From NCBI GenBank assembly GCA_017471175.1, contig JAFUVS010000017.1, forward strand, positions 62,001 to 126,000: a DNA stretch of 64,000 bases. The letters are read 5' to 3'. This DNA comes from Paludibacteraceae bacterium (lineage in GTDB: Bacteria; Bacteroidota; Bacteroidia; Bacteroidales; Paludibacteraceae). Each line of letters starts with the position of its first letter. Position 1 is the stretch's first letter. A program made the translations under genes and the position numbers. The notes under the pieces are model-generated. The model made no database searches. It had not been told where the DNA came from and was given only the letters and a program-made list of their open reading frames with translations. This document shows positions 1 to 64,000 of this stretch, piece after piece.

Positions 1-3000
1 CCGCAGTGGTGGAAACCACGAAGCAGTTCTGGAACATGTTCATACAGCCTGCCTCATGGATTTTCGGAGTGAGGATGGCTCGAGCAGTATCCATACGCTG
101 GCAGCCGAGGAACATCTCTTCACATCCCTCACGTCCGATAGCGTTATTGACGATGATGGAGTCTGCTTTATGGAGACCTACCGTTGCATCTGTATAGCAG
201 CCGTTGAACATACGGTAGCAGCCCAAGTAGCCGATGGTGTCGGAAATAATATACGGACTGACGCTCAGTTTCTTGCAACCGCTGAACATTTCGCGGAGAC
301 CTTCCTGATGTATTTCGCGGGCGCGGATGGTGTCGGCGGTAAGGACGGCAGCGTTGGTGGTTCCGCTTAACATCTGATAGCAGCCCTGTTCGCCGATAAC
401 ACCTGCATTAATTTTAGGTGCATGGGCGAACTTGACATTGGTAAGGAACATCTGGTAGCAACCCTTTGTGCCTATAGAATCGACCACAATAGAGTCCATC
501 CCTGTGAGAAGCTTACAAGTGAAGAACATCTCTTGACAGCCAAAGTCCCCGATTGTTCCGGCACGCAGATACCCTGCAGATGTCAGTCCGTTAAGAGTAT
601 TGAACATGCGGTAGCAGCCGCCGGTATTGACCGTACCGTCACTCTCGATACTGCCTGCCGTGACGCTCGGTGCAGTGGTCAGTAGCTGGCAACCCAGATA
701 CATATCGTTCAGACCGAGCGGAGCAATCTTGCCATTGACCACTATGTCGCCTGCCGAAACGAGACCTGTAGGACCTGTAGAATTATAGCAGTCTTTGAAC
801 ATCTGTTGGCAGCCTTTTACGCCGATGGAATCTACAATGATGGCAGGTGCGGCGGTAAGTTTTTTGCAGGTATTGAACATTTGGTAGCAACTCTGCTCAC
901 CGATATAGGAGACTTCGATACGCGGCATAATGGTGGTCAGTGCCGTGCAGCCGCTGAACATATTGTCGTAGCAATGCGCTCCCATAATCGGTGCGGAGAG
1001 TGCCAAATCGCTTATATCAACAAGAGCGGTGCAGGTCTTGAACATATTGTAGCAACCATAGTCGTACATCTTAGTGTTCTTTATGCCGTTGATAGTTGCG
1101 AGGCGTTTGCAGCCCTCGAACATACTTTCGCAAGCCGCGTAACCTATTTTATCAATAATAAGGCTGTCTGCAGTCAGTATGCCGTTGCTGGCATCTTTCC
1201 AACAGCCGCCGAACATACGGTAGCATCCGCTTTCTCCTACGGAGTCGATAGCTATATAGGGACTTGCTGCCAGTTTGGTGCAACCATTGAACATCTCGCG
1301 GAAGCCTTCCTGATATACTTTGCGTGCGCGTATGGTGTCAGAGGAGACCAGTGTGGTGCAGTTACAAAACTGTAAGCAACCCTGCTCACCTATCACATCC
1401 GCTGTAATCTTTGGTGAATTAGCGAACTTGGCATTGGTTTTGAACATTTGGTAGCAACCTTTTGTTCCAACCGAATCGACTCTTATGGAGTCCATGCTCA
1501 AAAGATTGGTGCAGCCCTGGAACATCTCCTGGCAGCCGAAACTGCCGATAGTCCCTACGCGCATATATCCTGCAGAGGTCAGTCCGGTAAGACCGTTGAA
1601 CATACGGTAGCAGCCGCCGGTATTGATAGCGTCATTACTCATAATTCTGCCGGCAGTGATATTCGGAGTAGTTGTCAGGTAGTGGCAGCCGCTATAGATA
1701 TCGTTCAAACCATGCGCACCAACCGTACCGCTTACAGTGATGTCGCCTGCAGTATGAATACCGGTTGCTGTCTTGCTGTTATAGCAATTGATGAACATCT
1801 GCTGACAGCCGTTGGGACCGATGGAATCGACGGTGATAGCAGGTGCTGGGTCAAGCCGGATACAGCCGTTGAACATATGGTAGCAGCCGTAGTCGCCAAT
1901 AATGGAAGGACTGAATACGGGCCATGCCGTTGTCAGATTGGTGCAGGCATTGAACATATTGTTGTATGCACCTGGTGCTATTTCCGTTGCGGGCAGTACG
2001 AAAGTGCTTATATCCACCAATCCCAAGCAACTGTTGAACATAAACTGGTAGCAGTCTTCCTCCAAGCGTGTAACAGGCAGATTGAGCTGGCTCAAATCCG
2101 TAATACCGTTACAGCCGTTGAAGATGTAACTATATGCCTGCGGACCAAGTTTGCTACAAGGCAGAATGTCGTTATCGAAATCCAATGCGGTACAACTTTT
2201 GAACATATTAGAGCATCCTGCCAATCCGATAGAGTCTGCCGCTATGTAAGGTAATTTGGTCAGTCCTGAGCAACCGTTGAACATCTGTTCGCAGCCGTTT
2301 TCACCTATGAGGCGGACAAAGATTGTGTCGGACGATGTAAACGGTGTGCGACCTGTGTACATCTGGTACAAGCCTCTGTAACCGATGACACCGGCTTTAA
2401 TCTTAGGAGCCTGTGTGAGAACCGTACAGCCGTCAAACATCTTCCAGCAACCCTGTGTGCCTACAGAGTCCATTATGATGGTGTCCATTGCAGCCAGTGA
2501 TGCGCATTTGTTGTACATCAGTTCGCAGCCGAAGGCATCAATCGTATCAATCTTTAAGTAGTCGGCAGAAGTAATCTTCAGGCTGTTGAACATATTGTAG
2601 CATCCGCCTGTCTGTGTTGCTCCATTACTTCCCACTCTCTTGGCAAATACGCTCGGAGCAGTGGTCAGACGATTACAACCTGAGAAAATCTCGTTGAGAC
2701 CCAATGTGCTGATTTTACCGTTTACCACTATATTACCCGCAGCACTCAAACCGACAGACGCGTTGGTGGAGCAGTTGACGAACATACGGTAGCACCCTGC
2801 TTCGCCAATTGAATCTGCAAAAATGACAGGTGAAACGTCAAGTTTCTTGCACGTGGTGAACATCTGGTCACAACTATGGCTGCCTATTACCTTGAACCGC
2901 AGTGTGTCTTTTACGGAAGTCAGGTTGGCACAACTGCTGAACATCGCGTTGCAGGCATACGGAGCAAGCGTATCGGCAGCAATGTGAAGGCCTTCTATAT

Positions 3001-5929
3001 CTGTCAGTCCGTTGCAACCCGTGAACATACCGAGGTAGCAATAGTTTGTCAGGTCTTTGTTGAACAGTGTGTCGTTGTCGAAAGTGAGAGATGTGCAGCC
3101 GTTGAACATATACTGCATATTACGGTCTCCCACCAACTCATCGACCTTAATTGTCGGCATCTTAGGCAATGCGGAGCAACCTGTAAACGCAGAACTCAAT
3201 CCAGACGAGCCAAGCGTACCAATGCGGATTGTATCTACAGAACTTAATGTTGTACAAGAGGGAAACATCTGTTCGCAGCCAAAACTATTCACCTCGTTGA
3301 TACTGATTTTTCCCATACGAGGAACTTTGGCAAGTCCATTGAACATCTGGTAACAGCCGCCTGTAGCCGTTTTATTTCCGCTCATTACACGTTCGGCATA
3401 CACATTAGGTGTCTTTTTCAATTTGGTGCTTCCGTTGAACATATTCTGACACCCCTGATTGTAGATGGCTTTGCTAACGATGATGTCGCCAGCCGTCATA
3501 GAGTCCGCAGCAGCAGTAGCAGTACCGCAGTTTTTGAACATAACGTTACAGCCTAACAATCCGATAGAGTCCACCACTAAAGTCGGAGTGTGCTTGATAT
3601 GCGTACAGCTGAGAAACATATTCTGGCACGCGCGGTCTTCAATAACCGATATTTTGAGAGTGTCCCACATATCGGTGATGCCGGCACAGCCGTTGAACAT
3701 ATAACTATAGGCGTATGGTGCAACCGTGTCGGCAGCCAGATGCAGTTCCGATACATCGGTAATACTCGTACAGTTTTGGAACATGTAGTAATAGCAGTAG
3801 TCTGTCAAGTCCTTGTTGAACAAAGTGTCTTTTTCCAGAGTAAGAGAGGAACAGCCGTTGAACATGTACTGCATCGGGTAACTCCCGCCAAATTCGTCAA
3901 TTTTAATCGTTGGCATCTTAGGCAAAGCCGTGCAACCTGTAAAAGCATAACTCAATCCATACGAGCCAAGCGTACCAATACTGATTGTATCTACTGCGAC
4001 CAATGTTGTACAAGATGGGAATATCTGTTCGCAGCCAAAACTATTCACCTCGTTGATACTGATTTTTCCCATACGGGGAACTTTGGCAAGTCCATTGAAC
4101 ATCAGATAGCATCCGCCTGTAGCCGTTTTATTTCCGCTCATTACACGCTCGGCATACACATTAGGTGTCTTTTTCAGTTTGGTGCTTCCGTTGAACATGT
4201 TCTGACACCCCTGATTGTAGATGGCTTTCTTTACGATAATGTCACCTGCAGTCATTGAGTCAGCTGTGGCTGTTGCCGTACCACATGCTTTGAACATAGC
4301 ATTACAGCCTAAAAGTCCGATAGAGTCCACTACCAGTGTCGAAGAGTGTTTTAATTTTGTGCAACCGTTGAACATTCCTTGACAGGCTCTATTGCCAATG
4401 ACAGATACTTGGATGCTATCCCATATATCAGTGATACCTGTACAGCCCGTAAACATGTAATTATAGGCATAAGGTGCAATTGTATCGGCAGGAAGGTATA
4501 ACTCGCTCGTATTGGTTATTCCTGTGCATTTTTCAAACATGTAATAATAGCAGTAGTCGGTTAGGCCGGTGTTTGACAGTGTGTCTTTATTAAAATCAAG
4601 AGACGAACAGCCTGTAAACATATACTGAAACGGATATGTCCCGCCAAAAGTGCCGACTTTTATTTTAGGTATTCGTTTCAGTTTTGTACATCCCGTGTAC
4701 ATATAACTACAGCCATAAGCATCAACTATGTCGGCCTTAATTGCACCAGCAGACGAGATTCCAGTCAAGTCCTGGAACATATACCTGCATCCACCGTTTT
4801 TATCCGTTGTGCCGAAGATTCTGCCTGCTTTAATGGCGGGAGCGTTTTTCAGCCGCGTACTACCTGCATACATAGTCTGACAGCCCTGGTAGTAGATGGC
4901 TTTGCTGACAATGATGTCTCCTGCTGTCATTGAGTCGGTTCCTGTGAGCGTTGTGCCGCAGGTTTTGAACATATTGATACAACCTGCCGTACCAATCGAA
5001 TCCACCTTGATAGCCGGGGTTTGGCGCAAGTTCGTACAGCCTAAAAACATCTGGTCACAACTGTTTGTAGCAATCACGGAAACACGGAAGGTGTCCATTA
5101 CCGAGGTCAGTCCCGTGCAAGCCTGGAACATCAGTTGGTAACAATAATTGTTCAGCGTGTCCGCAGCAAAATCTATACCTACCAAATCCGTCAAGCCTGT
5201 GCAACTCTGAAACATATTCAAACAGGCATACGTACCTAAATTGGACGGCACTCTAAATCCGCTCAAAGAGGTCAGACTTGTACAATTCTTGAACATCTGA
5301 TTATAGCTATAAGAAGCTACCGTTTCAGGTTCCGGTAATGACAGTCTGCTAATATCCGTTACGCCCGTACCTTGGAACATTGCACGGTAACAATTGACCT
5401 TTAATGTGGTAGCAGGCAAACGGACTTTGTCAATATTGGTTAGTGCAGTATTATTCAGGAACAAACAGTTGAAGCAGCAATGTGCAGGTATAGTGGTATT
5501 GGTGGCAAAGTTTTCACCATCAATCAATGACATCACATTTCCTTCAACCGAGAAATCTCCTGTCGTTACAAAGTACCAGCGTTTGTCGGTAAGACTTGTA
5601 CTATTAACGCCTAATCCGCTGGTGTTGATGCCATTGTCAGGATTACGGCGGAGACGCATAGTACTTCCTGCTTCAATAGTCAGTTTTGAGGCTGCAGCAG
5701 AAGCACTAAAAGTTTCCCATGTTTCTCCTTCGTCAGTACTGTATTGCAAGAAAAGGTTGGCAAGAGTTGTGACAGTCGGACTATTACTGTTTTTTGTCAT
5801 ATAGACCGTTGTTGTCTCATTGGCACGGAAGGTGAGTTCTTGGGAGAGGTAAGGGTCATCCGCCCATACAGGGGAAGTTACAAAAAGTATTGAGATTAAC
5901 ACCAAGAAAAAAGTAAGATGTTGTTTCAT
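1..5929 (-). CDS. Giant secreted BspA-like repeat protein, 3' end outside window
   Basis: The reading frame is open without a stop from the ATG at 5929 to the left edge, giving at least 1976 residues. It begins with a signal peptide (MKQHLTFFLVLISILF, ending near VWADD). After an N-terminal region of roughly 150 residues come dozens of repeats of 26-28 residues built on C-x(2-3)-MF-x-G/N-C-T-x-L followed by a short beta-like stretch. This resembles the bacterial surface protein 26-residue repeat / DUF285 and BspA leucine-rich repeat families, which are known in Bacteroidales surface proteins; the exact family needs a profile search. Each repeat brings about two cysteines, so the mature protein is extremely cysteine-rich. 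Larger blocks are duplicated too (about 3245-3480 matches 4001-4236). The C-terminus, where a T9SS or other anchoring signal would sit, is not visible. The gene lies 54 bases after a small secreted-protein gene on the same strand. A role in adhesion is inference. Confidence 0.85.
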   Translation of the reverse strand, partial: MKQHLTFFLVLISILFVTSPVWADDPYLSQELTFRANETTTVYMTKNSNSPTVTTLANLFLQYSTDEGETWETFSASAAASKLTIEAGSTMRLRRNPDNGINTSGLGVNSTSLTDKRWYFVTTGDFSVEGNVMSLIDGENFATNTTIPAHCCFNCLFLNNTALTNIDKVRLPATTLKVNCYRAMFQGTGVTDISRLSLPEPETVASYSYNQMFKNCTSLTSLSGFRVPSNLGTYACLNMFQSCTGLTDLVGIDFAADTLNNYCYQLMFQACTGLTSVMDTFRVSVIATNSCDQMFLGCTNLRQTPAIKVDSIGTAGCINMFKTCGTTLTGTDSMTAGDIIVSKAIYYQGCQTMYAGSTRLKNAPAIKAGRIFGTTDKNGGCRYMFQDLTGISSAGAIKADIVDAYGCSYMYTGCTKLKRIPKIKVGTFGGTYPFQYMFTGCSSLDFNKDTLSNTGLTDYCYYYMFEKCTGITNTSELYLPADTIAPYAYNYMFTGCTGITDIWDSIQVSVIGNRACQGMFNGCTKLKHSSTLVVDSIGLLGCNAMFKACGTATATADSMTAGDIIVKKAIYNQGCQNMFNGSTKLKKTPNVYAERVMSGNKTATGGCYLMFNGLAKVPRMGKISINEVNSFGCEQIFPSCTTLVAVDTISIGTLGSYGLSYAFTGCTALPKMPTIKIDEFGGSYPMQYMFNGCSSLTLEKDTLFNKDLTDYCYYYMFQNCTSITDVSELHLAADTVAPYAYSYMFNGCAGITDMWDTLKISVIEDRACQNMFLSCTHIKHTPTLVVDSIGLLGCNVMFKNCGTATAAADSMTAGDIIVSKAIYNQGCQNMFNGSTKLKKTPNVYAERVMSGNKTATGGCYQMFNGLAKVPRMGKISINEVNSFGCEQMFPSCTTLSSVDTIRIGTLGSSGLSSAFTGCSALPKMPTIKVDELVGDRNMQYMFNGCTSLTFDNDTLFNKDLTNYCYLGMFTGCNGLTDIEGLHIAADTLAPYACNAMFSSCANLTSVKDTLRFKVIGSHSCDQMFTTCKKLDVSPVIFADSIGEAGCYRMFVNCSTNASVGLSAAGNIVVNGKISTLGLNEIFSGCNRLTTAPSVFAKRVGSNGATQTGGCYNMFNSLKITSADYLKIDTIDAFGCELMYNKCASLAAMDTIIMDSVGTQGCWKMFDGCTVLTQAPKIKAGVIGYRGLYQMYTGRTPFTSSDTIFVRLIGENGCEQMFNGCSGLTKLPYIAADSIGLAGCSNMFKSCTALDFDNDILPCSKLGPQAYSYIFNGCNGITDLSQLNLPVTRLEEDCYQFMFNSCLGLVDISTFVLPATEIAPGAYNNMFNACTNLTTAWPVFSPSIIGDYGCYHMFNGCIRLDPAPAITVDSIGPNGCQQMFINCYNSKTATGIHTAGDITVSGTVGAHGLNDIYSGCHYLTTTPNITAGRIMSNDAINTGGCYRMFNGLTGLTSAGYMRVGTIGSFGCQEMFQGCTNLLSMDSIRVDSVGTKGCYQMFKTNAKFANSPKITADVIGEQGCLQFCNCTTLVSSDTIRARKVYQEGFREMFNGCTKLAASPYIAIDSVGESGCYRMFGGCWKDASNGILTADSLIIDKIGYAACESMFEGCKRLATINGIKNTKMYDYGCYNMFKTCTALVDISDLALSAPIMGAHCYDNMFSGCTALTTIMPRIEVSYIGEQSCYQMFNTCKKLTAAPAIIVDSIGVKGCQQMFKDCYNSTGPTGLVSAGDIVVNGKIAPLGLNDMYLGCQLLTTAPSVTAGSIESDGTVNTGGCYRMFNTLNGLTSAGYLRAGTIGDFGCQEMFFTCKLLTGMDSIVVDSIGTKGCYQMFLTNVKFAHAPKINAGVIGEQGCYQMLSGTTNAAVLTADTIRAREIHQEGLREMFSGCKKLSVSPYIISDTIGYLGCYRMFNGCYTDATVGLHKADSIIVNNAIGREGCEEMFLGCQRMDTARAILTPKIHEAGCMNMFQNCFVVSTTA
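3245..4236 (-). repeat. 756-bp higher-order duplication inside the giant repeat gene
   Basis: Bases about 3245-3480 reappear almost unchanged at about 4001-4236, an offset of exactly 756 bases (252 codons, nine or so protein repeats). A more diverged third copy of part of the block is seen near 4850-4935. The reading frame is kept, so the copies add whole sets of protein repeats. This points to recent unequal recombination within the gene. Confidence 0.75.
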
Positions 5930-5983
5930 AGTATTGATAGGTATTAAGTTTCTATTATATTGTTCACAAAGGGGTTATTCTTG

Positions 5984-6373
5984 TTATTTTTCTTCCGTTT
6001 GCCGTAAGACGTTTCTGCGCTTTTTCATAAAGATGACTGCATAAATGCCAAGGAAGAGAGAAAGCGGAAGCAGACCATCTCCTATCGGCAAAGCGGGATT
6101 CTCACCCTCATAGGGGTCATCCCAGTTGCCGGGTTTATCGTAGCCACCTGAGCCACCTCCATCGTCTCCATTGTCAATGGGATCCGCCCAATTTCCAGGC
6201 TTATCCCACCCAACTTCCATACCGTTCGTAGCCAAAGGCATAGCGGAAGTGGAGCGCATGGGGATAGGTTTGTAGGTCGCAAAAGTAGTCGGGCCGTCCG
6301 CCATCATCGGTATGCACACAGACAAAGCCCAAAGAATGACAAATTGTACTCTCCGGCAGCGTTGTTCAATCAT
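5984..6373 (-). CDS. Small secreted protein with C-terminal GDG-membrane-basic tail
   Basis: No family is recognised. The open frame extends to 6448, but a promoter at 6404-6435 places transcription start near 6398, so the ATG at 6373 is preferred, giving 129 residues. Residues 1-25 are a signal peptide ending near MMADG. The middle is low in complexity and holds two copies of a short motif, WDKPGNWADP (56-65) and YDKPGNWDDP (78-87), separated by a Gly/Asp linker. The end is tripartite: PIGDG (96-100), one hydrophobic segment (101-115) and a basic cluster KKRR (117-120). This layout looks like a sorting or membrane-retention tail. The gene lies 54 bases upstream of the giant repeat protein on the same strand, so the two may be cotranscribed and functionally linked (inference). 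Confidence 0.7.
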   Translation of the reverse strand: MIEQRCRRVQFVILWALSVCIPMMADGPTTFATYKPIPMRSTSAMPLATNGMEVGWDKPGNWADPIDNGDDGGGSGGYDKPGNWDDPYEGENPALPIGDGLLPLSLFLGIYAVIFMKKRRNVLRQTEEK

Positions 6374-6403
6374 TTTGGATAGTTTTTGGCACATTTTAAG
6401 CGG

Positions 6404-6435
6404 CAAAAATACAACTTTTAATTGATATATACAAA
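6404..6435 (-). promoter_or_regulatory. Bacteroidota promoter for the small secreted protein
   Basis: Read on the minus strand: TTTG (6435-6432), 20 bases, TATTTTTG (6411-6404). This fits the Bacteroidota -33 TTTG / -7 TAnnTTTG consensus and decides the start codon of the gene at 6373. Confidence 0.75.
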
Positions 6436-6588
6436 TCCACTTACACAAAAAAAACGACGAAAATTACGATTAGTGCTGTATAACACACTACTAATCAACT
6501 AATAGTGGTGTTATTCTATTTTACAAGCACCCTATCCGACGGGAGAGGGGATTGCGAAAGCATTTTGAGAGTACGGTGAGAGCATAGT

Positions 6589-6676
6589 TGACCTATAGGT
6601 GACCTATGGGTGACTTATGGGTGACCTATGGGCGACCTATGGGTGACTTATGGGCGACCTATGGGTGACCTATGGA
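6589..6676. repeat. 11-bp tandem repeat, 8 units
   Basis: Eight head-to-tail units of 11 bp with consensus TGACCTATGGG. Variation is confined to unit positions 1, 5, 9 and 11 (for example CGACCTATGGG, TGACTTATGGG). The period is constant with no insertion or deletion. It lies between two divergent promoters, roughly 95 bases upstream of the plus-strand one. Confidence 0.95.
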
Positions 6677-6769
6677 ATAGACGGGGAGATGGTAGGGAGA
6701 TTTTGCACGGGAATATACAGGAAGAACGCAGGAAGATTGGAAGCGATTATGGCGAAATGTGCAAAATTA

Positions 6770-6801
6770 TTTGGTAAATTTATCCAATACCACTATCTTT
6801 G
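6770..6801 (+). promoter_or_regulatory. Bacteroidota promoter for the lipoprotein/TonB receptor genes
   Basis: TTTG (6770-6773), 20 bases, TATCTTTG (6794-6801), an exact match to the Bacteroidota consensus, 39 bases before the ATG at 6841. Confidence 0.85.
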
Positions 6802-6840
6802 CCGCCGAATTATTATTGTCACTAATTCAAACAAACTATT

Positions 6841-8373
6841 ATGCGTCAACATTTCTCCTTTGCATTGGTTATGGTTCTCATAACGATGCTTGGTTTCGCC
6901 TCTTGCGAGAAGAAAACCAATTCGAGTAACACCAGCGTTCCCACCACTTCACAAGGTGCGCAAAAGCGTCTGACCGGCGATGAACAAATTGAAAAACTCA
7001 ACACGCTCGGTGAACAGATATTGAGCAACTTCAAGACCCAAGAGCAGGAAGACCTCATTCGTCTGACGGACTATTTAGCAGCCCGTTTCGAGACTGCCAA
7101 CTGGCAAGCCGTTTTGGATAGTGCAGGAGTCTGACACGCTGCTTATTCAGGTATGCAGCCTGCGATGGCTACGATGCGCCGCTTGAGTGCCTACGCCTAC
7201 TATGCTCCGATGAACTTTATGGATGTCGTAACGCTTGACAACTGGTACGTATCTGATTTCTTCGGCGAGTTTGAGTATATCGACAGCCAAGAGAAATGGC
7301 GTTTCATTGCCAAGAACGACAATGCAGCCATCTTCAACTGCACCGACACACAAGGCAAGAAAGTGGTAATCACCATCAAAGCCACCGGCGACACCTACTC
7401 GGTGATTGATACGGTCAAAGTCTATGACTACAATACCACCAAACGTATCTACACGGTTGACTATTGGGATGAGCAGAAAAATGAGTATATTGAAGGTCGT
7501 GTAATCAGCGAATCGTACTACAAGCAACTGCTTGACAACCGTGATGATGACTTTGAGGACGATGATTATTTTACAGCCACTTATGGCGGTGTACACTACT
7601 ACGTACACGTATCCTATCCCTTCACGATGCAACCTGTTGCTCTTCACCTTCCCTCGCGCATCGAAGCCACGATGACAGACGATGGCAAAGAGATGGTGAA
7701 CATTGCACTGACGTTTGACATTGACCGCAAAGACCACGTTAAAGTGGCAGGAAATGTGCGTCTTGCCAATATTGTACAAACCTACGATATGAACGTAACC
7801 CGCTCCGCCGTTAGAGGTAACTACGAGCTGCGCGTCAACAACAAGTCTATCTGCAAACTATCCATTGACAACAAAGGCTTTAACGCACTGACCATTGACC
7901 CCAACAACAACCTGCGGACCGAAGGCGACTTGGCTAAATACGAAGAGAAGGTGGAGAAAGACCTCAAACCCGGTAAAACGACTATTCTGCTCTCTATTCT
8001 TGGCGGCGAAATGAGCATCCAAGGCGAAATGGATGGCGACTCCTACTATAACGGGTTGAGAAACTGGGAAAAGACGGAATATACATCCGACGAAAAACGC
8101 GCCACCGCTTTTGTGGAGAACTGGAACAAATACATCTTCCTATCCGTCTATTACGGCAGCGATATTAAGCAAGCCGAAATCATTATGGAAGTGGACGATA
8201 TGGAATACAACGTAGTACCTGCCATCTACTTCATTGAGGACAGAATGTCGATGCAGTTCGACCAATACTTTACACGTCGTTCGTACGGTTCGCTCATTGA
8301 TGGTACCGAAGCATTGATAAACGGCTACATCAGTTTCTTCAAAGAGCATCCGATGGACTCGGTTGACCTGTAA
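6841..8373 (+). pseudogene. Lipoprotein gene interrupted by an in-frame TGA
   Basis: Two open frames, 6841-7134 and 7153-8373, lie in the same reading frame and are separated by a single TGA at 7132-7134 followed by five sense codons and an ATG. The first part starts with a lipoprotein signal (LGFASC, Cys22) and ends in a helical region; the second (406 residues) has no signal of its own and starts mid-domain. Read together they would form one lipoprotein of about 510 residues. I do not recognise the family. TGA is used as an ordinary stop elsewhere in the window, so recoding is unlikely; a real nonsense mutation or a sequencing error are the main options. A promoter precedes it and the TonB receptor follows after 3 bases, so the gene heads a likely three-gene outer-membrane unit. 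Confidence 0.7.
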
Positions 8374-8376
8374 TCT

Positions 8377-10422
8377 ATGCCACGCGTCAGCCTCTTATTG
8401 CTCTGCCTTACGCTTACGCTTTCTGTTGTCGCGCAAGTGGCACTGCAAAACGACACCACCATAGAGGCTTATCGCGATGTAGAAGAAGTACAAGTAAAAG
8501 GAAAGCTACTGACCCCGGCGATGAACCAGGTCAGTAGTTCTTCTTTTTCGCTCAATGTCAAGGAATTGCAAGCATTGCCCAAACTGATGGGGCAGACCGA
8601 CCCGCTGTATTTCCTGCAAACATTAGCGGGTGTACAGGTGAACAACGAAGCGCAAGGCGGCATCTTCATCCAAGGGTGCGACAATGCCCATACAATGCTC
8701 ACACTCAACGATGCACCCGTCTTTTACCCCAGCCACGTACTCAATCTCTTCTCTGCTTTCAATGCCTCTCATATTGACCGCATCAACGTGGTTATGTCCG
8801 CGCATACGGCTGCTGATGCCAACCGATTGGGCGGGGCAGTCACTATGATCACTCCCATAAGGGCAGCCTCTCCCTTCAATTTCTCTGCCAACGTCGGACT
8901 GCTTTGCTCGGACATCCATCTTCGGTCGCACTGCTCCGAGAAAAGCGACCTTTTCTTCTCTGGCAGAGCTTCTTACTTTTCGATTTACAAAGGGCTGCTC
9001 AAAACGGATGGTATTCAGCCTGACTATAATTTTCAGGATTTTAATTTTACGTATGCCTACCATCCTACCAACAAAGACGATATTGTTTTTTCCGCTTTTG
9101 CGGGGAATGACCGCTTGACCGCCGACCATACGACCGCCGACTTACGGCTCTTTGATGTATCGTGGCAGAACCTTGCCTCTTCGCTCTATTGGGACAGACG
9201 GGAGGGGGAAACGAATTTCCATACGGCAGTTTTTCTGTCGGGTTACCATAACCGTTTTCTTTTTGACCTGCAAAAAGAATTGAATCTGAACGGCAGGTCG
9301 TCAATTGGTTCGGCAGGTGTGAAGCACTCTACGGATATACGTTTGAGCAACCGTATGAGTCTCAAGGCAGGAGCCGAATACACAGCCACACGGTATGCAC
9401 CGCTTACATTTGCTGTACACGGCGACTTTGCCTTTAACGTGACAAGTATGCCCAAGACACTTCTTTATGCGCACGAAGCGTCTGTCTTCACAGACTTTAC
9501 CCATCAGGTCAATACGCTGTTCCGCTACTCGGTCGGCGCACGAGCAACGATATATAATGGCAACAGCCGCACTTTCTTCCAATTCGACCCGCGTGCCAAC
9601 TTCTCGCTGCAGGTTGCGTCCGGTCATTTCCTCTATCTACACGCCGGTACATACAGTCAGAACAATCACAGTATCAATCTAATCAGTACGGGTTTGCCAA
9701 CTGACTTCTATATTCCTGCCGATGCCGACTTCAAGCCCGAATATGCTCTCTCTGCGTCTATAGGCTACAAAGGGGCTTTTCTTCGGGACAAATACATTGT
9801 TTCCGCCGAGGTCTATTTTAAGCAACTGTACAATGCGGTAGAATGTTCAGTCAGCCTGTTGGATTTGCTTTACAACAACGCCGTCTATACGGACTTTATA
9901 TATGCAGGTACGGGTCAGAACTACGGATTGGACGTTACTTTGCAGAAGGTCAAAGGTAAGTTTTCGGGCTACTTGACCTATTCGTTAGGTTGGGCAAAAC
10001 GTTTTATTCCCGAAGTGAGCGATAAGCCTTTCGACAGTTCGCACTCGCGCCGTCATCAATTGGTAGCCACAGGTTCGTACCACTTCAATACGTCTTGGTC
10101 GGTCGGAGCCGTCTTCACGTTGGCTACCGGCACTCCCTATACCAAGCCCGAAGCGGCGTACCTGCTCAACGGACGGGTGGTGGCACGAATGGGAGCATAC
10201 AACGGAGAACACTTGCCGCTCACCCACCGACTGGATCTCTCTGCCAACTATACGCTTCACCTCAAGAACAATCAGTCGCTTGACTTCAACCTGTCGCTCT
10301 ATAATGTCTATTGCCACAAAAACGTGCAATTTATTACCTATTCACCTCAACATTTCCGCATACGGCAGACCGGCTTGCTGTCCATGATAATTCCTTCTTT
10401 GTCTATCCGATTTTCGATGTAA
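8377..10422 (+). CDS. TonB-dependent outer membrane receptor
   Basis: This protein has 681 residues. A signal peptide (MPRVSLLLLCLTLTLSVVAQ) is followed by a TonB plug domain at about residues 45-160, visible as the segment LYFLQTLAGVQVNNEAQGG, then a region with DAPVFYPSHVLNLFSAFN and the R-I/V-x-V-M-x-G/A pattern typical of the plug end. The remainder is rich in alternating aromatic strands and ends in an aromatic-rich strand (SLSIRFSM), as expected for a 22-strand barrel. It lacks the N-terminal carboxypeptidase-like or SusC extension, so it is not a SusC protein. It starts 3 bases after the interrupted lipoprotein gene and ends 6 bases before a DUF4249 lipoprotein gene, a frequent pairing in Bacteroidota. 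The transported substrate cannot be read from the sequence. Confidence 0.88.
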   Translation: MPRVSLLLLCLTLTLSVVAQVALQNDTTIEAYRDVEEVQVKGKLLTPAMNQVSSSSFSLNVKELQALPKLMGQTDPLYFLQTLAGVQVNNEAQGGIFIQGCDNAHTMLTLNDAPVFYPSHVLNLFSAFNASHIDRINVVMSAHTAADANRLGGAVTMITPIRAASPFNFSANVGLLCSDIHLRSHCSEKSDLFFSGRASYFSIYKGLLKTDGIQPDYNFQDFNFTYAYHPTNKDDIVFSAFAGNDRLTADHTTADLRLFDVSWQNLASSLYWDRREGETNFHTAVFLSGYHNRFLFDLQKELNLNGRSSIGSAGVKHSTDIRLSNRMSLKAGAEYTATRYAPLTFAVHGDFAFNVTSMPKTLLYAHEASVFTDFTHQVNTLFRYSVGARATIYNGNSRTFFQFDPRANFSLQVASGHFLYLHAGTYSQNNHSINLISTGLPTDFYIPADADFKPEYALSASIGYKGAFLRDKYIVSAEVYFKQLYNAVECSVSLLDLLYNNAVYTDFIYAGTGQNYGLDVTLQKVKGKFSGYLTYSLGWAKRFIPEVSDKPFDSSHSRRHQLVATGSYHFNTSWSVGAVFTLATGTPYTKPEAAYLLNGRVVARMGAYNGEHLPLTHRLDLSANYTLHLKNNQSLDFNLSLYNVYCHKNVQFITYSPQHFRIRQTGLLSMIIPSLSIRFSM

Positions 10423-10428
10423 GAACCG

Positions 10429-11295
10429 ATGATGAAAAAAATGGCGTTCATACTGCCTTGTCTTCTCCTGTTTCTTGGCTGCGAAAGGACAAAGACACAA
10501 CCCGAAACCATCGTTGTGGAAGGCTGGATAGAAGACGGCAAACACCCCGTAGTACTTCTGCATAGAGCAGCACAACTCACAGATAAAGAGATAGGAACAG
10601 ACGAAATGGTGAAACAGAGTCTAATCTACACCGCCAATATAATGGTCAGCGATGGAGCAGATTCGGTGCAGTTAATCGGCAAGATAGACACTACGATGCT
10701 TCCGCCTTATTACTATCATAATGTGCGCATTACGGGTCAGACAGGCAAGAGTTACACCCTCACGGTGAATTACTACGGACAAAAACTGACCGCCGTGACC
10801 ACCATCCCTTCTATCGTACCGATAGACTCTGTTTCAGTGTCCAGCATCAACGGAAAAGACAAAAAGAAAGAAGTGATTGTTCACTTCAAGGATAATGCTG
10901 CCACAGCCGACTACTATGCCTTGTTCTATCGTACTGGACAGAAAAGACAATATGTGCTTGCCTCGTTAGGTATTCGGGACGACTCTGCGCAACAAGGACA
11001 ATCCATAGAATGGCGGCTGAATCGCTCCTACACGTTGTTAGACAGCAGCAAAGATTTTTACTTCTCTGCGGGCGATACCGTACTCGTCAAACTATCGCAT
11101 TTAGATGCCGATTCCTATACGTTTTGGACATCGTTTGCTTCTACGTCTGAAGCCAATACGTGGATTTTTATGCCGAAGGCACAGATTAGTACGAATATAG
11201 AGGGTGGTTTAGGCTACTGGTGCGGATACGGAAGCGATGAGAAACAACTCATCATTCCCGAAAGTGATACCACGTTTGTATATACGGACGAGTAG
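10429..11295 (+). CDS. DUF4249-type lipoprotein, partner of the TonB receptor
   Basis: This protein has 288 residues with a lipoprotein signal peptide and a lipobox cysteine at residue 18 (FLGC). The early VVEGWIEDGKHPVVLL stretch, the central all-beta region and the late GLGYWCGYGSDEK motif resemble the DUF4249 family, which is regularly encoded beside TonB-dependent receptors in Bacteroidota. A role as a surface or periplasmic binding partner of the receptor is inference. A second ATG two codons in could also serve as start. Its stop codon and that of the convergent hflX gene sit in the two arms of a short inverted repeat (GAGTAG...CTACTC, 11290-11307). Confidence 0.75.
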   Translation: MMKKMAFILPCLLLFLGCERTKTQPETIVVEGWIEDGKHPVVLLHRAAQLTDKEIGTDEMVKQSLIYTANIMVSDGADSVQLIGKIDTTMLPPYYYHNVRITGQTGKSYTLTVNYYGQKLTAVTTIPSIVPIDSVSVSSINGKDKKKEVIVHFKDNAATADYYALFYRTGQKRQYVLASLGIRDDSAQQGQSIEWRLNRSYTLLDSSKDFYFSAGDTVLVKLSHLDADSYTFWTSFASTSEANTWIFMPKAQISTNIEGGLGYWCGYGSDEKQLIIPESDTTFVYTDE

Positions 11296-11301
11296 GCTGT
11301 T

Positions 11302-12612
11302 CTACTCCGCCTGATAGGACGTGTCGATATCGGGAAAAAGAAAATCGTTGTATGGATATCGCTGCACGTGAATGGCTTTGATTCGGTCGTAGAGCAAATT
11401 ACGTAATGCATCCACGTTCTGTTTTTCGGCAGCGGAGATGAAGATGCAGTCGTCTGCCAATTTCGCCATCCAAGTCTTTTGCAACTCTTCGAGGGAGATG
11501 TTTTCGCGTCGAATGGGCGTGAGGTCATCTTCTTCTTTCGGCTCATAACGGAAGGCATCTATCTTATTGAAAACAACAATAGTGGGAATGGTCTTCTTCA
11601 CCGTCTGTTTGGGTCGCCGGAGAGCTGCCACGGCACTGTCTTTTTGCGGGATTTCGTCTTCTCCCAACAGGTCGGCAATGGTCTGCTCCACAACTTGGTA
11701 CTGCTCTTCAAAATTGGGATGCGAAATGTCCACTACGTGAATCAGCAGATCCGCCTCGCGCACCTCGTCCAACGTGGATTTGAAGGACTCAATAAGGTGG
11801 TGCGGCAGTTTGCGGATAAATCCGACCGTGTCGCTCAAGAGGAAAGGCAGGTTGTTGATAGTCACTTTCCGGACGGTGGTGTCCAAGGTGGCAAAGAGGC
11901 GGTTTTCGGCGAACACTTCGCTCTTGCTGAGTAGGTTCATCAGTGTCGATTTGCCCACGTTGGTATAACCCACCAATGCCACGCGCACCATCTTGCCACG
12001 GTTCTGCCGCTGGGTAGCCATCTGACGGTCAATACGCTTGAGTTCGTCTTTGAGCAGAGCTATACGCTGACCGATAATCCGCTTGTCGGCTTCGATCTGC
12101 GTCTCACCTGTACCGCGATTGGTGCCGCCACCGCCACGCTGACGGTCTAAGTGGCTCCACATACGGGTCAATCGCGGTAACATATACTGCAAATGCGCTA
12201 ACTCCACCTGCGTCTTGGCATAACTGGTCTGCGCTCGCTGCAAGAAAATCTCCAAGATAAGCAGTGTGCGGTCCATCACGCGCACGGGATGGTGGTCTCT
12301 ACCCGCACCCTTCGGATTGAATACGTTCTCTATATTGCGGATTTGCCGTGGCGATAGTTCATCGTCAAAGATAACCATATCAATAGGCGCATCGGCAGAC
12401 TTATTGTAATCTTCTATCCAACGATTGATTTCCTGTATCTTACCGCTCCCGATATAGGTATTGGTATCGGCGTGGTCGGCACGCTGAACAAATCGGCGCA
12501 CAGGTTCTATATCCCGTGTATCCGCCAAAAAAGCCAACTCATCCAAATACTCTTGTGTCCGCTCTTCTGGTTGAGAGGGCGTGATCAGTCCTATCAAAAC
12601 TGCATGTTCCAT
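11302..12612 (-). CDS. hflX: GTPase HflX
   Basis: This is a ribosome-associated GTPase of 436 residues. The N-terminal HflX domain carries the family signature GGGTNRGTGETQIE (161-174), followed by a helical linker and the G domain with G1 GYTNVGKS (215-222), G3 DTVGF and G4 NKID. HflX splits or rescues stalled ribosomes in other bacteria. It is the last gene of a colinear minus-strand run that begins at ftsX and lies 37 bases after polA. Length is typical for the family, with a C-terminal tail ending in SYQAE. Confidence 0.95.
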   Translation of the reverse strand: MEHAVLIGLITPSQPEERTQEYLDELAFLADTRDIEPVRRFVQRADHADTNTYIGSGKIQEINRWIEDYNKSADAPIDMVIFDDELSPRQIRNIENVFNPKGAGRDHHPVRVMDRTLLILEIFLQRAQTSYAKTQVELAHLQYMLPRLTRMWSHLDRQRGGGGTNRGTGETQIEADKRIIGQRIALLKDELKRIDRQMATQRQNRGKMVRVALVGYTNVGKSTLMNLLSKSEVFAENRLFATLDTTVRKVTINNLPFLLSDTVGFIRKLPHHLIESFKSTLDEVREADLLIHVVDISHPNFEEQYQVVEQTIADLLGEDEIPQKDSAVAALRRPKQTVKKTIPTIVVFNKIDAFRYEPKEEDDLTPIRRENISLEELQKTWMAKLADDCIFISAAEKQNVDALRNLLYDRIKAIHVQRYPYNDFLFPDIDTSYQAE

Positions 12613-12649
12613 AACTTGTAATCGCAGAATCTTATAAATCTTTCTTCTA

Positions 12650-14989
12650 TCAATGTGCTTCTAACCAGTTCTTTCCGATGCCGCAGGAGGCAATCAGCGG
12701 CACGGAGAGATGAATGGCGTTTTGCATCTCATCCACTACAATTTTGCGTACTTGCTCTATCTCTTGTTCAGGTACGTTGAAATTAAGTTCATCGTGTACC
12801 TGCATAATCATCAGGTCGTTCTTTGCCGGTTGCGTTCGATGCGGCAGCACTTCTTGGGCAAATCGGCGATGGATGCTGACCATCGCCATCTTGATGATGT
12901 CGGCAGCCGTTCCTTGAATAGGGGCATTGACGGCATTGCGCTCCGCGAAACTGCGTACTGTGGTGTTGCGGCTCAATATGTCGGGCAGATAACGCCGCCT
13001 GCCGAAAAGCGTTTCCACATAGCCGTGGTCGCGCGCGAACTGTTTTTGTTTTTCTATATAGTCTGCCACGCGGGGGAAGGCGGCAAAATAGTCGTTAATC
13101 AACTGCTGTGCCTCTTGGCGGGGACTGCCTAACTGCTGCGAAAGACCAAAAGCCGAGATGCCGTAGATAATGCCGAAATTAGCCGTCTTGGCACGGCGGC
13201 GTTGCTCCTTTGATACTTCTTCGATGGGCAAGCCGAAAATCTTGGCGGCTGTTGCGGCGTGAATATCCTGACCATTGAGGAAGGCCTGTATCATGTGTTC
13301 GTCCTGCGAGCAGTGTGCCATCAGTCTCAGTTCGATTTGCGAATAGTCGGCACTCAAAAAGATACATCCTTCATCGGGTATGACTGCCTGACGTATGAGT
13401 TGTCCTCTCTCGGTGCGGATGGGCAGGTTTTGCAGGTTGGGGTTGCTGCTGCTCAGTCGTCCCGTTGCCGTAACGGTCTGATGGTAGGTGGTATGAATCT
13501 TACCCGTAGCGGGATTGATGTAGGTAGGAAGAGCCGTTATGTAGGTGGATATGAGTTTTTTTAGCTCGCGCTGTTCCAAGATAAGCGGCACGATGGGATG
13601 GCGGTCGCGCAAGGGCAACAGCACATCTTCCGAAGTGGAGTACTTGCCGGATTTCTGTCGTTTGGCTTTGGTGTCCAAATGCAGCTTGTCAAACAATATA
13701 TCTCCGACCTGGGCGGGCGAATTGACATTAAAAGTCGTGCCTGCCAACGCATAGACAGATTGTTCCAAACGGGTCAGTTCATCCGTCAGTTGTGTTTCGG
13801 CTTGCTTGAGCAAGGCTGTATCAAAGCGAACACCGGCAGCCTCCATATCGCGCAGGACTTGCACCAACGGCAACTCCACCTCTTGGTAGAGATTCCATAA
13901 AGCGGGATCGCTTTTCAGAGCGTCCCAATCGGGTGCAACAGAAGGGTTGAAGGGCAATTCGGAATGAAGCAGATAGGCACATAGTCTGTTCTCTATCGTG
14001 TCGTAAGCGGGCATCGGGCTATCGGTTGCGCTATCTGAAGGCGTGCCACTCTCTGTCGCAGCAAACAGGTCAAGCGTAGCTTCCTGTTTCTGTTTTTTAG
14101 CCGGAGCGGCTGGCTTCGCAACAGTTATAGCGGGTGCATTACGAAGTAGCGAGCGAAACTCCAACTGCTCGTATAGCGGAGTTAAACGCGTCCAGTCGGG
14201 GTCTTGACGCAAGAGCGAAGCCTCGTCAAAATGTATAGGGACATCGGTGCGGATGGTAGCGAGGAAGCGCGAAAAACGGATTTGTTCCGCTTGTGTGCTG
14301 ACTTTCTCTTTGAGTGCACCTTTCAGTTCGTCTGTACGGGAAAGCAGGTTGTCTATATTGCCGTAGGTCTGCAACAGCGAGACAGCCGTCTTTTCGCCTA
14401 CGCCTGCGCATCCGGGTATATTATCCGCCTTGTCGCCCATCAGGCTGAGCAGGTCAATGACCTGTTCGGGGGACTGCAAGCCGTATTTGTCGCACACTTC
14501 TTGCGGTCCCATCTTTTCGTAACCGCCGGTATGGCGCGGACGATACTGAAAGACCCGCTCGGAAACCAACTGACCGTAGTCCTTATCGGGAGTAGCCATA
14601 AAGACTTCCATACCGGCTTCAGAAGCCAGCTTCGATACCGTTCCGATGACATCGTCTGCTTCAAAACCGGCTACTTCCAACTGCTCTACCCGCATTGCAC
14701 TGAGTATATCGTGAATGATAGGTACGGCGCGGCGTATGTCTTCGGGTGTTTCGGGGCGTTGCGCCTTATACTGTTCGTAGGCTTCGTGCCGGAACGTCTT
14801 GCCGTGCGGGTCGAAAGCCACCGCAAGATGGGTGGGCTTGAGACGCTTAAGCAAGTCGTCCAAAGCCACCACAAAGCCGAATACGGCACTCACGTTCTCT
14901 CCCTTGGAGTTGATACGCGGCACCTTGATAAAAGCATAGTATGCGCGATAAATCATCGCATAGGCATCCACTAACAGAAGACGTTTCAT
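12650..14989 (-). CDS. polA: DNA polymerase I without a recognisable 3'-5' exonuclease domain
   Basis: The product has 779 residues, against about 920-950 in most relatives. Residues 1-290 form the 5'-3' exonuclease (VDAYAMIYRAYYAF, GFEADDVIG, LMGDKADNIPG). Residues about 370-779 form the polymerase with motif A SADYSQIELR (546-555), motif B KTANFGIIYG (601-610) and motif C VHDELN (731-736). Between them only an Ala/Lys/Ser-rich linker and some 40-60 residues remain (PAYDTIENRLCAYLL, resembling the end of an exonuclease domain). The acidic DxE metal-binding motif of the proofreading domain is absent. The enzyme should therefore fill gaps and remove primers but not proofread. It sits between ung and hflX in the same run. 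Confidence 0.93.
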   Translation of the reverse strand: MKRLLLVDAYAMIYRAYYAFIKVPRINSKGENVSAVFGFVVALDDLLKRLKPTHLAVAFDPHGKTFRHEAYEQYKAQRPETPEDIRRAVPIIHDILSAMRVEQLEVAGFEADDVIGTVSKLASEAGMEVFMATPDKDYGQLVSERVFQYRPRHTGGYEKMGPQEVCDKYGLQSPEQVIDLLSLMGDKADNIPGCAGVGEKTAVSLLQTYGNIDNLLSRTDELKGALKEKVSTQAEQIRFSRFLATIRTDVPIHFDEASLLRQDPDWTRLTPLYEQLEFRSLLRNAPAITVAKPAAPAKKQKQEATLDLFAATESGTPSDSATDSPMPAYDTIENRLCAYLLHSELPFNPSVAPDWDALKSDPALWNLYQEVELPLVQVLRDMEAAGVRFDTALLKQAETQLTDELTRLEQSVYALAGTTFNVNSPAQVGDILFDKLHLDTKAKRQKSGKYSTSEDVLLPLRDRHPIVPLILEQRELKKLISTYITALPTYINPATGKIHTTYHQTVTATGRLSSSNPNLQNLPIRTERGQLIRQAVIPDEGCIFLSADYSQIELRLMAHCSQDEHMIQAFLNGQDIHAATAAKIFGLPIEEVSKEQRRRAKTANFGIIYGISAFGLSQQLGSPRQEAQQLINDYFAAFPRVADYIEKQKQFARDHGYVETLFGRRRYLPDILSRNTTVRSFAERNAVNAPIQGTAADIIKMAMVSIHRRFAQEVLPHRTQPAKNDLMIMQVHDELNFNVPEQEIEQVRKIVVDEMQNAIHLSVPLIASCGIGKNWLEAH

Positions 14990-14996
14990 ACGCTAA

Positions 14997-15659
14997 TTAC
15001 CACTGAATAGGTGTTTGTTGGTGAGCGATAAGGTACTTATTCGCCTCGGAAAAATGTCCGCAGCCGATAAAGCCGCGATAAGCAGACAAAGGACTGGGGT
15101 GCGGAGCGGTCAGGACGAGGTTCTTGCGGCGATTGATGAACTGTCCTTTGCGTTGTGCATAACTGCCCCACAGCATGTAGACGATGTGTTCGCGCCGTTC
15201 GTTAAGTGCCATTATGGCGGCATCGGTCATCTCTTCCCACCCTTTGTTCTGATGGCTGCCCGGTTGATGGGCTTCCACCGTTAAGGTGGCGTTGAGGAGC
15301 AATACACCCTGCTCTGCCCAGCGCATCAGGTTGCCCGACTGCGGAATAGGAAGCCCTAAATCGCGCTGCAATTCCTTATAGATATTCTCCAACGAAGGCG
15401 GGATACGCACACCGTCATTGACAGAGAAACACAAGCCGTGCGCTTGTCCTGTATCGTGGTAGGGGTCTTGCCCGAGTATAACAACCTTCACTTTGTCAAA
15501 AGGACACACATCAAAGGCGCGGAAGATATACCTGGCAGGCGGAAAACATTGACGTGTGGCATACGCATTTCGCACAAACGAGGTGAGCAACTCAAAGTAA
15601 GGTTTGTCAAACTCGGGTTGCAGTACTTCACGCCAACTCTCGTCTATACGAACATCCAT
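14997..15659 (-). CDS. ung: Uracil-DNA glycosylase
   Basis: This protein has 220 residues, normal for family 1 UDG. It removes uracil from DNA at the start of base excision repair. The catalytic motif GQDPYH is at 63-68 (Asp65 as general base), the uracil-pocket region LLLNATLTVE follows, and the leucine-loop motif HPSPLSAYRG with the catalytic His lies near 190. It ends 7 bases before polA, which fills the gap after base excision, so the pairing makes functional sense. Confidence 0.97.
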   Translation of the reverse strand: MDVRIDESWREVLQPEFDKPYFELLTSFVRNAYATRQCFPPARYIFRAFDVCPFDKVKVVILGQDPYHDTGQAHGLCFSVNDGVRIPPSLENIYKELQRDLGLPIPQSGNLMRWAEQGVLLLNATLTVEAHQPGSHQNKGWEEMTDAAIMALNERREHIVYMLWGSYAQRKGQFINRRKNLVLTAPHPSPLSAYRGFIGCGHFSEANKYLIAHQQTPIQW

Positions 15660-15686
15660 AGCAGTCTTATCCCCTAACGGCGGGAT

Positions 15687-16790
15687 TTAGTCGATAATGA
15701 GCATTGCATCGCCGTAGTCGCCGAAGCGATAACCTTCCTGGACTGCCACTTCGTAGGCATCCATAACAAATTCGTATCCTCCGAACGCTGCTACACAGAG
15801 CAACTGGATAGACTGGCTGGGATAGAGATTGACAAGACAGGAATCGGACACGGCAAAATCGTATGGCGGGTAGATGAACTTGCTGGTCCAGCCGTTGTAG
15901 GGTTTGATTTGTCCGACTGTTCCTGCCACTTGTTCAAGGGCGCGGATAACTTCGGTACCCACTGCACAAATATGTTTCTCTTGTGCGTGTGCTCGATCCA
16001 CGGCATCCACTAACGGCTGTTCAATTACCATCTCCTCGGAGTCCATCTTATGTTTGGGCAGGTCATCCACTTCGATGGTCTTGAAGTTGCCTAACGACAC
16101 ATAGGATGTGAGGAACTGACGGTCAATGCCGGCAATCTCCATACGTTTGAGCAACTGCTTGGAGAAATGTAATCCCGAGGCGGGAACGGCTACGGCTCCT
16201 ATTTTGTCCGCAAAGATGGTCTGATAGCGTTCTACGTCCATTTCGTCAATGGGGTAGTCCGGGAAAAGCGTATCATAGTCTTTTTGCAGTTCCTCATCCA
16301 ACGGGCGACGGATGTATTTCGGAAGCGGGGTATGTCCTAATTCGTAGAGGCGATCCAAGAACTCGGAGTTGTCGTAGTCTGTCAGGAAACGAACGGTACG
16401 TCCGCGCGAAGTGGTATTGTCTATGACTTCCGCCACGATAGTCAGGTCTTCGTCCAAGAATAGTTTGTTGCCGATGCGGATCTTGCGGGCGGGGTCCACG
16501 AGAACGTCCCAATAGCGCATCTCGTGATTCAGTTCGCGTAAAAGGAAAATCTCGATGTTAGCCATTGTCTTTTCCTTTTGGGCATACAGGCGTGCAGGAA
16601 AGACTTTGGCATCATTGAAAACAAATAAATCGCCCTCGTCGAAATAGTTGACGATGTCTTTGATGTTCTTATGCTCTATATCCCCTGTTTTGCGGTGCAG
16701 GACGAGCATACGCGAGTCATCGCGATAAGGCAGCGGGTACTGCGCAAACAAATGTTCAGGGATAGAAACTTTGAATTGACTTAACTTCAT
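15687..16790 (-). CDS. queA: tRNA preQ1 ribosyltransferase-isomerase QueA
   Basis: This protein has 367 residues. QueA transfers and isomerises the ribosyl part of S-adenosylmethionine onto 7-aminomethyl-7-deazaguanine at tRNA position 34, making epoxyqueuosine. The N-terminus MKLSQFKVSIPEHLFAQYP, the DDSRMLVLHR stretch and the region VAVPASGLHFSKQLL are characteristic, and the C-terminal GDAMLIID closes the fold. It follows truB by 20 bases in the same run, so two tRNA-modification genes are adjacent. Confidence 0.96.
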   Translation of the reverse strand: MKLSQFKVSIPEHLFAQYPLPYRDDSRMLVLHRKTGDIEHKNIKDIVNYFDEGDLFVFNDAKVFPARLYAQKEKTMANIEIFLLRELNHEMRYWDVLVDPARKIRIGNKLFLDEDLTIVAEVIDNTTSRGRTVRFLTDYDNSEFLDRLYELGHTPLPKYIRRPLDEELQKDYDTLFPDYPIDEMDVERYQTIFADKIGAVAVPASGLHFSKQLLKRMEIAGIDRQFLTSYVSLGNFKTIEVDDLPKHKMDSEEMVIEQPLVDAVDRAHAQEKHICAVGTEVIRALEQVAGTVGQIKPYNGWTSKFIYPPYDFAVSDSCLVNLYPSQSIQLLCVAAFGGYEFVMDAYEVAVQEGYRFGDYGDAMLIID

Positions 16791-16810
16791 ACTATCTTTG
16801 TTTAACGTAA

Positions 16811-17551
16811 TTACAGACCAATAGGCAACTCTTTTTCGAGTTGTTTCGGATTGTTTTGAACCGATTGCGACTGCACCATTTGTTCAAATCGGTCGAAGGT
16901 AATGCAGTCCTTTTCGGTTATATCTCCCACGCGCGTTCTGCGCAGGGCTATGAGGTGAGCACCGGAGTGCAAACGTTGTCCGATGTCGCGTGCCAAGGCA
17001 CGGATATATGTTCCTTTGGAACAGGCTATGCGAAGTGTGAGTTGCATACGCTCGGCATCAAAACAAAGAACTTCAATCTCGTCAATGACGAGCAATTTAG
17101 GTTTGAGTTCCACCTCCTCGCCTTTGCGCGCCAACTCATACGCTCGCTTGCCGTCCACCTTGACAGCGGAGAACATCGGCGGTACCTGCCACTGCTCTCC
17201 CTGAAAAGTAGGGATAACCTCGTCTATCAGTTCGCGTGTGATATGTTCGGTCGGATAGGTGGCATCGATGGGTTTCTCGAGGTCAAAACTGGGTGTGGTG
17301 GCTCCTAATTGAAGTGTGGCGACATATTCCTTGCTATGCTGTTGGAGTTCGTCTATGCGCTTGGTTTGCTTGCCGGTGCAAACGACTACAATGCCGGTAG
17401 CCAAGGGGTCTAATGTGCCTGTATGACCGACTTTGAGTTTCTTCACGCCCAACTTATGGCACAGCAGCCAACGCGCTTTACCGACCACATCGAAACTGGT
17501 CCAGCGGTAAGGCTTATCGAATGCTATAATCTCTCCTGCTACAAAATCCAT
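16811..17551 (-). CDS. truB: tRNA pseudouridine-55 synthase TruB
   Basis: This protein has 246 residues, a compact TruB. It makes pseudouridine 55 in the T loop of tRNAs. The catalytic motif is GHTGTLDPLATG (42-53) with Asp48 as nucleophile, preceded by FDKPYRWTSFDVV. The later segments PPMFSAVKVDGKRAYELARKG and CSKGTYIRALARDIG are typical. The C-terminal PUA-like extension of E. coli TruB is absent, as in many Bacteroidota. It lies between uppP and queA with short gaps. Confidence 0.96.
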   Translation of the reverse strand: MDFVAGEIIAFDKPYRWTSFDVVGKARWLLCHKLGVKKLKVGHTGTLDPLATGIVVVCTGKQTKRIDELQQHSKEYVATLQLGATTPSFDLEKPIDATYPTEHITRELIDEVIPTFQGEQWQVPPMFSAVKVDGKRAYELARKGEEVELKPKLLVIDEIEVLCFDAERMQLTLRIACSKGTYIRALARDIGQRLHSGAHLIALRRTRVGDITEKDCITFDRFEQMVQSQSVQNNPKQLEKELPIGL

Positions 17552-17575
17552 CGTATATAGAGAACGCTCTTGCGT

Positions 17576-18412
17576 TTAGGCAACAAAATGATAGACAATG
17601 GACAATATGCCGACCAAAAGGCAATAGACTGCAAAGTAGGTCAGTTTTTGTCGGCGGACGATAGCCAACATCCATCGGCACGCGGCACAGCCGGTAAGAA
17701 AGGCTGCAAGGCAACCAACCGTAAGCGGTAGCCAGCCGATAGCGGGTGCTGTGGCTTTGCCTAAAAGCAAGTCTAATGACTCCAGCAGGGCATCGCCTAA
17801 TACAGGAATGAGTACCATAAGAAATGAGAAACGTGCTACGCTCTCTTTCTTTACGCCGCACAGCAGTCCTGTGGCAATGGTCATACCGCTACGGCTGAGT
17901 CCCGGTAGGACGGCTACGGCTTGGGCGCAACCTATGATGAGAGAGTCTTTCCACGTTACTTCGTGTCCGACAGCCGAACTGTTCGCAGCCGTCTGCAATG
18001 CGCGCCGTTTAGTCAGATACTCGCTCAACGCCAACATACAAGCCGTTACCAAGAGACATATACCTACCAAGAGAAGACCGCTACCGAAGAACTGCTCCAC
18101 CTCATCCTTGAAGAAAACACCCACGATAAAAACGGGAATACAACTGAATAATAATAAGGCAACATACTGTTTGTCGTCATTCCAGCGGGTGGTGGTAAAC
18201 GTACCTTTGAACAGTTGACCAATCTCGCGGCGCAGGACTACAATCGTGGAAAGCACGGTAGCCACGTGCAAAAGGACGGTGAACATTAGGTTTTCTTCGG
18301 AGGCTGTTCCTAACAAGGCTTGACCGATCTCCAAGTGTCCGGAAGACGAAACAGGCAGGAACTCCGTCAAACCTTGTACGATACCTAATATCAATGCTTC
18401 AAACCAATTCAT
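17576..18412 (-). CDS. uppP: Undecaprenyl-diphosphatase UppP (BacA)
   Basis: This is a polytopic inner-membrane enzyme of 278 residues that recycles undecaprenyl diphosphate for peptidoglycan and surface glycan synthesis. The two family motifs are present: TEFLPVSSSGHLE (16-28, with the catalytic Glu and Ser) and LPGLSRSGMTIATGL in the second half. Several hydrophobic helices fill the rest. It lies in the conserved order ftsX, DUF3098, uppP, truB, queA seen in many Bacteroidota. Confidence 0.96.
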   Translation of the reverse strand: MNWFEALILGIVQGLTEFLPVSSSGHLEIGQALLGTASEENLMFTVLLHVATVLSTIVVLRREIGQLFKGTFTTTRWNDDKQYVALLLFSCIPVFIVGVFFKDEVEQFFGSGLLLVGICLLVTACMLALSEYLTKRRALQTAANSSAVGHEVTWKDSLIIGCAQAVAVLPGLSRSGMTIATGLLCGVKKESVARFSFLMVLIPVLGDALLESLDLLLGKATAPAIGWLPLTVGCLAAFLTGCAACRWMLAIVRRQKLTYFAVYCLLVGILSIVYHFVA

Positions 18413-18454
18413 TTACAACTTGAATATAAGAAAGGTTCGTTTCGTAGGATTCAT

Positions 18455-18670
18455 CTACTGCTTCTTTTTCCAAAGGATAGCCACTACCATCAGCACAAAG
18501 CCTGCCAAGGCAACCATCGGTCCTACCGTAATACGGCGAACGGAAAAAATATCGGGATTATACTCTGTAGCACCGCTCGGCTCGCCAATCATAAGGCAAA
18601 AACCAACTACTATCACCACAAAACTTATGGCAATCAGAATACTATTCTGTTTAGGGAGATTATATTTCAT
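18455..18670 (-). CDS. DUF3098 membrane protein
   Basis: This protein has 71 residues with two transmembrane segments (about 12-30 and 48-66) and a short lysine-rich end (KKKQ). The conserved N-terminal helix ILIAISFVVIVVGFCLMIG, then GGA/GATEYNP-like and FSVRRITVGP motifs, match DUF3098, a small Bacteroidota membrane protein always found beside ftsX and uppP. Function is unknown; its position suggests a role with FtsX at the cell envelope. Confidence 0.88.
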   Translation of the reverse strand: MKYNLPKQNSILIAISFVVIVVGFCLMIGEPSGATEYNPDIFSVRRITVGPMVALAGFVLMVVAILWKKKQ

Positions 18671-18674
18671 AGTG

Positions 18675-19538
18675 TTAAATTTCGTACATTTTTTCGACCT
18701 TCATTCTTACGTACCTGCCGGTGGCGACAAGGGATGCAACGAAAGTAATCAGCAGACCGCTGAGAAGAACCGTCAGAGCAACTAAGGCGATATTCTCCAC
18801 CGTGGGCGGGAAAATAGTAATATGAAGTGAACGATAGACATAATAATAGATGCCGGCGAGGGCAACGATGGTCAGCAAGGCGGCTTCCAACCCCATTCGT
18901 ACCGAGCGAGCGACGAAAGGTCGGCGGATAACCCAAGAGGTAGCACCTACCAGTCGCATCGTATTGATGGTGAATCGTTTAGAATAGATATGGAGGCGAA
19001 TAGTGTTCATTATCAGTATCCACGCAATTACTAATAAAACCAAAGCACAAATGCCCAAAATGAGCGACACTTTGCTGACATTATGATCGAGAACCTTAAC
19101 GATATCTTCTTGGTACTGAACTTGTTCTACGTATGGCAGGGCGGTCAGTTTGTCGGATATGACGGCGATGCTGTCCTTATTGGTATAAGCGGGCTGCAAG
19201 TGCAGCTCAAAGGCATCGGAAAGAGGGTTGTAGCCTAAGAATTTGGTAGGGTCTTCGCCCAGTCCGGAGATATGTTCTTCGAGTGCTTGCTGTTTGGAGA
19301 TGAATGTATAAGAGGCCGTTCCCGGCATGGCATCCAAGACGTTTTGCAGGCGCGCCACCGAGGTGGAGTCAGCGTTGGTGTCAAGGATAACGGTTAGTGC
19401 TAAATTCTCACGCATATCGGAAATAAGGTGGTGTGCACTAAGTAGCACGACACTTTCCAATCCGATAAGAAACAAGACCATCGCCACGCTCACCGTGGTG
19501 GTGAGGTACATATTGAAAAAGCGTTTTTTATGCTTCAT
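18675..19538 (-). CDS. ftsX: Cell division permease-like protein FtsX
   Basis: This protein has 287 residues: an N-terminal membrane helix (about 12-33), an extracytoplasmic domain (about 34-165) and three further helices (about 170-190, 215-240, 255-280), the FtsX layout. In other bacteria FtsX works with the ATPase FtsE to control cell-wall hydrolases at division; ftsE is not adjacent here, as is usual in Bacteroidota. It is the first gene of the minus-strand run down to hflX. The DUF3098 gene begins 4 bases after its stop. Confidence 0.93.
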   Translation of the reverse strand: MKHKKRFFNMYLTTTVSVAMVLFLIGLESVVLLSAHHLISDMRENLALTVILDTNADSTSVARLQNVLDAMPGTASYTFISKQQALEEHISGLGEDPTKFLGYNPLSDAFELHLQPAYTNKDSIAVISDKLTALPYVEQVQYQEDIVKVLDHNVSKVSLILGICALVLLVIAWILIMNTIRLHIYSKRFTINTMRLVGATSWVIRRPFVARSVRMGLEAALLTIVALAGIYYYVYRSLHITIFPPTVENIALVALTVLLSGLLITFVASLVATGRYVRMKVEKMYEI

Positions 19539-19623
19539 ATCAAATGTTTTAGTTGGTTTTCGTCACCCGCCGACCTTAGTCCGTGAATGGTCAAGGGTGA
19601 TGATAATAAAAGGGAAGGAACTG

Positions 19624-19663
19624 AAAAAAAGAACAGGTTGAAGTTCAGCCTGTTCTTTTTTTT
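19624..19663. terminator. Bidirectional terminator after gldN
   Basis: The inverted repeat GAACAGG...CCTGTTC is flanked by an A run on one side and a T run on the other. On the minus strand it ends the T9SS operon just after the gldN stop at 19668. No plus-strand gene ends here. Confidence 0.85.
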
Positions 19664-19667
19664 GTTG

Positions 19668-20618
19668 TTAATACTCCCACAGGTCTTGTTCGAAGTTGAG
19701 CATTTCTGTTTCTATACGTGCTTGCTCTTTTTTGGCATTGACTTCGTCTTTGGCGTAGTCCAGAATCATACGGTTGTACATATTGGTTTCGCCTACGAGG
19801 TAGGACGTGTATAACCGCTTTTGGAAGAAGTCATCAAAGGTAACGCGTTTTACTTCGTTCTGGAAGGGGATCATATAGTTGCTTGCTAAATAAGGACGCA
19901 AGTCTTGGTAGAGAATCCAGAATTTAACGGATGAGCGTAGGAACTGCATCGGGTCAGTACCATTTGCTCTTTCGGGTTGGAGGGGAGCAATCGCTATGAG
20001 TTGACGGTGCAGGCGCGATGTGTGCTTATCAAAGAAAATAACTTCTTGTATAAGATATTTGTATTGATTTTTCACATAGAGACTATACCTTGCCGGATTG
20101 AAGATCATCTGATTATTTATAGTATCATAATATATCAGATACGATTCTTCATCATCTAATTCAGGATCCGATCCGTCTGCACCCTTGGCAACAAAGCATA
20201 ATTTTCTTTGCATTGCCAAATCTTCACGCTTAATTCTTGTCGTTTCACTAAATTCCGGCGTAAACGGCTCATAACTATTGACTTTAGCCTCATAAATAGG
20301 CATGCCTTCAACTACAGCTTGCAAGATAATCCGAAATAAACTTTTATACTTGGGGTCATCGTGCTTTTCCGGGAAATAGAGTTGGAAATTTTGCTTGTAT
20401 CGCAGGTCGATAATGCGGTAAGTAAGTCGTGCCCACACTATATCGTCTTTACGATGAAAGACTGTAACAAGTGTATCCGCAGAAGCGTTCAATTCTTGGG
20501 TTTCCAATCGGATGGTACCGTTGGTATCAAAGAAATTGAGAACTTCCTGCGGAAGTAATTGGGCATTGGCAGATGCTACCCCTACCAACAGCATAATCAA
20601 TATACCTACCTTTTTCAT
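19668..20618 (-). CDS. gldN: Type IX secretion protein GldN/PorN
   Basis: This protein has 316 residues with a signal peptide ending near ANAQ. The segment VWARLTYRIIDLRYKQNFQLYFP is the hallmark of the GldN family, followed by the mixed beta-rich domain and a charged C-terminal helix. GldN and GldK form a periplasmic ring around the T9SS translocon. It is the last gene of the operon porP-gldK-gldL-gldM-gldN and is followed at once by a terminator. Confidence 0.95.
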   Translation of the reverse strand: MKKVGILIMLLVGVASANAQLLPQEVLNFFDTNGTIRLETQELNASADTLVTVFHRKDDIVWARLTYRIIDLRYKQNFQLYFPEKHDDPKYKSLFRIILQAVVEGMPIYEAKVNSYEPFTPEFSETTRIKREDLAMQRKLCFVAKGADGSDPELDDEESYLIYYDTINNQMIFNPARYSLYVKNQYKYLIQEVIFFDKHTSRLHRQLIAIAPLQPERANGTDPMQFLRSSVKFWILYQDLRPYLASNYMIPFQNEVKRVTFDDFFQKRLYTSYLVGETNMYNRMILDYAKDEVNAKKEQARIETEMLNFEQDLWEY

Positions 20619-20666
20619 AATTGCATATTTAGAAGATTATAACAACTCTTATGTAACTGGATATGT

Positions 20667-22259
20667 CTATTTGAGTCGCAGAGCAATAGGACTCAGTTGC
20701 TGTGTTTTCCCGTCAGGACCGACAGCGCGGATGGTCTGCAACGTTACTTGCGCACCACTCGGCAACTTTTTAATCAACGTTTTCTGTTCGTCCGTCAGAC
20801 GCCCGTTATCCGAATGTTTAGCATCATTGCCGATTACGATATCAAATCCGGTGATTTTCCATGGCAAATCCAAAATTCCATCGGGACCATAACTGGCTTC
20901 TACGTAGGCTTCATTAGAGGTAAGCAGTTTTTTTGAAATAAAACCTTGGTTGATAGACTCGCCTCCTGCCACAAAGAACGAACTGGGCTTGGGCAAGGCT
21001 TTCACCTTGTATTTGTTGGTTCCCATAACCTGATTCTTTCCGTCCATATTGGCAGAAACGGTGAGTACTACTTCCTTGGCACTTTCGCCGGGTTTAATCA
21101 CCCAATTACCGCCACTGCGAGATACAGAAGCCCCTGTTGCGCTGACCGACACTTTGTCGTTGCTCACGCCCGGAACGGAAACGCTGAACTTATTCTCGAA
21201 ACCACGATACATAATGTTCATATCCAAGTTGGATATTGTTGCAGTAGGCTCGCCCACGGTATAGGAACTCTCGAAGGGGAGGTAGTCCATTTCGCCGGTG
21301 TTGGAGAGTACGCCGATTTTACCGCTGTACTTCCGTTCACCGCTACCGGTGGCAACTACTTCGTAGAGACCTTGGTCGTTAATACGCTCGTTGCCGATAT
21401 AGAATTCGGGACGTTGTGTTGAGTCGATGGCTGCAAGGATAATCTGTGCTTGGTACTTGGCACCGCGCATTACGTAGTCGGACTTCGGAATGACGTAGGC
21501 TTGCAGTTTATTTACGCGCAGGTCCATAGCATCGGCGTTACCCATCAGGTACTGAATCATCTGACCTTCGGTAGCACGAATATCGTTTTGCATCTTGCTC
21601 AATACGGTGATAGTAGCATTAAGCACCATACCGTCGAACATACCGTTGACCCACGTATCCATTTTACCTTCGTGGTTATTGTAGAGGGAGTCGCAGGTGA
21701 AGAGCATCTTGAATTGCTCGGTCATCTTGCGAACCTCTTGTTGGTCCATCGGGTTGTTGTTCTTCGCCAAAACGGAAAGCAGGAAATCGCGGTACTCTTC
21801 GATACGGATACGCAGTTCTTCGCCGTGTCCTTGAACGATACCGTATTGACCGGTCACATCGAGGTTGCTGGTACCTTGCAGTCCGCGAACGGCGTAGCCG
21901 GTGGTGTAGTTGTGTTCCGACACTTTCTCTTCGCCGATGGCGATGACAGCCATATCACGTTTGAACTTTGCTATGTAATTGAACAGTGAGTCGGATTTCT
22001 GCTTCATTTCCATTGCCTCCTCATAGGGGACTGCGTACTTTTCGGGCTTATCGTTCTTCTGCTGTTCAAAGACGGAATACATATTGGCATTGCGATCCTC
22101 GGTAGAGGTTATGGACGAATAGAGGCTATCGTCCACCATCACAAAACCGTTCAAAATATCTGTACTTACGTTCAACGCCAGCATAGCGGTGAGCACCAAG
22201 TACATCATACCTATCATTTTTTGTCTCGGGGTTTCCGGACAGTTTTTTGCTCCACCCAT
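20667..22259 (-). CDS. gldM: Type IX secretion motor protein GldM/PorM
   Basis: This protein has 530 residues. It starts with the family signature GGAKNCPETPRQKMIGMMY and one transmembrane helix (about 14-35), then four periplasmic domains ending in the LPSGAQVTLQTIRAVGPDGK region. GldM dimers join GldL pentamers to form the proton-driven rotary motor that powers T9SS secretion and gliding. Length and domain order are normal. It starts 104 bases after gldL and ends 48 bases before gldN. Confidence 0.97.
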   Translation of the reverse strand: MGGAKNCPETPRQKMIGMMYLVLTAMLALNVSTDILNGFVMVDDSLYSSITSTEDRNANMYSVFEQQKNDKPEKYAVPYEEAMEMKQKSDSLFNYIAKFKRDMAVIAIGEEKVSEHNYTTGYAVRGLQGTSNLDVTGQYGIVQGHGEELRIRIEEYRDFLLSVLAKNNNPMDQQEVRKMTEQFKMLFTCDSLYNNHEGKMDTWVNGMFDGMVLNATITVLSKMQNDIRATEGQMIQYLMGNADAMDLRVNKLQAYVIPKSDYVMRGAKYQAQIILAAIDSTQRPEFYIGNERINDQGLYEVVATGSGERKYSGKIGVLSNTGEMDYLPFESSYTVGEPTATISNLDMNIMYRGFENKFSVSVPGVSNDKVSVSATGASVSRSGGNWVIKPGESAKEVVLTVSANMDGKNQVMGTNKYKVKALPKPSSFFVAGGESINQGFISKKLLTSNEAYVEASYGPDGILDLPWKITGFDIVIGNDAKHSDNGRLTDEQKTLIKKLPSGAQVTLQTIRAVGPDGKTQQLSPIALRLK

Positions 22260-22363
22260 AGTTAATTATCTATTTGCAGTTTATTATATTACGGAAAAAT
22301 ATTTCGTTACTTTGCTTACAAAAGGCTTTTAAAGCATTCGATTTTTTCCGTTAGTCAAAACGC

Positions 22364-23257
22364 TTAGGCAAGAGCGGTGAGCATATTGCCATAAATCTTG
22401 TTGAGGTCAGTAACTTGAGCGGCTAACTTCTTCACTCCTTCTTCGTAAGCGGCTTGGTTGCGCATTGCTTCTTCGGTAGAAGCAGTCATTTTTTGGATAT
22501 TGGCAGCTACGTGGTTGAACTGGTCGGTAGCGGCTTTGACTTGTTCGTTCTGCTGTTGGAGAGCGGCGAGTTGGAGGTCATAAACGGAGTTCATTTGACC
22601 GATCTTATTGCCGAGGTCAGCTACGCCGTTTTGGTAGTTTCTGGTTTTTTCGACTACGCCTTGCATATCGTTAGCCACGGCCACGTATGCTTGGTTGAGG
22701 GCTTCGCTTTGTGTACCGAGTTTAGCGGCGGAGGCAGCGAACTGTCCGGCAGCCTGTTCGGCAGCACCCATTTGTTCAGCCAGTTTATTGGAAGCAGTAG
22801 CCACTTTGCCAAGTTCGCCGAGTTGTACGGCAGTTTTAGCGAGGTCGTTAATACTGCCTTTGAGGGCTTCCATATCTTTGTCGCTGAGAGCGGTAGCTAC
22901 CGAATTACCGGCAGGAGCAGAGGAGCTTCCGCCCATATTGCCTAAAAGAGTGGGTTTGGGGCGTTTAGCAAGCTCATCAAGTTTTGCAGGTTCGGCGCCG
23001 TAGCCGAGCAGTTGGGGGAATACTTCCTCCCAGTGGAAATCCACGTGGGGTTTATCAAGGCAACCGATACCGAAAAGGAAAGCCTCGGTAAACATACCAA
23101 CCATAAGCACTTGTGAAGCACCGGGCCAGTGAAGAATCTTGAACAATGCACCGATAATAACGACGGATGCACCTAAACAGTAAACCATGTTTACAATTTT
23201 CTTTCCCGAGTAGGATTCATACCAACCCATGAAACCACTTCTTTTTTCTTGTGACAT
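22364..23257 (-). CDS. gldL: Type IX secretion motor protein GldL/PorL
   Basis: This protein has 297 residues. Two membrane helices (about 21-39 and 48-66) carry the conserved polar residues of the motor channel: Lys40 and His43 after helix 1 (GALFKILHWPGA) and Glu58 in helix 2 (MFTEAFLFG). The cytoplasmic part is a long Ala/Gln-rich coiled coil (about 120-295). GldL forms the proton channel around the GldM helices. It lies between gldK and gldM in the standard order. Confidence 0.96.
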   Translation of the reverse strand: MSQEKRSGFMGWYESYSGKKIVNMVYCLGASVVIIGALFKILHWPGASQVLMVGMFTEAFLFGIGCLDKPHVDFHWEEVFPQLLGYGAEPAKLDELAKRPKPTLLGNMGGSSSAPAGNSVATALSDKDMEALKGSINDLAKTAVQLGELGKVATASNKLAEQMGAAEQAAGQFAASAAKLGTQSEALNQAYVAVANDMQGVVEKTRNYQNGVADLGNKIGQMNSVYDLQLAALQQQNEQVKAATDQFNHVAANIQKMTASTEEAMRNQAAYEEGVKKLAAQVTDLNKIYGNMLTALA

Positions 23258-23348
23258 AATGTTAGAAACTTTTTAAGTTTATTTTTTGGTTGTTAAATTT
23301 GCTATTTTAGCGTATTTCGTTGCTTTAGGTTTGTTAAGAGGCGATCTA

Positions 23349-24797
23349 TTAGTCTCCTAAGAAAGAGCGAACGCAGCGGAAACCGATATAAGCGCGGCTT
23401 TCGTACTGGTACTCGTAGGTGCGGACACCGCATTGCAGGTAGTAATAGATGTCTTTCCAACTGCCTCCTTTGACGACTTTGCATTTTAGGATGTCCGGAT
23501 CGTCCTTACGTGCCATATACTCAAAGTTGGAGTTAATATCGTTGACGTAGGTATTGGTAGAGGGGTTGAAGGCGGATGATGTCCATTCAGCCACGTTCCC
23601 TGCCATATCGAACAGACCGAAGTCGTTGGGTCGGAATTGCGCCACGCGCATCGTCATAGTACCTGTATCATCGTTATAGGCACCGCGATAGGGTTTGAAG
23701 TTGGCGAGGAAACAGCCGTTGGCATCGCGTGCGTAGTTACCGCCCCACGGGTACATAGCCATCTTACGTCCGCCTCGTGCTGCGTATTCCCATTCGGCTT
23801 CGGTGGGCAGACGGTAGTCGTGCGACTGCTTGCCGTACTGGTTTTGGAACATCTTGGTGCGCCAGTGGCAGAAAGCGTGTGCCTGTTCCCACGTAACGCC
23901 GACCACGGGGTATTCGGAGTAGCCGATGAAGTTGAAGTAACCTTTCATCATCGGGTCGTTGAAAGCGAATTGGAAGTCACGAATCCAGATCATTGTATCG
24001 GGATAGATGCTGATGATTTTGTAGGTCATCAGGTCATCGGGTTCGCGCAGGGGTCGAATGATGGTTTTGTTGCAGATTTCGCCTTTTTCATCGATCCAGA
24101 ATGTGTCCACGCGAGCAGAAGCACCATCGGGGTAGCGTCCTTTGGCGACATCGAATTTGTTTTTGAGCAGTCGTGCCTGATCGTAGTTGCGCCAGCCATA
24201 ACGATAATGGTAGTCAATGGTGCGCAGTGTACCATCGGAATAGTACATTGGGGCGAGTGCACGGCGGATGTTGGGGTCTTTGCTGTTCCAAGGGATTTTG
24301 GCTTTCCAGTTGATGCGGAAATTGACGCGTTGTGCTGCGCTTTCCTCTTCTTCCTCTTCCTCTTCTTCAGCGGCTTCTCTTGCGCGTTTGTCTTCGATGG
24401 CGAAGCGTGCGCGGAGATCGGCGTTACCGCCTTCTTCATAGTCTTCCTCTTCGTCTTCACCTGCTCCTGTACCAGGACCTAAAATAAGGTGGTAGTAAGC
24501 GATGGAGTCACGCACGTAGTTAACGAATTGTTTGTATTCGTTGTTGGTGATTTCCGTTTCGTCCATCCAGAAGGCGTTGACGGTTGTCATAAAGGGATTG
24601 TCGGGTTGTCCGAAGATAGCCGATTGGGAGTTTTCGCCCATCATAAACGATCCTTTTTTGATAAAGACCATTCCGTAGGGGTTTGCTTCTTTGAAGTCAC
24701 CTGCTTTGTTGACTCCTACCAATTCGCCGGCGGGGCCTGCGCAAGCAGTTAATACAGCCGCCACAGCGATGACGGATAGCATTTTCGTCAGTTTCAT
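23349..24797 (-). CDS. gldK: Type IX secretion lipoprotein GldK/PorK with acidic insert
   Basis: The ATG at 24797 is chosen because it opens a lipoprotein signal peptide with the lipid-attached Cys19 (VLTAC), giving 482 residues; the frame extends six codons further upstream. The body is the formylglycine-generating-enzyme-like fold: FIKKGSFMMGENSQ, DETEITNNEYKQF, RLPTEAEWEYAARGG, GNVAEWTSS and the final RCVRSF. GldK forms the T9SS ring with GldN. Unusual is a strongly acidic insertion at about 114-152, including a run of more than ten glutamates, which I do not expect in most homologues. It heads the gldKLMN block, 119 bases after porP. Confidence 0.96.
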   Translation of the reverse strand: MKLTKMLSVIAVAAVLTACAGPAGELVGVNKAGDFKEANPYGMVFIKKGSFMMGENSQSAIFGQPDNPFMTTVNAFWMDETEITNNEYKQFVNYVRDSIAYYHLILGPGTGAGEDEEEDYEEGGNADLRARFAIEDKRAREAAEEEEEEEEESAAQRVNFRINWKAKIPWNSKDPNIRRALAPMYYSDGTLRTIDYHYRYGWRNYDQARLLKNKFDVAKGRYPDGASARVDTFWIDEKGEICNKTIIRPLREPDDLMTYKIISIYPDTMIWIRDFQFAFNDPMMKGYFNFIGYSEYPVVGVTWEQAHAFCHWRTKMFQNQYGKQSHDYRLPTEAEWEYAARGGRKMAMYPWGGNYARDANGCFLANFKPYRGAYNDDTGTMTMRVAQFRPNDFGLFDMAGNVAEWTSSAFNPSTNTYVNDINSNFEYMARKDDPDILKCKVVKGGSWKDIYYYLQCGVRTYEYQYESRAYIGFRCVRSFLGD

Positions 24798-24916
24798 TGT
24801 ATCAATTCTTGTCACTTCTGTTTTCTACATCTTTATTATACACAGGTTGTCTCGTAACGTTATATTCTTAAGACGGTTTGTTATCGGACAACGATGTCAT
24901 TGATTTTCCGAACGTC

Positions 24917-25906
24917 TTACAAGTAGCGTATGCTCTTGTAGCGGTTGGTACGTTTTGGCTTAAGGATATCGAGTTGGTAAGCCAAAAATATTTCGTGTGC
25001 TCCGTAGGAGCCTTTGATTAGTCTGTTGGCGGGCAGTTCGTAGGTATAGCCGAGTTGTAATCCGCTGATTATATCTGCGCTAAAGAGCAGATTGACGCTG
25101 CCTAATATTCTGTATCCTGCTCCGAATCGGTATCGTTGTTTGACTTCTGCGAGCAGTGAGAGGTTGATGTCCCATGCTGCGAAGTCGGTCATAAGCATTG
25201 CGCTTGGTTTGAGTGTCCAGTCTTTGCCGGGCAGTCGCCAGTTGTATCCTCCTGCGAGGTACATTGTCCCGATGAGGGTCATAAAAGCTCGGTCGCTCCA
25301 TTCTACCTTGGGTCGGTTGACGTGGCTGTAACTGACGGATGCCCACCATTGTGGTGCTTTGTAGTACAGTCCTAACGCCATATCGAAGCTCATACCTGTA
25401 ACGCCGTCCTTGCCGGATGCTACGGGAATAGCGGGGTCATCGGAGGCTTTATGGTGGAAGCCGTCCTGCTCGAGGTTGGCAATTGAGTCAAGATTTACTT
25501 TGTCCGCTTTGAAACTGATATTAGCGAAGCCGAGGTCGATGCCTGCGCTTAGGTATCCGTTTCCTAATTTATGTCTGTAGGCGTACTCAACGTGGAACGA
25601 TTGGTTGGAGAAAAGTCCATAAATATCGTTTAGGAAGCGCACGCCTGCGCCGTGTTTAGTGTTAGCGATATGGAAGGGTGCCGAAACGGTGAAGTAGGTT
25701 GTCATAGGCATATCGCTAAGTCCTGTGGTATGCAGTCTGTGTAGTCCTGCGATATTGAGCATATCATCGTTACCTGCTGCTGCGGGGTTATACGATGACT
25801 GAAAAAACATATATTGCCCTATTTGCGGGTCAGTTTGTGCTTTGATTAGGTTAAAGCACAAACACAGACAGCAAGATAGGAGTATATATTTTTTTGCCTT
25901 CGGCAT
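24917..25906 (-). CDS. porP: Type IX secretion outer membrane protein PorP/SprF
   Basis: The start at 25906 (ATG) opens a signal peptide (MPKAKKYILLSCCLCLCFNLIKAQ); a TTG four codons upstream is less likely. The mature part begins TDPQIGQYMFFQSSYNPAAAG, the PorP/SprF family signature, and continues as an outer-membrane beta barrel with GAGVRFLNDIYGLFSNQ and SAGIDLGFANISF. PorP/SprF proteins help export or attach specific T9SS cargo. It lies directly before gldK and 8 bases after a DUF2795 gene, all in one probable operon. Confidence 0.93.
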   Translation of the reverse strand: MPKAKKYILLSCCLCLCFNLIKAQTDPQIGQYMFFQSSYNPAAAGNDDMLNIAGLHRLHTTGLSDMPMTTYFTVSAPFHIANTKHGAGVRFLNDIYGLFSNQSFHVEYAYRHKLGNGYLSAGIDLGFANISFKADKVNLDSIANLEQDGFHHKASDDPAIPVASGKDGVTGMSFDMALGLYYKAPQWWASVSYSHVNRPKVEWSDRAFMTLIGTMYLAGGYNWRLPGKDWTLKPSAMLMTDFAAWDINLSLLAEVKQRYRFGAGYRILGSVNLLFSADIISGLQLGYTYELPANRLIKGSYGAHEIFLAYQLDILKPKRTNRYKSIRYL

Positions 25907-25914
25907 GGTTAGGC

Positions 25915-26136
25915 TCAATACTCATCTTCGTTAAAAAAGAAGTCATCTTTGGTCGGGTAATCGGGCCAAACGTCTTCGATGCTGTCGTATGCTTCTTCCT
26001 CTTCTTCAAGCTCTTGGAGGTTTTCGATGACCTCCATAGGGGCTCCTGTTCGGTTGGCATAGTCAAGCAGTTCCGCCTTGGTAGCCGGCCATGGTGCGTC
26101 TTCTAATTTAGATGCCAGTTCTAATGTCCAATACAT
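25915..26136 (-). CDS. DUF2795-type small acidic protein
   Basis: This protein has 73 residues, without a signal peptide. The N-terminal 40 residues (MYWTLELASKLEDAPWPATK, then ELLDYANRTGAP) match the DUF2795 family known in Bacteroidota; the second half is very acidic (ELEEEEEAY, FFFNEDEY). Function is unknown. A clear promoter 25 bases upstream makes it the first gene of the operon that continues into porP and gldKLMN, so it could be a cytoplasmic accessory of the secretion system, although the link may be only positional. Confidence 0.85.
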   Translation of the reverse strand: MYWTLELASKLEDAPWPATKAELLDYANRTGAPMEVIENLQELEEEEEAYDSIEDVWPDYPTKDDFFFNEDEY

Positions 26137-26160
26137 AGTTTACTCTCTCAAATTAGCGCG

Positions 26161-26192
26161 CAAAAGTATTGCAAAGATTTTGTACGAACAAA
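26161..26192 (-). promoter_or_regulatory. Promoter of the DUF2795-porP-gldKLMN operon
   Basis: Minus strand: TTTG (26192-26189), 20 bases, TACTTTTG (26168-26161), 24 bases before the ATG at 26136. Exact Bacteroidota consensus. I saw no comparably good promoter in the 119-base gap before gldK, so this may drive the whole T9SS block. Confidence 0.85.
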
Positions 26193-26199
26193 TGATTTG

Positions 26200-26718
26200 T
26201 TATTTTTTCCACAAAAAAAGTGAAATTTTATCATCTTTTGCGATTTTTCGTGCCAAAACGAACCAGAAATCGCTGAGTCGGTTAACCCATTGGAGTGTGA
26301 TGTCGTTGGTGTTTTGGGCAAGGAGGTTGACCATTAGTCTTTCGAGTCTTCGTGTGACGGTACGGCAGAGGTGGCAGGTGGCGATGGTTTCGTTTCCAGC
26401 GGGTAGGATAAAGGCCCGTAGTGGTTCGAGTTGTTCTTGTATTTGGTCGATCCATAGTTCGAGGTCAGTAACGTCTTGTGTTGTGATCCAGTCTTCGCCC
26501 GGGGCATCAGCCAAGCGTGCTCCGAGGTTGAAGAGGAGATTTTGGATACGGTCGAGTTGTTCTTGGTAATTATTAGTACGCGCGCGGAGAAGTCCTACCC
26601 AGCTATTGAGTTCGTCGGCAGTGCCGTAACATTCTAATCGGAGGTCGGTTTTGGATACTCTTTTTCCGTTGGCGAGGGATGTTTGTCCTTTGTCGCCTGT
26701 TTTGGTGTAGATTTTCAT
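26200..26718 (-). CDS. PduO-type ATP:cob(I)alamin adenosyltransferase
   Basis: The ATG at 26718 is chosen because MKIYTKTGDKGQTSLANGKR is the canonical N-terminus; the frame runs 21 codons further upstream. The 172-residue protein carries the ATP-binding TKTGDKGQT motif (5-13), a DELNSWVG helix and the late CRTVTRRLERL segment with the conserved arginines. It makes adenosylcobalamin from cob(I)alamin and ATP, either in corrinoid salvage or for B12-dependent mutases. No other cobalamin gene is in the window. It overlaps or abuts the preceding methyltransferase gene, so the two are probably cotranscribed. Confidence 0.93.
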   Translation of the reverse strand: MKIYTKTGDKGQTSLANGKRVSKTDLRLECYGTADELNSWVGLLRARTNNYQEQLDRIQNLLFNLGARLADAPGEDWITTQDVTDLELWIDQIQEQLEPLRAFILPAGNETIATCHLCRTVTRRLERLMVNLLAQNTNDITLQWVNRLSDFWFVLARKIAKDDKISLFLWKK

Positions 26719-26777
26719 TGCTATAATAATTCTATTCGGTTTGTAAATTTTTCGGTTGTCGGATGGGGTGTTTTTGG

Positions 26778-27602
26778 TCAAAATCTTAGTTTATAATGTC
26801 GGCGGAGGTAAGCGGGGTCAAAAAAGACCATTCCCAGATTGTACAGGTCGAAGGTGGATGTAACGCGGGGGTCAGTTTTGATGGTATGCCAGGCGCGTTC
26901 CATATCGGGGTTCCAGTGTATATCGTCAAGTACAATGACGGATTTGGCGGAAACGAAAGGCAGTATAGTGTTGAAATAGCGCAGTGTGGCTTCTGCGGTA
27001 TGGTTGGCATCGATGAAAGCGAGGTCGAGGTATTGGAGTTGGTAGAGTGCGGGTGAAAGGGTGTTGTCAATGTTACCGCAAACGGGTTGGATATTATTGA
27101 TTTTTAGTTTATTCCAATTGGACTGTGCGAGTTGGAGGAGTTCTTGACAGCCTTCGAGGGTAGTGACTTGGTTACGGGAAGAAGGTGCGGCGAGATAGGC
27201 GGTTGTGATGCCGAGGGATGTGCCTAATTCGAGGATATGAAGGGGGCTTTGTCGGTTGCCGTTCCACTGTCGGTCGGAGAGGAAGTGGACTAATCGGAAG
27301 AGGAGTTGTGCGTTTTTAGGCGATTCGAGTGAGGTGGCAGCGATGTGCTTGACCGTACGGTTGGGGGAGGTATGTTTACCTGTGCCATAATCAGTGATAT
27401 GGAGCGATTTGTTGTTGTTTAACAATGCGTTGCGCAGTTGTTCGATAGGTTGGAAGGCGTAGAATGGGTTTGAGTCGTAGAGGCAATGTCTGACGAAGTA
27501 GAAGAGGTATGGTGAATGGATGCCTTCTCCGCCAGTGTTCCAAGCGGTAAGTTGGTGTCGAAGGAAGGAGAAAGTTCGATATGCTAAAAGGCGCAAAGAC
27601 AT
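26778..27602 (-). CDS. Class I SAM-dependent methyltransferase
   Basis: The start at 27602 (MSLRLLAYRTF) follows a promoter at 27622-27653, giving 274 residues; the open frame reaches 27632. The N-terminal GGEGIHSPYLFYFVRHCLYD resembles a Bacteroidota-specific group of methyltransferases. The Rossmann SAM site is ILELGTSLGITTAYLA (about 123-138), with acidic loop TTLEGC and motif LAFIDANHTAEATLRYF, then IVLDDIHWNPDMERAW, as in O-methyltransferases of the catechol type. The substrate is unknown. The C-terminus HYKLRF ends just before the adenosyltransferase gene. Confidence 0.85.
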   Translation of the reverse strand: MSLRLLAYRTFSFLRHQLTAWNTGGEGIHSPYLFYFVRHCLYDSNPFYAFQPIEQLRNALLNNNKSLHITDYGTGKHTSPNRTVKHIAATSLESPKNAQLLFRLVHFLSDRQWNGNRQSPLHILELGTSLGITTAYLAAPSSRNQVTTLEGCQELLQLAQSNWNKLKINNIQPVCGNIDNTLSPALYQLQYLDLAFIDANHTAEATLRYFNTILPFVSAKSVIVLDDIHWNPDMERAWHTIKTDPRVTSTFDLYNLGMVFFDPAYLRRHYKLRF

Positions 27603-27621
27603 AAGGTAACGGAAATCGCGG

Positions 27622-27653
27622 CAAAGGTACAATCAAAGTTTTCGCCCACCAAA
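27622..27653 (-). promoter_or_regulatory. Promoter of the methyltransferase gene
   Basis: Minus strand: TTTG (27653-27650), 20 bases, TACCTTTG (27629-27622), 19 bases before the ATG at 27602. Confidence 0.85.
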
Positions 27654-27753
27654 TGTTGTGGCAGAAAAAAGGTGTAAGGTGGAAAAATAAGCTTTTTTGA
27701 TTGATTACGTTTGTGGTTGATTATAAGCGTATTAGTCGGTCTAAGCAGCGGAA

Positions 27754-27852
27754 TCACATAATAATCACATAATAACCACATAATAATCACATAATAACCA
27801 CATAATAATCACCTAATAACATCCTAATAATTATCTAATAATCACTTAATAT
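27754..27852. repeat. 11-bp tandem repeat, 9 units
   Basis: Nine contiguous 11-bp units, consensus TCACATAATAA, with the first five almost identical (first base T or C) and the last four drifting (TCACCTAATAA, CATCCTAATAA, TTATCTAATAA, TCACTTAATAT). The 11-bp register never breaks. The AT-rich TAATAA part recurs on the same helical face. Confidence 0.95.
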
Positions 27853-27950
27853 AGTAAGGGGGAAATGGCGATTGGAAGTGTGGTTTGCTTATGAAATCGC
27901 GACCACAGAACACAGCGGACATGGAATATAATGTGAACGGAGCGGCATAG

Positions 27951-28043
27951 TATGCCGCACAATTGACAAAACCGCAGGGGGGGATGCTGTGCAATTGAAA
28001 AAAACGTGGGGGTATGCTATACAATTGACAAAACCGTGGTGGG
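27951..28043. repeat. About 31-bp tandem repeat, 3 units
   Basis: Three imperfect units of 30-32 bp, each TATGC... CAATTGACAAAAC followed by CG and a G-rich tract (GGGGG-like), at 27951-27982, 27983-28012 and 28013-28043, with a degenerate fourth start after it. Located upstream of the holB promoter. Confidence 0.85.
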
Positions 28044-28117
28044 TTATGTTGATGGTGGGGATATAAAAAGGGAGACGGGGTACGTAATGGGCGTGGAACG
28101 GGATAAATGTTTTTTGA

Positions 28118-28149
28118 TTTGTACAAACGAAAAGGATGCACTATCTTTG
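28118..28149 (+). promoter_or_regulatory. Promoter of holB
   Basis: TTTG (28118-28121), 20 bases, TATCTTTG (28142-28149). The holB ATG lies 120 bases downstream, so the transcript has a leader of about 110 bases that contains the two 21-bp repeats. Confidence 0.85.
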
Positions 28150-28213
28150 CGGCGTTATTCAAGTATGATGCCGTGGTTGCGGATTTTTGATGCGGGCGAG
28201 GACGTCCGCGCTC

Positions 28214-28255
28214 CAAGTAGGGTGATGTCTTGAACAAGTAGGGTGATGTCTTGAA
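28214..28255. repeat. Perfect 21-bp direct repeat in the holB leader
   Basis: The 21-bp sequence beginning CAAGTAGGGTGATG occurs twice without a gap (28214-28234 and 28235-28255), ending 14 bases before the holB start codon. It lies downstream of the predicted promoter and would be transcribed. Confidence 0.95.
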
Positions 28256-28269
28256 AGTAAGAACAGGAA

Positions 28270-29409
28270 ATGCGATTCAGGGATATAATCGGTCAGGAGG
28301 GTGTCAAGCGTCGGTTGATACAGTCGGCTCGTGAGGGTCGTGTGCCCCATGCGCAGTTGTTTGCGGGCAAGCAGGGCGTGGGCAAGATGCAGTTGGCGAT
28401 GGCATACGCGCAGTACCTGAACTGTGAGCATCCTACGCAGGAGGACTCGTGCGGCGAGTGCCCGACATGCAGACAATTCGAGCGGATGCAGCACCCTGAT
28501 TTGCACTTTACATTCCCGATAGTGAAAGGGGATGCGGGGGATACGTGCAACGATTTTGCGGATGCTTTTCGCGGAATGGTTCTGGAGAAGGGTTACTTTT
28601 CGTTGGAGGACTGGTATGAGGCGATGGGTGTGGAGAACAAGCAGGCTGTTATCTACGAGAAAGAGAGCGGCGAGATTGTGCGCAAGTTGTCGCTGAAAGC
28701 GTTCGGAGCGGGGTATAAGGTGATGATAATCTGGCAGGCTGAGAAGATGAATGTGACTTGTGCGAACAAGTTATTGAAGTTGCTTGAGGAGCCACCTGAG
28801 CGGACGTTGTTCTTCTTGGTGAGCGAAATGCCTGAGCGGTTGCTTCCGACGATATTGAGTCGTGTGCAGGTGGTACGTGTGCCGCCGTTGCAGGATGAGC
28901 AGGTGGCGCAGGCGCTGACGGCTCGCGGCGTGGAAGAGCAGAATGCCAACGATATAGCACATATCGCACAGGGGAGTTACCTGAAGGCGTTGCAGATAGC
29001 GGAGGATAAGGAACAGAATCAGGCTTTTATGGAGGATTTTGTGTCGCTGATGCGCTGTGCTTGGTTGGTGGGGCACAAGAAAGACTATGCATCGCTGCTG
29101 AAGTTGAGGCAGTGGAGTCAGAATATGGCGGATGCGAAAGTGGGGCGCGAGAAACAGAAGGCGTTCCTGCAATTCGTGCAAAAGCAGATTCGCGAGAACT
29201 ACATCTATAATTACGGTTTGCCTCAGGTGAACTACCAGATGCAGGAAGAGAAGGCTTTCAGCAAGAACTTTGCCGCGTTTATCCATTCGGGGAACGTAGA
29301 ACAGATTATCAATGAGTTGGATAAGGCAGAACGGCAAATAACACAGAACGGGAATGCAAAGATGATATTCTTCGATTTGTGTTTGCAGATGATAGTTTTG
29401 ATTAAGTAG
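28270..29409 (+). CDS. holB: DNA polymerase III delta' subunit
   Basis: This protein has 379 residues of the clamp-loader AAA+ family. It starts MRFRDIIGQEGVKRRL, has a Walker A-like loop (FAGKQGVGKMQLA, about 33-45), a zinc-binding cysteine cluster (CEHPTQEDSCGECPTC) and the sensor region NKLLKLLEEPPERTLFFLVS with SRVQ (the conserved SRC/SRx arginine finger position). The C-terminal collar domain follows. As part of the clamp loader it helps place the sliding clamp on DNA. It starts a plus-strand run with ricT, gldH and trmB. Confidence 0.93.
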   Translation: MRFRDIIGQEGVKRRLIQSAREGRVPHAQLFAGKQGVGKMQLAMAYAQYLNCEHPTQEDSCGECPTCRQFERMQHPDLHFTFPIVKGDAGDTCNDFADAFRGMVLEKGYFSLEDWYEAMGVENKQAVIYEKESGEIVRKLSLKAFGAGYKVMIIWQAEKMNVTCANKLLKLLEEPPERTLFFLVSEMPERLLPTILSRVQVVRVPPLQDEQVAQALTARGVEEQNANDIAHIAQGSYLKALQIAEDKEQNQAFMEDFVSLMRCAWLVGHKKDYASLLKLRQWSQNMADAKVGREKQKAFLQFVQKQIRENYIYNYGLPQVNYQMQEEKAFSKNFAAFIHSGNVEQIINELDKAERQITQNGNAKMIFFDLCLQMIVLIK

Positions 29410-29455
29410 TTTAGTGTTTAGTGTAGTTTAGAGTTTAGAGTTTAGAGTTGAAAGA
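29410..29455. repeat. 7-bp GTTTAGA-type simple repeat
   Basis: The gap between holB and ricT holds imperfect copies of GTTTAGA/GTTTAGTG (about six). No gene or clear promoter is seen. The gap ends with AAGGAGA 9 bases before the ricT start. Confidence 0.7.
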
Positions 29456-29501
29456 AGTTTTTAGTTGATAGATATGTTGATATATATAAGGAGAAAGAAC
29501 A

Positions 29502-30536
29502 ATGAATGAACGATTTACACTCAATAATGATGCCTGCAAGTTTTCGTCAAAGGCTTGCTTTCGCAATTCGGCTCATATGCTGCCGGTGACGGACTACCTG
29601 AGCGATTTGCCCGAAAACGTAACGGAAACGGATATTGTGGAGGTTCAGTTCAAGAACACGCGCAAGGGTTACTTCCACAATGTGAACCAGTTGCCGCTTG
29701 AGAAGGGGAAAGTGATTGTGGTGGAAGCCAATCCGGGTTACGACATCGGCGAGGTGGTGCTGACGGGCAGGTTAGTGCTGTGCCAGATGCACAAGAACCG
29801 TATCGATCCGAGCCGCTATGAGATAAGGAACGTGCTGCGCTTTGCGACGGAAGAGGATTTGCAGAAAGCGGAGGCGGCACATGAGCGCGAGCACGAGACG
29901 ATGATTAAGGCGCGTCAGCTTGCCAAGTCGTTGGGATTGGAGATGAAGATAGGCGATGTGGAGTATCAAGGGGACGGGACGAAAGCCATCTTCTACTATA
30001 TAGCGGACGGTCGTGTGGACTTCCGTCAGTTAATTAAAGTATATGCGGAGACATTCCGAATCCGCATCGAGATGAAGCAGATCGGTGCCCGTCAGGAGGC
30101 GGGGCGTATAGGCGGTACGGGACCTTGCGGCAGGGAACTATGCTGCTCGACGTGGATGACGAATTTCACGTCGGTGGGAACAGGTGCGGCACGGTTGCAG
30201 AAACTGTCGCCCAATCCGCAGAAATTAGCGGGTCAGTGCGCCAAACTCAAATGTTGCCTGAACTATGAGATCTCGCTGTATGAGGAGGCGAGGAAGATGG
30301 GTTACTCGTTAGGCAGCAACGGGCAAGACAAACAAGAGGAAGAGGACTTAGGCTACCAGAACGTGGTGGGACAGGACGACTTCTCACGTTTCGACAAGAA
30401 GAAAAAACAGCGTCCCCAACGCGACAACCGTCCCTCTTCGGATGGCAGGCGACCACGCGATAACCGAAACAGAACCAATAGAGAAAACCCAAATAATGCC
30501 CCGACTGATAAAAACAATAATACTGCTAACGGTTAG
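29502..30536 (+). CDS. ricT: PSP1 domain protein, RicT/YaaT family
   Basis: This protein has 344 residues. The PSP1 domain is recognisable from VEVQFKNTRKGYFHN and the cysteine-rich core GTGPCGRELCCSTWMTNF followed by AGQCAKLKCCLNYE (the conserved Cys cluster that binds iron-sulfur or zinc in homologues). RicT in Bacillus acts in an RNA-processing complex; the role in Bacteroidota is not established. The C-terminal 60 residues are a disordered Arg/Asn/Lys-rich tail. The last 41 bases overlap the start of gldH, an arrangement common in the phylum. AAGGAGA upstream could help translation. Confidence 0.9.
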   Translation: MNERFTLNNDACKFSSKACFRNSAHMLPVTDYLSDLPENVTETDIVEVQFKNTRKGYFHNVNQLPLEKGKVIVVEANPGYDIGEVVLTGRLVLCQMHKNRIDPSRYEIRNVLRFATEEDLQKAEAAHEREHETMIKARQLAKSLGLEMKIGDVEYQGDGTKAIFYYIADGRVDFRQLIKVYAETFRIRIEMKQIGARQEAGRIGGTGPCGRELCCSTWMTNFTSVGTGAARLQKLSPNPQKLAGQCAKLKCCLNYEISLYEEARKMGYSLGSNGQDKQEEEDLGYQNVVGQDDFSRFDKKKKQRPQRDNRPSSDGRRPRDNRNRTNRENPNNAPTDKNNNTANG

Positions 30537-30963
30537 CCTGCTGTGCGGCTGTACGAAAGGAGTCTATTATTCGGAGTTCAAGGATGTATCTCCTTTAGCA
30601 TGGGATAAGGATTCCGCCATGGTGTTTACGTTCAGCGTGACCGATACTGTGCAGCCATACGATGTGCTGCTGCACGTGCGGCATAGCGACAATTACCCTT
30701 ATCAGAATATGTGGCTGTTCCTGACGACGACCTCACCCGACAGCATTGTGCGGAGCGATACGATAGAGTTCTACTTGGCAGACGATCGCGGTAGATGGCT
30801 TGGTAACGGGAGGAACGGACACGTGTCAATGCCGGTTCTGTATGAGGAGCGTTATGAGTTTGCGGATACTGGAACTTATTCGTTGGCTGTCCGGCACGGT
30901 ATGCGAACGAATCAGTTACGCGGTGTGAGCCAGATAGGAATGGAGATACAGGAATCGAAATAG
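30496..30963 (+). CDS. gldH: Gliding motility lipoprotein GldH
   Basis: The ATG at 30496 opens a lipoprotein signal peptide with Cys19 (LLCGC), giving 155 residues; the frame extends further upstream inside ricT but lacks a signal there. The sequence SEFKDVSPLAWDKDSAMVF, LLHVRHSDNYPYQNMWLF and the GRWLGNGRNGH segment match GldH, a lipoprotein required for gliding in Flavobacterium and widely kept beside ricT in Bacteroidota. It overlaps ricT by 41 bases in another frame and is followed 9 bases later by trmB. Confidence 0.9.
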   Translation: MPRLIKTIILLTVSLLCGCTKGVYYSEFKDVSPLAWDKDSAMVFTFSVTDTVQPYDVLLHVRHSDNYPYQNMWLFLTTTSPDSIVRSDTIEFYLADDRGRWLGNGRNGHVSMPVLYEERYEFADTGTYSLAVRHGMRTNQLRGVSQIGMEIQESK

Positions 30964-30972
30964 CCTGCAACG

Positions 30973-31734
30973 ATGAGCAAGAACAAACAGAAGAAATTTC
31001 AGGAGATGCGCGAGTTGGCACGTGTTTATCAGTGCACATTTCGCGATATACAGGCGGGTTCTCCGATAGTTCAGATGGCGGGACACTGGCGGGAAAAAGT
31101 GTTCGGGAACACGAATCCGATTGTGTTGGAACTGGGTTGCGGGCACGGCGATTACACAGTAGGTTTGGCACGCGAGGACAGGACGCGCAATTACATAGGT
31201 GTGGATATAAAAGGTGCACGGATGTGGGCAGGCGCGAAACAAGCAGCAGAAGAGGGACTGACGAACGTGGCTTTCCTTCGGACGCAGATAGAGATGCTGC
31301 CCCATTTCTTTGCGGACGGCGAGGTGGATGAGATATGGATTACGTTCCCCGACCCGCAGATGAAGAAAGCGACCAAGCGGCTTACTTCGACTTATTTTAT
31401 GCAACGTTATCAAAAAGTTATGCGCGAAGGCGGAATGATACATCTGAAGACGGACAGTCCTTTCCTTTCGACCTATACGCGGGCGATGCTGCAAGAGAAC
31501 GGGTATGTGGTAGCGGCTGATACGGACGACCTGTACGGCTGTGAAGACACGCCTTATCTCGTTCAAGCCAAAGCCCTGCAAACGCACTATGAAAAGCAGT
31601 GGATAGAAAGGGGGATGACCATCAAATATATCTGCTGGCAGTTAGCTCGGAAAGATGACCTTCGCGAACCCGAAATAGAGATAGAGAAAGACACGTACCG
31701 CTCCTACGGACGCGACTATCTGACACAAAAATAA
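30973..31734 (+). CDS. trmB: tRNA (guanine-N7-)-methyltransferase TrmB
   Basis: This protein has 253 residues. TrmB methylates G46 in the variable loop of tRNAs using SAM. The SAM site is VLELGCGHGDYTVGLA (about 50-65) and the family signature EIWITFPDPQMKKATKRLTS (about 119-138) contains the catalytic and tRNA-contacting residues. Length is normal with a short C-terminal extension. It immediately precedes the OPT transporter without a gap, so the two may be translated together. Confidence 0.96.
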   Translation: MSKNKQKKFQEMRELARVYQCTFRDIQAGSPIVQMAGHWREKVFGNTNPIVLELGCGHGDYTVGLAREDRTRNYIGVDIKGARMWAGAKQAAEEGLTNVAFLRTQIEMLPHFFADGEVDEIWITFPDPQMKKATKRLTSTYFMQRYQKVMREGGMIHLKTDSPFLSTYTRAMLQENGYVVAADTDDLYGCEDTPYLVQAKALQTHYEKQWIERGMTIKYICWQLARKDDLREPEIEIEKDTYRSYGRDYLTQK

Positions 31735-33687
31735 ATGCTTATGGACAACATTCAACTTCCCGAAAATGCGTCTCGTCCGCTCAAACCCGGCGAGAAGTAC
31801 GAACCTATTCTTCGTCCCGAACAACAGTTTGCCGAGGTAACGCCATACAGCGTTACGATAGGCGTAGTGATGGCTATTATCTTCTCGGCGGCGGCGGCTT
31901 ACTTAGGTCTCAAAGTGGGTCAAGTGTTTGAGGCGGCGATACCGATAGCGATTATAGCGGTGGGGCTGTCGTCTGCTATGAACAGGAAAAACTCGTTGGG
32001 TGAAAACGTTATTATCCAGTCGATTGGAGCATCGTCCGGCGTGGTTGTGGCAGGTGCTATCTTTACCTTGCCGGCACTATATATCCTGCAAGCCAAGTAC
32101 CCCGATATCACGGTGAACTTTATGCAAGTGTTTATGTCATCGCTGTTAGGCGGGTGCTTGGGCATATTGTTCCTTATCCCGTTCCGCAAGTTCTTCGTGC
32201 AGGAGAAACACGGCGAGTATCCTTTCCCAGAGGCGACCGCCACGACGCAGGTGTTGGTGTCGGGCGAGCAGGGCGGCAGCCAGGCCAAGCCGCTGATATG
32301 GGCTGCGGCTGTGGGCGGATTGTATGATTTCATTGTTTCCACATTCGGCTTGTGGACGGAGAGTCTGTCCACGCGTATGACGGCTTGGGGCGAAACGATA
32401 GCGATGAAGTACAAGACGGTGATGGCAGTCAATACGAGTGCCGCTGTGTTGGGTTTGGGCTATATCATCGGACTGAAATATGCGGCGATTATTGCGTGCG
32501 GTTCGCTTTTTACGTGGTGGGTTGTTCTGCCGCTGTTAGGCGCAACGGGAATGAGTGAAATGGATCCGCAGGTACTCTATACCAACTACGGCAGGAACAT
32601 CGGTATCGGTGCGATTGCGATGGCGGGTCTGTTGGGAATCATCAAGAACTGGAGCGTGATAGCCGGTGCGTTCGGATTGGTCAAGAAGGAGTTCGGCGGC
32701 AAAGGTAAAGCGGTGGCTGCTAACGTATTGAGAACGGAGCGGGATATATCCATGAAACTGCTTGCGATATCAGTTATAGCCGCTTTGTTGATCGTGTTGG
32801 TGTTCTTCTGGGTAGGGGTGTTGCATAATTTCGGTCAGGCATTGGTGGCTTGGTTGGTGGTGACGGTGATAGCATTCCTGTTTACGACGGTGGCAGCCAA
32901 TGCGATTGCTATTGTGGGCAGTAACCCGGTGAGCGGAATGACGCTGATGACGCTGATTATCGCCTCGGTGGTGTTTGTAGCAGCGGGGATGAAAGGAACG
33001 AGCGGTATGGTGGCGGCAATGATTATCGGCGGCGTGGTATGCACGGCGTTGTCGATGGCGGGCGGCTTCATAACGGACTTGAAGATAGGTTACTGGATTG
33101 GCACGACACCTGCCAAACAGGAGACGTGGAAGTTCCTCGGTACGTTAGTCAGTGCGGCGACGGTTGGCGGCGTGATGATCATCCTGAACAAGACGTACGG
33201 CTTTGTGGGTGAGGATGCTTTGGTGGCACCTCAAGCCAATGCGATGGCAGCGGTGATAGAGCCTCTTATGTCGGGTCAGGGTGCGCCGTGGATGCTGTAC
33301 TTTGCAGGGGCTGTACTGGCTCTGATTCTGAATTTTGTGGGCGTTCCTGTACTGCCTTTTGCATTGGGAATGTTCATACCTTTGCATCTGAATATGCCTT
33401 TGCTGATAGGCGGTGTTGTTTCTTATTTCGTGTCGCGTGAGCGCAAACAGGATGGCGAAAAGGCAGCCGAGTTGGCTCAAAAGCGCAATGAGAAAGGCAC
33501 GTTGGTGGCAAGCGGCTTCATAGCAGGCGGTGCGCTGATGGGTGTAATCAGTGCGGTTCTTAAATTCGTCGGCGCAGACTGGTACTTGTCCGATTGGGCA
33601 GGTTCGCATGGCGCGCAAGTACTTGGTATTGTAATGTATATATTGCTCATCACGTATTTCGTGCGAGCAAGCAAAAAAATAAAATAA
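31735..33687 (+). CDS. OPT family oligopeptide transporter
   Basis: This is a polytopic membrane protein of 650 residues with about 14-16 hydrophobic segments. The N-terminal EVTPYSVTIGVVMAIIFSAA and AAYLGLKVGQVFEAAIPIAI are hallmarks of the OPT superfamily, as is FVQEKHGEYPFPEATATTQV and the SGMTLMTLIIASVVF segment. OPT proteins carry peptides or metal chelates by cation symport; the substrate cannot be read here. The ATG at 31735 directly follows the trmB stop codon; a second ATG two codons later is also possible. The gene is 21 bases before fba. Confidence 0.92.
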   Translation: MLMDNIQLPENASRPLKPGEKYEPILRPEQQFAEVTPYSVTIGVVMAIIFSAAAAYLGLKVGQVFEAAIPIAIIAVGLSSAMNRKNSLGENVIIQSIGASSGVVVAGAIFTLPALYILQAKYPDITVNFMQVFMSSLLGGCLGILFLIPFRKFFVQEKHGEYPFPEATATTQVLVSGEQGGSQAKPLIWAAAVGGLYDFIVSTFGLWTESLSTRMTAWGETIAMKYKTVMAVNTSAAVLGLGYIIGLKYAAIIACGSLFTWWVVLPLLGATGMSEMDPQVLYTNYGRNIGIGAIAMAGLLGIIKNWSVIAGAFGLVKKEFGGKGKAVAANVLRTERDISMKLLAISVIAALLIVLVFFWVGVLHNFGQALVAWLVVTVIAFLFTTVAANAIAIVGSNPVSGMTLMTLIIASVVFVAAGMKGTSGMVAAMIIGGVVCTALSMAGGFITDLKIGYWIGTTPAKQETWKFLGTLVSAATVGGVMIILNKTYGFVGEDALVAPQANAMAAVIEPLMSGQGAPWMLYFAGAVLALILNFVGVPVLPFALGMFIPLHLNMPLLIGGVVSYFVSRERKQDGEKAAELAQKRNEKGTLVASGFIAGGALMGVISAVLKFVGADWYLSDWAGSHGAQVLGIVMYILLITYFVRASKKIK

Positions 33688-33708
33688 TTAACTAAAAGAG
33701 TAATACTT

Positions 33709-34707
33709 ATGGTAAGTTACAAAGAATTAGGACTGGTGAACACGCGTGATATGTTTGCCAAAGCGATTAAGGGCGGGTACGCTATTCCCGCGTTCAATTT
33801 CAACAATATGGAGCAGTTGCAAGCCATCATCAAGGCTGCGGCTGAAACTAAGTCTCCGGTCATTCTGCAAGTGTCGAAGGGTGCACGCAATTATGCTAAC
33901 CCCACGCTGTTGCGTTATATGGCGCAGGGAGCGGTTGAGTATGCCAAAGAATTAGGATGGGAAAAGCCGCAAATCGTGTTGCATTTGGATCATGGCGATT
34001 CGTTCGAGTTGTGCAAAGACTGTGTAGATTTGGGTTTCTCGAGCGTGATGATTGATGGTTCGGCACTGCCTTACGAAGAAAACATTGCGCTGTCGAAGAA
34101 AGTGGCTGATTACGCGCACCAGTACGATGTAACGGTAGAGGCAGAATTAGGTGTGTTAGCAGGCGTGGAAGATGAAGTACAAGCCGAGGAGAGCCACTAC
34201 ACTCGTCCTGAAGAGGTGATTGACTTCTCGAAACGCACCGGTTGCGACTCGCTCGCGATCTCTATTGGTACGTCCCACGGTGCATATAAGTTCAAACCTG
34301 AGCAATGCACCCGCGATCCGAAGACGGGTCGTTTGGTTCCTCCGCCATTGGCATTTGATGTATTGGACGCTATTATGGAGCAACTGCCCGGTTTCCCGAT
34401 TGTATTGCACGGCTCGTCTTCCGTACCGCAGGAATATGTGGATATGATTAATAAGTATGGTGGCAAACTTCCTGATGCAGTGGGTATTCCTGAGGAGCAA
34501 CTGCGTAAGGCATCGAAGTCGGCGGTTTGCAAAATCAACATTGACTCCGACTCTCGTCTTGCCTTTACGGCAGCCGTTCGTAAAGTGTTTGCCGAGAAAC
34601 CCGGTGAGTTTGATCCGCGTAAGTACTGCGGTCCTGCACGCGACCTGATGACCGAATTGTATAAGCACAAAATCATTAACGTACTCGGTTCGGATAACAA
34701 AGCCTAA
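33709..34707 (+). CDS. fba: Class II fructose-bisphosphate aldolase
   Basis: This protein has 332 residues. It cleaves fructose 1,6-bisphosphate in glycolysis using a divalent metal. Metal and substrate motifs are seen: PAFNFNNMEQLQAI, IVLHLDHGDSFE, VMIDGSALPYEEN, VEAELGVLAGVEDE, ISIGTSHGAYKFK, VLHGSSSVPQEYV and CKINIDSDSRLAFTAA. It is followed by a strong terminator, so it ends the transcript that includes the OPT transporter. Confidence 0.97.
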   Translation: MVSYKELGLVNTRDMFAKAIKGGYAIPAFNFNNMEQLQAIIKAAAETKSPVILQVSKGARNYANPTLLRYMAQGAVEYAKELGWEKPQIVLHLDHGDSFELCKDCVDLGFSSVMIDGSALPYEENIALSKKVADYAHQYDVTVEAELGVLAGVEDEVQAEESHYTRPEEVIDFSKRTGCDSLAISIGTSHGAYKFKPEQCTRDPKTGRLVPPPLAFDVLDAIMEQLPGFPIVLHGSSSVPQEYVDMINKYGGKLPDAVGIPEEQLRKASKSAVCKINIDSDSRLAFTAAVRKVFAEKPGEFDPRKYCGPARDLMTELYKHKIINVLGSDNKA

Positions 34708-34720
34708 ACATAGTTAATAA

Positions 34721-34765
34721 TAGGGACGGATATCGTTTTGCGGTGTCCGTCCCCTTTTCTTTATT
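34721..34765 (+). terminator. Terminator after fba
   Basis: A hairpin with stem GGGACGGA...TCCGTCCC is followed by CTTTTCTTTATT, a typical intrinsic terminator between fba and the dipeptidase gene. Confidence 0.88.
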
Positions 34766-34770
34766 AGATT

Positions 34771-36453
34771 ATGAAAGCAAAAGTTCTATCTTTGACAATC
34801 GCTTTGTCCTTTGGTCTTGTTCTCACTGCGCAGGATTATTCCTTGCAGCCCGCATTAGGAGACAACTGCACCAGTATTCTTGTCTCTCGCGGAGCCAGTG
34901 AGGATGGTTCGGTGATTACTTCTCATACGTGTGATTCGTGGTATCGCACGTGGATGCGTTGGCTTCCTTCGGTGGAGTACAAGAGCGATACGCTGGTAGA
35001 GGTCTATAGTGGACTGATGCACACCGAGTACCCTGGCAGTATGGATGGTGTAAAAGTGAAAGGGAAAGTTATGCAAAAAGCGGGCAAGACCTATCGCGTG
35101 CTTGACACTGCTTACCCTTGTATGAACGAGAAGCAGCTGGCTATGGGCGAGACTACCTACGGCGGGCGCGATACCTTGCGCAATAAGGAAGGCTTGCTGA
35201 TGATTGAAGAGTTGGCGCGTCTTGCTCTACAGCGTTGTTCCACGGCGCGGGAGGCTATCCTTTATATGGGTGAGTTGGCGTATGAATACGGCTATGGTGA
35301 TGGCGGCGAGTGTCTGACGATTATTGACCCCAAAGAAGCATGGATATTCGAGATTCAGGGTGAAGGTCCTAAGCAGGTCGGTGCCGTATGGGCGGCGTGC
35401 CGTATCCCTGACGGAGAAGTGAGTGTGAGTGCCAATATCAGCCGTATAGGTAGTCTCAAACCATTGTCCGAACCGGCACCGCAGAAAACCAAAAAGGGCA
35501 AGAAAGCACCTTATAAACCTCTTGAAAGCGAGAGTGTGATGGCATCGCAGAACGTCTTCTCCGTGGCTCGCCAACTCGGTTTATGGGACGGGTCTTCCGA
35601 GTTTTCGTTCTGGCGCGCATATAGCGGTGAAAACTATGAGGGCGAGATGAAGAACTACGCTATACGCGAACTATTTGTGCTGCAACAGATTGCCCCCTCG
35701 TTGGGTCTGACCAAGGACATTGAGGAATTGCCTTTGAGCGTCAAACCCGACAAGAAACTGTCTGTCAAGGACGTTAGCCGTCTGCTCGGCTCATACTATG
35801 AGGGTACTGAAAACGACCTGACTCAACTTATGCGTGTACCCAAGAAAGGTCGTCAGCTCTTCAGTAAGGAGAAATGGGAGGACAAGGACAGTGTCGTTTC
35901 CAATTTCGCCAATCCGTGGATGCGCTTTGACGAGATTAGTGCCTATTATGCTATGACGGGCGATGCACGCTTTGATTGGGTTCGTACTATTGCTGTGCCC
36001 CAATGCGCTTATTCCACTGTCATTCAAGCGCGCGAATGGTTGCCCGATGCCGTGGGAGGTGTATGCTGGATGTCGCTTGACAACCCCGGACAGAGTCCGC
36101 GTTTCCCTATTTTTGCAGGAGGCACTGAACTGCCGGCTATGCTCAAGATTTGCGGACAGCACCGCTATCGTGAGGACTGCCTGTTGTGGCACTTGCGCCA
36201 GACCAACAAACTCGCTGCTGTGCGGTGGGGAATATGTCGTAAGACCCTCGAACCGGCACGTGACCGATTCCTTGACAAAGGTTTGCGCGAAATGCCCTAT
36301 GTGGAAAAAATCTATAAGGAAACCGCTTTCAGGGACGAAAAAGAGGCTACTGCATTGCTCAATGATTATACTGCTGATTTCGTAGGTGCACTTGTCTTGC
36401 GGTGGGATGAACTGTACTTGAGTTATTGGCGCAAGTTCTGGGCAGGATTCTAA
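34771..36453 (+). CDS. C69 family dipeptidase, secreted
   Basis: This protein has 560 residues with a signal peptide (MKAKVLSLTIALSFGLVLTA). The mature protein has DNCTSILVSRGASEDGSVITSH, where Cys33 is the expected N-terminal nucleophile of the C69 (PepD/U34) family after self-processing. Further family segments are GGRDTLRNKEGLLMIEELARLALQR (seen as separate short motifs GGRDTL and EGLLMIEELARLA), YEYGYGDGGECLTI and the late FPIFAGGTELP. It likely cleaves dipeptides in the periplasm. It follows the fba terminator; an inverted repeat lies just after its stop. A TATCTTTG inside the signal-peptide codons is not taken as its promoter. Confidence 0.9.
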   Translation: MKAKVLSLTIALSFGLVLTAQDYSLQPALGDNCTSILVSRGASEDGSVITSHTCDSWYRTWMRWLPSVEYKSDTLVEVYSGLMHTEYPGSMDGVKVKGKVMQKAGKTYRVLDTAYPCMNEKQLAMGETTYGGRDTLRNKEGLLMIEELARLALQRCSTAREAILYMGELAYEYGYGDGGECLTIIDPKEAWIFEIQGEGPKQVGAVWAACRIPDGEVSVSANISRIGSLKPLSEPAPQKTKKGKKAPYKPLESESVMASQNVFSVARQLGLWDGSSEFSFWRAYSGENYEGEMKNYAIRELFVLQQIAPSLGLTKDIEELPLSVKPDKKLSVKDVSRLLGSYYEGTENDLTQLMRVPKKGRQLFSKEKWEDKDSVVSNFANPWMRFDEISAYYAMTGDARFDWVRTIAVPQCAYSTVIQAREWLPDAVGGVCWMSLDNPGQSPRFPIFAGGTELPAMLKICGQHRYREDCLLWHLRQTNKLAAVRWGICRKTLEPARDRFLDKGLREMPYVEKIYKETAFRDEKEATALLNDYTADFVGALVLRWDELYLSYWRKFWAGF

Positions 36454-36645
36454 TGGAAGGATGAATTGCCGATGTTATCGAAGCGGAATTGGTCGTCCAC
36501 GCCCAATTCCGCCCCTTCGTCTATCAATCCATCAAAGCCGGGCAAACCAACCAATGACAGATAGATAAGGCAGATTTTTACAAAAATCAACTTTCTATTA
36601 ATCAGCAATCGTCAAGCTATGTACATGCAGAGCGCAAGCATTCTA

Positions 36646-36689
36646 TAGTAGGTGGTTAGTAGGTGATTACTATGTTATTTGTACGTAAT
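36646..36689. repeat. Degenerate 11-bp tandem repeat, about 4 units
   Basis: Units TAGTAGGTGGT, TAGTAGGTGAT, TACTATGTTAT and TTGTACGTAAT follow each other in an 11-bp register. Only the first two are close copies, so this is the weakest of the four 11-bp arrays. Confidence 0.55.
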
Positions 36690-36731
36690 TCAGCTGATCA
36701 CAAGCTTACTACAGCATAACAAAATAACAGT

Positions 36732-36751
36732 ATCCGCCAAGTTTGGCGGAT
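36732..36751. promoter_or_regulatory. Perfect 20-bp palindrome
   Basis: ATCCGCCAAGTTTGGCGGAT: 9-bp arms with a 2-base centre. There is no T run on either strand directly after it, so it is better viewed as a possible operator or recombination remnant than as a terminator. It lies 80 bases upstream of the C10 protease promoter. Confidence 0.5.
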
Positions 36752-36830
36752 CAAAAAACACCCAACAACCTACAGATTAGTGTCCAAATCCGCTAAAAAC
36801 ACACGTTCCAAAACGATTTTCGCTCAAATA

Positions 36831-36862
36831 CTTGCATATATCAAAAAAAATCCGTAACTTTG
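36831..36862 (+). promoter_or_regulatory. Promoter of the C10 protease gene
   Basis: CTTG (36831-36834, one mismatch to TTTG), 20 bases, TAACTTTG (36855-36862), 61 bases before the ATG. Confidence 0.7.
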
Positions 36863-36923
36863 CAGCCGTCTTTTTATATACAATTTTGTTATATAGAAGT
36901 TGTAAATGTGAAAATCCATAGCA

Positions 36924-39857
36924 ATGAAAAAAATAATACTCTTGTTTCTGCTATTACCATGCTTGGTAATGGCATCGCCGGTGAGTCCCGATAAGGCTAA
37001 AAAAGTAGCCACTCATTTCTTTGAAAACGCTATCCAAGAGAATGCCGTTCAGCGGCGCAAAGCCTCATTCCAACGCATAGAGCAACCTCACAGCAAGAAA
37101 ATCCGCAGAGCTGCCGGAAGAAGCTATGAACCCTATTATGTCTTCAATAATATGGATGGGGGATTTGTCATCGTCGCAGGTGACGATAGAGTGCAGCCGA
37201 TATTGGCGTACTCCGCTGATGGCGAATTTGCTCAAGACAGCCTACCTTCCCAGATTCAAAAGTGGTTGGATATGTACAGCAAGCAAATTCAGTATGTGAC
37301 TGATAACAATATATCTAATGACAGTATTGCAAGTCTCTGGACCATTTCCGTTCCATGCAGAACGATGGCATCTGAAGTGGTTGCCCCTCTCTTACAAACC
37401 CGCTGGAACCAATCGCCTCTTTATAACGACAAGTGTCCCTATGATGCAGAACTTTCTCCGTTGGGTTCACGCCCTACGGTAGGGTGCGTAGCTTGTGCGA
37501 TGGGGCAGATAATGAAGTATTGGGAATTCCCTTCTTTTGGTCTTGGCAGCCACTCCTACAATTCTGCCAACTACGGCACGCTGTCCGCAAACTTCGGCAG
37601 AACAAAATACGATTGGGCTAACATGCCGGAAAGACTTACAGCAAGCAGTACGGAAGCACAAATAGATGCTGTTTCCACTTTATTATACCACTGCGGCGTT
37701 TCGGTTGATATGCAGTATAACAGCGACGGCAATGGTTCCAGCGGAGCTTATACGACATTGCCGGCTCGCTATAAAATATGGAAAGCGACAGCGGAAGAAG
37801 CATTGGTGGATTATTTCGGATATAAAGCCGGTACTGTCAAAGGAGTATTTATGGAAGATTACACATATAATGAATGGATATCTTTACTTAAGAACGAACT
37901 GAACAATAATCGTCCTATCCTGTATTCCGGTGCCTCGGACGGCGGAGGGCATGCCTTTATCTGTGACGGATATGATGATGACGATTTCTTCCATTTCAAC
38001 TGGGGTTGGGGAGGCTCATACAACGGTTATTATACCTTATTGACATCCTCCTATCCTCTTATTCTTTATCCGCAAGACCAAAATGCAGTAATCGGCATTA
38101 TACCGGACAAAACTTCACAAACGTATGATTTGGCTATGTATGCGGACTTGGAGACAGCAAGTTCCACCTACACTTTTGGTCAGGATATGTCCGTCACAGG
38201 ACAAATCGAAAACAACGGCACCGGCACATTTATGGGAGAATTCAGAGTGGGGCTTTACAATTCCAACGACGAATTTGTCGGATGGTCCAACGAGACTTAT
38301 TCCGTCACGCTGGCAAAAGGCAATTATACCACTGCAAAAACCTTTACTTTTACAGGAGGAACACCCTACATTACAGGGAAATATACTGCATATATGTTCT
38401 ACCGGGAAAATGGTACTTACCAATGGCATCCGGTCAGAAGTGACATAGGTCTTTTCCTCACGGAATATAACAATGTCTCTTTTACTATCTCATACAAGAC
38501 GAATTCCTTACGGACTTATTCCGCTTTCTCTGTAGCGGAAAACAAGTTTGTAACAGGACAGTCCGTGCACGTTAATGTGGATATTCTCAATGCCGGCAGT
38601 TCCACTTTCTACGGAAAAATAAAGTTATGCCTGACACAAACCGACGGCTCTATCGCCCAAGACATTGACATCTATAACACCACATCCGGATTAAACGCCA
38701 ACACACATTTTTCCGGCGGATTGGATTTTGCCGGTACACTCACTGCCAATCCGGGAACATACTATCTGACGTTGCTGTTCCAAAGAACAGGCGAAACGAC
38801 TTGGTACTATGTGGGATGCGACCAATACCAGAATCCTACTCCTGTCAATGTGGTTGCACCTCCTTTAGTGGCAGACAGCTATGAAGAAAACGATACACAA
38901 GCCACATCAGCAAACATAATGCCCGATTTCATAGAAGCGGACAAACCTACTTTCGGAACCGGGGAAGTATCATTACATACGACCGAAGATATTGATTACT
39001 ATAAAGTCGATTTCCCTGCCGGATACAAATATTACGTTACAATCGATTTGTATGACTATTACAACCGGAACGGCAACTACCATTCAGGTGATGTGAAATT
39101 AGCCTACTCATTAGACGGTCAGACATATTCCGGGTATTTTGACGATGGGGTCAGCGAAGCAAATCAAGTAGTCTTTGAAGGACCGCTAACAATGTATATA
39201 CAGGTTGTTCCTTACCTTACTGATTGGATTGGTACTTACGAATTGGCAGGACATGTTACACGTGAAAAAATAGATGATGTTCCCGATGACTCCCAACCCG
39301 ATAACGGTAATTATGTCGTCCTTGCGCAACGCAGTGCAACGGAAAACTGGTTCTATATGACTTCCGATTTGGGAACGGCAAAGAACAAACGCTACCAGGC
39401 TGTGGATGCCGGCACAAACTCCCTGGCAAGTGTGAGCACATTTGGTTTGGAAAGCAAGTATTATTGGCGGATAGAAGGCAACAAACTCCACACAGCCGCC
39501 GGTTACAGCACTTGGACTTCCGGCAATACCGCCATCTTGAATGAAACAGGCAAAGAACTGACTATTGAAAAGCAAGCAGACGGAACTTACACCTTCTCGT
39601 TTGCAGATGGAACCAACACTCGCTATTTGGCATTTAATAAGACAGCCGGAAACAACTATTTTGCCTACTACAGCGGTACAAACCAAATCTATAAGCTTAC
39701 GCTTGTTAAAGAAGGCAAAAACGGAACAACCACCGCCATAGAAGAAAACGAATCTCAGCCAAACACTCAAACAGCAACCAAAATCCTTCGCAACGGACAA
39801 ATCCTTATCCTCCGCGGCGACAAGACCTATACGCTGCAAGGTCAAGAGGTAAAGTAA
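36924..39857 (+). CDS. Secreted C10 family cysteine protease with C-terminal sorting-like tail
   Basis: This protein has 977 residues. After a signal peptide (1-17) comes a propeptide/Spi-like inhibitor domain (about 20-150) and the streptopain-type C10 catalytic domain: nucleophile Cys188 in PTVGCVACAMGQIMKYW and His343 in GGGHAFICDGYD, then the NWGWGGSYNGYY motif. Residues about 400-800 form beta-sandwich domains, including a CARDB-like pair and a pre-peptidase-like domain (DSYEENDTQATSA). Near the end a region with SATENWFYMTSDLG precedes a short conserved tail (KILRNGQILILRG, then KTYTLQGQEVK) common on Bacteroidales secreted proteins, probably a type IX secretion signal or its relic. Similar enzymes are PrtT, interpain and Bfp proteases. 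It has its own promoter. Confidence 0.9.
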   Translation: MKKIILLFLLLPCLVMASPVSPDKAKKVATHFFENAIQENAVQRRKASFQRIEQPHSKKIRRAAGRSYEPYYVFNNMDGGFVIVAGDDRVQPILAYSADGEFAQDSLPSQIQKWLDMYSKQIQYVTDNNISNDSIASLWTISVPCRTMASEVVAPLLQTRWNQSPLYNDKCPYDAELSPLGSRPTVGCVACAMGQIMKYWEFPSFGLGSHSYNSANYGTLSANFGRTKYDWANMPERLTASSTEAQIDAVSTLLYHCGVSVDMQYNSDGNGSSGAYTTLPARYKIWKATAEEALVDYFGYKAGTVKGVFMEDYTYNEWISLLKNELNNNRPILYSGASDGGGHAFICDGYDDDDFFHFNWGWGGSYNGYYTLLTSSYPLILYPQDQNAVIGIIPDKTSQTYDLAMYADLETASSTYTFGQDMSVTGQIENNGTGTFMGEFRVGLYNSNDEFVGWSNETYSVTLAKGNYTTAKTFTFTGGTPYITGKYTAYMFYRENGTYQWHPVRSDIGLFLTEYNNVSFTISYKTNSLRTYSAFSVAENKFVTGQSVHVNVDILNAGSSTFYGKIKLCLTQTDGSIAQDIDIYNTTSGLNANTHFSGGLDFAGTLTANPGTYYLTLLFQRTGETTWYYVGCDQYQNPTPVNVVAPPLVADSYEENDTQATSANIMPDFIEADKPTFGTGEVSLHTTEDIDYYKVDFPAGYKYYVTIDLYDYYNRNGNYHSGDVKLAYSLDGQTYSGYFDDGVSEANQVVFEGPLTMYIQVVPYLTDWIGTYELAGHVTREKIDDVPDDSQPDNGNYVVLAQRSATENWFYMTSDLGTAKNKRYQAVDAGTNSLASVSTFGLESKYYWRIEGNKLHTAAGYSTWTSGNTAILNETGKELTIEKQADGTYTFSFADGTNTRYLAFNKTAGNNYFAYYSGTNQIYKLTLVKEGKNGTTTAIEENESQPNTQTATKILRNGQILILRGDKTYTLQGQEVK

Positions 39858-39897
39858 AAAAGCCACAGAAAACAATGAATATAGTGCAATTTATGCT

Positions 39898-39929
39898 TTT
39901 TTTCTATTGCAAAAAATTGCGTATCTTTG
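39898..39929 (+). promoter_or_regulatory. Promoter of hutHI
   Basis: The -7 element TATCTTTG (39922-39929) is exact; the -33 position 20 bases before holds TTTT, one mismatch. The hutH ATG is 22 bases downstream. Confidence 0.65.
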
Positions 39930-39951
39930 CCCGCAATAAAAAAAAACCATT

Positions 39952-41436
39952 ATGCATACCATCTCACACTCACTGCTCACGCTTGACCGCGTCAAGCAAA
40001 TCCTCGACAACCACGAACAGTTGCAACTCGGCAAAGATGCCATCGCCGCTATCGAAAAATGCCGTAAATACTTGGATAGCAAGATGGGAGACATAGGTCG
40101 CCCTGTCTATGGTATCACCACTGGTTTCGGCTCCCTATGCAACATCACCATCCCCGCAGAAGACCTCAGCCAGTTGCAGCACAACCTCGTCATGTCCCAC
40201 GCCTGCGGTATGGGCGAAGAGGTTCGACCCGAAATCGTGCGCCTTATGCTCTTCCTCAAAGCTCAATCGCTCAGTTACGGACATTCAGGCACCCAACTCA
40301 TTACAGTACAGCGGCTTATTGATATGTTCAACAACGACATCCTGCCCGTGGTCTATCAGCAAGGCTCACTCGGCGCATCCGGCGACTTGGCTCCCTTGGC
40401 ACACCTATCCTTGCCTCTCATCGGTATGGGCGAGGTCTATTACAAGGGACAACGCCGTCAAGCAGCCGACGTATGGCAGGAGATGGGTTGGGAGCCGATT
40501 CGCTTGCAGTCGAAAGAGGGATTGGCTCTGCTCAACGGAACGCAGTTCATGTCCGCACACGCCATCTGGTCGCTCATACAGGCGGAACGCCTCAGCAAGT
40601 GGGCAGATATGATTGGTGCCATCTCGTTAGAAGCCTACGACGGACGCATTGAGCCGTTCTATCCGCATAGTCATCGCCTGCGCCGACAGGCAGGACAACT
40701 CGTAACAGCCGACCGCTTCCGCAACCTGCTCGAAGGCAGCGAATTGATTATGCGTAAGAAAGAACACGTGCAGGATCCGTATTCATTCCGTTGCATTCCT
40801 CAAGTACATGGTGCAGCCAAAGACAGTATCGCCTACGTGCGCAGTGCCATAGAGAACGAAATCAATTCCGCCACCGATAATCCCAATGTTTTTCCTGACG
40901 AGGATATGATTATTTCCGCCGGTAATTTCCACGGGGAGCCGATTGCTTTGCCGATGGATATGCTGGCTATTGCGCTGAGTGAATTGGCAAGTATCTCGGA
41001 GCGTCGTATTTACCAATTGATTTCCGGTCAGCGCGGTTTGCCATCATTCCTTGTTGCCAAGCCCGGGCTGAACAGTGGTTTTATGATTCCGCAATACACC
41101 GCCGCCAGTATCGTCAGCCAGAACAAAGGACTTTGCTGGCCTGCTTCGTGCGATAGTATTCCTTCTTCACAAGGGCAGGAAGACCACGTGTCAATGGGTT
41201 CCAACGCAGCTACTAAACTGGTTCGCGTGGTGGAAAACACAGAGTCCGTACTCGGTATCGAACTCATGAACGCTGTTCAAGCTCTTGAGTTCCGCCGCCC
41301 TGCCAAATCCTCTCCAAAACTGGAGAAAGTGGTTAGCGAATACCGCCAAGTAGTTCCCTTTATCTACACCGACCGGTATATGCACCCGCTCATGATGGCA
41401 TCCAAAGAGTTTATCCGCCGCGAAGATCTATTCTAA
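39952..41436 (+). CDS. hutH: Histidine ammonia-lyase
   Basis: This protein has 494 residues. It converts histidine to urocanate and ammonia. The Ala-Ser-Gly triad that cyclises to the MIO cofactor is at 142-144 within QQGSLGASGDLAPLAHL. Other marks are VYGITTGFGSL (52-62), HDP-like region FRCIPQVHGAAKDS, ATDNPNVFPDED and the C-terminal SMGSNAATK. Length is slightly below the 510 typical. hutI starts 3 bases after its stop; urocanase (hutU) and formiminotransferase genes are not next to it. Confidence 0.97.
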   Translation: MHTISHSLLTLDRVKQILDNHEQLQLGKDAIAAIEKCRKYLDSKMGDIGRPVYGITTGFGSLCNITIPAEDLSQLQHNLVMSHACGMGEEVRPEIVRLMLFLKAQSLSYGHSGTQLITVQRLIDMFNNDILPVVYQQGSLGASGDLAPLAHLSLPLIGMGEVYYKGQRRQAADVWQEMGWEPIRLQSKEGLALLNGTQFMSAHAIWSLIQAERLSKWADMIGAISLEAYDGRIEPFYPHSHRLRRQAGQLVTADRFRNLLEGSELIMRKKEHVQDPYSFRCIPQVHGAAKDSIAYVRSAIENEINSATDNPNVFPDEDMIISAGNFHGEPIALPMDMLAIALSELASISERRIYQLISGQRGLPSFLVAKPGLNSGFMIPQYTAASIVSQNKGLCWPASCDSIPSSQGQEDHVSMGSNAATKLVRVVENTESVLGIELMNAVQALEFRRPAKSSPKLEKVVSEYRQVVPFIYTDRYMHPLMMASKEFIRREDLF

Positions 41437-41439
41437 ACT

Positions 41440-42678
41440 ATGGCTACTATTTGCATCAAAAACATCGGTGAAATCATCGGCATCGTTCCTCAAGGTGTTC
41501 GCCGAAAAGAGGGCGCAGAGATGAACGAAACAGGAATTATGCACGATGCCTATCTGCTCATTGAGGATGGTCGTATAGCCGCTTTTGGCTTGATGACCGA
41601 GATGCCTCAAGCAGACGAATACATTGACGCAGAAAGAGGACTTGTATTGCCCTCTTTCTGCGATTCACATACCCACATCGTCTATTCGAAAGCGCGGCAC
41701 AATGAGTTCTTAGATAAGATTAACGGCTTGACTTATGAGCAAATAGCCGCAAATGGCGGCGGAATTCTTAATTCGGCTGACTACCTGCATAACACCTCCG
41801 AAGACGATCTCTATGAGCAGTCAATGAAACGTGTCAATGAGATGATAGGAAAAGGCACGGGAGCCATCGAAATCAAATCCGGTTACGGACTCAACACCGA
41901 AGACGAGATGAAGATGCTGCGCGTTATCCGCCGAATCAAAGAAACTTCGCCTGCCATCATCAAAAGCACGTTTCTTGGTGCGCATGCCGTAGGACGGGGT
42001 TACACACATGAGCAGTATGTCCGTCTCGTCTGCGAGGAGATGATTCCCCGCGTAGCTGCAGAACAATTGGCAGACTATGTGGACGTGTTCTGCGATGAAG
42101 GCTTCTTTACCGTCGAAGACACCGACAGCATCCTCACACAGGGAGCCAAGTACGGTCTGAAAGCCAAGATACACGCCAACGAACTGGCTGTCAGCGGCGG
42201 CGTGCAAGTAGGCGTGAAACACGGCGCACTCAGCGTGGATCACCTTGAGAAAACTACAGATGTCGAGATAGAAGCCCTGCGCGGCACTACAACTATGCCT
42301 ACTATGCTCCCGGGCTCATCGTTCTTCCTCGGCTTGCCCTACGGGCGTGCCAAAGACTATATAAAAGCAGGGTTGGGCGTGGCACTTGCCAGCGACTATA
42401 ATCCGGGGTCCTCACCGAGCGGCGATATGCGCTTTGTGATGGCACTCGCCTGTATTCAGATGAAACTAACACCTATACAGGCTCTTAATGCTCTAACGCT
42501 CAATAGCGCGTATGCTATGGACTTGAGTGATGAAGTAGGGTCTATCACCATCGGCAAACGGGCGAACCTGATTATAACGCATCCGATGCAGTCGCTTGCA
42601 ATCATTCCCTATCAGTATCAATCGCCGTGGATGCACTATCATTTGTTATCCGGCGTTCCTTGCTCACAGACTACTTAA
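41440..42678 (+). CDS. hutI: Imidazolonepropionase
   Basis: This protein has 412 residues. It hydrolyses 4-imidazolone-5-propanoate to formiminoglutamate in histidine breakdown. Metal and substrate motifs: PSFCDSHTHIVYSKARHNEF (His77 and His79 of the amidohydrolase metal site), NGGGILNSADYL, EIKSGYGLNTEDEMKMLR, ANELAVSGGVQVG and SDYNPGSSPSGD. It is translated right behind hutH. Its TAA shares bases with the stop codon of the convergent esterase gene (4-base overlap). Confidence 0.97.
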   Translation: MATICIKNIGEIIGIVPQGVRRKEGAEMNETGIMHDAYLLIEDGRIAAFGLMTEMPQADEYIDAERGLVLPSFCDSHTHIVYSKARHNEFLDKINGLTYEQIAANGGGILNSADYLHNTSEDDLYEQSMKRVNEMIGKGTGAIEIKSGYGLNTEDEMKMLRVIRRIKETSPAIIKSTFLGAHAVGRGYTHEQYVRLVCEEMIPRVAAEQLADYVDVFCDEGFFTVEDTDSILTQGAKYGLKAKIHANELAVSGGVQVGVKHGALSVDHLEKTTDVEIEALRGTTTMPTMLPGSSFFLGLPYGRAKDYIKAGLGVALASDYNPGSSPSGDMRFVMALACIQMKLTPIQALNALTLNSAYAMDLSDEVGSITIGKRANLIITHPMQSLAIIPYQYQSPWMHYHLLSGVPCSQTT

Positions 42679-43931
42679 CGAGACGATGCTGTCCATTCGC
42701 CTGTACGGACAAAGTGTCCTAAACGGCGCATAAATGCCTCACGGAGTGTAGCGAACTCTTCTTCCGTGAGTTCGTTTCCCGTTAGAATAGTGTGCAGCCA
42801 GTTGTCAGCGTGTCCCGCAAAGAGCATCAACTCGCAGCAGTGGGTTGCTCCGTTCTCGCTTCCGCGCGGCACCCAATCGAACTCATGGAACTGTGCATCC
42901 ACGCCCTGACGGCGCAGATAACGCACGTATTGGCGAGATGTTTTGGTGAAAACATAACGCGTAATAAAGCCGTTCAGCCATTTTTCGCTAAACACCGAAC
43001 CATCATCTTTCTGCGTGCAGACCAACACTTTCTCAGGACGGACCTTCAACTGCTTGGGCATCTGCTGCAAGTCGGTAGGCGCAAAAAGCATCACGCCGAT
43101 GAACTGCGTCTGCTCGTATGCCGTTTGGGCTTTGCGTAGCGTATCGGCAGAACAGGTTTGCGGATCAATAGTATTAAGGAAACGGCTGGTCATTTCGCGC
43201 CAATACTTTTTGCCATCGCTCTTGCTGCGTGTCATTCCCATCGGAGCAGAAAAAACAGCGGCATAACGAATAAGGGGTTCGTCCATCTCGGCAAGCAGAT
43301 ATACAACGGACTGCGCCCCCGCCGACTGACCCGAAAGCGTTATCTGCTCCGGATTGCCGCCAAACTCGCGAATATGGCGGCTCACCCAGCGAAGAGCATT
43401 CATCTGGTCGTGAAGACCCAAGTTGGCGCAACCAATCTCCGGTCGGTACGCAAAACCGAACACGCCCAAACGGTAACTGATGGTAACCGTAACGATGTTC
43501 TCCTGCGCAGCAAGGTCATCAAGGTCGTTGATGGATGTTTCACCGCTGCCACTATTGAAAGAACCGCCGTGAATATGAACCAATACAGGCAGCAATGAGT
43601 CAGCAGGCAGATGCCGGTTGCTCTCCGACCACTTGCGAGGGGTATGAATGGTCAGACATAGACAATCCTCCGATTCGGTCATCTCGCTCAAGTCAAAACG
43701 TCCCCATTTATCCAACCCCTCCTGCGTCAAATACTGCGGGCACATCGGACCGCGCTTGCTATGATTCTGATTGGGGTCAAAGCGGTCAATCAGTACTGAC
43801 TCAGCAAAACGCTTCGCTTTAGCGTATGGGATATGGCGATACGATACGATGGACACTGCTGCAAATAGTTGAAAATGTAATTGTACAGCATATAAAGCGG
43901 CAATGATGAGCGTTCGTTTTGTAGAGTTCAT
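42675..43931 (-). CDS. Type B carboxylesterase family protein
   Basis: The ATG at 43931 opens a signal peptide (MNSTKRTLIIAALYAVQLHF) and lies 8 bases after the cstA stop, giving 418 residues; the frame extends 15 codons upstream. Type B carboxylesterase marks are ESEDCLCLTIHTPRKW, VLVHIHGGSFNSGSG (oxyanion hole), the nucleophile elbow LSGQSAGAQS and a late catalytic His in GATHCCELMLF. It is a likely periplasmic esterase of unknown substrate. It is shorter than the usual 500-550 residues because the central cap is reduced. It ends the long minus-strand run that starts at dxs. Confidence 0.88.
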   Translation of the reverse strand: MNSTKRTLIIAALYAVQLHFQLFAAVSIVSYRHIPYAKAKRFAESVLIDRFDPNQNHSKRGPMCPQYLTQEGLDKWGRFDLSEMTESEDCLCLTIHTPRKWSESNRHLPADSLLPVLVHIHGGSFNSGSGETSINDLDDLAAQENIVTVTISYRLGVFGFAYRPEIGCANLGLHDQMNALRWVSRHIREFGGNPEQITLSGQSAGAQSVVYLLAEMDEPLIRYAAVFSAPMGMTRSKSDGKKYWREMTSRFLNTIDPQTCSADTLRKAQTAYEQTQFIGVMLFAPTDLQQMPKQLKVRPEKVLVCTQKDDGSVFSEKWLNGFITRYVFTKTSRQYVRYLRRQGVDAQFHEFDWVPRGSENGATHCCELMLFAGHADNWLHTILTGNELTEEEFATLREAFMRRLGHFVRTGEWTASSR

Positions 43932-43938
43932 TATAAAA

Positions 43939-45447
43939 TTATTTTTGGCGATTTGTCCAACGAATGAAAAGAGCAAGAAGCAGAATAGTTACAATGGTGG
44001 CTATAAGGTATGCCCATAGACTTAAGCCTTTTTCGGCAAACTTCAAGCCTTCGGGGGCAATGAAGATGTAGCTGACGCTCACCATCGTCATAAACAAAGC
44101 CGGAATAAGTGCCATCAGATAGCCGTATGGGTATTTCTTCTCTTTCTCTATACCAAAGTGTTCCTGACGATAGAGGAACACCGTTCCAGCCCATAAGGTG
44201 AAGACCGCCAACGTCTGATTGGTCCAAGAGAAATACCGCCAAACCACGTTGAAGTCCACAAACACCATTCCGAATACGCACAAGAAAAGCGGCAACGCGA
44301 TGGATAAACGCCGCCATACCTGCCGTTGATCCCACTCAAGAAAATCGGCAACAATCAGACGTGCCGAACGAAGAGCCGTGTCGCCGCTGGTAATCGGAGC
44401 GGCTATCACGCCGATGATAGCCAATATACCGCCGACGGTACCGAGCCACGAACGGCTGACACGATCCACCACCAAAGCGGCTATGTTTTCGCCCTTATGA
44501 GCCGCAGCAAACTGCTGCAAGCCGTCTATACCGTAAAGCCCCTGTTCGGGGTCAGCAAAGAACGTCCCTGCTGCGGCTGCCCATATAAGTGCCAAGATGC
44601 CTTCCGCCACCATTGCTCCGTAGAAAATCCATCTGCCTTGGCGTTCATTAGTCACACAGCGCGCCATAATAGGCGATTGCGTGCCGTGGAAACCCGAAAT
44701 GGCTCCGCACGCAATCGAAACGAACATCATCGGGAAAATAGGAAGCCCGTTAGTCTGTCTGTTTTGCAAACCATCGGTCAGTTCGGGCATCTCGCCCGCG
44801 TGCCAACCTAACATCACAATCATAATCCCAATACCCATAAAGAGCAGAATGCCACCGAAAATCGGATAGAAACGCCCAATAAGTTTATCCACTGGCAGAA
44901 TGGTGGCAAATACATAGTAGGCAAAGATAATCAGTACCCATACCAATGGTATCGTACCTGTTCCCCACGTCATTGAGGGTAGGGAGCAAAGCCCTTGCAG
45001 CAGGGTGGCAGGACCGCTCAAGAAGGTAGTAGTAAGCAAGATAAGCAGCAGAAGCGAAAGGATACGCATGAAAAGCTTGATGCCGCTTCCTAATTCGCTG
45101 CCGACTATATCAGGCAAGGAAGCACCCCGCTTGCGAATAGACATCATTCCGCTCAAATAGTCGTGTACGCCACCCGCAAAAATCGTACCGAAAACAATCC
45201 ATAGGAAAGCACTCGGGCCGAAGAAGATACCCATTATCGCACCGAAAATAGGACCTAATCCGGCAATATTAAGAAACTGAACAAGGAAGATGCGCCACGG
45301 CTTCATCGGCACGTAGTCCACCCCATCCGTTTGGCTGACAGCGGGCGTAGTGCGCTTGGGGTCAACCACAAACACTTTTTCAACCAAAGTTCCATACAGG
45401 ACGAAACCTACCACAAGTGCCACAAGGGCAAGAAGAAAAGTTATCAT
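43939..45447 (-). CDS. Carbon starvation protein CstA family transporter
   Basis: This is a membrane protein of 502 residues with about 13-14 helices. The segments FLNIAGLGPIFGAIMGIFFG, GGVHDYLSGMMSIRKRG, ATILPVDKLIGRFYPIFG, CGAISGFHGTQSPIMARC and ITSGDTALRSARLIVADF are hallmarks of the CstA/BtsT family, which takes up peptides or pyruvate. It is shorter than E. coli CstA (about 700), a compact form common in Bacteroidota. It begins 3 bases after coaE and is followed 7 bases later by an esterase gene. Confidence 0.94.
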   Translation of the reverse strand: MITFLLALVALVVGFVLYGTLVEKVFVVDPKRTTPAVSQTDGVDYVPMKPWRIFLVQFLNIAGLGPIFGAIMGIFFGPSAFLWIVFGTIFAGGVHDYLSGMMSIRKRGASLPDIVGSELGSGIKLFMRILSLLLLILLTTTFLSGPATLLQGLCSLPSMTWGTGTIPLVWVLIIFAYYVFATILPVDKLIGRFYPIFGGILLFMGIGIMIVMLGWHAGEMPELTDGLQNRQTNGLPIFPMMFVSIACGAISGFHGTQSPIMARCVTNERQGRWIFYGAMVAEGILALIWAAAAGTFFADPEQGLYGIDGLQQFAAAHKGENIAALVVDRVSRSWLGTVGGILAIIGVIAAPITSGDTALRSARLIVADFLEWDQRQVWRRLSIALPLFLCVFGMVFVDFNVVWRYFSWTNQTLAVFTLWAGTVFLYRQEHFGIEKEKKYPYGYLMALIPALFMTMVSVSYIFIAPEGLKFAEKGLSLWAYLIATIVTILLLALFIRWTNRQK

Positions 45448-45450
45448 ATT

Positions 45451-46047
45451 TTATGATTTTAATGTATTGACTGTTTTTTTGAGATGCCGAATGAGTTTGT
45501 CCACGAGGGTTTCAATGGTTTGTTTGCCGTTGTTTTCCACCACATAATGAACTCTGTGTCGAAGTTGGCAGTTGCTCATTTGGGCTTTGATGCGTTGCTT
45601 GACTTCTTCTTCCGACCGATTGTCGCGCGCCATTGTGCGGGCTATGCGCAGTGTCTTAGGGGCAATCACCGCCACTACATAGTCACATTCTCTGTCAAAA
45701 CCGCTCTCGTACAAGATAGCACTCTCCACGAAAAAGTACGTTTTCTCATCGGACTTTTGTATGGCTTGCCGTAAGTCATCGCGAACGGCGGGGTGTACGA
45801 TAGCGTTGAGTTGTTCAAGCAATTGAGGATGGGCAAACACGCGCTCTGCTACACGTTTGGTCAGGTATCGGTCGCCGTCATACACATCCTCTCCCAGCAG
45901 CTTTTTGATAGCGTGGCGCACCATCGGGGTCAGCACCAATCGTTTGGCGGCATTGTCTGTATCATAGACCGTATAGCCTCTTTCGCGAAGAGCATTGGCT
46001 ATCGTGGTCTTGCCGCTTCCTATACCTCCTGTCAGACCGATAATCAT
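45451..46047 (-). CDS. coaE: Dephospho-CoA kinase
   Basis: The ATG at 46047 opens the typical N-terminus MIIGLTGGIGSGKTTIANAL, with the P-loop at residues 7-14, and lies one base after the MBOAT stop; the frame extends 11 codons further. The protein has 198 residues and phosphorylates dephospho-CoA in the last step of coenzyme A synthesis. Further marks are YDTDNAAKRLV, LNAIVHPAVRDDL and ESAILYESGFD. panC, another gene of CoA synthesis, is 10 kb away in this window. Confidence 0.96.
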   Translation of the reverse strand: MIIGLTGGIGSGKTTIANALRERGYTVYDTDNAAKRLVLTPMVRHAIKKLLGEDVYDGDRYLTKRVAERVFAHPQLLEQLNAIVHPAVRDDLRQAIQKSDEKTYFFVESAILYESGFDRECDYVVAVIAPKTLRIARTMARDNRSEEEVKQRIKAQMSNCQLRHRVHYVVENNGKQTIETLVDKLIRHLKKTVNTLKS

Positions 46048-46048
46048 T

Positions 46049-47872
46049 TTAGAATTGGAAGTAGATAAAGGGTTGAACATCGGTGAGCATAAACCGATAC
46101 AGCAGTGTTACAACCAACACCACAATCGGCAACATCAGCCACACTGGAAGCGAAGCAAAACGGACGCGATACCAAAGTTTGAATTTTTCGGGCATCCAAT
46201 GGATAAGCATACCGAGGAGGAAAAGCAGGATGGTCAATCGTTGCGTCCATAGGACGGGAAGAATCGTTTCAGCATTCCACGCACTACCAATCTGCTGCAT
46301 CATCTCTCGTGCTGTCCGCCAAGCCGTTTCGTTGGCTGTAGCGGGATCAAGGTTGGATCCTGCACGGAAGAAGAGTCGGGTAAAGGTAATGAATACGAAC
46401 GTTTGCAGCACTGCCCATACCGTCCGTACTGCCTGTGCAAAGCCCTTATCGGGCAAGCGGAAAAGGAAATACAGATAACCTAACAAACTTCCTGCCGCCA
46501 AGACGACAGCCGCCACCCAAACCACGTTGAGCCACGGCTGCGGGAAGAAATGCCGCCAAACCGTAACGCCCACCGCAAGCATTAGAATAGAATTGAATCG
46601 GAGATGCGGATTCCAACCGCGCCAAATCTTATTGACTATCATTCCCATACCGTTCAACCCACCCCAAATAAGGAAGTTCCAACTGGCTCCGTGCCATAGT
46701 CCGCCGAGCAACATCGTGATGAACGAGTTGAGATTGGCAGCGAGCAAAGGTCGGTGCAGCGGTCGCAACCAGGCCACGAAGGCGACTATGACAGCTATGC
46801 CCAACGTGATACCCGTTACCCACCAACTGCCGCTTAAGACGAGGGCTACTGCCGCAATGACGGCTATCCATATATACGTCCCTGCCGAAGCCCTACGATT
46901 ACCGCCTAATGGGATATAGACGTATGTCTTGAGCCACCGGCTGAGTGACATGTGCCATCGCCGCCAAAACTCCTGCGGGTTGCGCGCCTTATAGGGCGAG
47001 TGGAAGTTCTGCGGCAGGAAGAACCCCATCAGCATCGCCACACCTATAGCTATGTCCGTATAGCCCGAAAAGTCGGCATAGACTTGCAGCGAATAGGCAA
47101 AGAGAGCCAATAGGTTCTCCGCGCCGGTAAAAAGCATCGGATTTTCAAACACGCGGTCAATGAAACTGACTGCGAGAAAATCGCTCATCACCACTTTCTT
47201 GACCAGTCCGTTGAGAATCCAAAAGACAGCAATACCAAACTGCCTTCTGCTCAAGTTGTACGGACGATAGAGTTGTGGCACGAACTCCGATGCACGCACG
47301 ATAGGACCGGCTACCAATTGCGGAAAGAACGATACGTAGAATGCAAAGTCTAACAGGTTGCTGACAGGCTCAATACGACGACGATAGACATCGGCTATAT
47401 AAGAAACCACCTGAAACGTGTAGAAACTGATACCAACCGGCAGTAGAATCTTCTCGGTGATGGTCAAGTGCGTACCAAACAACTGATTGACAAAGTCCGC
47501 ACCGAAATAAGCATACTTGAAGAAGCCCAGCAGACCGATATCCACGAGTACGCAGACCCATAGACATAGTCCCTTAAGAACTTTTTTCTCTCCGGCTGCA
47601 TATACTGCGCGAGCAAAAAGCCAGTTGCTCAAGGTAAGGAAGACAAGTAGCAGGAGGAACACTCCGCTGGTCTTATAGTAGAAGAACCAACTGGCGAGCA
47701 GCAGAAAGACGTTGCGCAGGTGTAGCCGGACACGTGAGCGAGGGTCTTTGCTGATGCTCATAATCAGCGTGAATAGAATATAGACAGCCGTGAAGAACAC
47801 CCAGAACTCCCATTGCGTAAAGAGCAACGGTCGTTGTGAATCGAAAGCCGATATACTGATTATGTCGTTCAT
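46049..47872 (-). CDS. MBOAT family membrane O-acyltransferase
   Basis: This protein has 607 residues with more than ten membrane helices. The MBOAT core is clear: WFFYYKTSGVFLLLLV, PVGISFYTFQVVSYIADVYRR, FFPQLVAGPIVRASEFVPQL, DFSGYTDIAIGVAMLMGF, NPQEFWRRWHMSLSRWLKTY and the catalytic-His region GLWHGASWNFLIWGGLNG. It is longer than AlgI/PatA proteins (about 470-500) owing to insertions and a C-terminal extension. It probably transfers acetyl groups across the inner membrane to a surface glycan or peptidoglycan, handing on to the SGNH hydrolase-type protein encoded just upstream with a 4-base overlap (inference). Confidence 0.93.
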   Translation of the reverse strand: MNDIISISAFDSQRPLLFTQWEFWVFFTAVYILFTLIMSISKDPRSRVRLHLRNVFLLLASWFFYYKTSGVFLLLLVFLTLSNWLFARAVYAAGEKKVLKGLCLWVCVLVDIGLLGFFKYAYFGADFVNQLFGTHLTITEKILLPVGISFYTFQVVSYIADVYRRRIEPVSNLLDFAFYVSFFPQLVAGPIVRASEFVPQLYRPYNLSRRQFGIAVFWILNGLVKKVVMSDFLAVSFIDRVFENPMLFTGAENLLALFAYSLQVYADFSGYTDIAIGVAMLMGFFLPQNFHSPYKARNPQEFWRRWHMSLSRWLKTYVYIPLGGNRRASAGTYIWIAVIAAVALVLSGSWWVTGITLGIAVIVAFVAWLRPLHRPLLAANLNSFITMLLGGLWHGASWNFLIWGGLNGMGMIVNKIWRGWNPHLRFNSILMLAVGVTVWRHFFPQPWLNVVWVAAVVLAAGSLLGYLYFLFRLPDKGFAQAVRTVWAVLQTFVFITFTRLFFRAGSNLDPATANETAWRTAREMMQQIGSAWNAETILPVLWTQRLTILLFLLGMLIHWMPEKFKLWYRVRFASLPVWLMLPIVVLVVTLLYRFMLTDVQPFIYFQF

Positions 47873-49113
47873 TCTTTTGTGTTTAGCAGGGGTTGTAAAA
47901 GAAAATCCGTCAGCATCTTACCGGCTTTATCCGCTCCTTCGCGCGTAAAGTGTATGCCGTCGCGACCGGTCCAACCATTGTCTTGCCATACTGCCATTGA
48001 ACCCGCTCCGCCCATCGCTTCAAACAAACTCCAATAAGTAGCTTCTTCTTCGGCAGCCACCTCGCGCAAAGCAGAATCTAAAGCAGGTAAAATGCGGTAA
48101 GAACGGCGTTCGCCTTTCTCGTAAGTCAGCATATCGCTCGGACCGACCATCAGGATGGCGGCGTAGGGTGCTAAGCGATGAAGAATACGAATCTGTTGGC
48201 GCACTTTTGTCATATAGATGTCCACTTGATTCTGATTTTTGATATAGGGTGCCGCGTTTCCTCCGAACTGCCAGATGATGAGCCTTGTGCGTGTGACATC
48301 GTAGTATCGCCAGAGTGCTTCCTGTGCCATCTGTGTGAAGATGGTGCCTGCACTGCCGCGCAGAGCCACGTTGTCCACCTGTACGCCCGTGGGCGACTCG
48401 AGCGAGATGCCGTAGATGTCCTGCTTGCCGGTCAGGTGAAGCGTATAGGATGTGGCAGTATCTTCCATCTGGATGATACTATCCTGCCTGCTTATCACGC
48501 GAATGCGTGTGAAGCGACCTTCCGTCCCTTGGGTGCGGCTTTGAACGTGGACTGTGATGTTCTCACTGCCTTCAGAAAGACTGTTGTCCATCACGCTGAC
48601 CTGTGCCATAGGACCATAGTCTCCTCCGGGACGCCTGAGCGAGGCGGGACCGAAAGCGCGGTAGGTTTTGGGGTGGATAGTATGTCCGCCGTGGCGAACC
48701 GACAGAACAGCTGTACGAAGGTCGGCATACGGCTCAATGGCTACTGTACCCGTTCCACAACCGCCAAACCGCTCTTGCAGTACGCTCCGCAGCATAAATG
48801 TCATACGGTCGCCTTCTATCTGCGAGTCGCCGTAATGCACTACTCGCACGGTCTGCTCGTCAGCGTGGGTCAACGCCTCATAGAAAGGAGACAGAAGATG
48901 ATACGGGTTGGTGCTGACCTGAATAGTGTCGTGCCAACTCACGGTTTGCTCGTAGGGCAAGGTGTCTATAGAGGCAAGCAGAATCGTATCAGAATGCTTG
49001 TCGGTAAGAGATGCCATATCAGGAAGAAACCGCCAGCCTTTAACGGCTGCGGCTGACCCGATAAGACAGAGAATCAAAAACAGACAGACACGATAAGGCT
49101 TCATTTTTTCCAA
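47869..49113 (-). CDS. SGNH/GDSL hydrolase-type protein, partner of the MBOAT acyltransferase
   Basis: This protein has 414 residues. An N-terminal hydrophobic segment (about 7-24) acts as signal anchor. SGNH blocks: VVHYGDSQIEGDRMTFML (block I, catalytic Ser), WQFGGNAA (block III Asn region), and DGIHFTREGADKAG (Asp-x-x-His). A beta-sandwich (about 150-260) splits blocks I and III, as in Bacteroidota and pseudomonad acetyltransferase partners. It overlaps trkH by 13 bases and the MBOAT gene by 4 bases. It is likely the periplasmic enzyme that places or removes O-acetyl groups; an ATG three codons in is an alternative start. Confidence 0.88.
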   Translation of the reverse strand: MEKMKPYRVCLFLILCLIGSAAAVKGWRFLPDMASLTDKHSDTILLASIDTLPYEQTVSWHDTIQVSTNPYHLLSPFYEALTHADEQTVRVVHYGDSQIEGDRMTFMLRSVLQERFGGCGTGTVAIEPYADLRTAVLSVRHGGHTIHPKTYRAFGPASLRRPGGDYGPMAQVSVMDNSLSEGSENITVHVQSRTQGTEGRFTRIRVISRQDSIIQMEDTATSYTLHLTGKQDIYGISLESPTGVQVDNVALRGSAGTIFTQMAQEALWRYYDVTRTRLIIWQFGGNAAPYIKNQNQVDIYMTKVRQQIRILHRLAPYAAILMVGPSDMLTYEKGERRSYRILPALDSALREVAAEEEATYWSLFEAMGGAGSMAVWQDNGWTGRDGIHFTREGADKAGKMLTDFLLQPLLNTKE

Positions 49114-50600
49114 AGTGCTTTAGTAAAAAGCAGCAGAACCGTGAAAATCTCAAGACGACCTATCAACATAACCACTGTGGCAGTCCATTTGGCGACGGTC
49201 GGATAGTCAGCGTAGGTGCCGGACGGACCGAACTGCCCGATAGAGACTCCCACATTGCCGATGGCAGATACTGCTGTGCCTATGGCTTCATCAAATGCCA
49301 CTCCCGAAGCGCAAAAGATAAGTACGGACAGCATAATGATGACGATATAAAAGAACATAAATGCCATCACATTACTCGTTGTCTGCTCGCGCAACGTATG
49401 ACCATTAAAACGCACAGGAATAACGGCATTGGGATGAATACGCCGCTTGATTTCAGTATAGGCAGCCTTGGCAAAAATAGCTAAACGGACCCACTTGATA
49501 CCTCCTGCCGTCGAACCGGAAGATGCTCCCGTAAACATCATAAAGAACACAAATACCCATAGCAATTTCGGCCATGTCATATAGTCGCTGGCGGCAAAAC
49601 CGGAACTGGTCATTGCCGAAGTAACCATAAAGAAACCTTTGCGCAGAGCATGTTCCATAGTGATGAACACATTTTCCAGTTCTACTATTTTTCTCACATC
49701 GTGCTCAATACCGTAATGAATGAACAATCCCATCGAAAGTATCAATGTCGCCACCCCTACTGCGATGGCATACCAACGTGTCTCTTCATCGTCTAACAAG
49801 TGTTTGGGATTGCCTCGAAAGAGGTGAATCAACTGGGTGAAATTGATACCCGACATAAACATAAACAGAGCAGTAGTCCATTGAATAGCAGCATTGTAAC
49901 TAATCATGCTGTCATTGCGGGTGGAGAAACCGCCTGTAGATATGGTACTCATCGAATGGCAGATGGCGTCAAACTTTTCCATACCGAATAGCCACAGCAA
50001 CAGACCTTCCGAAAGAGTCAGAAGAATATACATCACCCACATGTGTTTGGCAGTGTCGGCTATCCGGGGACTGAGTTTCTCGTAACTCACGCCCGTCACT
50101 TCGGCACTGTAAAGCTGCATACCGCCCAATCCGAACATCGGCAGAATAGCCACACTAAGTACTATAATACCCATACCTCCTACCCATTGCATCAATGCGC
50201 GCCAAAACAAGATGGTGTGGGTCTGGGCTGTCACATCCCGGATAACGGTAGCACCGGTAGTGGTGAAACCTGCCATCGTCTCAAACCATGCATCAACCGG
50301 AGCGGTAAGGGCACCGCTGAGCCAGAATGGCAACATACCGAACATCGAATAGAATATCCACACGGTGGCAACTATCACATATCCCTCGCGCTCACCTACC
50401 TGTTTCGGGGCACGACGCCCCATCAACAAACCCAGTACACCCCCGAGAAACGTGATGATGGTCGATACAAGAAACGCACCTTGATCCGCTTCGTCATAGT
50501 AAAAGCCAACGCCTGTTGCTATCGCCATAAAAAGGGTCTCGATAAGCAACAGAGCCCCCATCGTACTAAATACCAACCGTTTGTTAAACGCTCTCGTCAT
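49101..50600 (-). CDS. trkH: Potassium uptake protein TrkH
   Basis: This is a membrane protein of 499 residues with four pore-loop repeats, visible from MAGFTTTGATV, STISTGGFSTRN, TSSGFAASDY and AIGNVGVSIGQFGPSG at the selectivity filter positions. It also has the conserved GASSGSTAGGIKWVR segment. TrkH is the ion-conducting subunit of the Trk system. It overlaps trkA by 4 bases and the SGNH gene by 13. Confidence 0.97.
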   Translation of the reverse strand: MTRAFNKRLVFSTMGALLLIETLFMAIATGVGFYYDEADQGAFLVSTIITFLGGVLGLLMGRRAPKQVGEREGYVIVATVWIFYSMFGMLPFWLSGALTAPVDAWFETMAGFTTTGATVIRDVTAQTHTILFWRALMQWVGGMGIIVLSVAILPMFGLGGMQLYSAEVTGVSYEKLSPRIADTAKHMWVMYILLTLSEGLLLWLFGMEKFDAICHSMSTISTGGFSTRNDSMISYNAAIQWTTALFMFMSGINFTQLIHLFRGNPKHLLDDEETRWYAIAVGVATLILSMGLFIHYGIEHDVRKIVELENVFITMEHALRKGFFMVTSAMTSSGFAASDYMTWPKLLWVFVFFMMFTGASSGSTAGGIKWVRLAIFAKAAYTEIKRRIHPNAVIPVRFNGHTLREQTTSNVMAFMFFYIVIIMLSVLIFCASGVAFDEAIGTAVSAIGNVGVSIGQFGPSGTYADYPTVAKWTATVVMLIGRLEIFTVLLLFTKALWKK

Positions 50601-51931
50601 CCGAAATAACGCTCCAATTCTTTGATGTTATGACTCTTGCACAAGACTATCACTTGGTCACCGGGCAGAATCTGCGTATCGCCGTTAACCAGCAGACCTT
50701 CGTTGGCACGTACCAATCCGCCTATGATAACCTCGTCCGGAAGGCGGATGTCGCGTATCTTATTGCGCGTGATGCGGCTGCCTTCTGTGGCTACAAACTC
50801 AATTATCTCCGCATCCGCACTTGTCAGATTTCTAACATTCAGCACACTGGCGTTAAGCAACATCTGATAGATGTAACTGGCTGTGATGGTTTTTTTGTTC
50901 AGCACGGTTCCTATGTCAAGGTGCTCCGCCATGTGTATATAGTCAATGTTCTCCACATCGGCTATGGTCTTGATTACACCGAACCGTTTGGCAGCCAGGC
51001 AGGCGAAGATATTGGCTTCGCTGCTGTCGGTCACTGCCACAAAAGCGTCCATATCCTGTATGCCTTCGTCTATGAGGTCGTCCATAGAAGAACCATCTGC
51101 GTGGATAATCAAGGCGTTAGAGAGTTTTTCACTCAGTAGGCGGCATTTCTCACGGTCGCTTTCCAATACCTTGACTTGTATATCCGGCGGGATGTTCTGC
51201 ACCGCTTTTTGGGTGATACGCGTGCCGCCGTAGAACATCACGCGGCGTATCTCGCGGGTCGGCTTGCCTAACTGCGTGCGCAAGAACTCCATCTCGTCTT
51301 TGGTGCAGATAGCATAGACCATATCGCCGTCCTGAACGGCATCCTGACCGCTTGGGAAAAGAGTTTGGTTATCCCGCTTGATAAGTACGATACGGTAACG
51401 ACCGTGATTGTAAAAACCTGAATCAAAACGCTGACCTATCACTTCAGCCCCTTGTCTGACTTTGACTACGCATAGTTCCAAAGCCCCTTCACAAAGACGT
51501 ATATGATAGCGCATCCAGTTCGTTCTCAGCGACTCCTCTATCTCGTTGGCTGCTAATACTTCAGGGTAGATAATATGGTTAAGACCCATATTCTCAAACA
51601 GATGCCTGTTGTCCGGCAGCAGATACTCGTAGTTATCCACACGCGCCAATGTCCGCTTGGCACCTAATTGGTTGGCGATAAGGCAACTGACAATGTTTTT
51701 CGATTCCGACGGTGTAACAGCGATAAAGAGATCCACATCGCGTATGCCGAGATCCCGTATATCGTGTATCGAAGTGGGACTACCCACTTTCGTCATAAGG
51801 TCATAGTTGGCTTCGAGGTCGCCGAGATGTTCGGCGTTCCCGTCCAAAAGACAGATGTCCATATTCTCGCGCGAGAGCAACTTGGCAAGGTGTGTGCCTA
51901 CTTCTCCAGCGCCTGCAATAGCGATTCGCAT
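50597..51931 (-). CDS. trkA: Trk system potassium uptake regulator TrkA
   Basis: This is a cytoplasmic protein of 444 residues with two tandem RCK units. Each has an NAD-binding Rossmann start (IAGAGEVGTHLAKLL at residues 4-18; VMFYGGTRITQKAV near 230, where the glycine motif is degenerate) and a TrkA-C domain. TrkA gates TrkH in response to nucleotides. Its first 34 bases overlap the end of dxs in another frame and its end overlaps trkH by 4 bases, showing tight translational coupling. Confidence 0.97.
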   Translation of the reverse strand: MRIAIAGAGEVGTHLAKLLSRENMDICLLDGNAEHLGDLEANYDLMTKVGSPTSIHDIRDLGIRDVDLFIAVTPSESKNIVSCLIANQLGAKRTLARVDNYEYLLPDNRHLFENMGLNHIIYPEVLAANEIEESLRTNWMRYHIRLCEGALELCVVKVRQGAEVIGQRFDSGFYNHGRYRIVLIKRDNQTLFPSGQDAVQDGDMVYAICTKDEMEFLRTQLGKPTREIRRVMFYGGTRITQKAVQNIPPDIQVKVLESDREKCRLLSEKLSNALIIHADGSSMDDLIDEGIQDMDAFVAVTDSSEANIFACLAAKRFGVIKTIADVENIDYIHMAEHLDIGTVLNKKTITASYIYQMLLNASVLNVRNLTSADAEIIEFVATEGSRITRNKIRDIRLPDEVIIGGLVRANEGLLVNGDTQILPGDQVIVLCKSHNIKELERYFG

Positions 51932-53793
51932 AATCCTTCTGCGTCTAAATGTAGTAAATGGTAGAGTTCATCGGGGCTGCCGTGCTGCACAAAGCGGTCG
52001 TGTACACCGAGGCGAACCACGCGAACAGCATACCCGTGTTCGCTCATATATTCGCTTACGGCACTGCCCAAGCCGCCTTCGGTCATACCGTCCTCCACCG
52101 TTACAACGGTTGTATAGTGCCGCCCCACATAGTCCAACACATCGGTGTCAATCGGTTTGAGCCACCGCATATCCCATTGGGCAATCGTGTCGGCACCTGT
52201 TTTTTCTTCCGCTTTAAGGACGGCTTCAAGAGCCGTATTACCTATAGCACCGATGGTCAGGACAGCCAGGCGGTTACCTTGCTTGAGTTCTTGCGCTTTG
52301 CCGATAGGCAGCGGTATCTCAGTCGTAGTATTTTCTTTGGGCACTTTGCCGCGCGGATACCGTATAGCTACCGGTCCGCCCATCTCAACGGCTTGCCGCA
52401 TCATCGTTCGCAAGTCCTCGGCAGTGCGGGGAGATGCCACTTGCATATTCGGGATGGAACGCAAGAAAGCAAGGTCTAACAGCCCGTGATGGGTAGCACC
52501 GTCATGCCCTACTATACCTGCCCTGTCCACGCAGACAATGACGTGCTGCCGCGTCAGTGCTACATCGTGAACCAACTGATCATAAGCCCGTTGCAAGAAC
52601 GATGAGTATTCGTTGACCACAGGAATCAGTCCCCCCTTCGCCATTCCGGCGGCAAACGTGACCGCATGTCCTTCGGCGATACCGACATCAAACACCCGCT
52701 CCGGCAATTCGGCTTTCATTATGGACATTGAGCAACCGCTTAACATAGCGGGAGTGATACCCACTATCTTCGGGTTCTCTTTTGCCAAGCGAAGCAGTTC
52801 ATTGCCGAACACTTCCTGCCAGAGGGGTTGGCGAATGCCGCTTGCTTTCCTTTCGCCGCTCAAAGGATCAAACTCGCCCGGAGCGTGCCATGTGGTCTGG
52901 TCTTGTTCAGCGGGTTGATAGCCCTTACCTTTAGTGGTAATGATATGTAGCACGCGGGGACCGCGATGATGCTTGATTTCGGTCAGGATGCGTACCAATC
53001 CGACTACATCGTGACCGTCCGTAGGACCGAAATACCGCAGTTTCAATCCCTGGAAGATGTTGTTAGGCTGATGGGTAAGCCATGTCTTGAAGGCGTTGGC
53101 AAAACTCTGTACACGGTCTTTCTTTTTTTCGTTGACGAGATGCAGCCGCACGCCCAATCGGTACAGCCACCAACGCCATCGGTTGTAGCGGCTGCTCGTC
53201 GTCAAGTCCACCAAGTATTGGGTAAATCCGCCCCGTATGGGGTCAATTGCCATTTGATTGTCATTGAGAATGATAAGAAGATTATTCTTATCCATCGAGG
53301 TGTTGTTCAGTCCCTCAAACGCCAACCCACCGGTCATCGCCCCGTCACCAATGACGGCTACCACGTTAGGAGGAGTCTTTTGGGCGCGCTGAAGTTCGCC
53401 TGCCACTTCGATGCCCAGAGCCGCTGAAATGCTGTTGCTGGCATGCCCGGACACGAAAGCGTCATATTCACTTTCTTCGGGGGTAGGGAAGGGTGCCAAT
53501 CCGTTCATACGGCGGATAGAGGCGAAGCGGTCGCGCCTGCCTGTCAGTATCTTATGCGCATAGGCTTGGTGTCCTACGTCCCATACCAACTGGTCGGTGG
53601 GCGTATCGAACACGTAGTGCAGCGCAACCGTCAGTTCAACGGCCCCTAACGACGAAGCCAAGTGACCGGGGTTATGGCTCAAGCACTGTATGATAAAGTC
53701 GCGCAACTCATCGCATACGAGCGGAAGCTCCTCTCGAGCCAACTGCTTGAGGTCGTGCGGACTGTTTATCTTGTCTAAATATCTGTATTCCAT
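51898..53793 (-). CDS. dxs: 1-deoxy-D-xylulose-5-phosphate synthase
   Basis: This protein has 631 residues and makes the first intermediate of the non-mevalonate isoprenoid pathway from pyruvate and glyceraldehyde 3-phosphate. Thiamine diphosphate site: GDGAMTGGLAFEGLNN; also WDVGHQAYAHKILTGR, FRYFGPTDGHD-like LRYFGPTDGHDV, and the pyrimidine-domain DRAGIVGHDGATHHGLLD. The N-terminus MEYRYLDKINSPHDL is canonical, so the ATG at 53793 is firm. The promoter at 53801-53832 ends only 7 bases upstream, so the mRNA should have almost no leader. It begins the eight-gene run down to the esterase. Confidence 0.97.
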   Translation of the reverse strand: MEYRYLDKINSPHDLKQLAREELPLVCDELRDFIIQCLSHNPGHLASSLGAVELTVALHYVFDTPTDQLVWDVGHQAYAHKILTGRRDRFASIRRMNGLAPFPTPEESEYDAFVSGHASNSISAALGIEVAGELQRAQKTPPNVVAVIGDGAMTGGLAFEGLNNTSMDKNNLLIILNDNQMAIDPIRGGFTQYLVDLTTSSRYNRWRWWLYRLGVRLHLVNEKKKDRVQSFANAFKTWLTHQPNNIFQGLKLRYFGPTDGHDVVGLVRILTEIKHHRGPRVLHIITTKGKGYQPAEQDQTTWHAPGEFDPLSGERKASGIRQPLWQEVFGNELLRLAKENPKIVGITPAMLSGCSMSIMKAELPERVFDVGIAEGHAVTFAAGMAKGGLIPVVNEYSSFLQRAYDQLVHDVALTRQHVIVCVDRAGIVGHDGATHHGLLDLAFLRSIPNMQVASPRTAEDLRTMMRQAVEMGGPVAIRYPRGKVPKENTTTEIPLPIGKAQELKQGNRLAVLTIGAIGNTALEAVLKAEEKTGADTIAQWDMRWLKPIDTDVLDYVGRHYTTVVTVEDGMTEGGLGSAVSEYMSEHGYAVRVVRLGVHDRFVQHGSPDELYHLLHLDAEGLCESLLQALEK

Positions 53794-53800
53794 CGGGCGG

Positions 53801-53832
53801 CAAAATTAGGGTATATGCTTCATATATGCAAA
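53801..53832 (-). promoter_or_regulatory. Promoter of dxs, almost touching the start codon
   Basis: Minus strand: TTTG (53832-53829), 20 bases, TAATTTTG (53808-53801). Only seven bases separate the -7 element from the dxs ATG, so transcription should start within a few bases of the start codon. Confidence 0.82.
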
Positions 53833-53845
53833 CCCTTATTTGTTT

Positions 53846-54790
53846 TTACGCGCAAGAGTGATCGGAGCAGGGCGTATCGGCTGTCTCAAATTCGAGGGTG
53901 GAATGGGTGATACCCATCTCCTGCAGTTCGTTTTTAAGACGGCATTTGACCTCGTGCATATCCTCCAAGCGGTCGATTACCACGTGTGCGGTGAGGGCAT
54001 TGTCCGTGGTGGAAAGAGCCCAGATATGGACGTGGTGCAAGTCCTTCACCTTCTCCACCTCGCGCAGATGAGCCACCACGTCATCAGGCTCAATCCCTTC
54101 CGGCGTACCTTCCAAGATAAGACGCAGACTGTCGGACAGCAAGTCCCAAGTACTGATAAGGATAACCGCGGCGATGAAGAGACTGATAATCGGATCGACG
54201 ATAGTCCAACCGGTAAAGATGATAATAACGCCTGCCACAACCACGCCTAACGAGACCAGTGTGTCTGCCACCATGTGCAGGAAAGCTCCGCGCATATTCA
54301 GGTCGCCTTTCTGCCCTTTCATCAATAGCAGTGCCGTTGCAGCATTGATAACGATTCCAATCGCTGCCGTCCACGAAATGGCGACACCGTTTGCCTCGGC
54401 TGAAGGGTTGCGGAACTTATGAATACTCTCCACGATAATAGCACCGACTGCCACCAACAGAATAACCGCATTGATAAGCGAAATGAGGACGGTGGATTTC
54501 TTGTAACCGTAGGTGTAATGCGGCTTGGCATGCACACGGGCTAACGAGAAACCTACTAATACGAGCAGCAGGCTGAACACATCGCTCAAGTTGTGTCCCG
54601 CATCTGAGAGGAGGGAAAGAGAGTCTTCTCTCCAACCCACTATACCCTCAATAGCCACGAAAAGCAAGTTGAGTACCACAGAAAAAAGCACTATCTTTCG
54701 GTTGCTTTCATTCGTGGCGTGATGGTGATGATGATGGTGATGGTGTTCGTGCTCATCGTGATGATGTTCGTGCAAATGATTATGTGTCAT
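53846..54790 (-). CDS. Cation diffusion facilitator (zinc efflux type) with His-rich N-terminus
   Basis: This protein has 314 residues. The first 25 residues are almost all His, Glu and Asp. Six membrane helices follow with the CDF metal site motifs LLSDAGHNLSDV (helix 2; Asp and His ligands) and LHMVADTLVSLGV (helix 5). The C-terminal cytoplasmic domain (about 225-314) has HHVHIWALS and ends CSDHSC. Such CzcD/ZitB-type proteins expel zinc or related metals in exchange for protons. It follows pdxB by 32 bases in the panC-pdxB run. Confidence 0.95.
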   Translation of the reverse strand: MTHNHLHEHHHDEHEHHHHHHHHHATNESNRKIVLFSVVLNLLFVAIEGIVGWREDSLSLLSDAGHNLSDVFSLLLVLVGFSLARVHAKPHYTYGYKKSTVLISLINAVILLVAVGAIIVESIHKFRNPSAEANGVAISWTAAIGIVINAATALLLMKGQKGDLNMRGAFLHMVADTLVSLGVVVAGVIIIFTGWTIVDPIISLFIAAVILISTWDLLSDSLRLILEGTPEGIEPDDVVAHLREVEKVKDLHHVHIWALSTTDNALTAHVVIDRLEDMHEVKCRLKNELQEMGITHSTLEFETADTPCSDHSCA

Positions 54791-54822
54791 AATAGAATGA
54801 TTTTTAGTTAATTGAAAGAAGT

Positions 54823-55782
54823 TTAGCGCAGTGAATAGTTTTTCCGGAGCATTTCAAAACCGGCAGGATTGGATTTGAGTTGGTCGCTTACGCGTTGCAG
54901 CCAGCCTTCCCCGCTGTCGCCCTGTGGCAGTCCAAGAGGCGGAATAGACGGCGAAGCGGTTATACCTGCCCACTGATAGACCGCTTGCGCACACATCCTT
55001 GAGGCGTTCCATTTACCCCGTGCCGAATAGCCGGCTATGTGGTAAGAGGCTAATAACGTGTTGGATGAAAGCAGCAATTCGGTTGAAATCTTCGGTTCAC
55101 CCTCCCAGCAGTCTATGACGCACGGATGAAGGCTTCGCACAAGAGCCGCCTCATCCACTACCCCTCCGCGTGCCGCATTGATAATGAGTGCCTCCGGCTT
55201 GCAGCGCGACAGAAAGTCTGCATCGCATAGATGGTAGGTAGGATACTCGCTTTCACCCTGTCGCGTCAATGGCGTATGGAATGTAATGACATCGCATTGC
55301 GCTACCTCCTCAAGTGCCGAATGAACAAAGCCGGCATCGCGACGCAATGGGTCATGGCAGACCACTTGCAGCCCGTTGCGCTCAGCCATCGCTGCCACCA
55401 ACTTGCCAACGTGTCCCACCCCTACGATACCAACCGTACGGAACTTCGCCTGCATAGCATCCCCGCACCAACGGAGTGCTTCCTCCACATAGTCGCACAC
55501 CGCTTGCGCATTGCATCCCGGACAGGCTGTCCACCCGATGCCGTGCGACCGGCAGTAATCGGTGTCGATATGGTCATATCCGATAGTGGCAGTAGCAATG
55601 AAGCGCACACGCGAACCCTCCAACAACGCAGCATCGCATCGCGTGCGGGTGCGAACAATAAGCACATCTGCATCACGAACCGCTGCGGCTGTTATCGCTT
55701 CGGGAGCAAGACGAACCACCTCCGCAAAGGCATCGAATACGCCTTCTAAAAAGGGAATATAGCGGTCAATGACGATTTTCAC
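54823..55782 (-). CDS. pdxB: 4-phosphoerythronate dehydrogenase
   Basis: This protein has 319 residues. It oxidises 4-phosphoerythronate in pyridoxal phosphate synthesis. The 2-hydroxyacid dehydrogenase fold shows the Rossmann motif GIVGVGHVGKLVA (about 120-132), RFIATATIGYDHIDTDYC, CPGCNAQAVCDYV and the catalytic region DVITFHTPLT, INAARGGVVDE, and a late His (SYHIAGYSARGK). The C-terminal domain is shorter than in E. coli PdxB. It overlaps panC by 4 bases. Confidence 0.94.
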   Translation of the reverse strand: MKIVIDRYIPFLEGVFDAFAEVVRLAPEAITAAAVRDADVLIVRTRTRCDAALLEGSRVRFIATATIGYDHIDTDYCRSHGIGWTACPGCNAQAVCDYVEEALRWCGDAMQAKFRTVGIVGVGHVGKLVAAMAERNGLQVVCHDPLRRDAGFVHSALEEVAQCDVITFHTPLTRQGESEYPTYHLCDADFLSRCKPEALIINAARGGVVDEAALVRSLHPCVIDCWEGEPKISTELLLSSNTLLASYHIAGYSARGKWNASRMCAQAVYQWAGITASPSIPPLGLPQGDSGEGWLQRVSDQLKSNPAGFEMLRKNYSLR

Positions 55783-56639
55783 GCTTCGTACTGGATATTG
55801 TCAATCAGACGCACCTTGCCGCAATAGACGGTAACGCATCCGATAGCGTTATGGAACGTGTCGGTGGGCTGCAATGTTGTCTTATCTACTATCTCATAGT
55901 ACTCCACCTCTAATCCTTCTACCGCATTGATAGTATCCGCAACCCGTTTCTCCACTTCTTTGACGCTCTGTGTTTTAGCCCATTCTCGGCTTTCAAACAA
56001 GGTCCTTGAAATAGCAAGTGCCGTTTGCTTCTCATCATCCGTCAGTCGCTCGTTGCGGCTGGACAGAGCCAAACCTGATTCCTCACGCACAATAGGACAC
56101 CCCACTATCTGCAACGTGCCGAACGTGCCTGCCAACGCACTGCGCTCCACCATAAAACGGATAATAGCCAACTGCTGAAAATCTTTTTCTCCGAAATAAG
56201 CGCGGTCGGGCTGCACAAGGTAGAACAAGCGGCTGACCACTTGTACCACGCCGTTGAAGTGACCCGGACGCATCTTGCCTTCCATCACTTTGTCCAATCC
56301 GCCGAAATCGAAGTGGAATGTCTCGTTCATCTCCTCGGCGGTGTACATCTCTTCGGGAGTAGGAGCAAACACATACTGCGCCCCTATCGTATTCAGCAGC
56401 TCAGCATCGCGCTGCAAATCACGCGGATAGAGCGCAAGGTCTTCCTTGTTGTTGAACTGTGTGGGATTGACGAATACGGACACGAAGCACACATCGTTCT
56501 CGCTCACTGCGCGGCGCACCAACGACGCATGCCCCGCATGCAATGCCCCCATTGTCGGTACTAATCCGATTGTCTTACCCTGACTTTTGCACGCCTCAAC
56601 TTGGCACTGCAACTCCTTTTTGGTTGTTATAATCTGCAT
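55779..56639 (-). CDS. panC: Pantothenate synthetase
   Basis: This protein has 286 residues. It joins pantoate and beta-alanine using ATP. The ATP-binding signature PTMGALHAGHASLVRRA (about 28-44) carries the HxGH-type motif, followed by VSVFVNPTQFNNKEDLALYPR, FHFDFGGLDKVMEGKMRPGHFNGV, YFGEKDFQQL and LALSSRNERL (KMSKS-like). It heads the run panC-pdxB-cation efflux. A possible promoter overlaps the rpsU terminator 260 bases upstream; panD would be expected nearby in many relatives but is not seen. Confidence 0.97.
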   Translation of the reverse strand: MQIITTKKELQCQVEACKSQGKTIGLVPTMGALHAGHASLVRRAVSENDVCFVSVFVNPTQFNNKEDLALYPRDLQRDAELLNTIGAQYVFAPTPEEMYTAEEMNETFHFDFGGLDKVMEGKMRPGHFNGVVQVVSRLFYLVQPDRAYFGEKDFQQLAIIRFMVERSALAGTFGTLQIVGCPIVREESGLALSSRNERLTDDEKQTALAISRTLFESREWAKTQSVKEVEKRVADTINAVEGLEVEYYEIVDKTTLQPTDTFHNAIGCVTVYCGKVRLIDNIQYEA

Positions 56640-56733
56640 AATAAATATGTTTATAGGTTGATTGGTTGATAAGTTATTGAGTTCTTAGGTTGATTGGTTG
56701 AAGAGTTCTTATAAGTACTTCCCGCCGTGTAGA

Positions 56734-56799
56734 ACGTAATAAACACGATACATATACGATAGATATACGTTAGATAAACGAAATATAAACGTTAGTTAA
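56734..56799. repeat. 11-bp tandem repeat, 6 units
   Basis: Six units in strict 11-bp register, each starting ACG: ACGTAATAAAC, ACGATACATAT, ACGATAGATAT, ACGTTAGATAA, ACGAAATATAA, ACGTTAGTTAA. The ACG start is invariant and the rest is AT-rich and variable. Confidence 0.88.
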
Positions 56800-56885
56800 T
56801 GCCGTCTATACAATCAAAATCATTTACCTATTTCGTGTATCCTCTACCGGCTTCCCCATACCAAATCCCCTCCACTATACCTTGC

Positions 56886-56914
56886 AAAAAAAGCGCACAA
56901 AAGTACGCTTTTTT
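56886..56914 (-). terminator. Terminator after rpsU, containing a promoter-like box
   Basis: AAAAAAAGCG...CGCTTTTTT forms a short stem flanked by A and T runs, 32 bases after the rpsU stop. Its loop reads TACTTTTG on the minus strand (56905-56898), with TTCG 20 bases upstream, so it could also be a weak panC promoter. Confidence 0.75.
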
Positions 56915-56945
56915 CTCGTCTTAATCGAACAGATTGCGAAAATGA

Positions 56946-57140
56946 TTACATATCATCGTGAGCATGCATCTGCTGAACGTAGATTGCATGTTGCATCTTC
57001 GCGCGTTTGATCTCGCTGGGTTTGTCAAATTGCTGACGGCGGCGGAGCTCTTTTATCACGCCGGTCTTATCGAACTTACGTTTGAATTTCTTAATCGCAC
57101 GCTCGATGTTCTCTCCTTCTTTTACGGGAACTACGATCAT
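56946..57140 (-). CDS. rpsU: 30S ribosomal protein bS21
   Basis: The ATG at 57140 gives the canonical start MIVVPVKEGENIERAIKKFK and 64 residues. The body KRKFDKTGVIKELRRRQQFDKPSEIKR is the bS21 signature (given here as the segment from residue 20 on), and the C-terminal tail ends HAHDDM. Eight bases before the start is GGAGG within AGAAAGGAGGTG, a full Shine-Dalgarno match, unlike nearly all genes of this window. In Bacteroidia, bS21 is known to help hide the anti-Shine-Dalgarno end of 16S rRNA, so this site is suited to feedback control. The transcript has a leader of about 120 bases. Confidence 0.96.
   Translation of the reverse strand: MIVVPVKEGENIERAIKKFKRKFDKTGVIKELRRRQQFDKPSEIKRAKMQHAIYVQQMHAHDDM
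57047..57058 (-). other. Coordinate note: see the Shine-Dalgarno entry at 57147-57158
   Basis: Codons for the arginine-rich middle of bS21 lie here; nothing separate is claimed for this segment. Confidence 0.1.
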
Positions 57141-57146
57141 TTTATG

Positions 57147-57158
57147 CACCTCCTTTCT
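57147..57158 (-). promoter_or_regulatory. Strong Shine-Dalgarno site of rpsU
   Basis: AGAAAGGAGGTG on the minus strand, with 8 bases between GGAGG and the ATG at 57140. It matches the 16S rRNA 3' end fully and stands out because Bacteroidota genes rarely use such sites. Confidence 0.9.
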
Positions 57159-57270
57159 TTGTGGTACACGCTGCTAACTGTTTTTAATATCGGTATGCTC
57201 TAATCTGCATACTGAACAGCGCGAACCGATAGCGGATGTTTAAGTCTTCCGCCTGACCTTTTTCGGGGCG

Positions 57271-57302
57271 CAAAAGTACAGCACATTTTCCATCTCCACA
57301 AT
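57271..57302 (-). promoter_or_regulatory. Promoter of rpsU
   Basis: Minus strand: ATTG (57302-57299, one mismatch to TTTG), 20 bases, TACTTTTG (57278-57271). The start codon lies about 125 bases downstream. Confidence 0.7.
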
Positions 57303-57391
57303 ACAAACGCACACTTTTTTCACCCCTATATAGCGAAATTCACCCCATATTTCCCTAAAAAGTCCCTAAAATGGTGCACCTATCCATTCCT

Positions 57392-57423
57392 TTTGCCCGA
57401 TTGGGAGCGGAAAAATACTTTTG
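57392..57423 (+). promoter_or_regulatory. Promoter of the acyl-CoA ligase gene
   Basis: TTTG (57392-57395), 20 bases, TACTTTTG (57416-57423), 83 bases before the ATG. Confidence 0.85.
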
Positions 57424-57506
57424 CGCCGTTTTTTTGAGAAAAATGAAATATATACTCCGAACAGAAGAAACGAATACAAAAAAATAACTAACTAAAAGCA
57501 CAGAAG

Positions 57507-59132
57507 ATGAAACATTACATGTCCTATATCCAGGATGTTATTCGCTCTAACTGGGATGGCGATGCCGTAACCGATTATCAAGGAACGATTAGTTACACCT
57601 ACGGTCAGTTGGCACAGAAAGTGGCTTGGCTGAACCTGCTCTTTGAACAATTAGGATTGCGCGCGGGCGATAAGATTGCCATCTGCGGCCGCAACAGTTC
57701 CAACTGGGGAGTGGCTTATTTGGCTATCGCCGCCTACCGAGGCGTGGCTGTCAGCATCCTGCCCGAGTTCACCAGCGAGAGTATTCACGAATTGGTTACG
57801 CACTCCGACGCACGCCTGCTCTTCATCGGCCCGTGGGTGAAAGGACGCATCGACTTAGACAAAATGCCGCAGGTCGAGACCTTTATCTCCTTAGAAGATT
57901 TCCATATCGTCCGCAGCCAGAAAAAGATTCAAGTAGAAGACATTGACCGCCTGATGCAGCAACGTCACCCCCAAGGCTACCGCGCTACCGACGTTCATTT
58001 CCCCATCGACAATATGGACGACGTGGCGCTCATTAACTATACCTCCGGCTCAACGGGTTCGCCCAAAGGCGTTATGGTAACCCATAAGAACTTGTCAGCC
58101 AACGTAGTCTTTGGTCAGACCGAGATACCGAACGACCCCTCAAAACGTATCGTCTCCATGTTGCCCTTGGCGCACATGTTCGGACTGATGTTTGAGTTCC
58201 TCTATCAGTTAGCTGGCGGCACGCACGTCTTCTTCATCACCAAGAGCATCACCCCCGCACTCTTGATGAAGGCTTTCTCCGATGTCAAGCCGTATATGAT
58301 TCTGACCGTGCCTTTGGTAATCGAAAAAATCTTCAAGAAAAGTATCTTCCCCGTTCTGCGCAAGCCTTTGGTACAAGTCTTGTGGAACACACCCATCATC
58401 AACAAACCTATTCGCCGGAAAGTCTATAACCAACTGATGAACGCCTTTGGCGGCAAGTTGGAAATCCTCATTATCGGCGGCGCAGCTCTCAATAAAGACG
58501 TAGAGCATTGTCTTCGCCAAATCGGTTTCCCCTACACCTGCGGCTACGGTATGACGGAGTGCGCACCACTACTCTGCTACGCCCACTGGAAAACCTACAA
58601 AGAAGGCTCCTGCGGTAGAGTAATCACCCGTATGGAACTGATTATCAATAGCGATAACCCGCATAAAACAGAAGGCGAAGTACTCGTGCGCGGCGACGGC
58701 GTGATGCGAGGTTACTACAAGAACCTCCAAGCCACCGATAATATCTTCACCGACGACGGCTGGATGCGTACCGGAGATATAGGTATAGTGGACAGCCAGG
58801 GCAATGTCTTCCTGCGCGGCAGAAGCAAGAATATGATTCTCGGCGCCAGCGGACAGAACATCTACCCCGAAGAGATAGAGGACAAACTCAATTCGTTAGA
58901 CGGTGTGGGCGAGTCAGTAGTCGTGGACAGAAACGGCAAATTGGTTGCACTCGTTTATCCCGAAGACTATGCGGAGGAACGTCTGCCGCAGATTGAGCAA
59001 CAGATGAAGCAAGTCTTGACCCGACTGAACGAGATGATGCCCGCCTACTCGAAAGTAAGCGACATCGAAATAGTGAAGCAGGAGTTTGAAAAAACGCCCA
59101 AAAAGAGCATCAAAAGATACTTATATAAGTAA
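57507..59132 (+). CDS. AMP-binding acyl-CoA synthetase (long-chain fatty acid ligase type)
   Basis: This protein has 541 residues. The AMP-binding P-loop INYTSGSTGSPKGVMVTHKN is at about 177-196, followed by SMLPLAHMFGLMFEF, GGAALNKDVEHCL, YGMTECAPLLCYA and the hinge/late motifs DGWMRTGDIGIVDSQGN and RGRSKNMILGASGQNIYPEEIED; the final KKSIKRYLY holds the catalytic lysine region. It activates a carboxylic acid, most likely a fatty acid, to its CoA or ACP thioester. An ATG three codons in (MSYIQDV) is an alternative start. A 13-bp inverted repeat follows its stop. Confidence 0.92.
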   Translation: MKHYMSYIQDVIRSNWDGDAVTDYQGTISYTYGQLAQKVAWLNLLFEQLGLRAGDKIAICGRNSSNWGVAYLAIAAYRGVAVSILPEFTSESIHELVTHSDARLLFIGPWVKGRIDLDKMPQVETFISLEDFHIVRSQKKIQVEDIDRLMQQRHPQGYRATDVHFPIDNMDDVALINYTSGSTGSPKGVMVTHKNLSANVVFGQTEIPNDPSKRIVSMLPLAHMFGLMFEFLYQLAGGTHVFFITKSITPALLMKAFSDVKPYMILTVPLVIEKIFKKSIFPVLRKPLVQVLWNTPIINKPIRRKVYNQLMNAFGGKLEILIIGGAALNKDVEHCLRQIGFPYTCGYGMTECAPLLCYAHWKTYKEGSCGRVITRMELIINSDNPHKTEGEVLVRGDGVMRGYYKNLQATDNIFTDDGWMRTGDIGIVDSQGNVFLRGRSKNMILGASGQNIYPEEIEDKLNSLDGVGESVVVDRNGKLVALVYPEDYAEERLPQIEQQMKQVLTRLNEMMPAYSKVSDIEIVKQEFEKTPKKSIKRYLYK

Positions 59133-59169
59133 TCCGTCCGCGCATAATTTCCTATCGCTCTATTATGCT

Positions 59170-59209
59170 CGGTTACATACGTACAGCAGTAGTTGCACGT
59201 ATGTAACCG
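59170..59209. repeat. 13-bp perfect inverted repeat after the acyl-CoA ligase gene
   Basis: CGGTTACATACGT (59170-59182) and ACGTATGTAACCG (59197-59209) are exact reverse complements with a 14-base loop. No T run follows, so it is a terminator only in the loose sense; it could stabilise the mRNA end or be an operator. Confidence 0.75.
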
Positions 59210-59260
59210 CCCGCATAAACCACACCCACAACAGAAAGATTGCAAAAAAATACAGAAAAA

Positions 59261-59292
59261 TTTTGCACAACGAAAAAAAGGCTGTACTTTTG
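59261..59292 (+). promoter_or_regulatory. Promoter of tRNA-Cys
   Basis: TTTG (59262-59265), 19 bases, TACTTTTG (59285-59292), about 45 bases before the tRNA. Confidence 0.8.
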
Positions 59293-59337
59293 TCGCCGCT
59301 TTTGATAGGAAGAGTGCTTTTACGTCATTAAGCATAG

Positions 59338-59411
59338 GGTACCTTGCCCGAGTGGTTAGGGACCGGTCTGCAAAACCGGGGACAGCGGTTCGAATCTGCT
59401 AGGTACCTCCA
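59338..59411 (+). tRNA. tRNA-Cys (anticodon GCA)
   Basis: The cloverleaf closes fully: acceptor stem GGTACCT/AGGTACC with U discriminator and encoded CCA, D arm CCC/GGG, anticodon stem CCGGT/ACCGG around loop CTGCAAA (anticodon GCA), four-base variable loop and T arm AGCGG-TTCGAAT-CTGCT. It has its own promoter and a hairpin directly after it. Confidence 0.97.
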
Positions 59412-59414
59412 AAG

Positions 59415-59447
59415 AATAATCGAAACCACTCAACGGTTTCGATTATT
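59415..59447 (+). terminator. Hairpin terminator after tRNA-Cys
   Basis: AATAATCGAAACC and GGTTTCGATTATT pair over 13 bases with a 7-base loop; TTTGTATT follows. It lies 4 bases after the tRNA CCA. Confidence 0.8.
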
Positions 59448-59524
59448 TGTATTATACGATTCTACTTTACCAAAAATGGTTGATTTCATCGAAAAAAAAC
59501 AACTCGCAAGAGAGTGAAAAAATA

Positions 59525-60976
59525 ATGAATACAGATATAGCAAAGATTACGAACAGCGAGTACGCTTACGGCTTCACTACCGACATAGAAACGGAAGTGA
59601 TTCCACGCGGTCTGAACGAAGAAGTAGTACGCCTCATATCGAAGAAGAAGAATGAGCCGGAATGGCTGCTGCAATTTCGGCTGAAAGCGTTTCACAAATG
59701 GGAACAGATGCCGGTTCCCAAGTGGGCGCATCTGACTATTCCGGACATTGATTTCCAGAGTATTTCTTACTATGCTGCGCCCAAAACAGCGAGTGCGAAA
59801 GAGGGTAGCCAGTCCTCATCGAAGAAGGAGATTGACCCAGAGGTGATGAAGACCTTTGACAAGTTGGGCATACCTTTGGAGGAACGCGAAGCATTGGCAG
59901 GCAATGTGGCTGTGGATGCCGTGATGGACTCGGTGTCGGTCAAAACAACATTCCGCGAGACGCTTTTGCGGCAGGGAATCCTCTTCTGCTCCATCAGCGA
60001 AGCCGTGCAACACTATCCCGAATTGGTGCAGAAGTATTTGGGTTCGGTCGTTCCTTATTCGGACAATTTCTATGCAGCCCTCAATTCGGCTGTTTTCTCG
60101 GACGGTTCGTTTGTCTATATCCCCAAGGGTGTTCGCTGCCCGATGGAACTCAGTACCTATTTCCGCATCAATGCCGGTCAGACGGGGCAGTTTGAGCGCA
60201 CACTGCTCATTTGCGATGAAGGAGGCTATCTGTCTTATTTAGAGGGTTGTACCGCTCCGCGTCGGGACGAGAACCAATTGCACGCCGCCATCGTGGAAAT
60301 TATCGTACACAAAGACGGTGAGGTCAAGTACTCAACGGTGCAGAACTGGTATCCCGGAGACAAAGACGGCAACGGCGGCATCTATAATTTTGTTACGAAA
60401 CGCGGTATCACCTATGAGAACGCCCGCCTGAGTTGGACGCAGGTCGAAACAGGGTCGGCTATCACATGGAAGTACCCGAGCTGCATCCTCAAAGGCGACA
60501 ACTCGTCGGCAGAGTTCTACTCGGTGGCGGTAACCAATAATTACCAACAGGCGGATACAGGGACGAAAATGATTCACTTGGGACGAAACACCCATTCCCG
60601 TATTGTGAGCAAAGGCATATCTGCCGGTAAGAGTCAGAACGCATATCGAGGATTAGTGAAGGTAGGCAGCCGTGCCGTAGGTGCACGCAACTATAGCCAG
60701 TGCGACTCGCTGCTATTAGGCGACAAGTGCGGAGCACACACCTTCCCGGATATACAGATCGGCAATCGCTCGGCAGTCGTGGAACACGAGGCAACCACAT
60801 CTAAAATATCAGAAGACCAACTCTTTTACTGCCGCCAACGTGGTATCAGTGAAGAGGATGCTGTCGGACTGATAGTGAACGGATATGCCAAGCAGGTGAT
60901 GGATAAACTGCCGATGGAGTTTGCCGTTGAAGCACAGAAACTGCTGCAAGTCAGCCTCGAAGGCAGCGTAGGATAG
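59525..60976 (+). CDS. sufB: Fe-S cluster assembly scaffold SufB
   Basis: The ATG at 59525 opens [20 protein letters not shown] and gives 483 residues, the normal SufB length; the frame extends 26 codons upstream over a region that looks like leader. Hallmarks are [57 protein letters not shown] (here [18 protein letters not shown]), [32 protein letters not shown] and [21 protein letters not shown]. SufB is the scaffold of the SUF system with SufC and SufD. Unusually, no sufC or sufD follows; the next genes are divIC and ruvC. Confidence 0.96.
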
Positions 60977-61041
60977 GCGGTGCAAATATCGCAAATAGTC
61001 AATTAACACTACATATCTATAAACACACAAAACAGAGCAAT

Positions 61042-61368
61042 ATGTTGCAATCATTTTTTTCACACGATGAAGCGCAGGACGGCAAGCAGGGAAAGTGGTA
61101 CCGTATCCTATTCAACAAGTATGTAGTGGTATTGGTGATTTTTCTTTTTATCTTCCTTTTTTCGGGCGAGAAGAGCGTGATTAGCAGTCTTCGTCGCAGT
61201 CAGCGAATCCGCCAAACGCAGGCACAAATCGAACGTACTCGTAAACAAATCGATGAGTGCCATCGCGAGATACGGACGATGAGCAATACGGATTCGTTAG
61301 AGCGTTTTGCCCGCGAGCATTACTATATGCACACAGAAGGCGAAGACGTGTATCTAATCGGCAAATAA
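61042..61368 (+). CDS. Septum formation initiator family protein (DivIC/FtsB)
   Basis: This protein has 108 residues: a short cytoplasmic part, one membrane helix (about 27-43) and a coiled coil (about 52-85) ending in the NTDSLERFAREHYYMHTEGEDVYLI region typical of FtsB/DivIC proteins in Bacteroidota. It is expected to act in the division complex with FtsL and FtsQ/DivIB. It lies 65 bases after sufB and its stop codon is directly before the ruvC start. Confidence 0.9.
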   Translation: MLQSFFSHDEAQDGKQGKWYRILFNKYVVVLVIFLFIFLFSGEKSVISSLRRSQRIRQTQAQIERTRKQIDECHREIRTMSNTDSLERFAREHYYMHTEGEDVYLIGK

Positions 61369-61369
61369 G

Positions 61370-62011
61370 ATGCAGGACAAGCTCGTTCATCGTCACCGCA
61401 TTTTGGGCATCGACCCCGGCACATTGCTGATGGGGTACGCGCTGTTGGATACAGAGGGTCAGCATGCGCAGCCGATTGTATATGATGTGTTGGACGTGCG
61501 AAAGACGGATGAGCAGTATGCCCGCTTGCAAAAAGAGTTCTTTTTCCTCCAAGACTTAATTGACCGGTATCATCCTACCTGTTTGGCTATTGAGACGCAG
61601 TTCGTGGACAAGAACCCGCAGACAATGATTAAGATTGTGCACGCTCAGGGCGTGGCTATCGCGGCGGCTCTGAGTAAGGACTTGCCTATCTACGAGTATT
61701 CGCCGATGAAAATCAAGATGGCTATAACGGGCAACGGTCATTCAACCAAGCAGCAGGTGGCAGATATGCTGATCCGCTTCTTGAAATTGGACGTGTCCGT
61801 GGATGGCGGCAGACTGTCTGACGGCACGCCTTTGGACGCAACGGATGCTTTGGGCATTGCTTACTGCCATTTCTTGCAGTTGGGTTTGCCCTTCTCCTCG
61901 GAACACGGTGCGAAGAACTGGACGCAGTATGCCAAGCAGCGCGGCTTAACAGGTACGTCTGCCGCCACGCCCAATCAGAAACTGATGGCAGCTTTGTCAT
62001 CTCGCAAATAG
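61370..62011 (+). CDS. ruvC: Holliday junction resolvase RuvC
   Basis: This protein has 213 residues. It cuts Holliday junctions during recombination. All four acidic catalytic residues are in place: Asp15 (ILGIDPGT), Glu75 (LAIETQFV), Asp156 and Asp159 (PLDATDALGIAYCH). It is longer than E. coli RuvC (173) through an insertion before the last motif and a C-terminal tail (about 185-213). It follows the DivIC gene at once; ribD follows 51 bases later. Confidence 0.96.
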   Translation: MQDKLVHRHRILGIDPGTLLMGYALLDTEGQHAQPIVYDVLDVRKTDEQYARLQKEFFFLQDLIDRYHPTCLAIETQFVDKNPQTMIKIVHAQGVAIAAALSKDLPIYEYSPMKIKMAITGNGHSTKQQVADMLIRFLKLDVSVDGGRLSDGTPLDATDALGIAYCHFLQLGLPFSSEHGAKNWTQYAKQRGLTGTSAATPNQKLMAALSSRK

Positions 62012-62062
62012 TCTGATTCGGATGACGCATAATAAATTCACATAAATAAGGTGTAGCTTAGG

Positions 62063-63088
62063 ATGATGTCGGACGAGAAATACATACGCCGTTGCTTGCA
62101 GTTAGCCCGTTTAGGCGAGTACTATGTAGCTCCCAATCCGATGGTGGGTGCCGTGTTAGTACACATAGACAGTGCGGGGCACGAAGAGATTGTCGCAGAA
62201 GGTTGGCACGAGGCGTTTAGCGGTCCGCATGCGGAAGTGAATTGTCTCCGGCACACAGAGGAGAAAGGCATAACCGATTACTCTAACTGCACGCTGTACG
62301 TCAGTTTGGAGCCGTGCAGTCACTACGGCAAGACACCGCCTTGTGCCAAACTGCTGATAGAAAAACGCATTCCCCGCGTGGTAGTGGGTTGTTTGGATCC
62401 GAACGAGAAAGTAAGCGGCAGGGGGGTAATGATGCTGCGCGAGGCGGGAATAGAGGTCGTTACTGGTGTCTTGGAAGCGGAGTGCCGAGCGTTGAACAAG
62501 CGTTTTATCTGTCTGCACGAACGTCACCGTCCCTACGTAATCCTCAAGTGGGCGCAGACAGCAGACGGCTATTTGGATTTTGACCGTGATAGCAGCGATA
62601 CCGATGACATAGCGTGTGGCCCGTTAGTCATCTCCAATCCGGTGACCAAACAACTGGTGCATAAGATGCGTGCAGAGAATATGGCTATTATGGTAGGCAC
62701 TCGCACAGCCCTGTTGGATAATCCCCGCTTGCAGACCACCCGATGGTCGGGACGCAATCCGATTCGCGTTCTTCCCGACCGCCATCATATCGTGCCGCGT
62801 GATTTCCGTATCTTCTCGACGGACAGCGAAACCATTGTGTATGAACGCAACACGGATTGGCAATTTATTCTGAACGACCTTGCCGCTCGCGGCATACATT
62901 CTTTATTAGTAGAGGGCGGCAGGATATGGCTTGAGACCATCATTGCATCAGGGCTTTGGGACGAGATGCACGTGGAAGTTGCGCCCGTTCGTATCGGATC
63001 GGGTGTGCCGGCTCCGAGAATCAATTTCCCTGTAGCGGAAGAGTCACAAGTAGCCGGTCACCGTCTATATACGCTGATGCATATATAA
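62063..63088 (+). CDS. ribD: Bifunctional riboflavin synthesis protein RibD
   Basis: This protein has 341 residues. The N-terminal deaminase domain (about 1-145) has the zinc site HAE in FSGPHAEVNCL and PCSHYGKTPPCA, after the conserved PNPMVGAVLV. The C-terminal reductase domain (about 150-341) has YVILKWAQTADGYLDF, MVGTRTALLDNPRLQTTR, NPIRVLPDR and LLVEGGRIWLETII. The protein performs two successive steps of riboflavin synthesis. An ATG one codon in is an alternative start. No other rib gene is adjacent. Confidence 0.96.
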   Translation: MMSDEKYIRRCLQLARLGEYYVAPNPMVGAVLVHIDSAGHEEIVAEGWHEAFSGPHAEVNCLRHTEEKGITDYSNCTLYVSLEPCSHYGKTPPCAKLLIEKRIPRVVVGCLDPNEKVSGRGVMMLREAGIEVVTGVLEAECRALNKRFICLHERHRPYVILKWAQTADGYLDFDRDSSDTDDIACGPLVISNPVTKQLVHKMRAENMAIMVGTRTALLDNPRLQTTRWSGRNPIRVLPDRHHIVPRDFRIFSTDSETIVYERNTDWQFILNDLAARGIHSLLVEGGRIWLETIIASGLWDEMHVEVAPVRIGSGVPAPRINFPVAEESQVAGHRLYTLMHI

Positions 63089-63137
63089 AAACCTGTCAGC
63101 TCTCCCGATGCAAATTCACACAAAATCACTGCATTTA

Positions 63138-63169
63138 TTTGTATAATCCGCAGAACACCCGTATCTTTG
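63138..63169 (+). promoter_or_regulatory. Promoter of the structured RNA
   Basis: TTTG (63138-63141), 20 bases, TATCTTTG (63162-63169). Transcription should start near 63176, well after the ribD stop and with no open frame until 63557. Confidence 0.85.
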
Positions 63170-63175
63170 CCGCCG

Positions 63176-63488
63176 AAAACATACGATAGTCTCTCCTATG
63201 ACGTAAAACAGGAGCATCGCTTACCGATGTAAAATAGTAAGGACATAATTTAAGACGTTCGTTGAACGTTGTTTGCGACTAACTGAAATCTTCGCAACAT
63301 TTCGTACCAAGTCCAAACAGCAGCCAATGAATGTCCTCGTGGGTATATTATACCGAAGTCCATAGTCATACGGGACGGGAGGGTTAGATATATCAAGCGT
63401 GGACTTCGGTTGTTTTTCTACTTGGTACAGGGATTGCGAAGCCCTCAGTTAGCGTGAAGAACAAATGAACTTCACGCTTTTATTTTTG
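63176..63488 (+). ncRNA. Structured noncoding RNA, rod-like; 6S/Bacteroidales-1-type candidate
   Basis: Between an exact promoter and a terminator there is no reading frame but strong secondary structure. Nested pairs form one long irregular hairpin: CTAACTGA (63279-63286) with TCAGTTAG (63445-63452); CTTCGCAA (63290-63297) with TTGCGAAG (63434-63441); GTACCAAGT (63304-63312) with ACTTGGTAC (63420-63428); ACCGAAGTCCA (63352-63362) with TGGACTTCGGT (63400-63410). A large asymmetric bubble (39 and 9 bases) sits in the middle. This shape recalls 6S RNA, which holds RNA polymerase; the Bacteroidales-1 motif is likewise bounded by such a promoter and a terminator. Three small hairpins (63190-63270) precede the rod, so the total of about 310 bases is longer than a usual 6S RNA. 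The RNA class is uncertain; that it is a structured RNA is well supported. Confidence 0.7.
63451..63487 (+). terminator. Terminator of the structured RNA
   Basis: AGCGTGAAG (63451-63459) pairs with CTTCACGCT (63470-63478), followed by TTTATTTTT. Confidence 0.85.
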
Positions 63489-63556
63489 CATCATACACCA
63501 CACGACACAAAGGTCGTAACAAACCCAATTATCAAACCAACTAAATTTTTACGCTT

Positions 63557-64000
63557 ATGAAAAAGCAACAAACGCCCCACGGCGCACTACGCGCCCGAAC
63601 CCGCGCATTCTTTTGCGCACTCACCCTCGCACTGTTGTGTATCACAACACCCGCCAAAGCACAGATTTGGGGCCGCTCAACCAACACTATAGGTGTGGAT
63701 TTCTCCACAGGTGTCGCCAATAGTGCCGTCACTGTCACTGCCACACCAGACCCTGATGACCCGACAAACAAACAGCGGGTGGTCATATTCAAAGAGGGGA
63801 CAGAATTCAACAGCCAGATTCCCAAAATATGGGTAACGCTTATTGTGGATGCCGCCGTCACCATCAACAGTTTTGAGGACATACCCGTCGGCACATACTT
63901 TGTGAGCGATTCAAAAGCGGTCGGTACCGCCCTTGCCTCGCAGGGACTGACCGCCGACACACGCACGGGAAGCGTGATTGGCACAGGCGCACAGGTCTAT
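63557..64000 (+). CDS. Secreted protein of unknown function, 3' end outside window
   Basis: The frame is open from the ATG at 63557 to the right edge (148 residues visible). It starts with a basic N-terminus and hydrophobic core (FFCALTLALLCITTPAKAQ), a signal peptide with cleavage likely after AKA or AQ. The mature part is rich in Thr, Val, Asp and Gly (ANSAVTVTATPDPDDPTNKQ, VVIFKEGTEFNSQIPKIWVT) and looks like a beta-rich extracellular domain. I do not recognise the family. It follows the structured RNA by about 70 bases; a TATTTTTG (63481-63488) overlaps the terminator T run but lacks a -33 partner, so its promoter is unclear. Confidence 0.75.
   Translation, partial: MKKQQTPHGALRARTRAFFCALTLALLCITTPAKAQIWGRSTNTIGVDFSTGVANSAVTVTATPDPDDPTNKQRVVIFKEGTEFNSQIPKIWVTLIVDAAVTINSFEDIPVGTYFVSDSKAVGTALASQGLTADTRTGSVIGTGAQVY

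Follow-up and report, generated by a model that had tools for sequence, protein, structure and literature searches.

Intergenic Arrays of 11-bp Tandem Repeats in a Genus of Paludibacteraceae and a Candidate Protein Partner, P0001

The DNA described in this report is a window of 64,000 nucleotides (positions 62001-126000 of contig 4) from the 1.81-Mb genome of a Paludibacteraceae bacterium, which is distributed over 21 contigs. The nearest named relatives of the PSP1-domain protein are from Paludibacteraceae and Bacteroidales MAGs, several of them from herbivore guts, and the "Candidatus Colicola" records among them probably share a genus with this genome. The genus is one of uncultured bacteria from the gut.

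Four arrays of 11-bp tandem repeats are found in the window. The array at 6589-6675 (plus strand) contains 7.9 copies of TGACCTATGGG with an 88% match. The array at 27752-27851 (plus strand) was determined with TRF to contain 9.1 copies of AATCACATAAT with an 84% match and 4% indels. It is flanked by a Methyltransf_24 gene at 26778-27632 (minus strand) and by holB at 28270-29409 (plus strand), as identified by Pfam searches of the neighbors. The other two arrays are short and degenerate. The first of these, at 36646-36690, reads as AATCACCTACT on the minus strand with a GTGATT core on the plus strand, and its 2.2 clean copies extend to 36669 and are followed by the degenerate run GTGGTTAGTAG GTGATTACTAT GTTATTTGTAC GTAATT. 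It is held within a dispersed 133-bp element at 36591-36723 (plus strand), which was identified by sequence comparison. The second, at 56733-56799 (plus strand), has 3.4 clean copies of ACGATAGATAT within about six degenerate ones and is located approximately 95 bp upstream of panC. The lag-11 scores of the arrays at 6589, 27752, 36646, and 56733 were determined to be 62, 59, 18, and 25, respectively, against a shuffled maximum of 9-11. For all four arrays, none of 500 dinucleotide shuffles of the array with 160 bp on either side matched the real score. The arrays listed in the first-pass annotation are real. They had been described as intergenic, which is confirmed by our own gene calls, made from codon scores and not from an annotation. 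Three of them had also been placed between divergent or separately promoted genes. The divergent setting was found for the arrays at 6589 and 27752; those at 36646 and 56733 are located in gaps between same-strand genes.

The units of the four arrays had been regarded as unrelated. They are of three kinds: family A (27752 and 36646, with an AATCAC core), family B (6589), and family C (56733). Since the array at 36646 is the reverse complement of AATCACCTACT, the hexamer AATCAC/GTGATT is common to the arrays at 36646 and 27752, and the earlier description holds for the three kinds and not for this pair. Every kind recurs in the genome. A query with the 27752 array returned 18 matches in its own genome, itself included, and the 6589 array has copies at L060:8663 and L061:19007. 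The units of the 6589 and 56733 arrays also recur in the sample of this genome, and no unit of the window is unique to it. The 27752 array is bordered on the left by CAGCGG (27746-27751, plus strand) and on the right by ATAGTAAGGGGG (27851-27862, plus strand), both read from the sequence. Among the 22 arrays of its family in the sample of this genome, AGCGG is found within 12 bp ahead of the array in nine, and TAGTAA(G/C)GGG within 75 bp after the array, also in nine.

Other repeats and genes were observed close to these arrays. A 30-bp repeat (GGGGGTATGCTATACAATTG..., 2.2 copies by TRF) is located at 27978-28044, just downstream of the 27752 array, and a perfect 21-bp tandem duplication at 28214-28255 lies immediately upstream of holB. 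A Peptidase C10 with a Spi inhibitor domain (Inhibitor_I69) is encoded at 36924-39857 and adjoins a Peptidase_C69 gene at 34771-36453 (Pfam).

The periods of tandem arrays were determined with a lag-match scan of noncoding DNA. The sample of this genome (41 stretches totaling 816 kb, of which 119 kb are noncoding) contains 111 arrays, 35 of them with a period of 11 bp. Periods of 9, 10, 12, and 13 bp account for 4, 3, 2, and 2 arrays, respectively, and a period of 7 bp for 14. Other species of the genus (55 stretches or loci, 995 kb, partly overlapping) gave 23 period-11 arrays out of 88, with 7, 1, 1, and 0 arrays at 9, 10, 12, and 13 bp and 21 at 7 bp. The corresponding values for G063, the closest of the sampled genus genomes by panC (40 stretches, 762 kb), are 59 of 108 arrays at 11 bp and 3, 4, 1, and 0 at the four neighboring periods. 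This period is found in just 2 of the 34 arrays from the order's other genera, which are represented by 65 loci (1.16 Mb); named loci were assigned to the inside or outside of the genus by similarity (with a break between L163 and L164) and not by taxonomy. The excess at 11 bp over 9, 10, 12, and 13 bp that the first-pass annotation had made its test is therefore present in this genome and in the genus. A single dinucleotide shuffle of the noncoding DNA of each locus yielded one array in total. Arrays dispersed within one genome are not independent, and the two genus samples overlap, such that at least one array (that held by both L093 and L152) and some genes are counted twice.

The preference for 11 bp extends over many unit sequences. 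For arrays of at least four copies (TRF), the 11-bp period is represented by 83 arrays from 20 unit families, 7 bp by 30 from 13, 8 bp by 21 from 5, 9 bp by 9 from 4, 10 bp by 7 from 5, and 12 bp by 2 from 2. Common descent of all of the unit families was rejected, as their representatives are no closer to one another than permuted units (3.46 vs 3.36, sd 0.15). A general 11-bp periodicity of intergenic DNA was also rejected because no 11-bp autocorrelation of this DNA was seen outside the arrays. Lag-11 pairs of about two copies are in excess as well; many of these pairs are parts of arrays.

The spacing within the arrays is well preserved. No indel was found in 107 of 117 period-11 arrays, compared with 130 of 196 arrays of other periods (7-10 and 12-24 bp; Fisher p = 3e-7), and the mismatch level is similar in the two groups. 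For period 7 alone, 25 of 31 arrays are free of indels, and the difference from period 11 has a p value of 0.10. The pattern AATCAC-N5-AATCAC-N5-AATCAC was found in 25 of 61 genomes, every one of them among the 37 of the genus; the same triplet with N4 or N6 spacing was found in none of the 61. The five linker bases vary between species and between arrays. Within family A, no mismatch was found at position 2 (180 units) or position 9 (177 units), and the variable positions are 3, 4, 5, 7, and 10. Family C varies mainly at positions 4, 7, and 11. The same position-dependent pattern was found in three data sets (this genome, G063, and other species), for which the chi-square tests are inflated by copies that were inherited together. 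Selection on the spacing, which had been suggested from the four arrays of the window, fits the excess at exactly 11 bp across many unit sequences and the rarity of indels within the arrays.

The arrays turn over fast. This genome and G063 have 54 gaps in common; a period-11 array is present in both genomes at one of these, in this genome only at two, and in G063 only at two. The gap with arrays in both is located upstream of panC, where the array is of the CGTATATCTAT type in this genome and of the GTATCCCTATA type in G063. Both arrays end 94 bp before the gene, and no period-11 array was found in the 450 bp upstream of panC at the other 28 panC loci that were read. A second gene, which we take to encode a sugar-phosphate nucleotidyltransferase, also has arrays no farther than 250 bp away in each of the two genomes. 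Such gaps or genes with arrays in both genomes can be a chance coincidence. A comparison of the array-bearing gaps with those of G063 was given up because the intergenic DNA is too diverged for the borders to be placed.

Period-11 arrays are located in long gaps (median 466 bp, compared with 106 bp for 7-bp arrays). Divergent gaps hold 17 of 50 such arrays and 20% of the intergenic length (p = 0.02), and convergent gaps hold 2 of 50 and 15% of the length (p = 0.03). The promoters of Bacteroidetes have the form TTG-N18-22-TAnnTTTG, which was found 1.0-1.4 times per kb between genes and 0.06-0.11 times per kb inside them. For array-promoter pairs within the same gap (104 arrays with both flanks), the period-11 array is upstream of the promoter motif in 93 and downstream in 14. 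The upstream fraction of 0.87 exceeds the 0.77 obtained with random placement (sd 0.03; 0 of 200 placements as high), and 60 of the 93 upstream arrays are 50-200 bp from the -33 box (65% vs 37% under random placement). The shift is weaker for periods of 9, 10, and 12-17 bp (39 upstream vs 13 downstream, 0.75 vs 0.66 at random). Both orientations are found among the arrays upstream of promoters. A consistent helical phase between array and promoter was not found, the lowest of 32 uncorrected p values being 0.016. The genes looked up beside dispersed arrays are diverse housekeeping genes. Conservation of the place of the 27752 array ahead of holB was rejected since the local gene order is not conserved.

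In a sample-wide search for genes that recur beside arrays, P0001 alone stands out; of the 49 members of a secreted family, 5 are close to arrays. P0001 is the gene found after three A-type arrays of this genome. The encoded proteins (28 members, 126-191 aa) are basic, with a median pI of 9.9 and a range of 8.7-10.4. The family was found in 29 of 61 relatives, all within the genus; as many as 11 matches were seen in a single genome, and G002 has about nine distinct genes. An order-wide search of 247 genomes, in which two other genera of the family were represented, found it in two, and these both belong to the genus. No match of weight was found in Pfam, NCBIfam, PHROGs, PADLOC, or the PDB. 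Weak matches to CHASE3 (E = 0.0007, 1 of 28 members), DUF7167 (E = 0.025, 3 of 28), and a CII-like activator in PHROGs (E = 0.003, 1 of 28) were judged to be due to chance. One member that was tested has no relatives in phages, plasmids, or viral contigs.

An 11-bp array was observed within 450 bp upstream of P0001 at 26 of 30 loci and then at 19 of 20 in a second set, which was hand-picked from protein matches and includes four loci known beforehand to have an array (L338, L341, L349, and L353); 15 of the remaining 16 have one. Combined, 43 of 48 distinct P0001 loci have an upstream 11-bp array, compared with 95 of 1747 other genes examined by the same method (Fisher p = 2e-45), where the loci present in both sets (L323/L347 and L325/L342) are each counted once. 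The loci without an array are L305 and L326 (with 178 and 41 bp of upstream DNA available, respectively), L316, L330 (a partial protein), and L340. This association of P0001 with 11-bp arrays is new.

P0001 proteins whose identity to the first aligned member is 25-39% keep the array, and the unit changes. The leader units include TTAGTGATTCT, GGGGTGATTAC, TATTGGGTGAT, TTGTCGCGTGA, and AGTGGGTGATT, among others, a few of which lack GTGAT. Units of distant P0001 proteins are still closer to one another than permuted units (4.81 vs 5.42, sd 0.05), and the unit distance tracks the protein distance (Mantel correlation of 0.33, reached by 10 of 2000 permutations), as would be expected from either co-evolution or plain ancestry. 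Of 29 leaders inspected (25 of the first 30 loci, without L305, L316, L320, L326, and L330, together with L280, L069, L142, and L081), 16 have a promoter motif 5' of the array, positioned 12-24 bp before it in 10 of the 16, and one has the motif between the array and the start codon. GTGAT is on the sense strand in 24 of the 29 and ATCAC in none.

The leader arrays and the scattered arrays share sequence. The element at 36591-36723 of the window is 87% identical over 133 bp to a stretch upstream of P0001 on contig C12 of the same genome (L069:4188-4320, with the gene at 4466) and has 80% identity to a site in a different species (L134). The leader at L049 matches L066 and L081 over 203-238 bp at 89-90% identity, and a P0001 gene is present at L081 and not at L066. 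Among the matches listed, an exact 5-bp linker is common to dispersed and P0001-leader arrays in 13 of 18 genomes, and shuffling of the genomes gave a mean of 3.40 and a maximum of 9, with 0 of 20,000 shuffles reaching 13. Examples are GCGAC/GCGTC in G009, CCAAT in G013, and CCCGT in G020 and G052. No common linker was found among the matches listed in the other five (G004, G017, G041, G045, and G049). The 18 genomes consist of an initial 15 (12 sharing, among the matches listed) followed by G041 and G049, which count against, and G010, which counts for; G014, G044, and G063 are outside the table, and related species share linkers. Linkers in common could also stem from copying of the leader without binding. 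Across the 37 genomes of the genus, the presence of AATCAC arrays is not correlated with that of P0001, which was found in 20 of 25 genomes with arrays and in 9 of 12 without.

A platform for a nucleoid protein was one of the explanations offered by the first-pass annotation. The P0001 family, genus-restricted and with an array in its own leader, is a concrete candidate for that idea, and we infer the binding itself from these sequence associations. We propose that P0001 may read DNA target arrays in 11-bp steps, autoregulating in its leader and having more sites upstream of other promoters, a proposal that we consider evenly balanced between right and wrong. The arrays would be targets that P0001 recognizes by their sequence and that are phased with the DNA helix. 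A unit of 11 bp is close to one turn of negatively supercoiled DNA and would carry one protomer or dimer, with neighboring proteins binding cooperatively on the same face of the DNA. The leader array closely follows the promoter, so that a protein bound to it would repress the P0001 gene itself. The dispersed arrays, mostly upstream of unrelated promoters, could be further sites that tune transcription or organize the DNA locally. The accepted bases would differ by paralogue and species, such that the unit drifts and the step, and often the core, stay. The stoichiometry, the repression, and the inclusion in one system of array families without GTGAT are likewise parts that this model would supply. 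The arrays and P0001 together point to a home-grown DNA-binding (or RNA-binding) system and not to random repeats.

The closest architecture to the arrays with P0001 is that of parC/ParR from plasmid R1, which is described in the consulted portions of PMC9426499 and PMC5016525 as tandem 11-bp direct repeats around a promoter with a small binding protein that represses the operon encoding it; the repeats vary in length and sequence from plasmid to plasmid. The P0001 loci resemble it in having direct repeats of 10-11 bp close to the promoter of the protein gene; the arrays reported here differ in being chromosomal, numerous, and dispersed. Ribbon-helix-helix proteins matching the RHH_1 model were rejected as the array partner because none was found in this genome (1 of 37 genomes of the genus has one), and the P0001 profile has no credible PDB match.

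Several observations count against binding by P0001. Families B, C, H (ACTATAGGGAT), J (AAGGGTAGCGC), and K (AAATGAACGGG) have the 11-bp step and no linked gene in the samples of G063 and this genome, and the presence of AATCAC arrays is not correlated with that of P0001 within the genus. The fast turnover, the lack of a helical phase, the diverse housekeeping neighbors, and the lack of a credible fold match also count against it, as do the indel rate at period 7, the upstream shift of other periods, weaker as it is, and the five genomes without a common linker.

A broader reading is possible, and we hold it more tentatively than the binding proposal. The genus may have its own repeat-and-reader system, in which P0001 is a multicopy orphan family whose specificity drifts across species and paralogues and is followed by dozens of dispersed arrays, with all 11-bp families, including those without a partner, being current or past targets of paralogues. 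If true, this system would be a layer of regulation or architecture that is specific to the lineage, spans the chromosome, and belongs to no known kind. Reading by P0001 would explain, in a way open to testing, how unrelated repeats can have a period in common: the period would belong to the reader and the sequence to its specificity. If P0001 binds the arrays, the genus would also provide many natural protein-site pairs for the study of co-evolution between DNA-binding specificity and dispersed sites, and a protein family that had no role would have a predicted one.

Selfish dispersal is the strongest of the alternatives, and we regard it as rather unlikely. P0001, or an unseen enzyme, would move or copy its own leader, and the scattered arrays would be non-autonomous copies. 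The 11-bp step would in this case be the format in which the mobility protein recognizes its sites. Dispersed copies do extend beyond the array (over 203-238 bp for L049/L066/L081 and 133 bp for the window element and its P0001 leader), linkers are shared with the leader arrays, and the same 28-mers were found at 6 and 4 places in G012. Many arrays, however, have just the array and short edges in common, no inverted repeats of at least 10 bp were found around the two window elements (27640-27960 and 36560-36740), and the tested P0001 member lacks relatives in phages, plasmids, and viral contigs. No transposase or HUH match of weight was obtained; the Pfam rve_3 match has an E value of 0.11 in 1 of 28 members. 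The model for such dispersal is REP with RAYT, which is the closest genome-wide pattern. REP elements are palindromes, and RAYT proteins are tyrosine (Y1 HUH) transposases. The arrays, in contrast, are direct repeats with an 11-bp step, and palindromes were not found in the two A-type elements of the window; in the region of family B, a single imperfect and overlapping palindrome was seen at 6583-6608. No Y1 HUH transposase was matched among the 28 P0001 members at E values of up to 1 in Pfam and 0.1 in PHROGs. What is shared, as given in parts of PMC3116915 and PMC2817692, is short intergenic repeats scattered over the chromosome and a gene family with cognate copies. Even if mobility is the right reading, P0001 and the arrays would form an element of gene plus tandem array, unlike the palindromic REP systems. 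The BrickBuilt MITE of Porphyromonas gingivalis is an intergenic minisatellite of the Bacteroidales, with 19 copies in one strain, promoter elements, a 23-nt unit, and terminal inverted repeats according to sections of PMC4596501. It differs from the arrays, which have an 11-bp period and no inverted pair of at least 10 bp in the same two window regions.

A system acting at the level of RNA, in which the array is a repeated RNA in the P0001 leader, either similar to a type III antitoxin or serving as an RNA operator, is improbable. It would account for an array between the promoter motif and the gene of a small basic protein and for the strand preference of GTGAT in the leaders. The units, however, are 11 nt in length, no ToxN-like or defence match of weight was found, and the dispersed arrays occur in either orientation, mostly upstream of promoters. 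The type III systems are known by their gene order and, for ToxIN, by repeats of 34-48 nt. The P0001 loci resemble them in the placement of the array between promoter and protein gene (motif 5' in 16 of 29, between in 1) and differ in the 11-nt repeats and in the dispersed arrays away from the gene. No ToxN/TenpN/CptN-type toxin was found among the 28 members with Pfam and PADLOC, in which one NsnC match has an E value of 0.02. In portions of PMC8860590, ToxIN is described as a repeat RNA encoded together with a small protein gene. Tested defining features of BrickBuilt, REP/RAYT, and the type III toxin-antitoxin systems are thus lacking here.

Slightly less probable still are neutral minisatellites without function, formed by slippage with a mutational bias for 11-bp steps and occasional copying. 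In favor of this, the arrays turn over quickly, arrays of 7 and 8 bp are also common and are located in short gaps (with 25 of 31 7-bp arrays lacking indels), and two-copy pairs at lag 11 are in excess, although many of these are parts of arrays. Against this stand the rarity of indels relative to the other periods pooled, the positional conservation in three data sets, the restriction to one clade, and the arrays found at 43 of the 48 loci that encode members of a single, diverged protein family. Long simple sequence repeats with units of 6-11 bp are enriched in the intergenic DNA of some prokaryote genomes (PMC4060949); the excerpts of that survey treat the units as a class, with neither one preferred period nor a partner gene named. 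The first-pass annotation had known of no described element of this kind, and none is named in the open-licence PMC papers among the matches listed.

Intrinsic bending, in which phased units would curve the DNA with no specific protein required, is very improbable: the period is near one turn of supercoiled DNA and the arrays are 50-200 bp upstream of promoters, but the curvature of 26 units is not above that of shuffled units (mean percentiles of 0.45 and 0.43 for two wedge models), A-tracts occur in 8 of the 26 compared with 9.7 expected, and phasing to promoters is not consistent. The phased bending proposed at first is not supported. In the same units, TA and AT steps are slightly above shuffles (31 vs 25.5 and 32 vs 25.6, respectively, sd 3.3).

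Repeats of other kinds were also observed in these genomes. Degenerate repeats of 7 and 8 bp, such as AGTTTAG, are a second preferred period of the genus and are located mostly in short co-directional gaps in the samples of this genome, G063, and the genus. One and the same short gap between co-directional genes, located about 450-500 bp upstream of holB, is filled by tandem repeats of 7, 8, 11, or 15 bp in different species of the genus (L023, L024, L026, L027, L028, L031, and L033). On contig C17 of this genome, an 11-bp array (L081:15920-15963) overlaps the last bases of an rsmH-like gene by our own gene calls, at the junction between the end of that gene and the small, presumably ftsL-like gene that follows. 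In three composite arrays of G063 (L281:16833-17083, L264:8040-8142, and L266:12088-12208), the unit switches midway and the 11-bp self-match persists.
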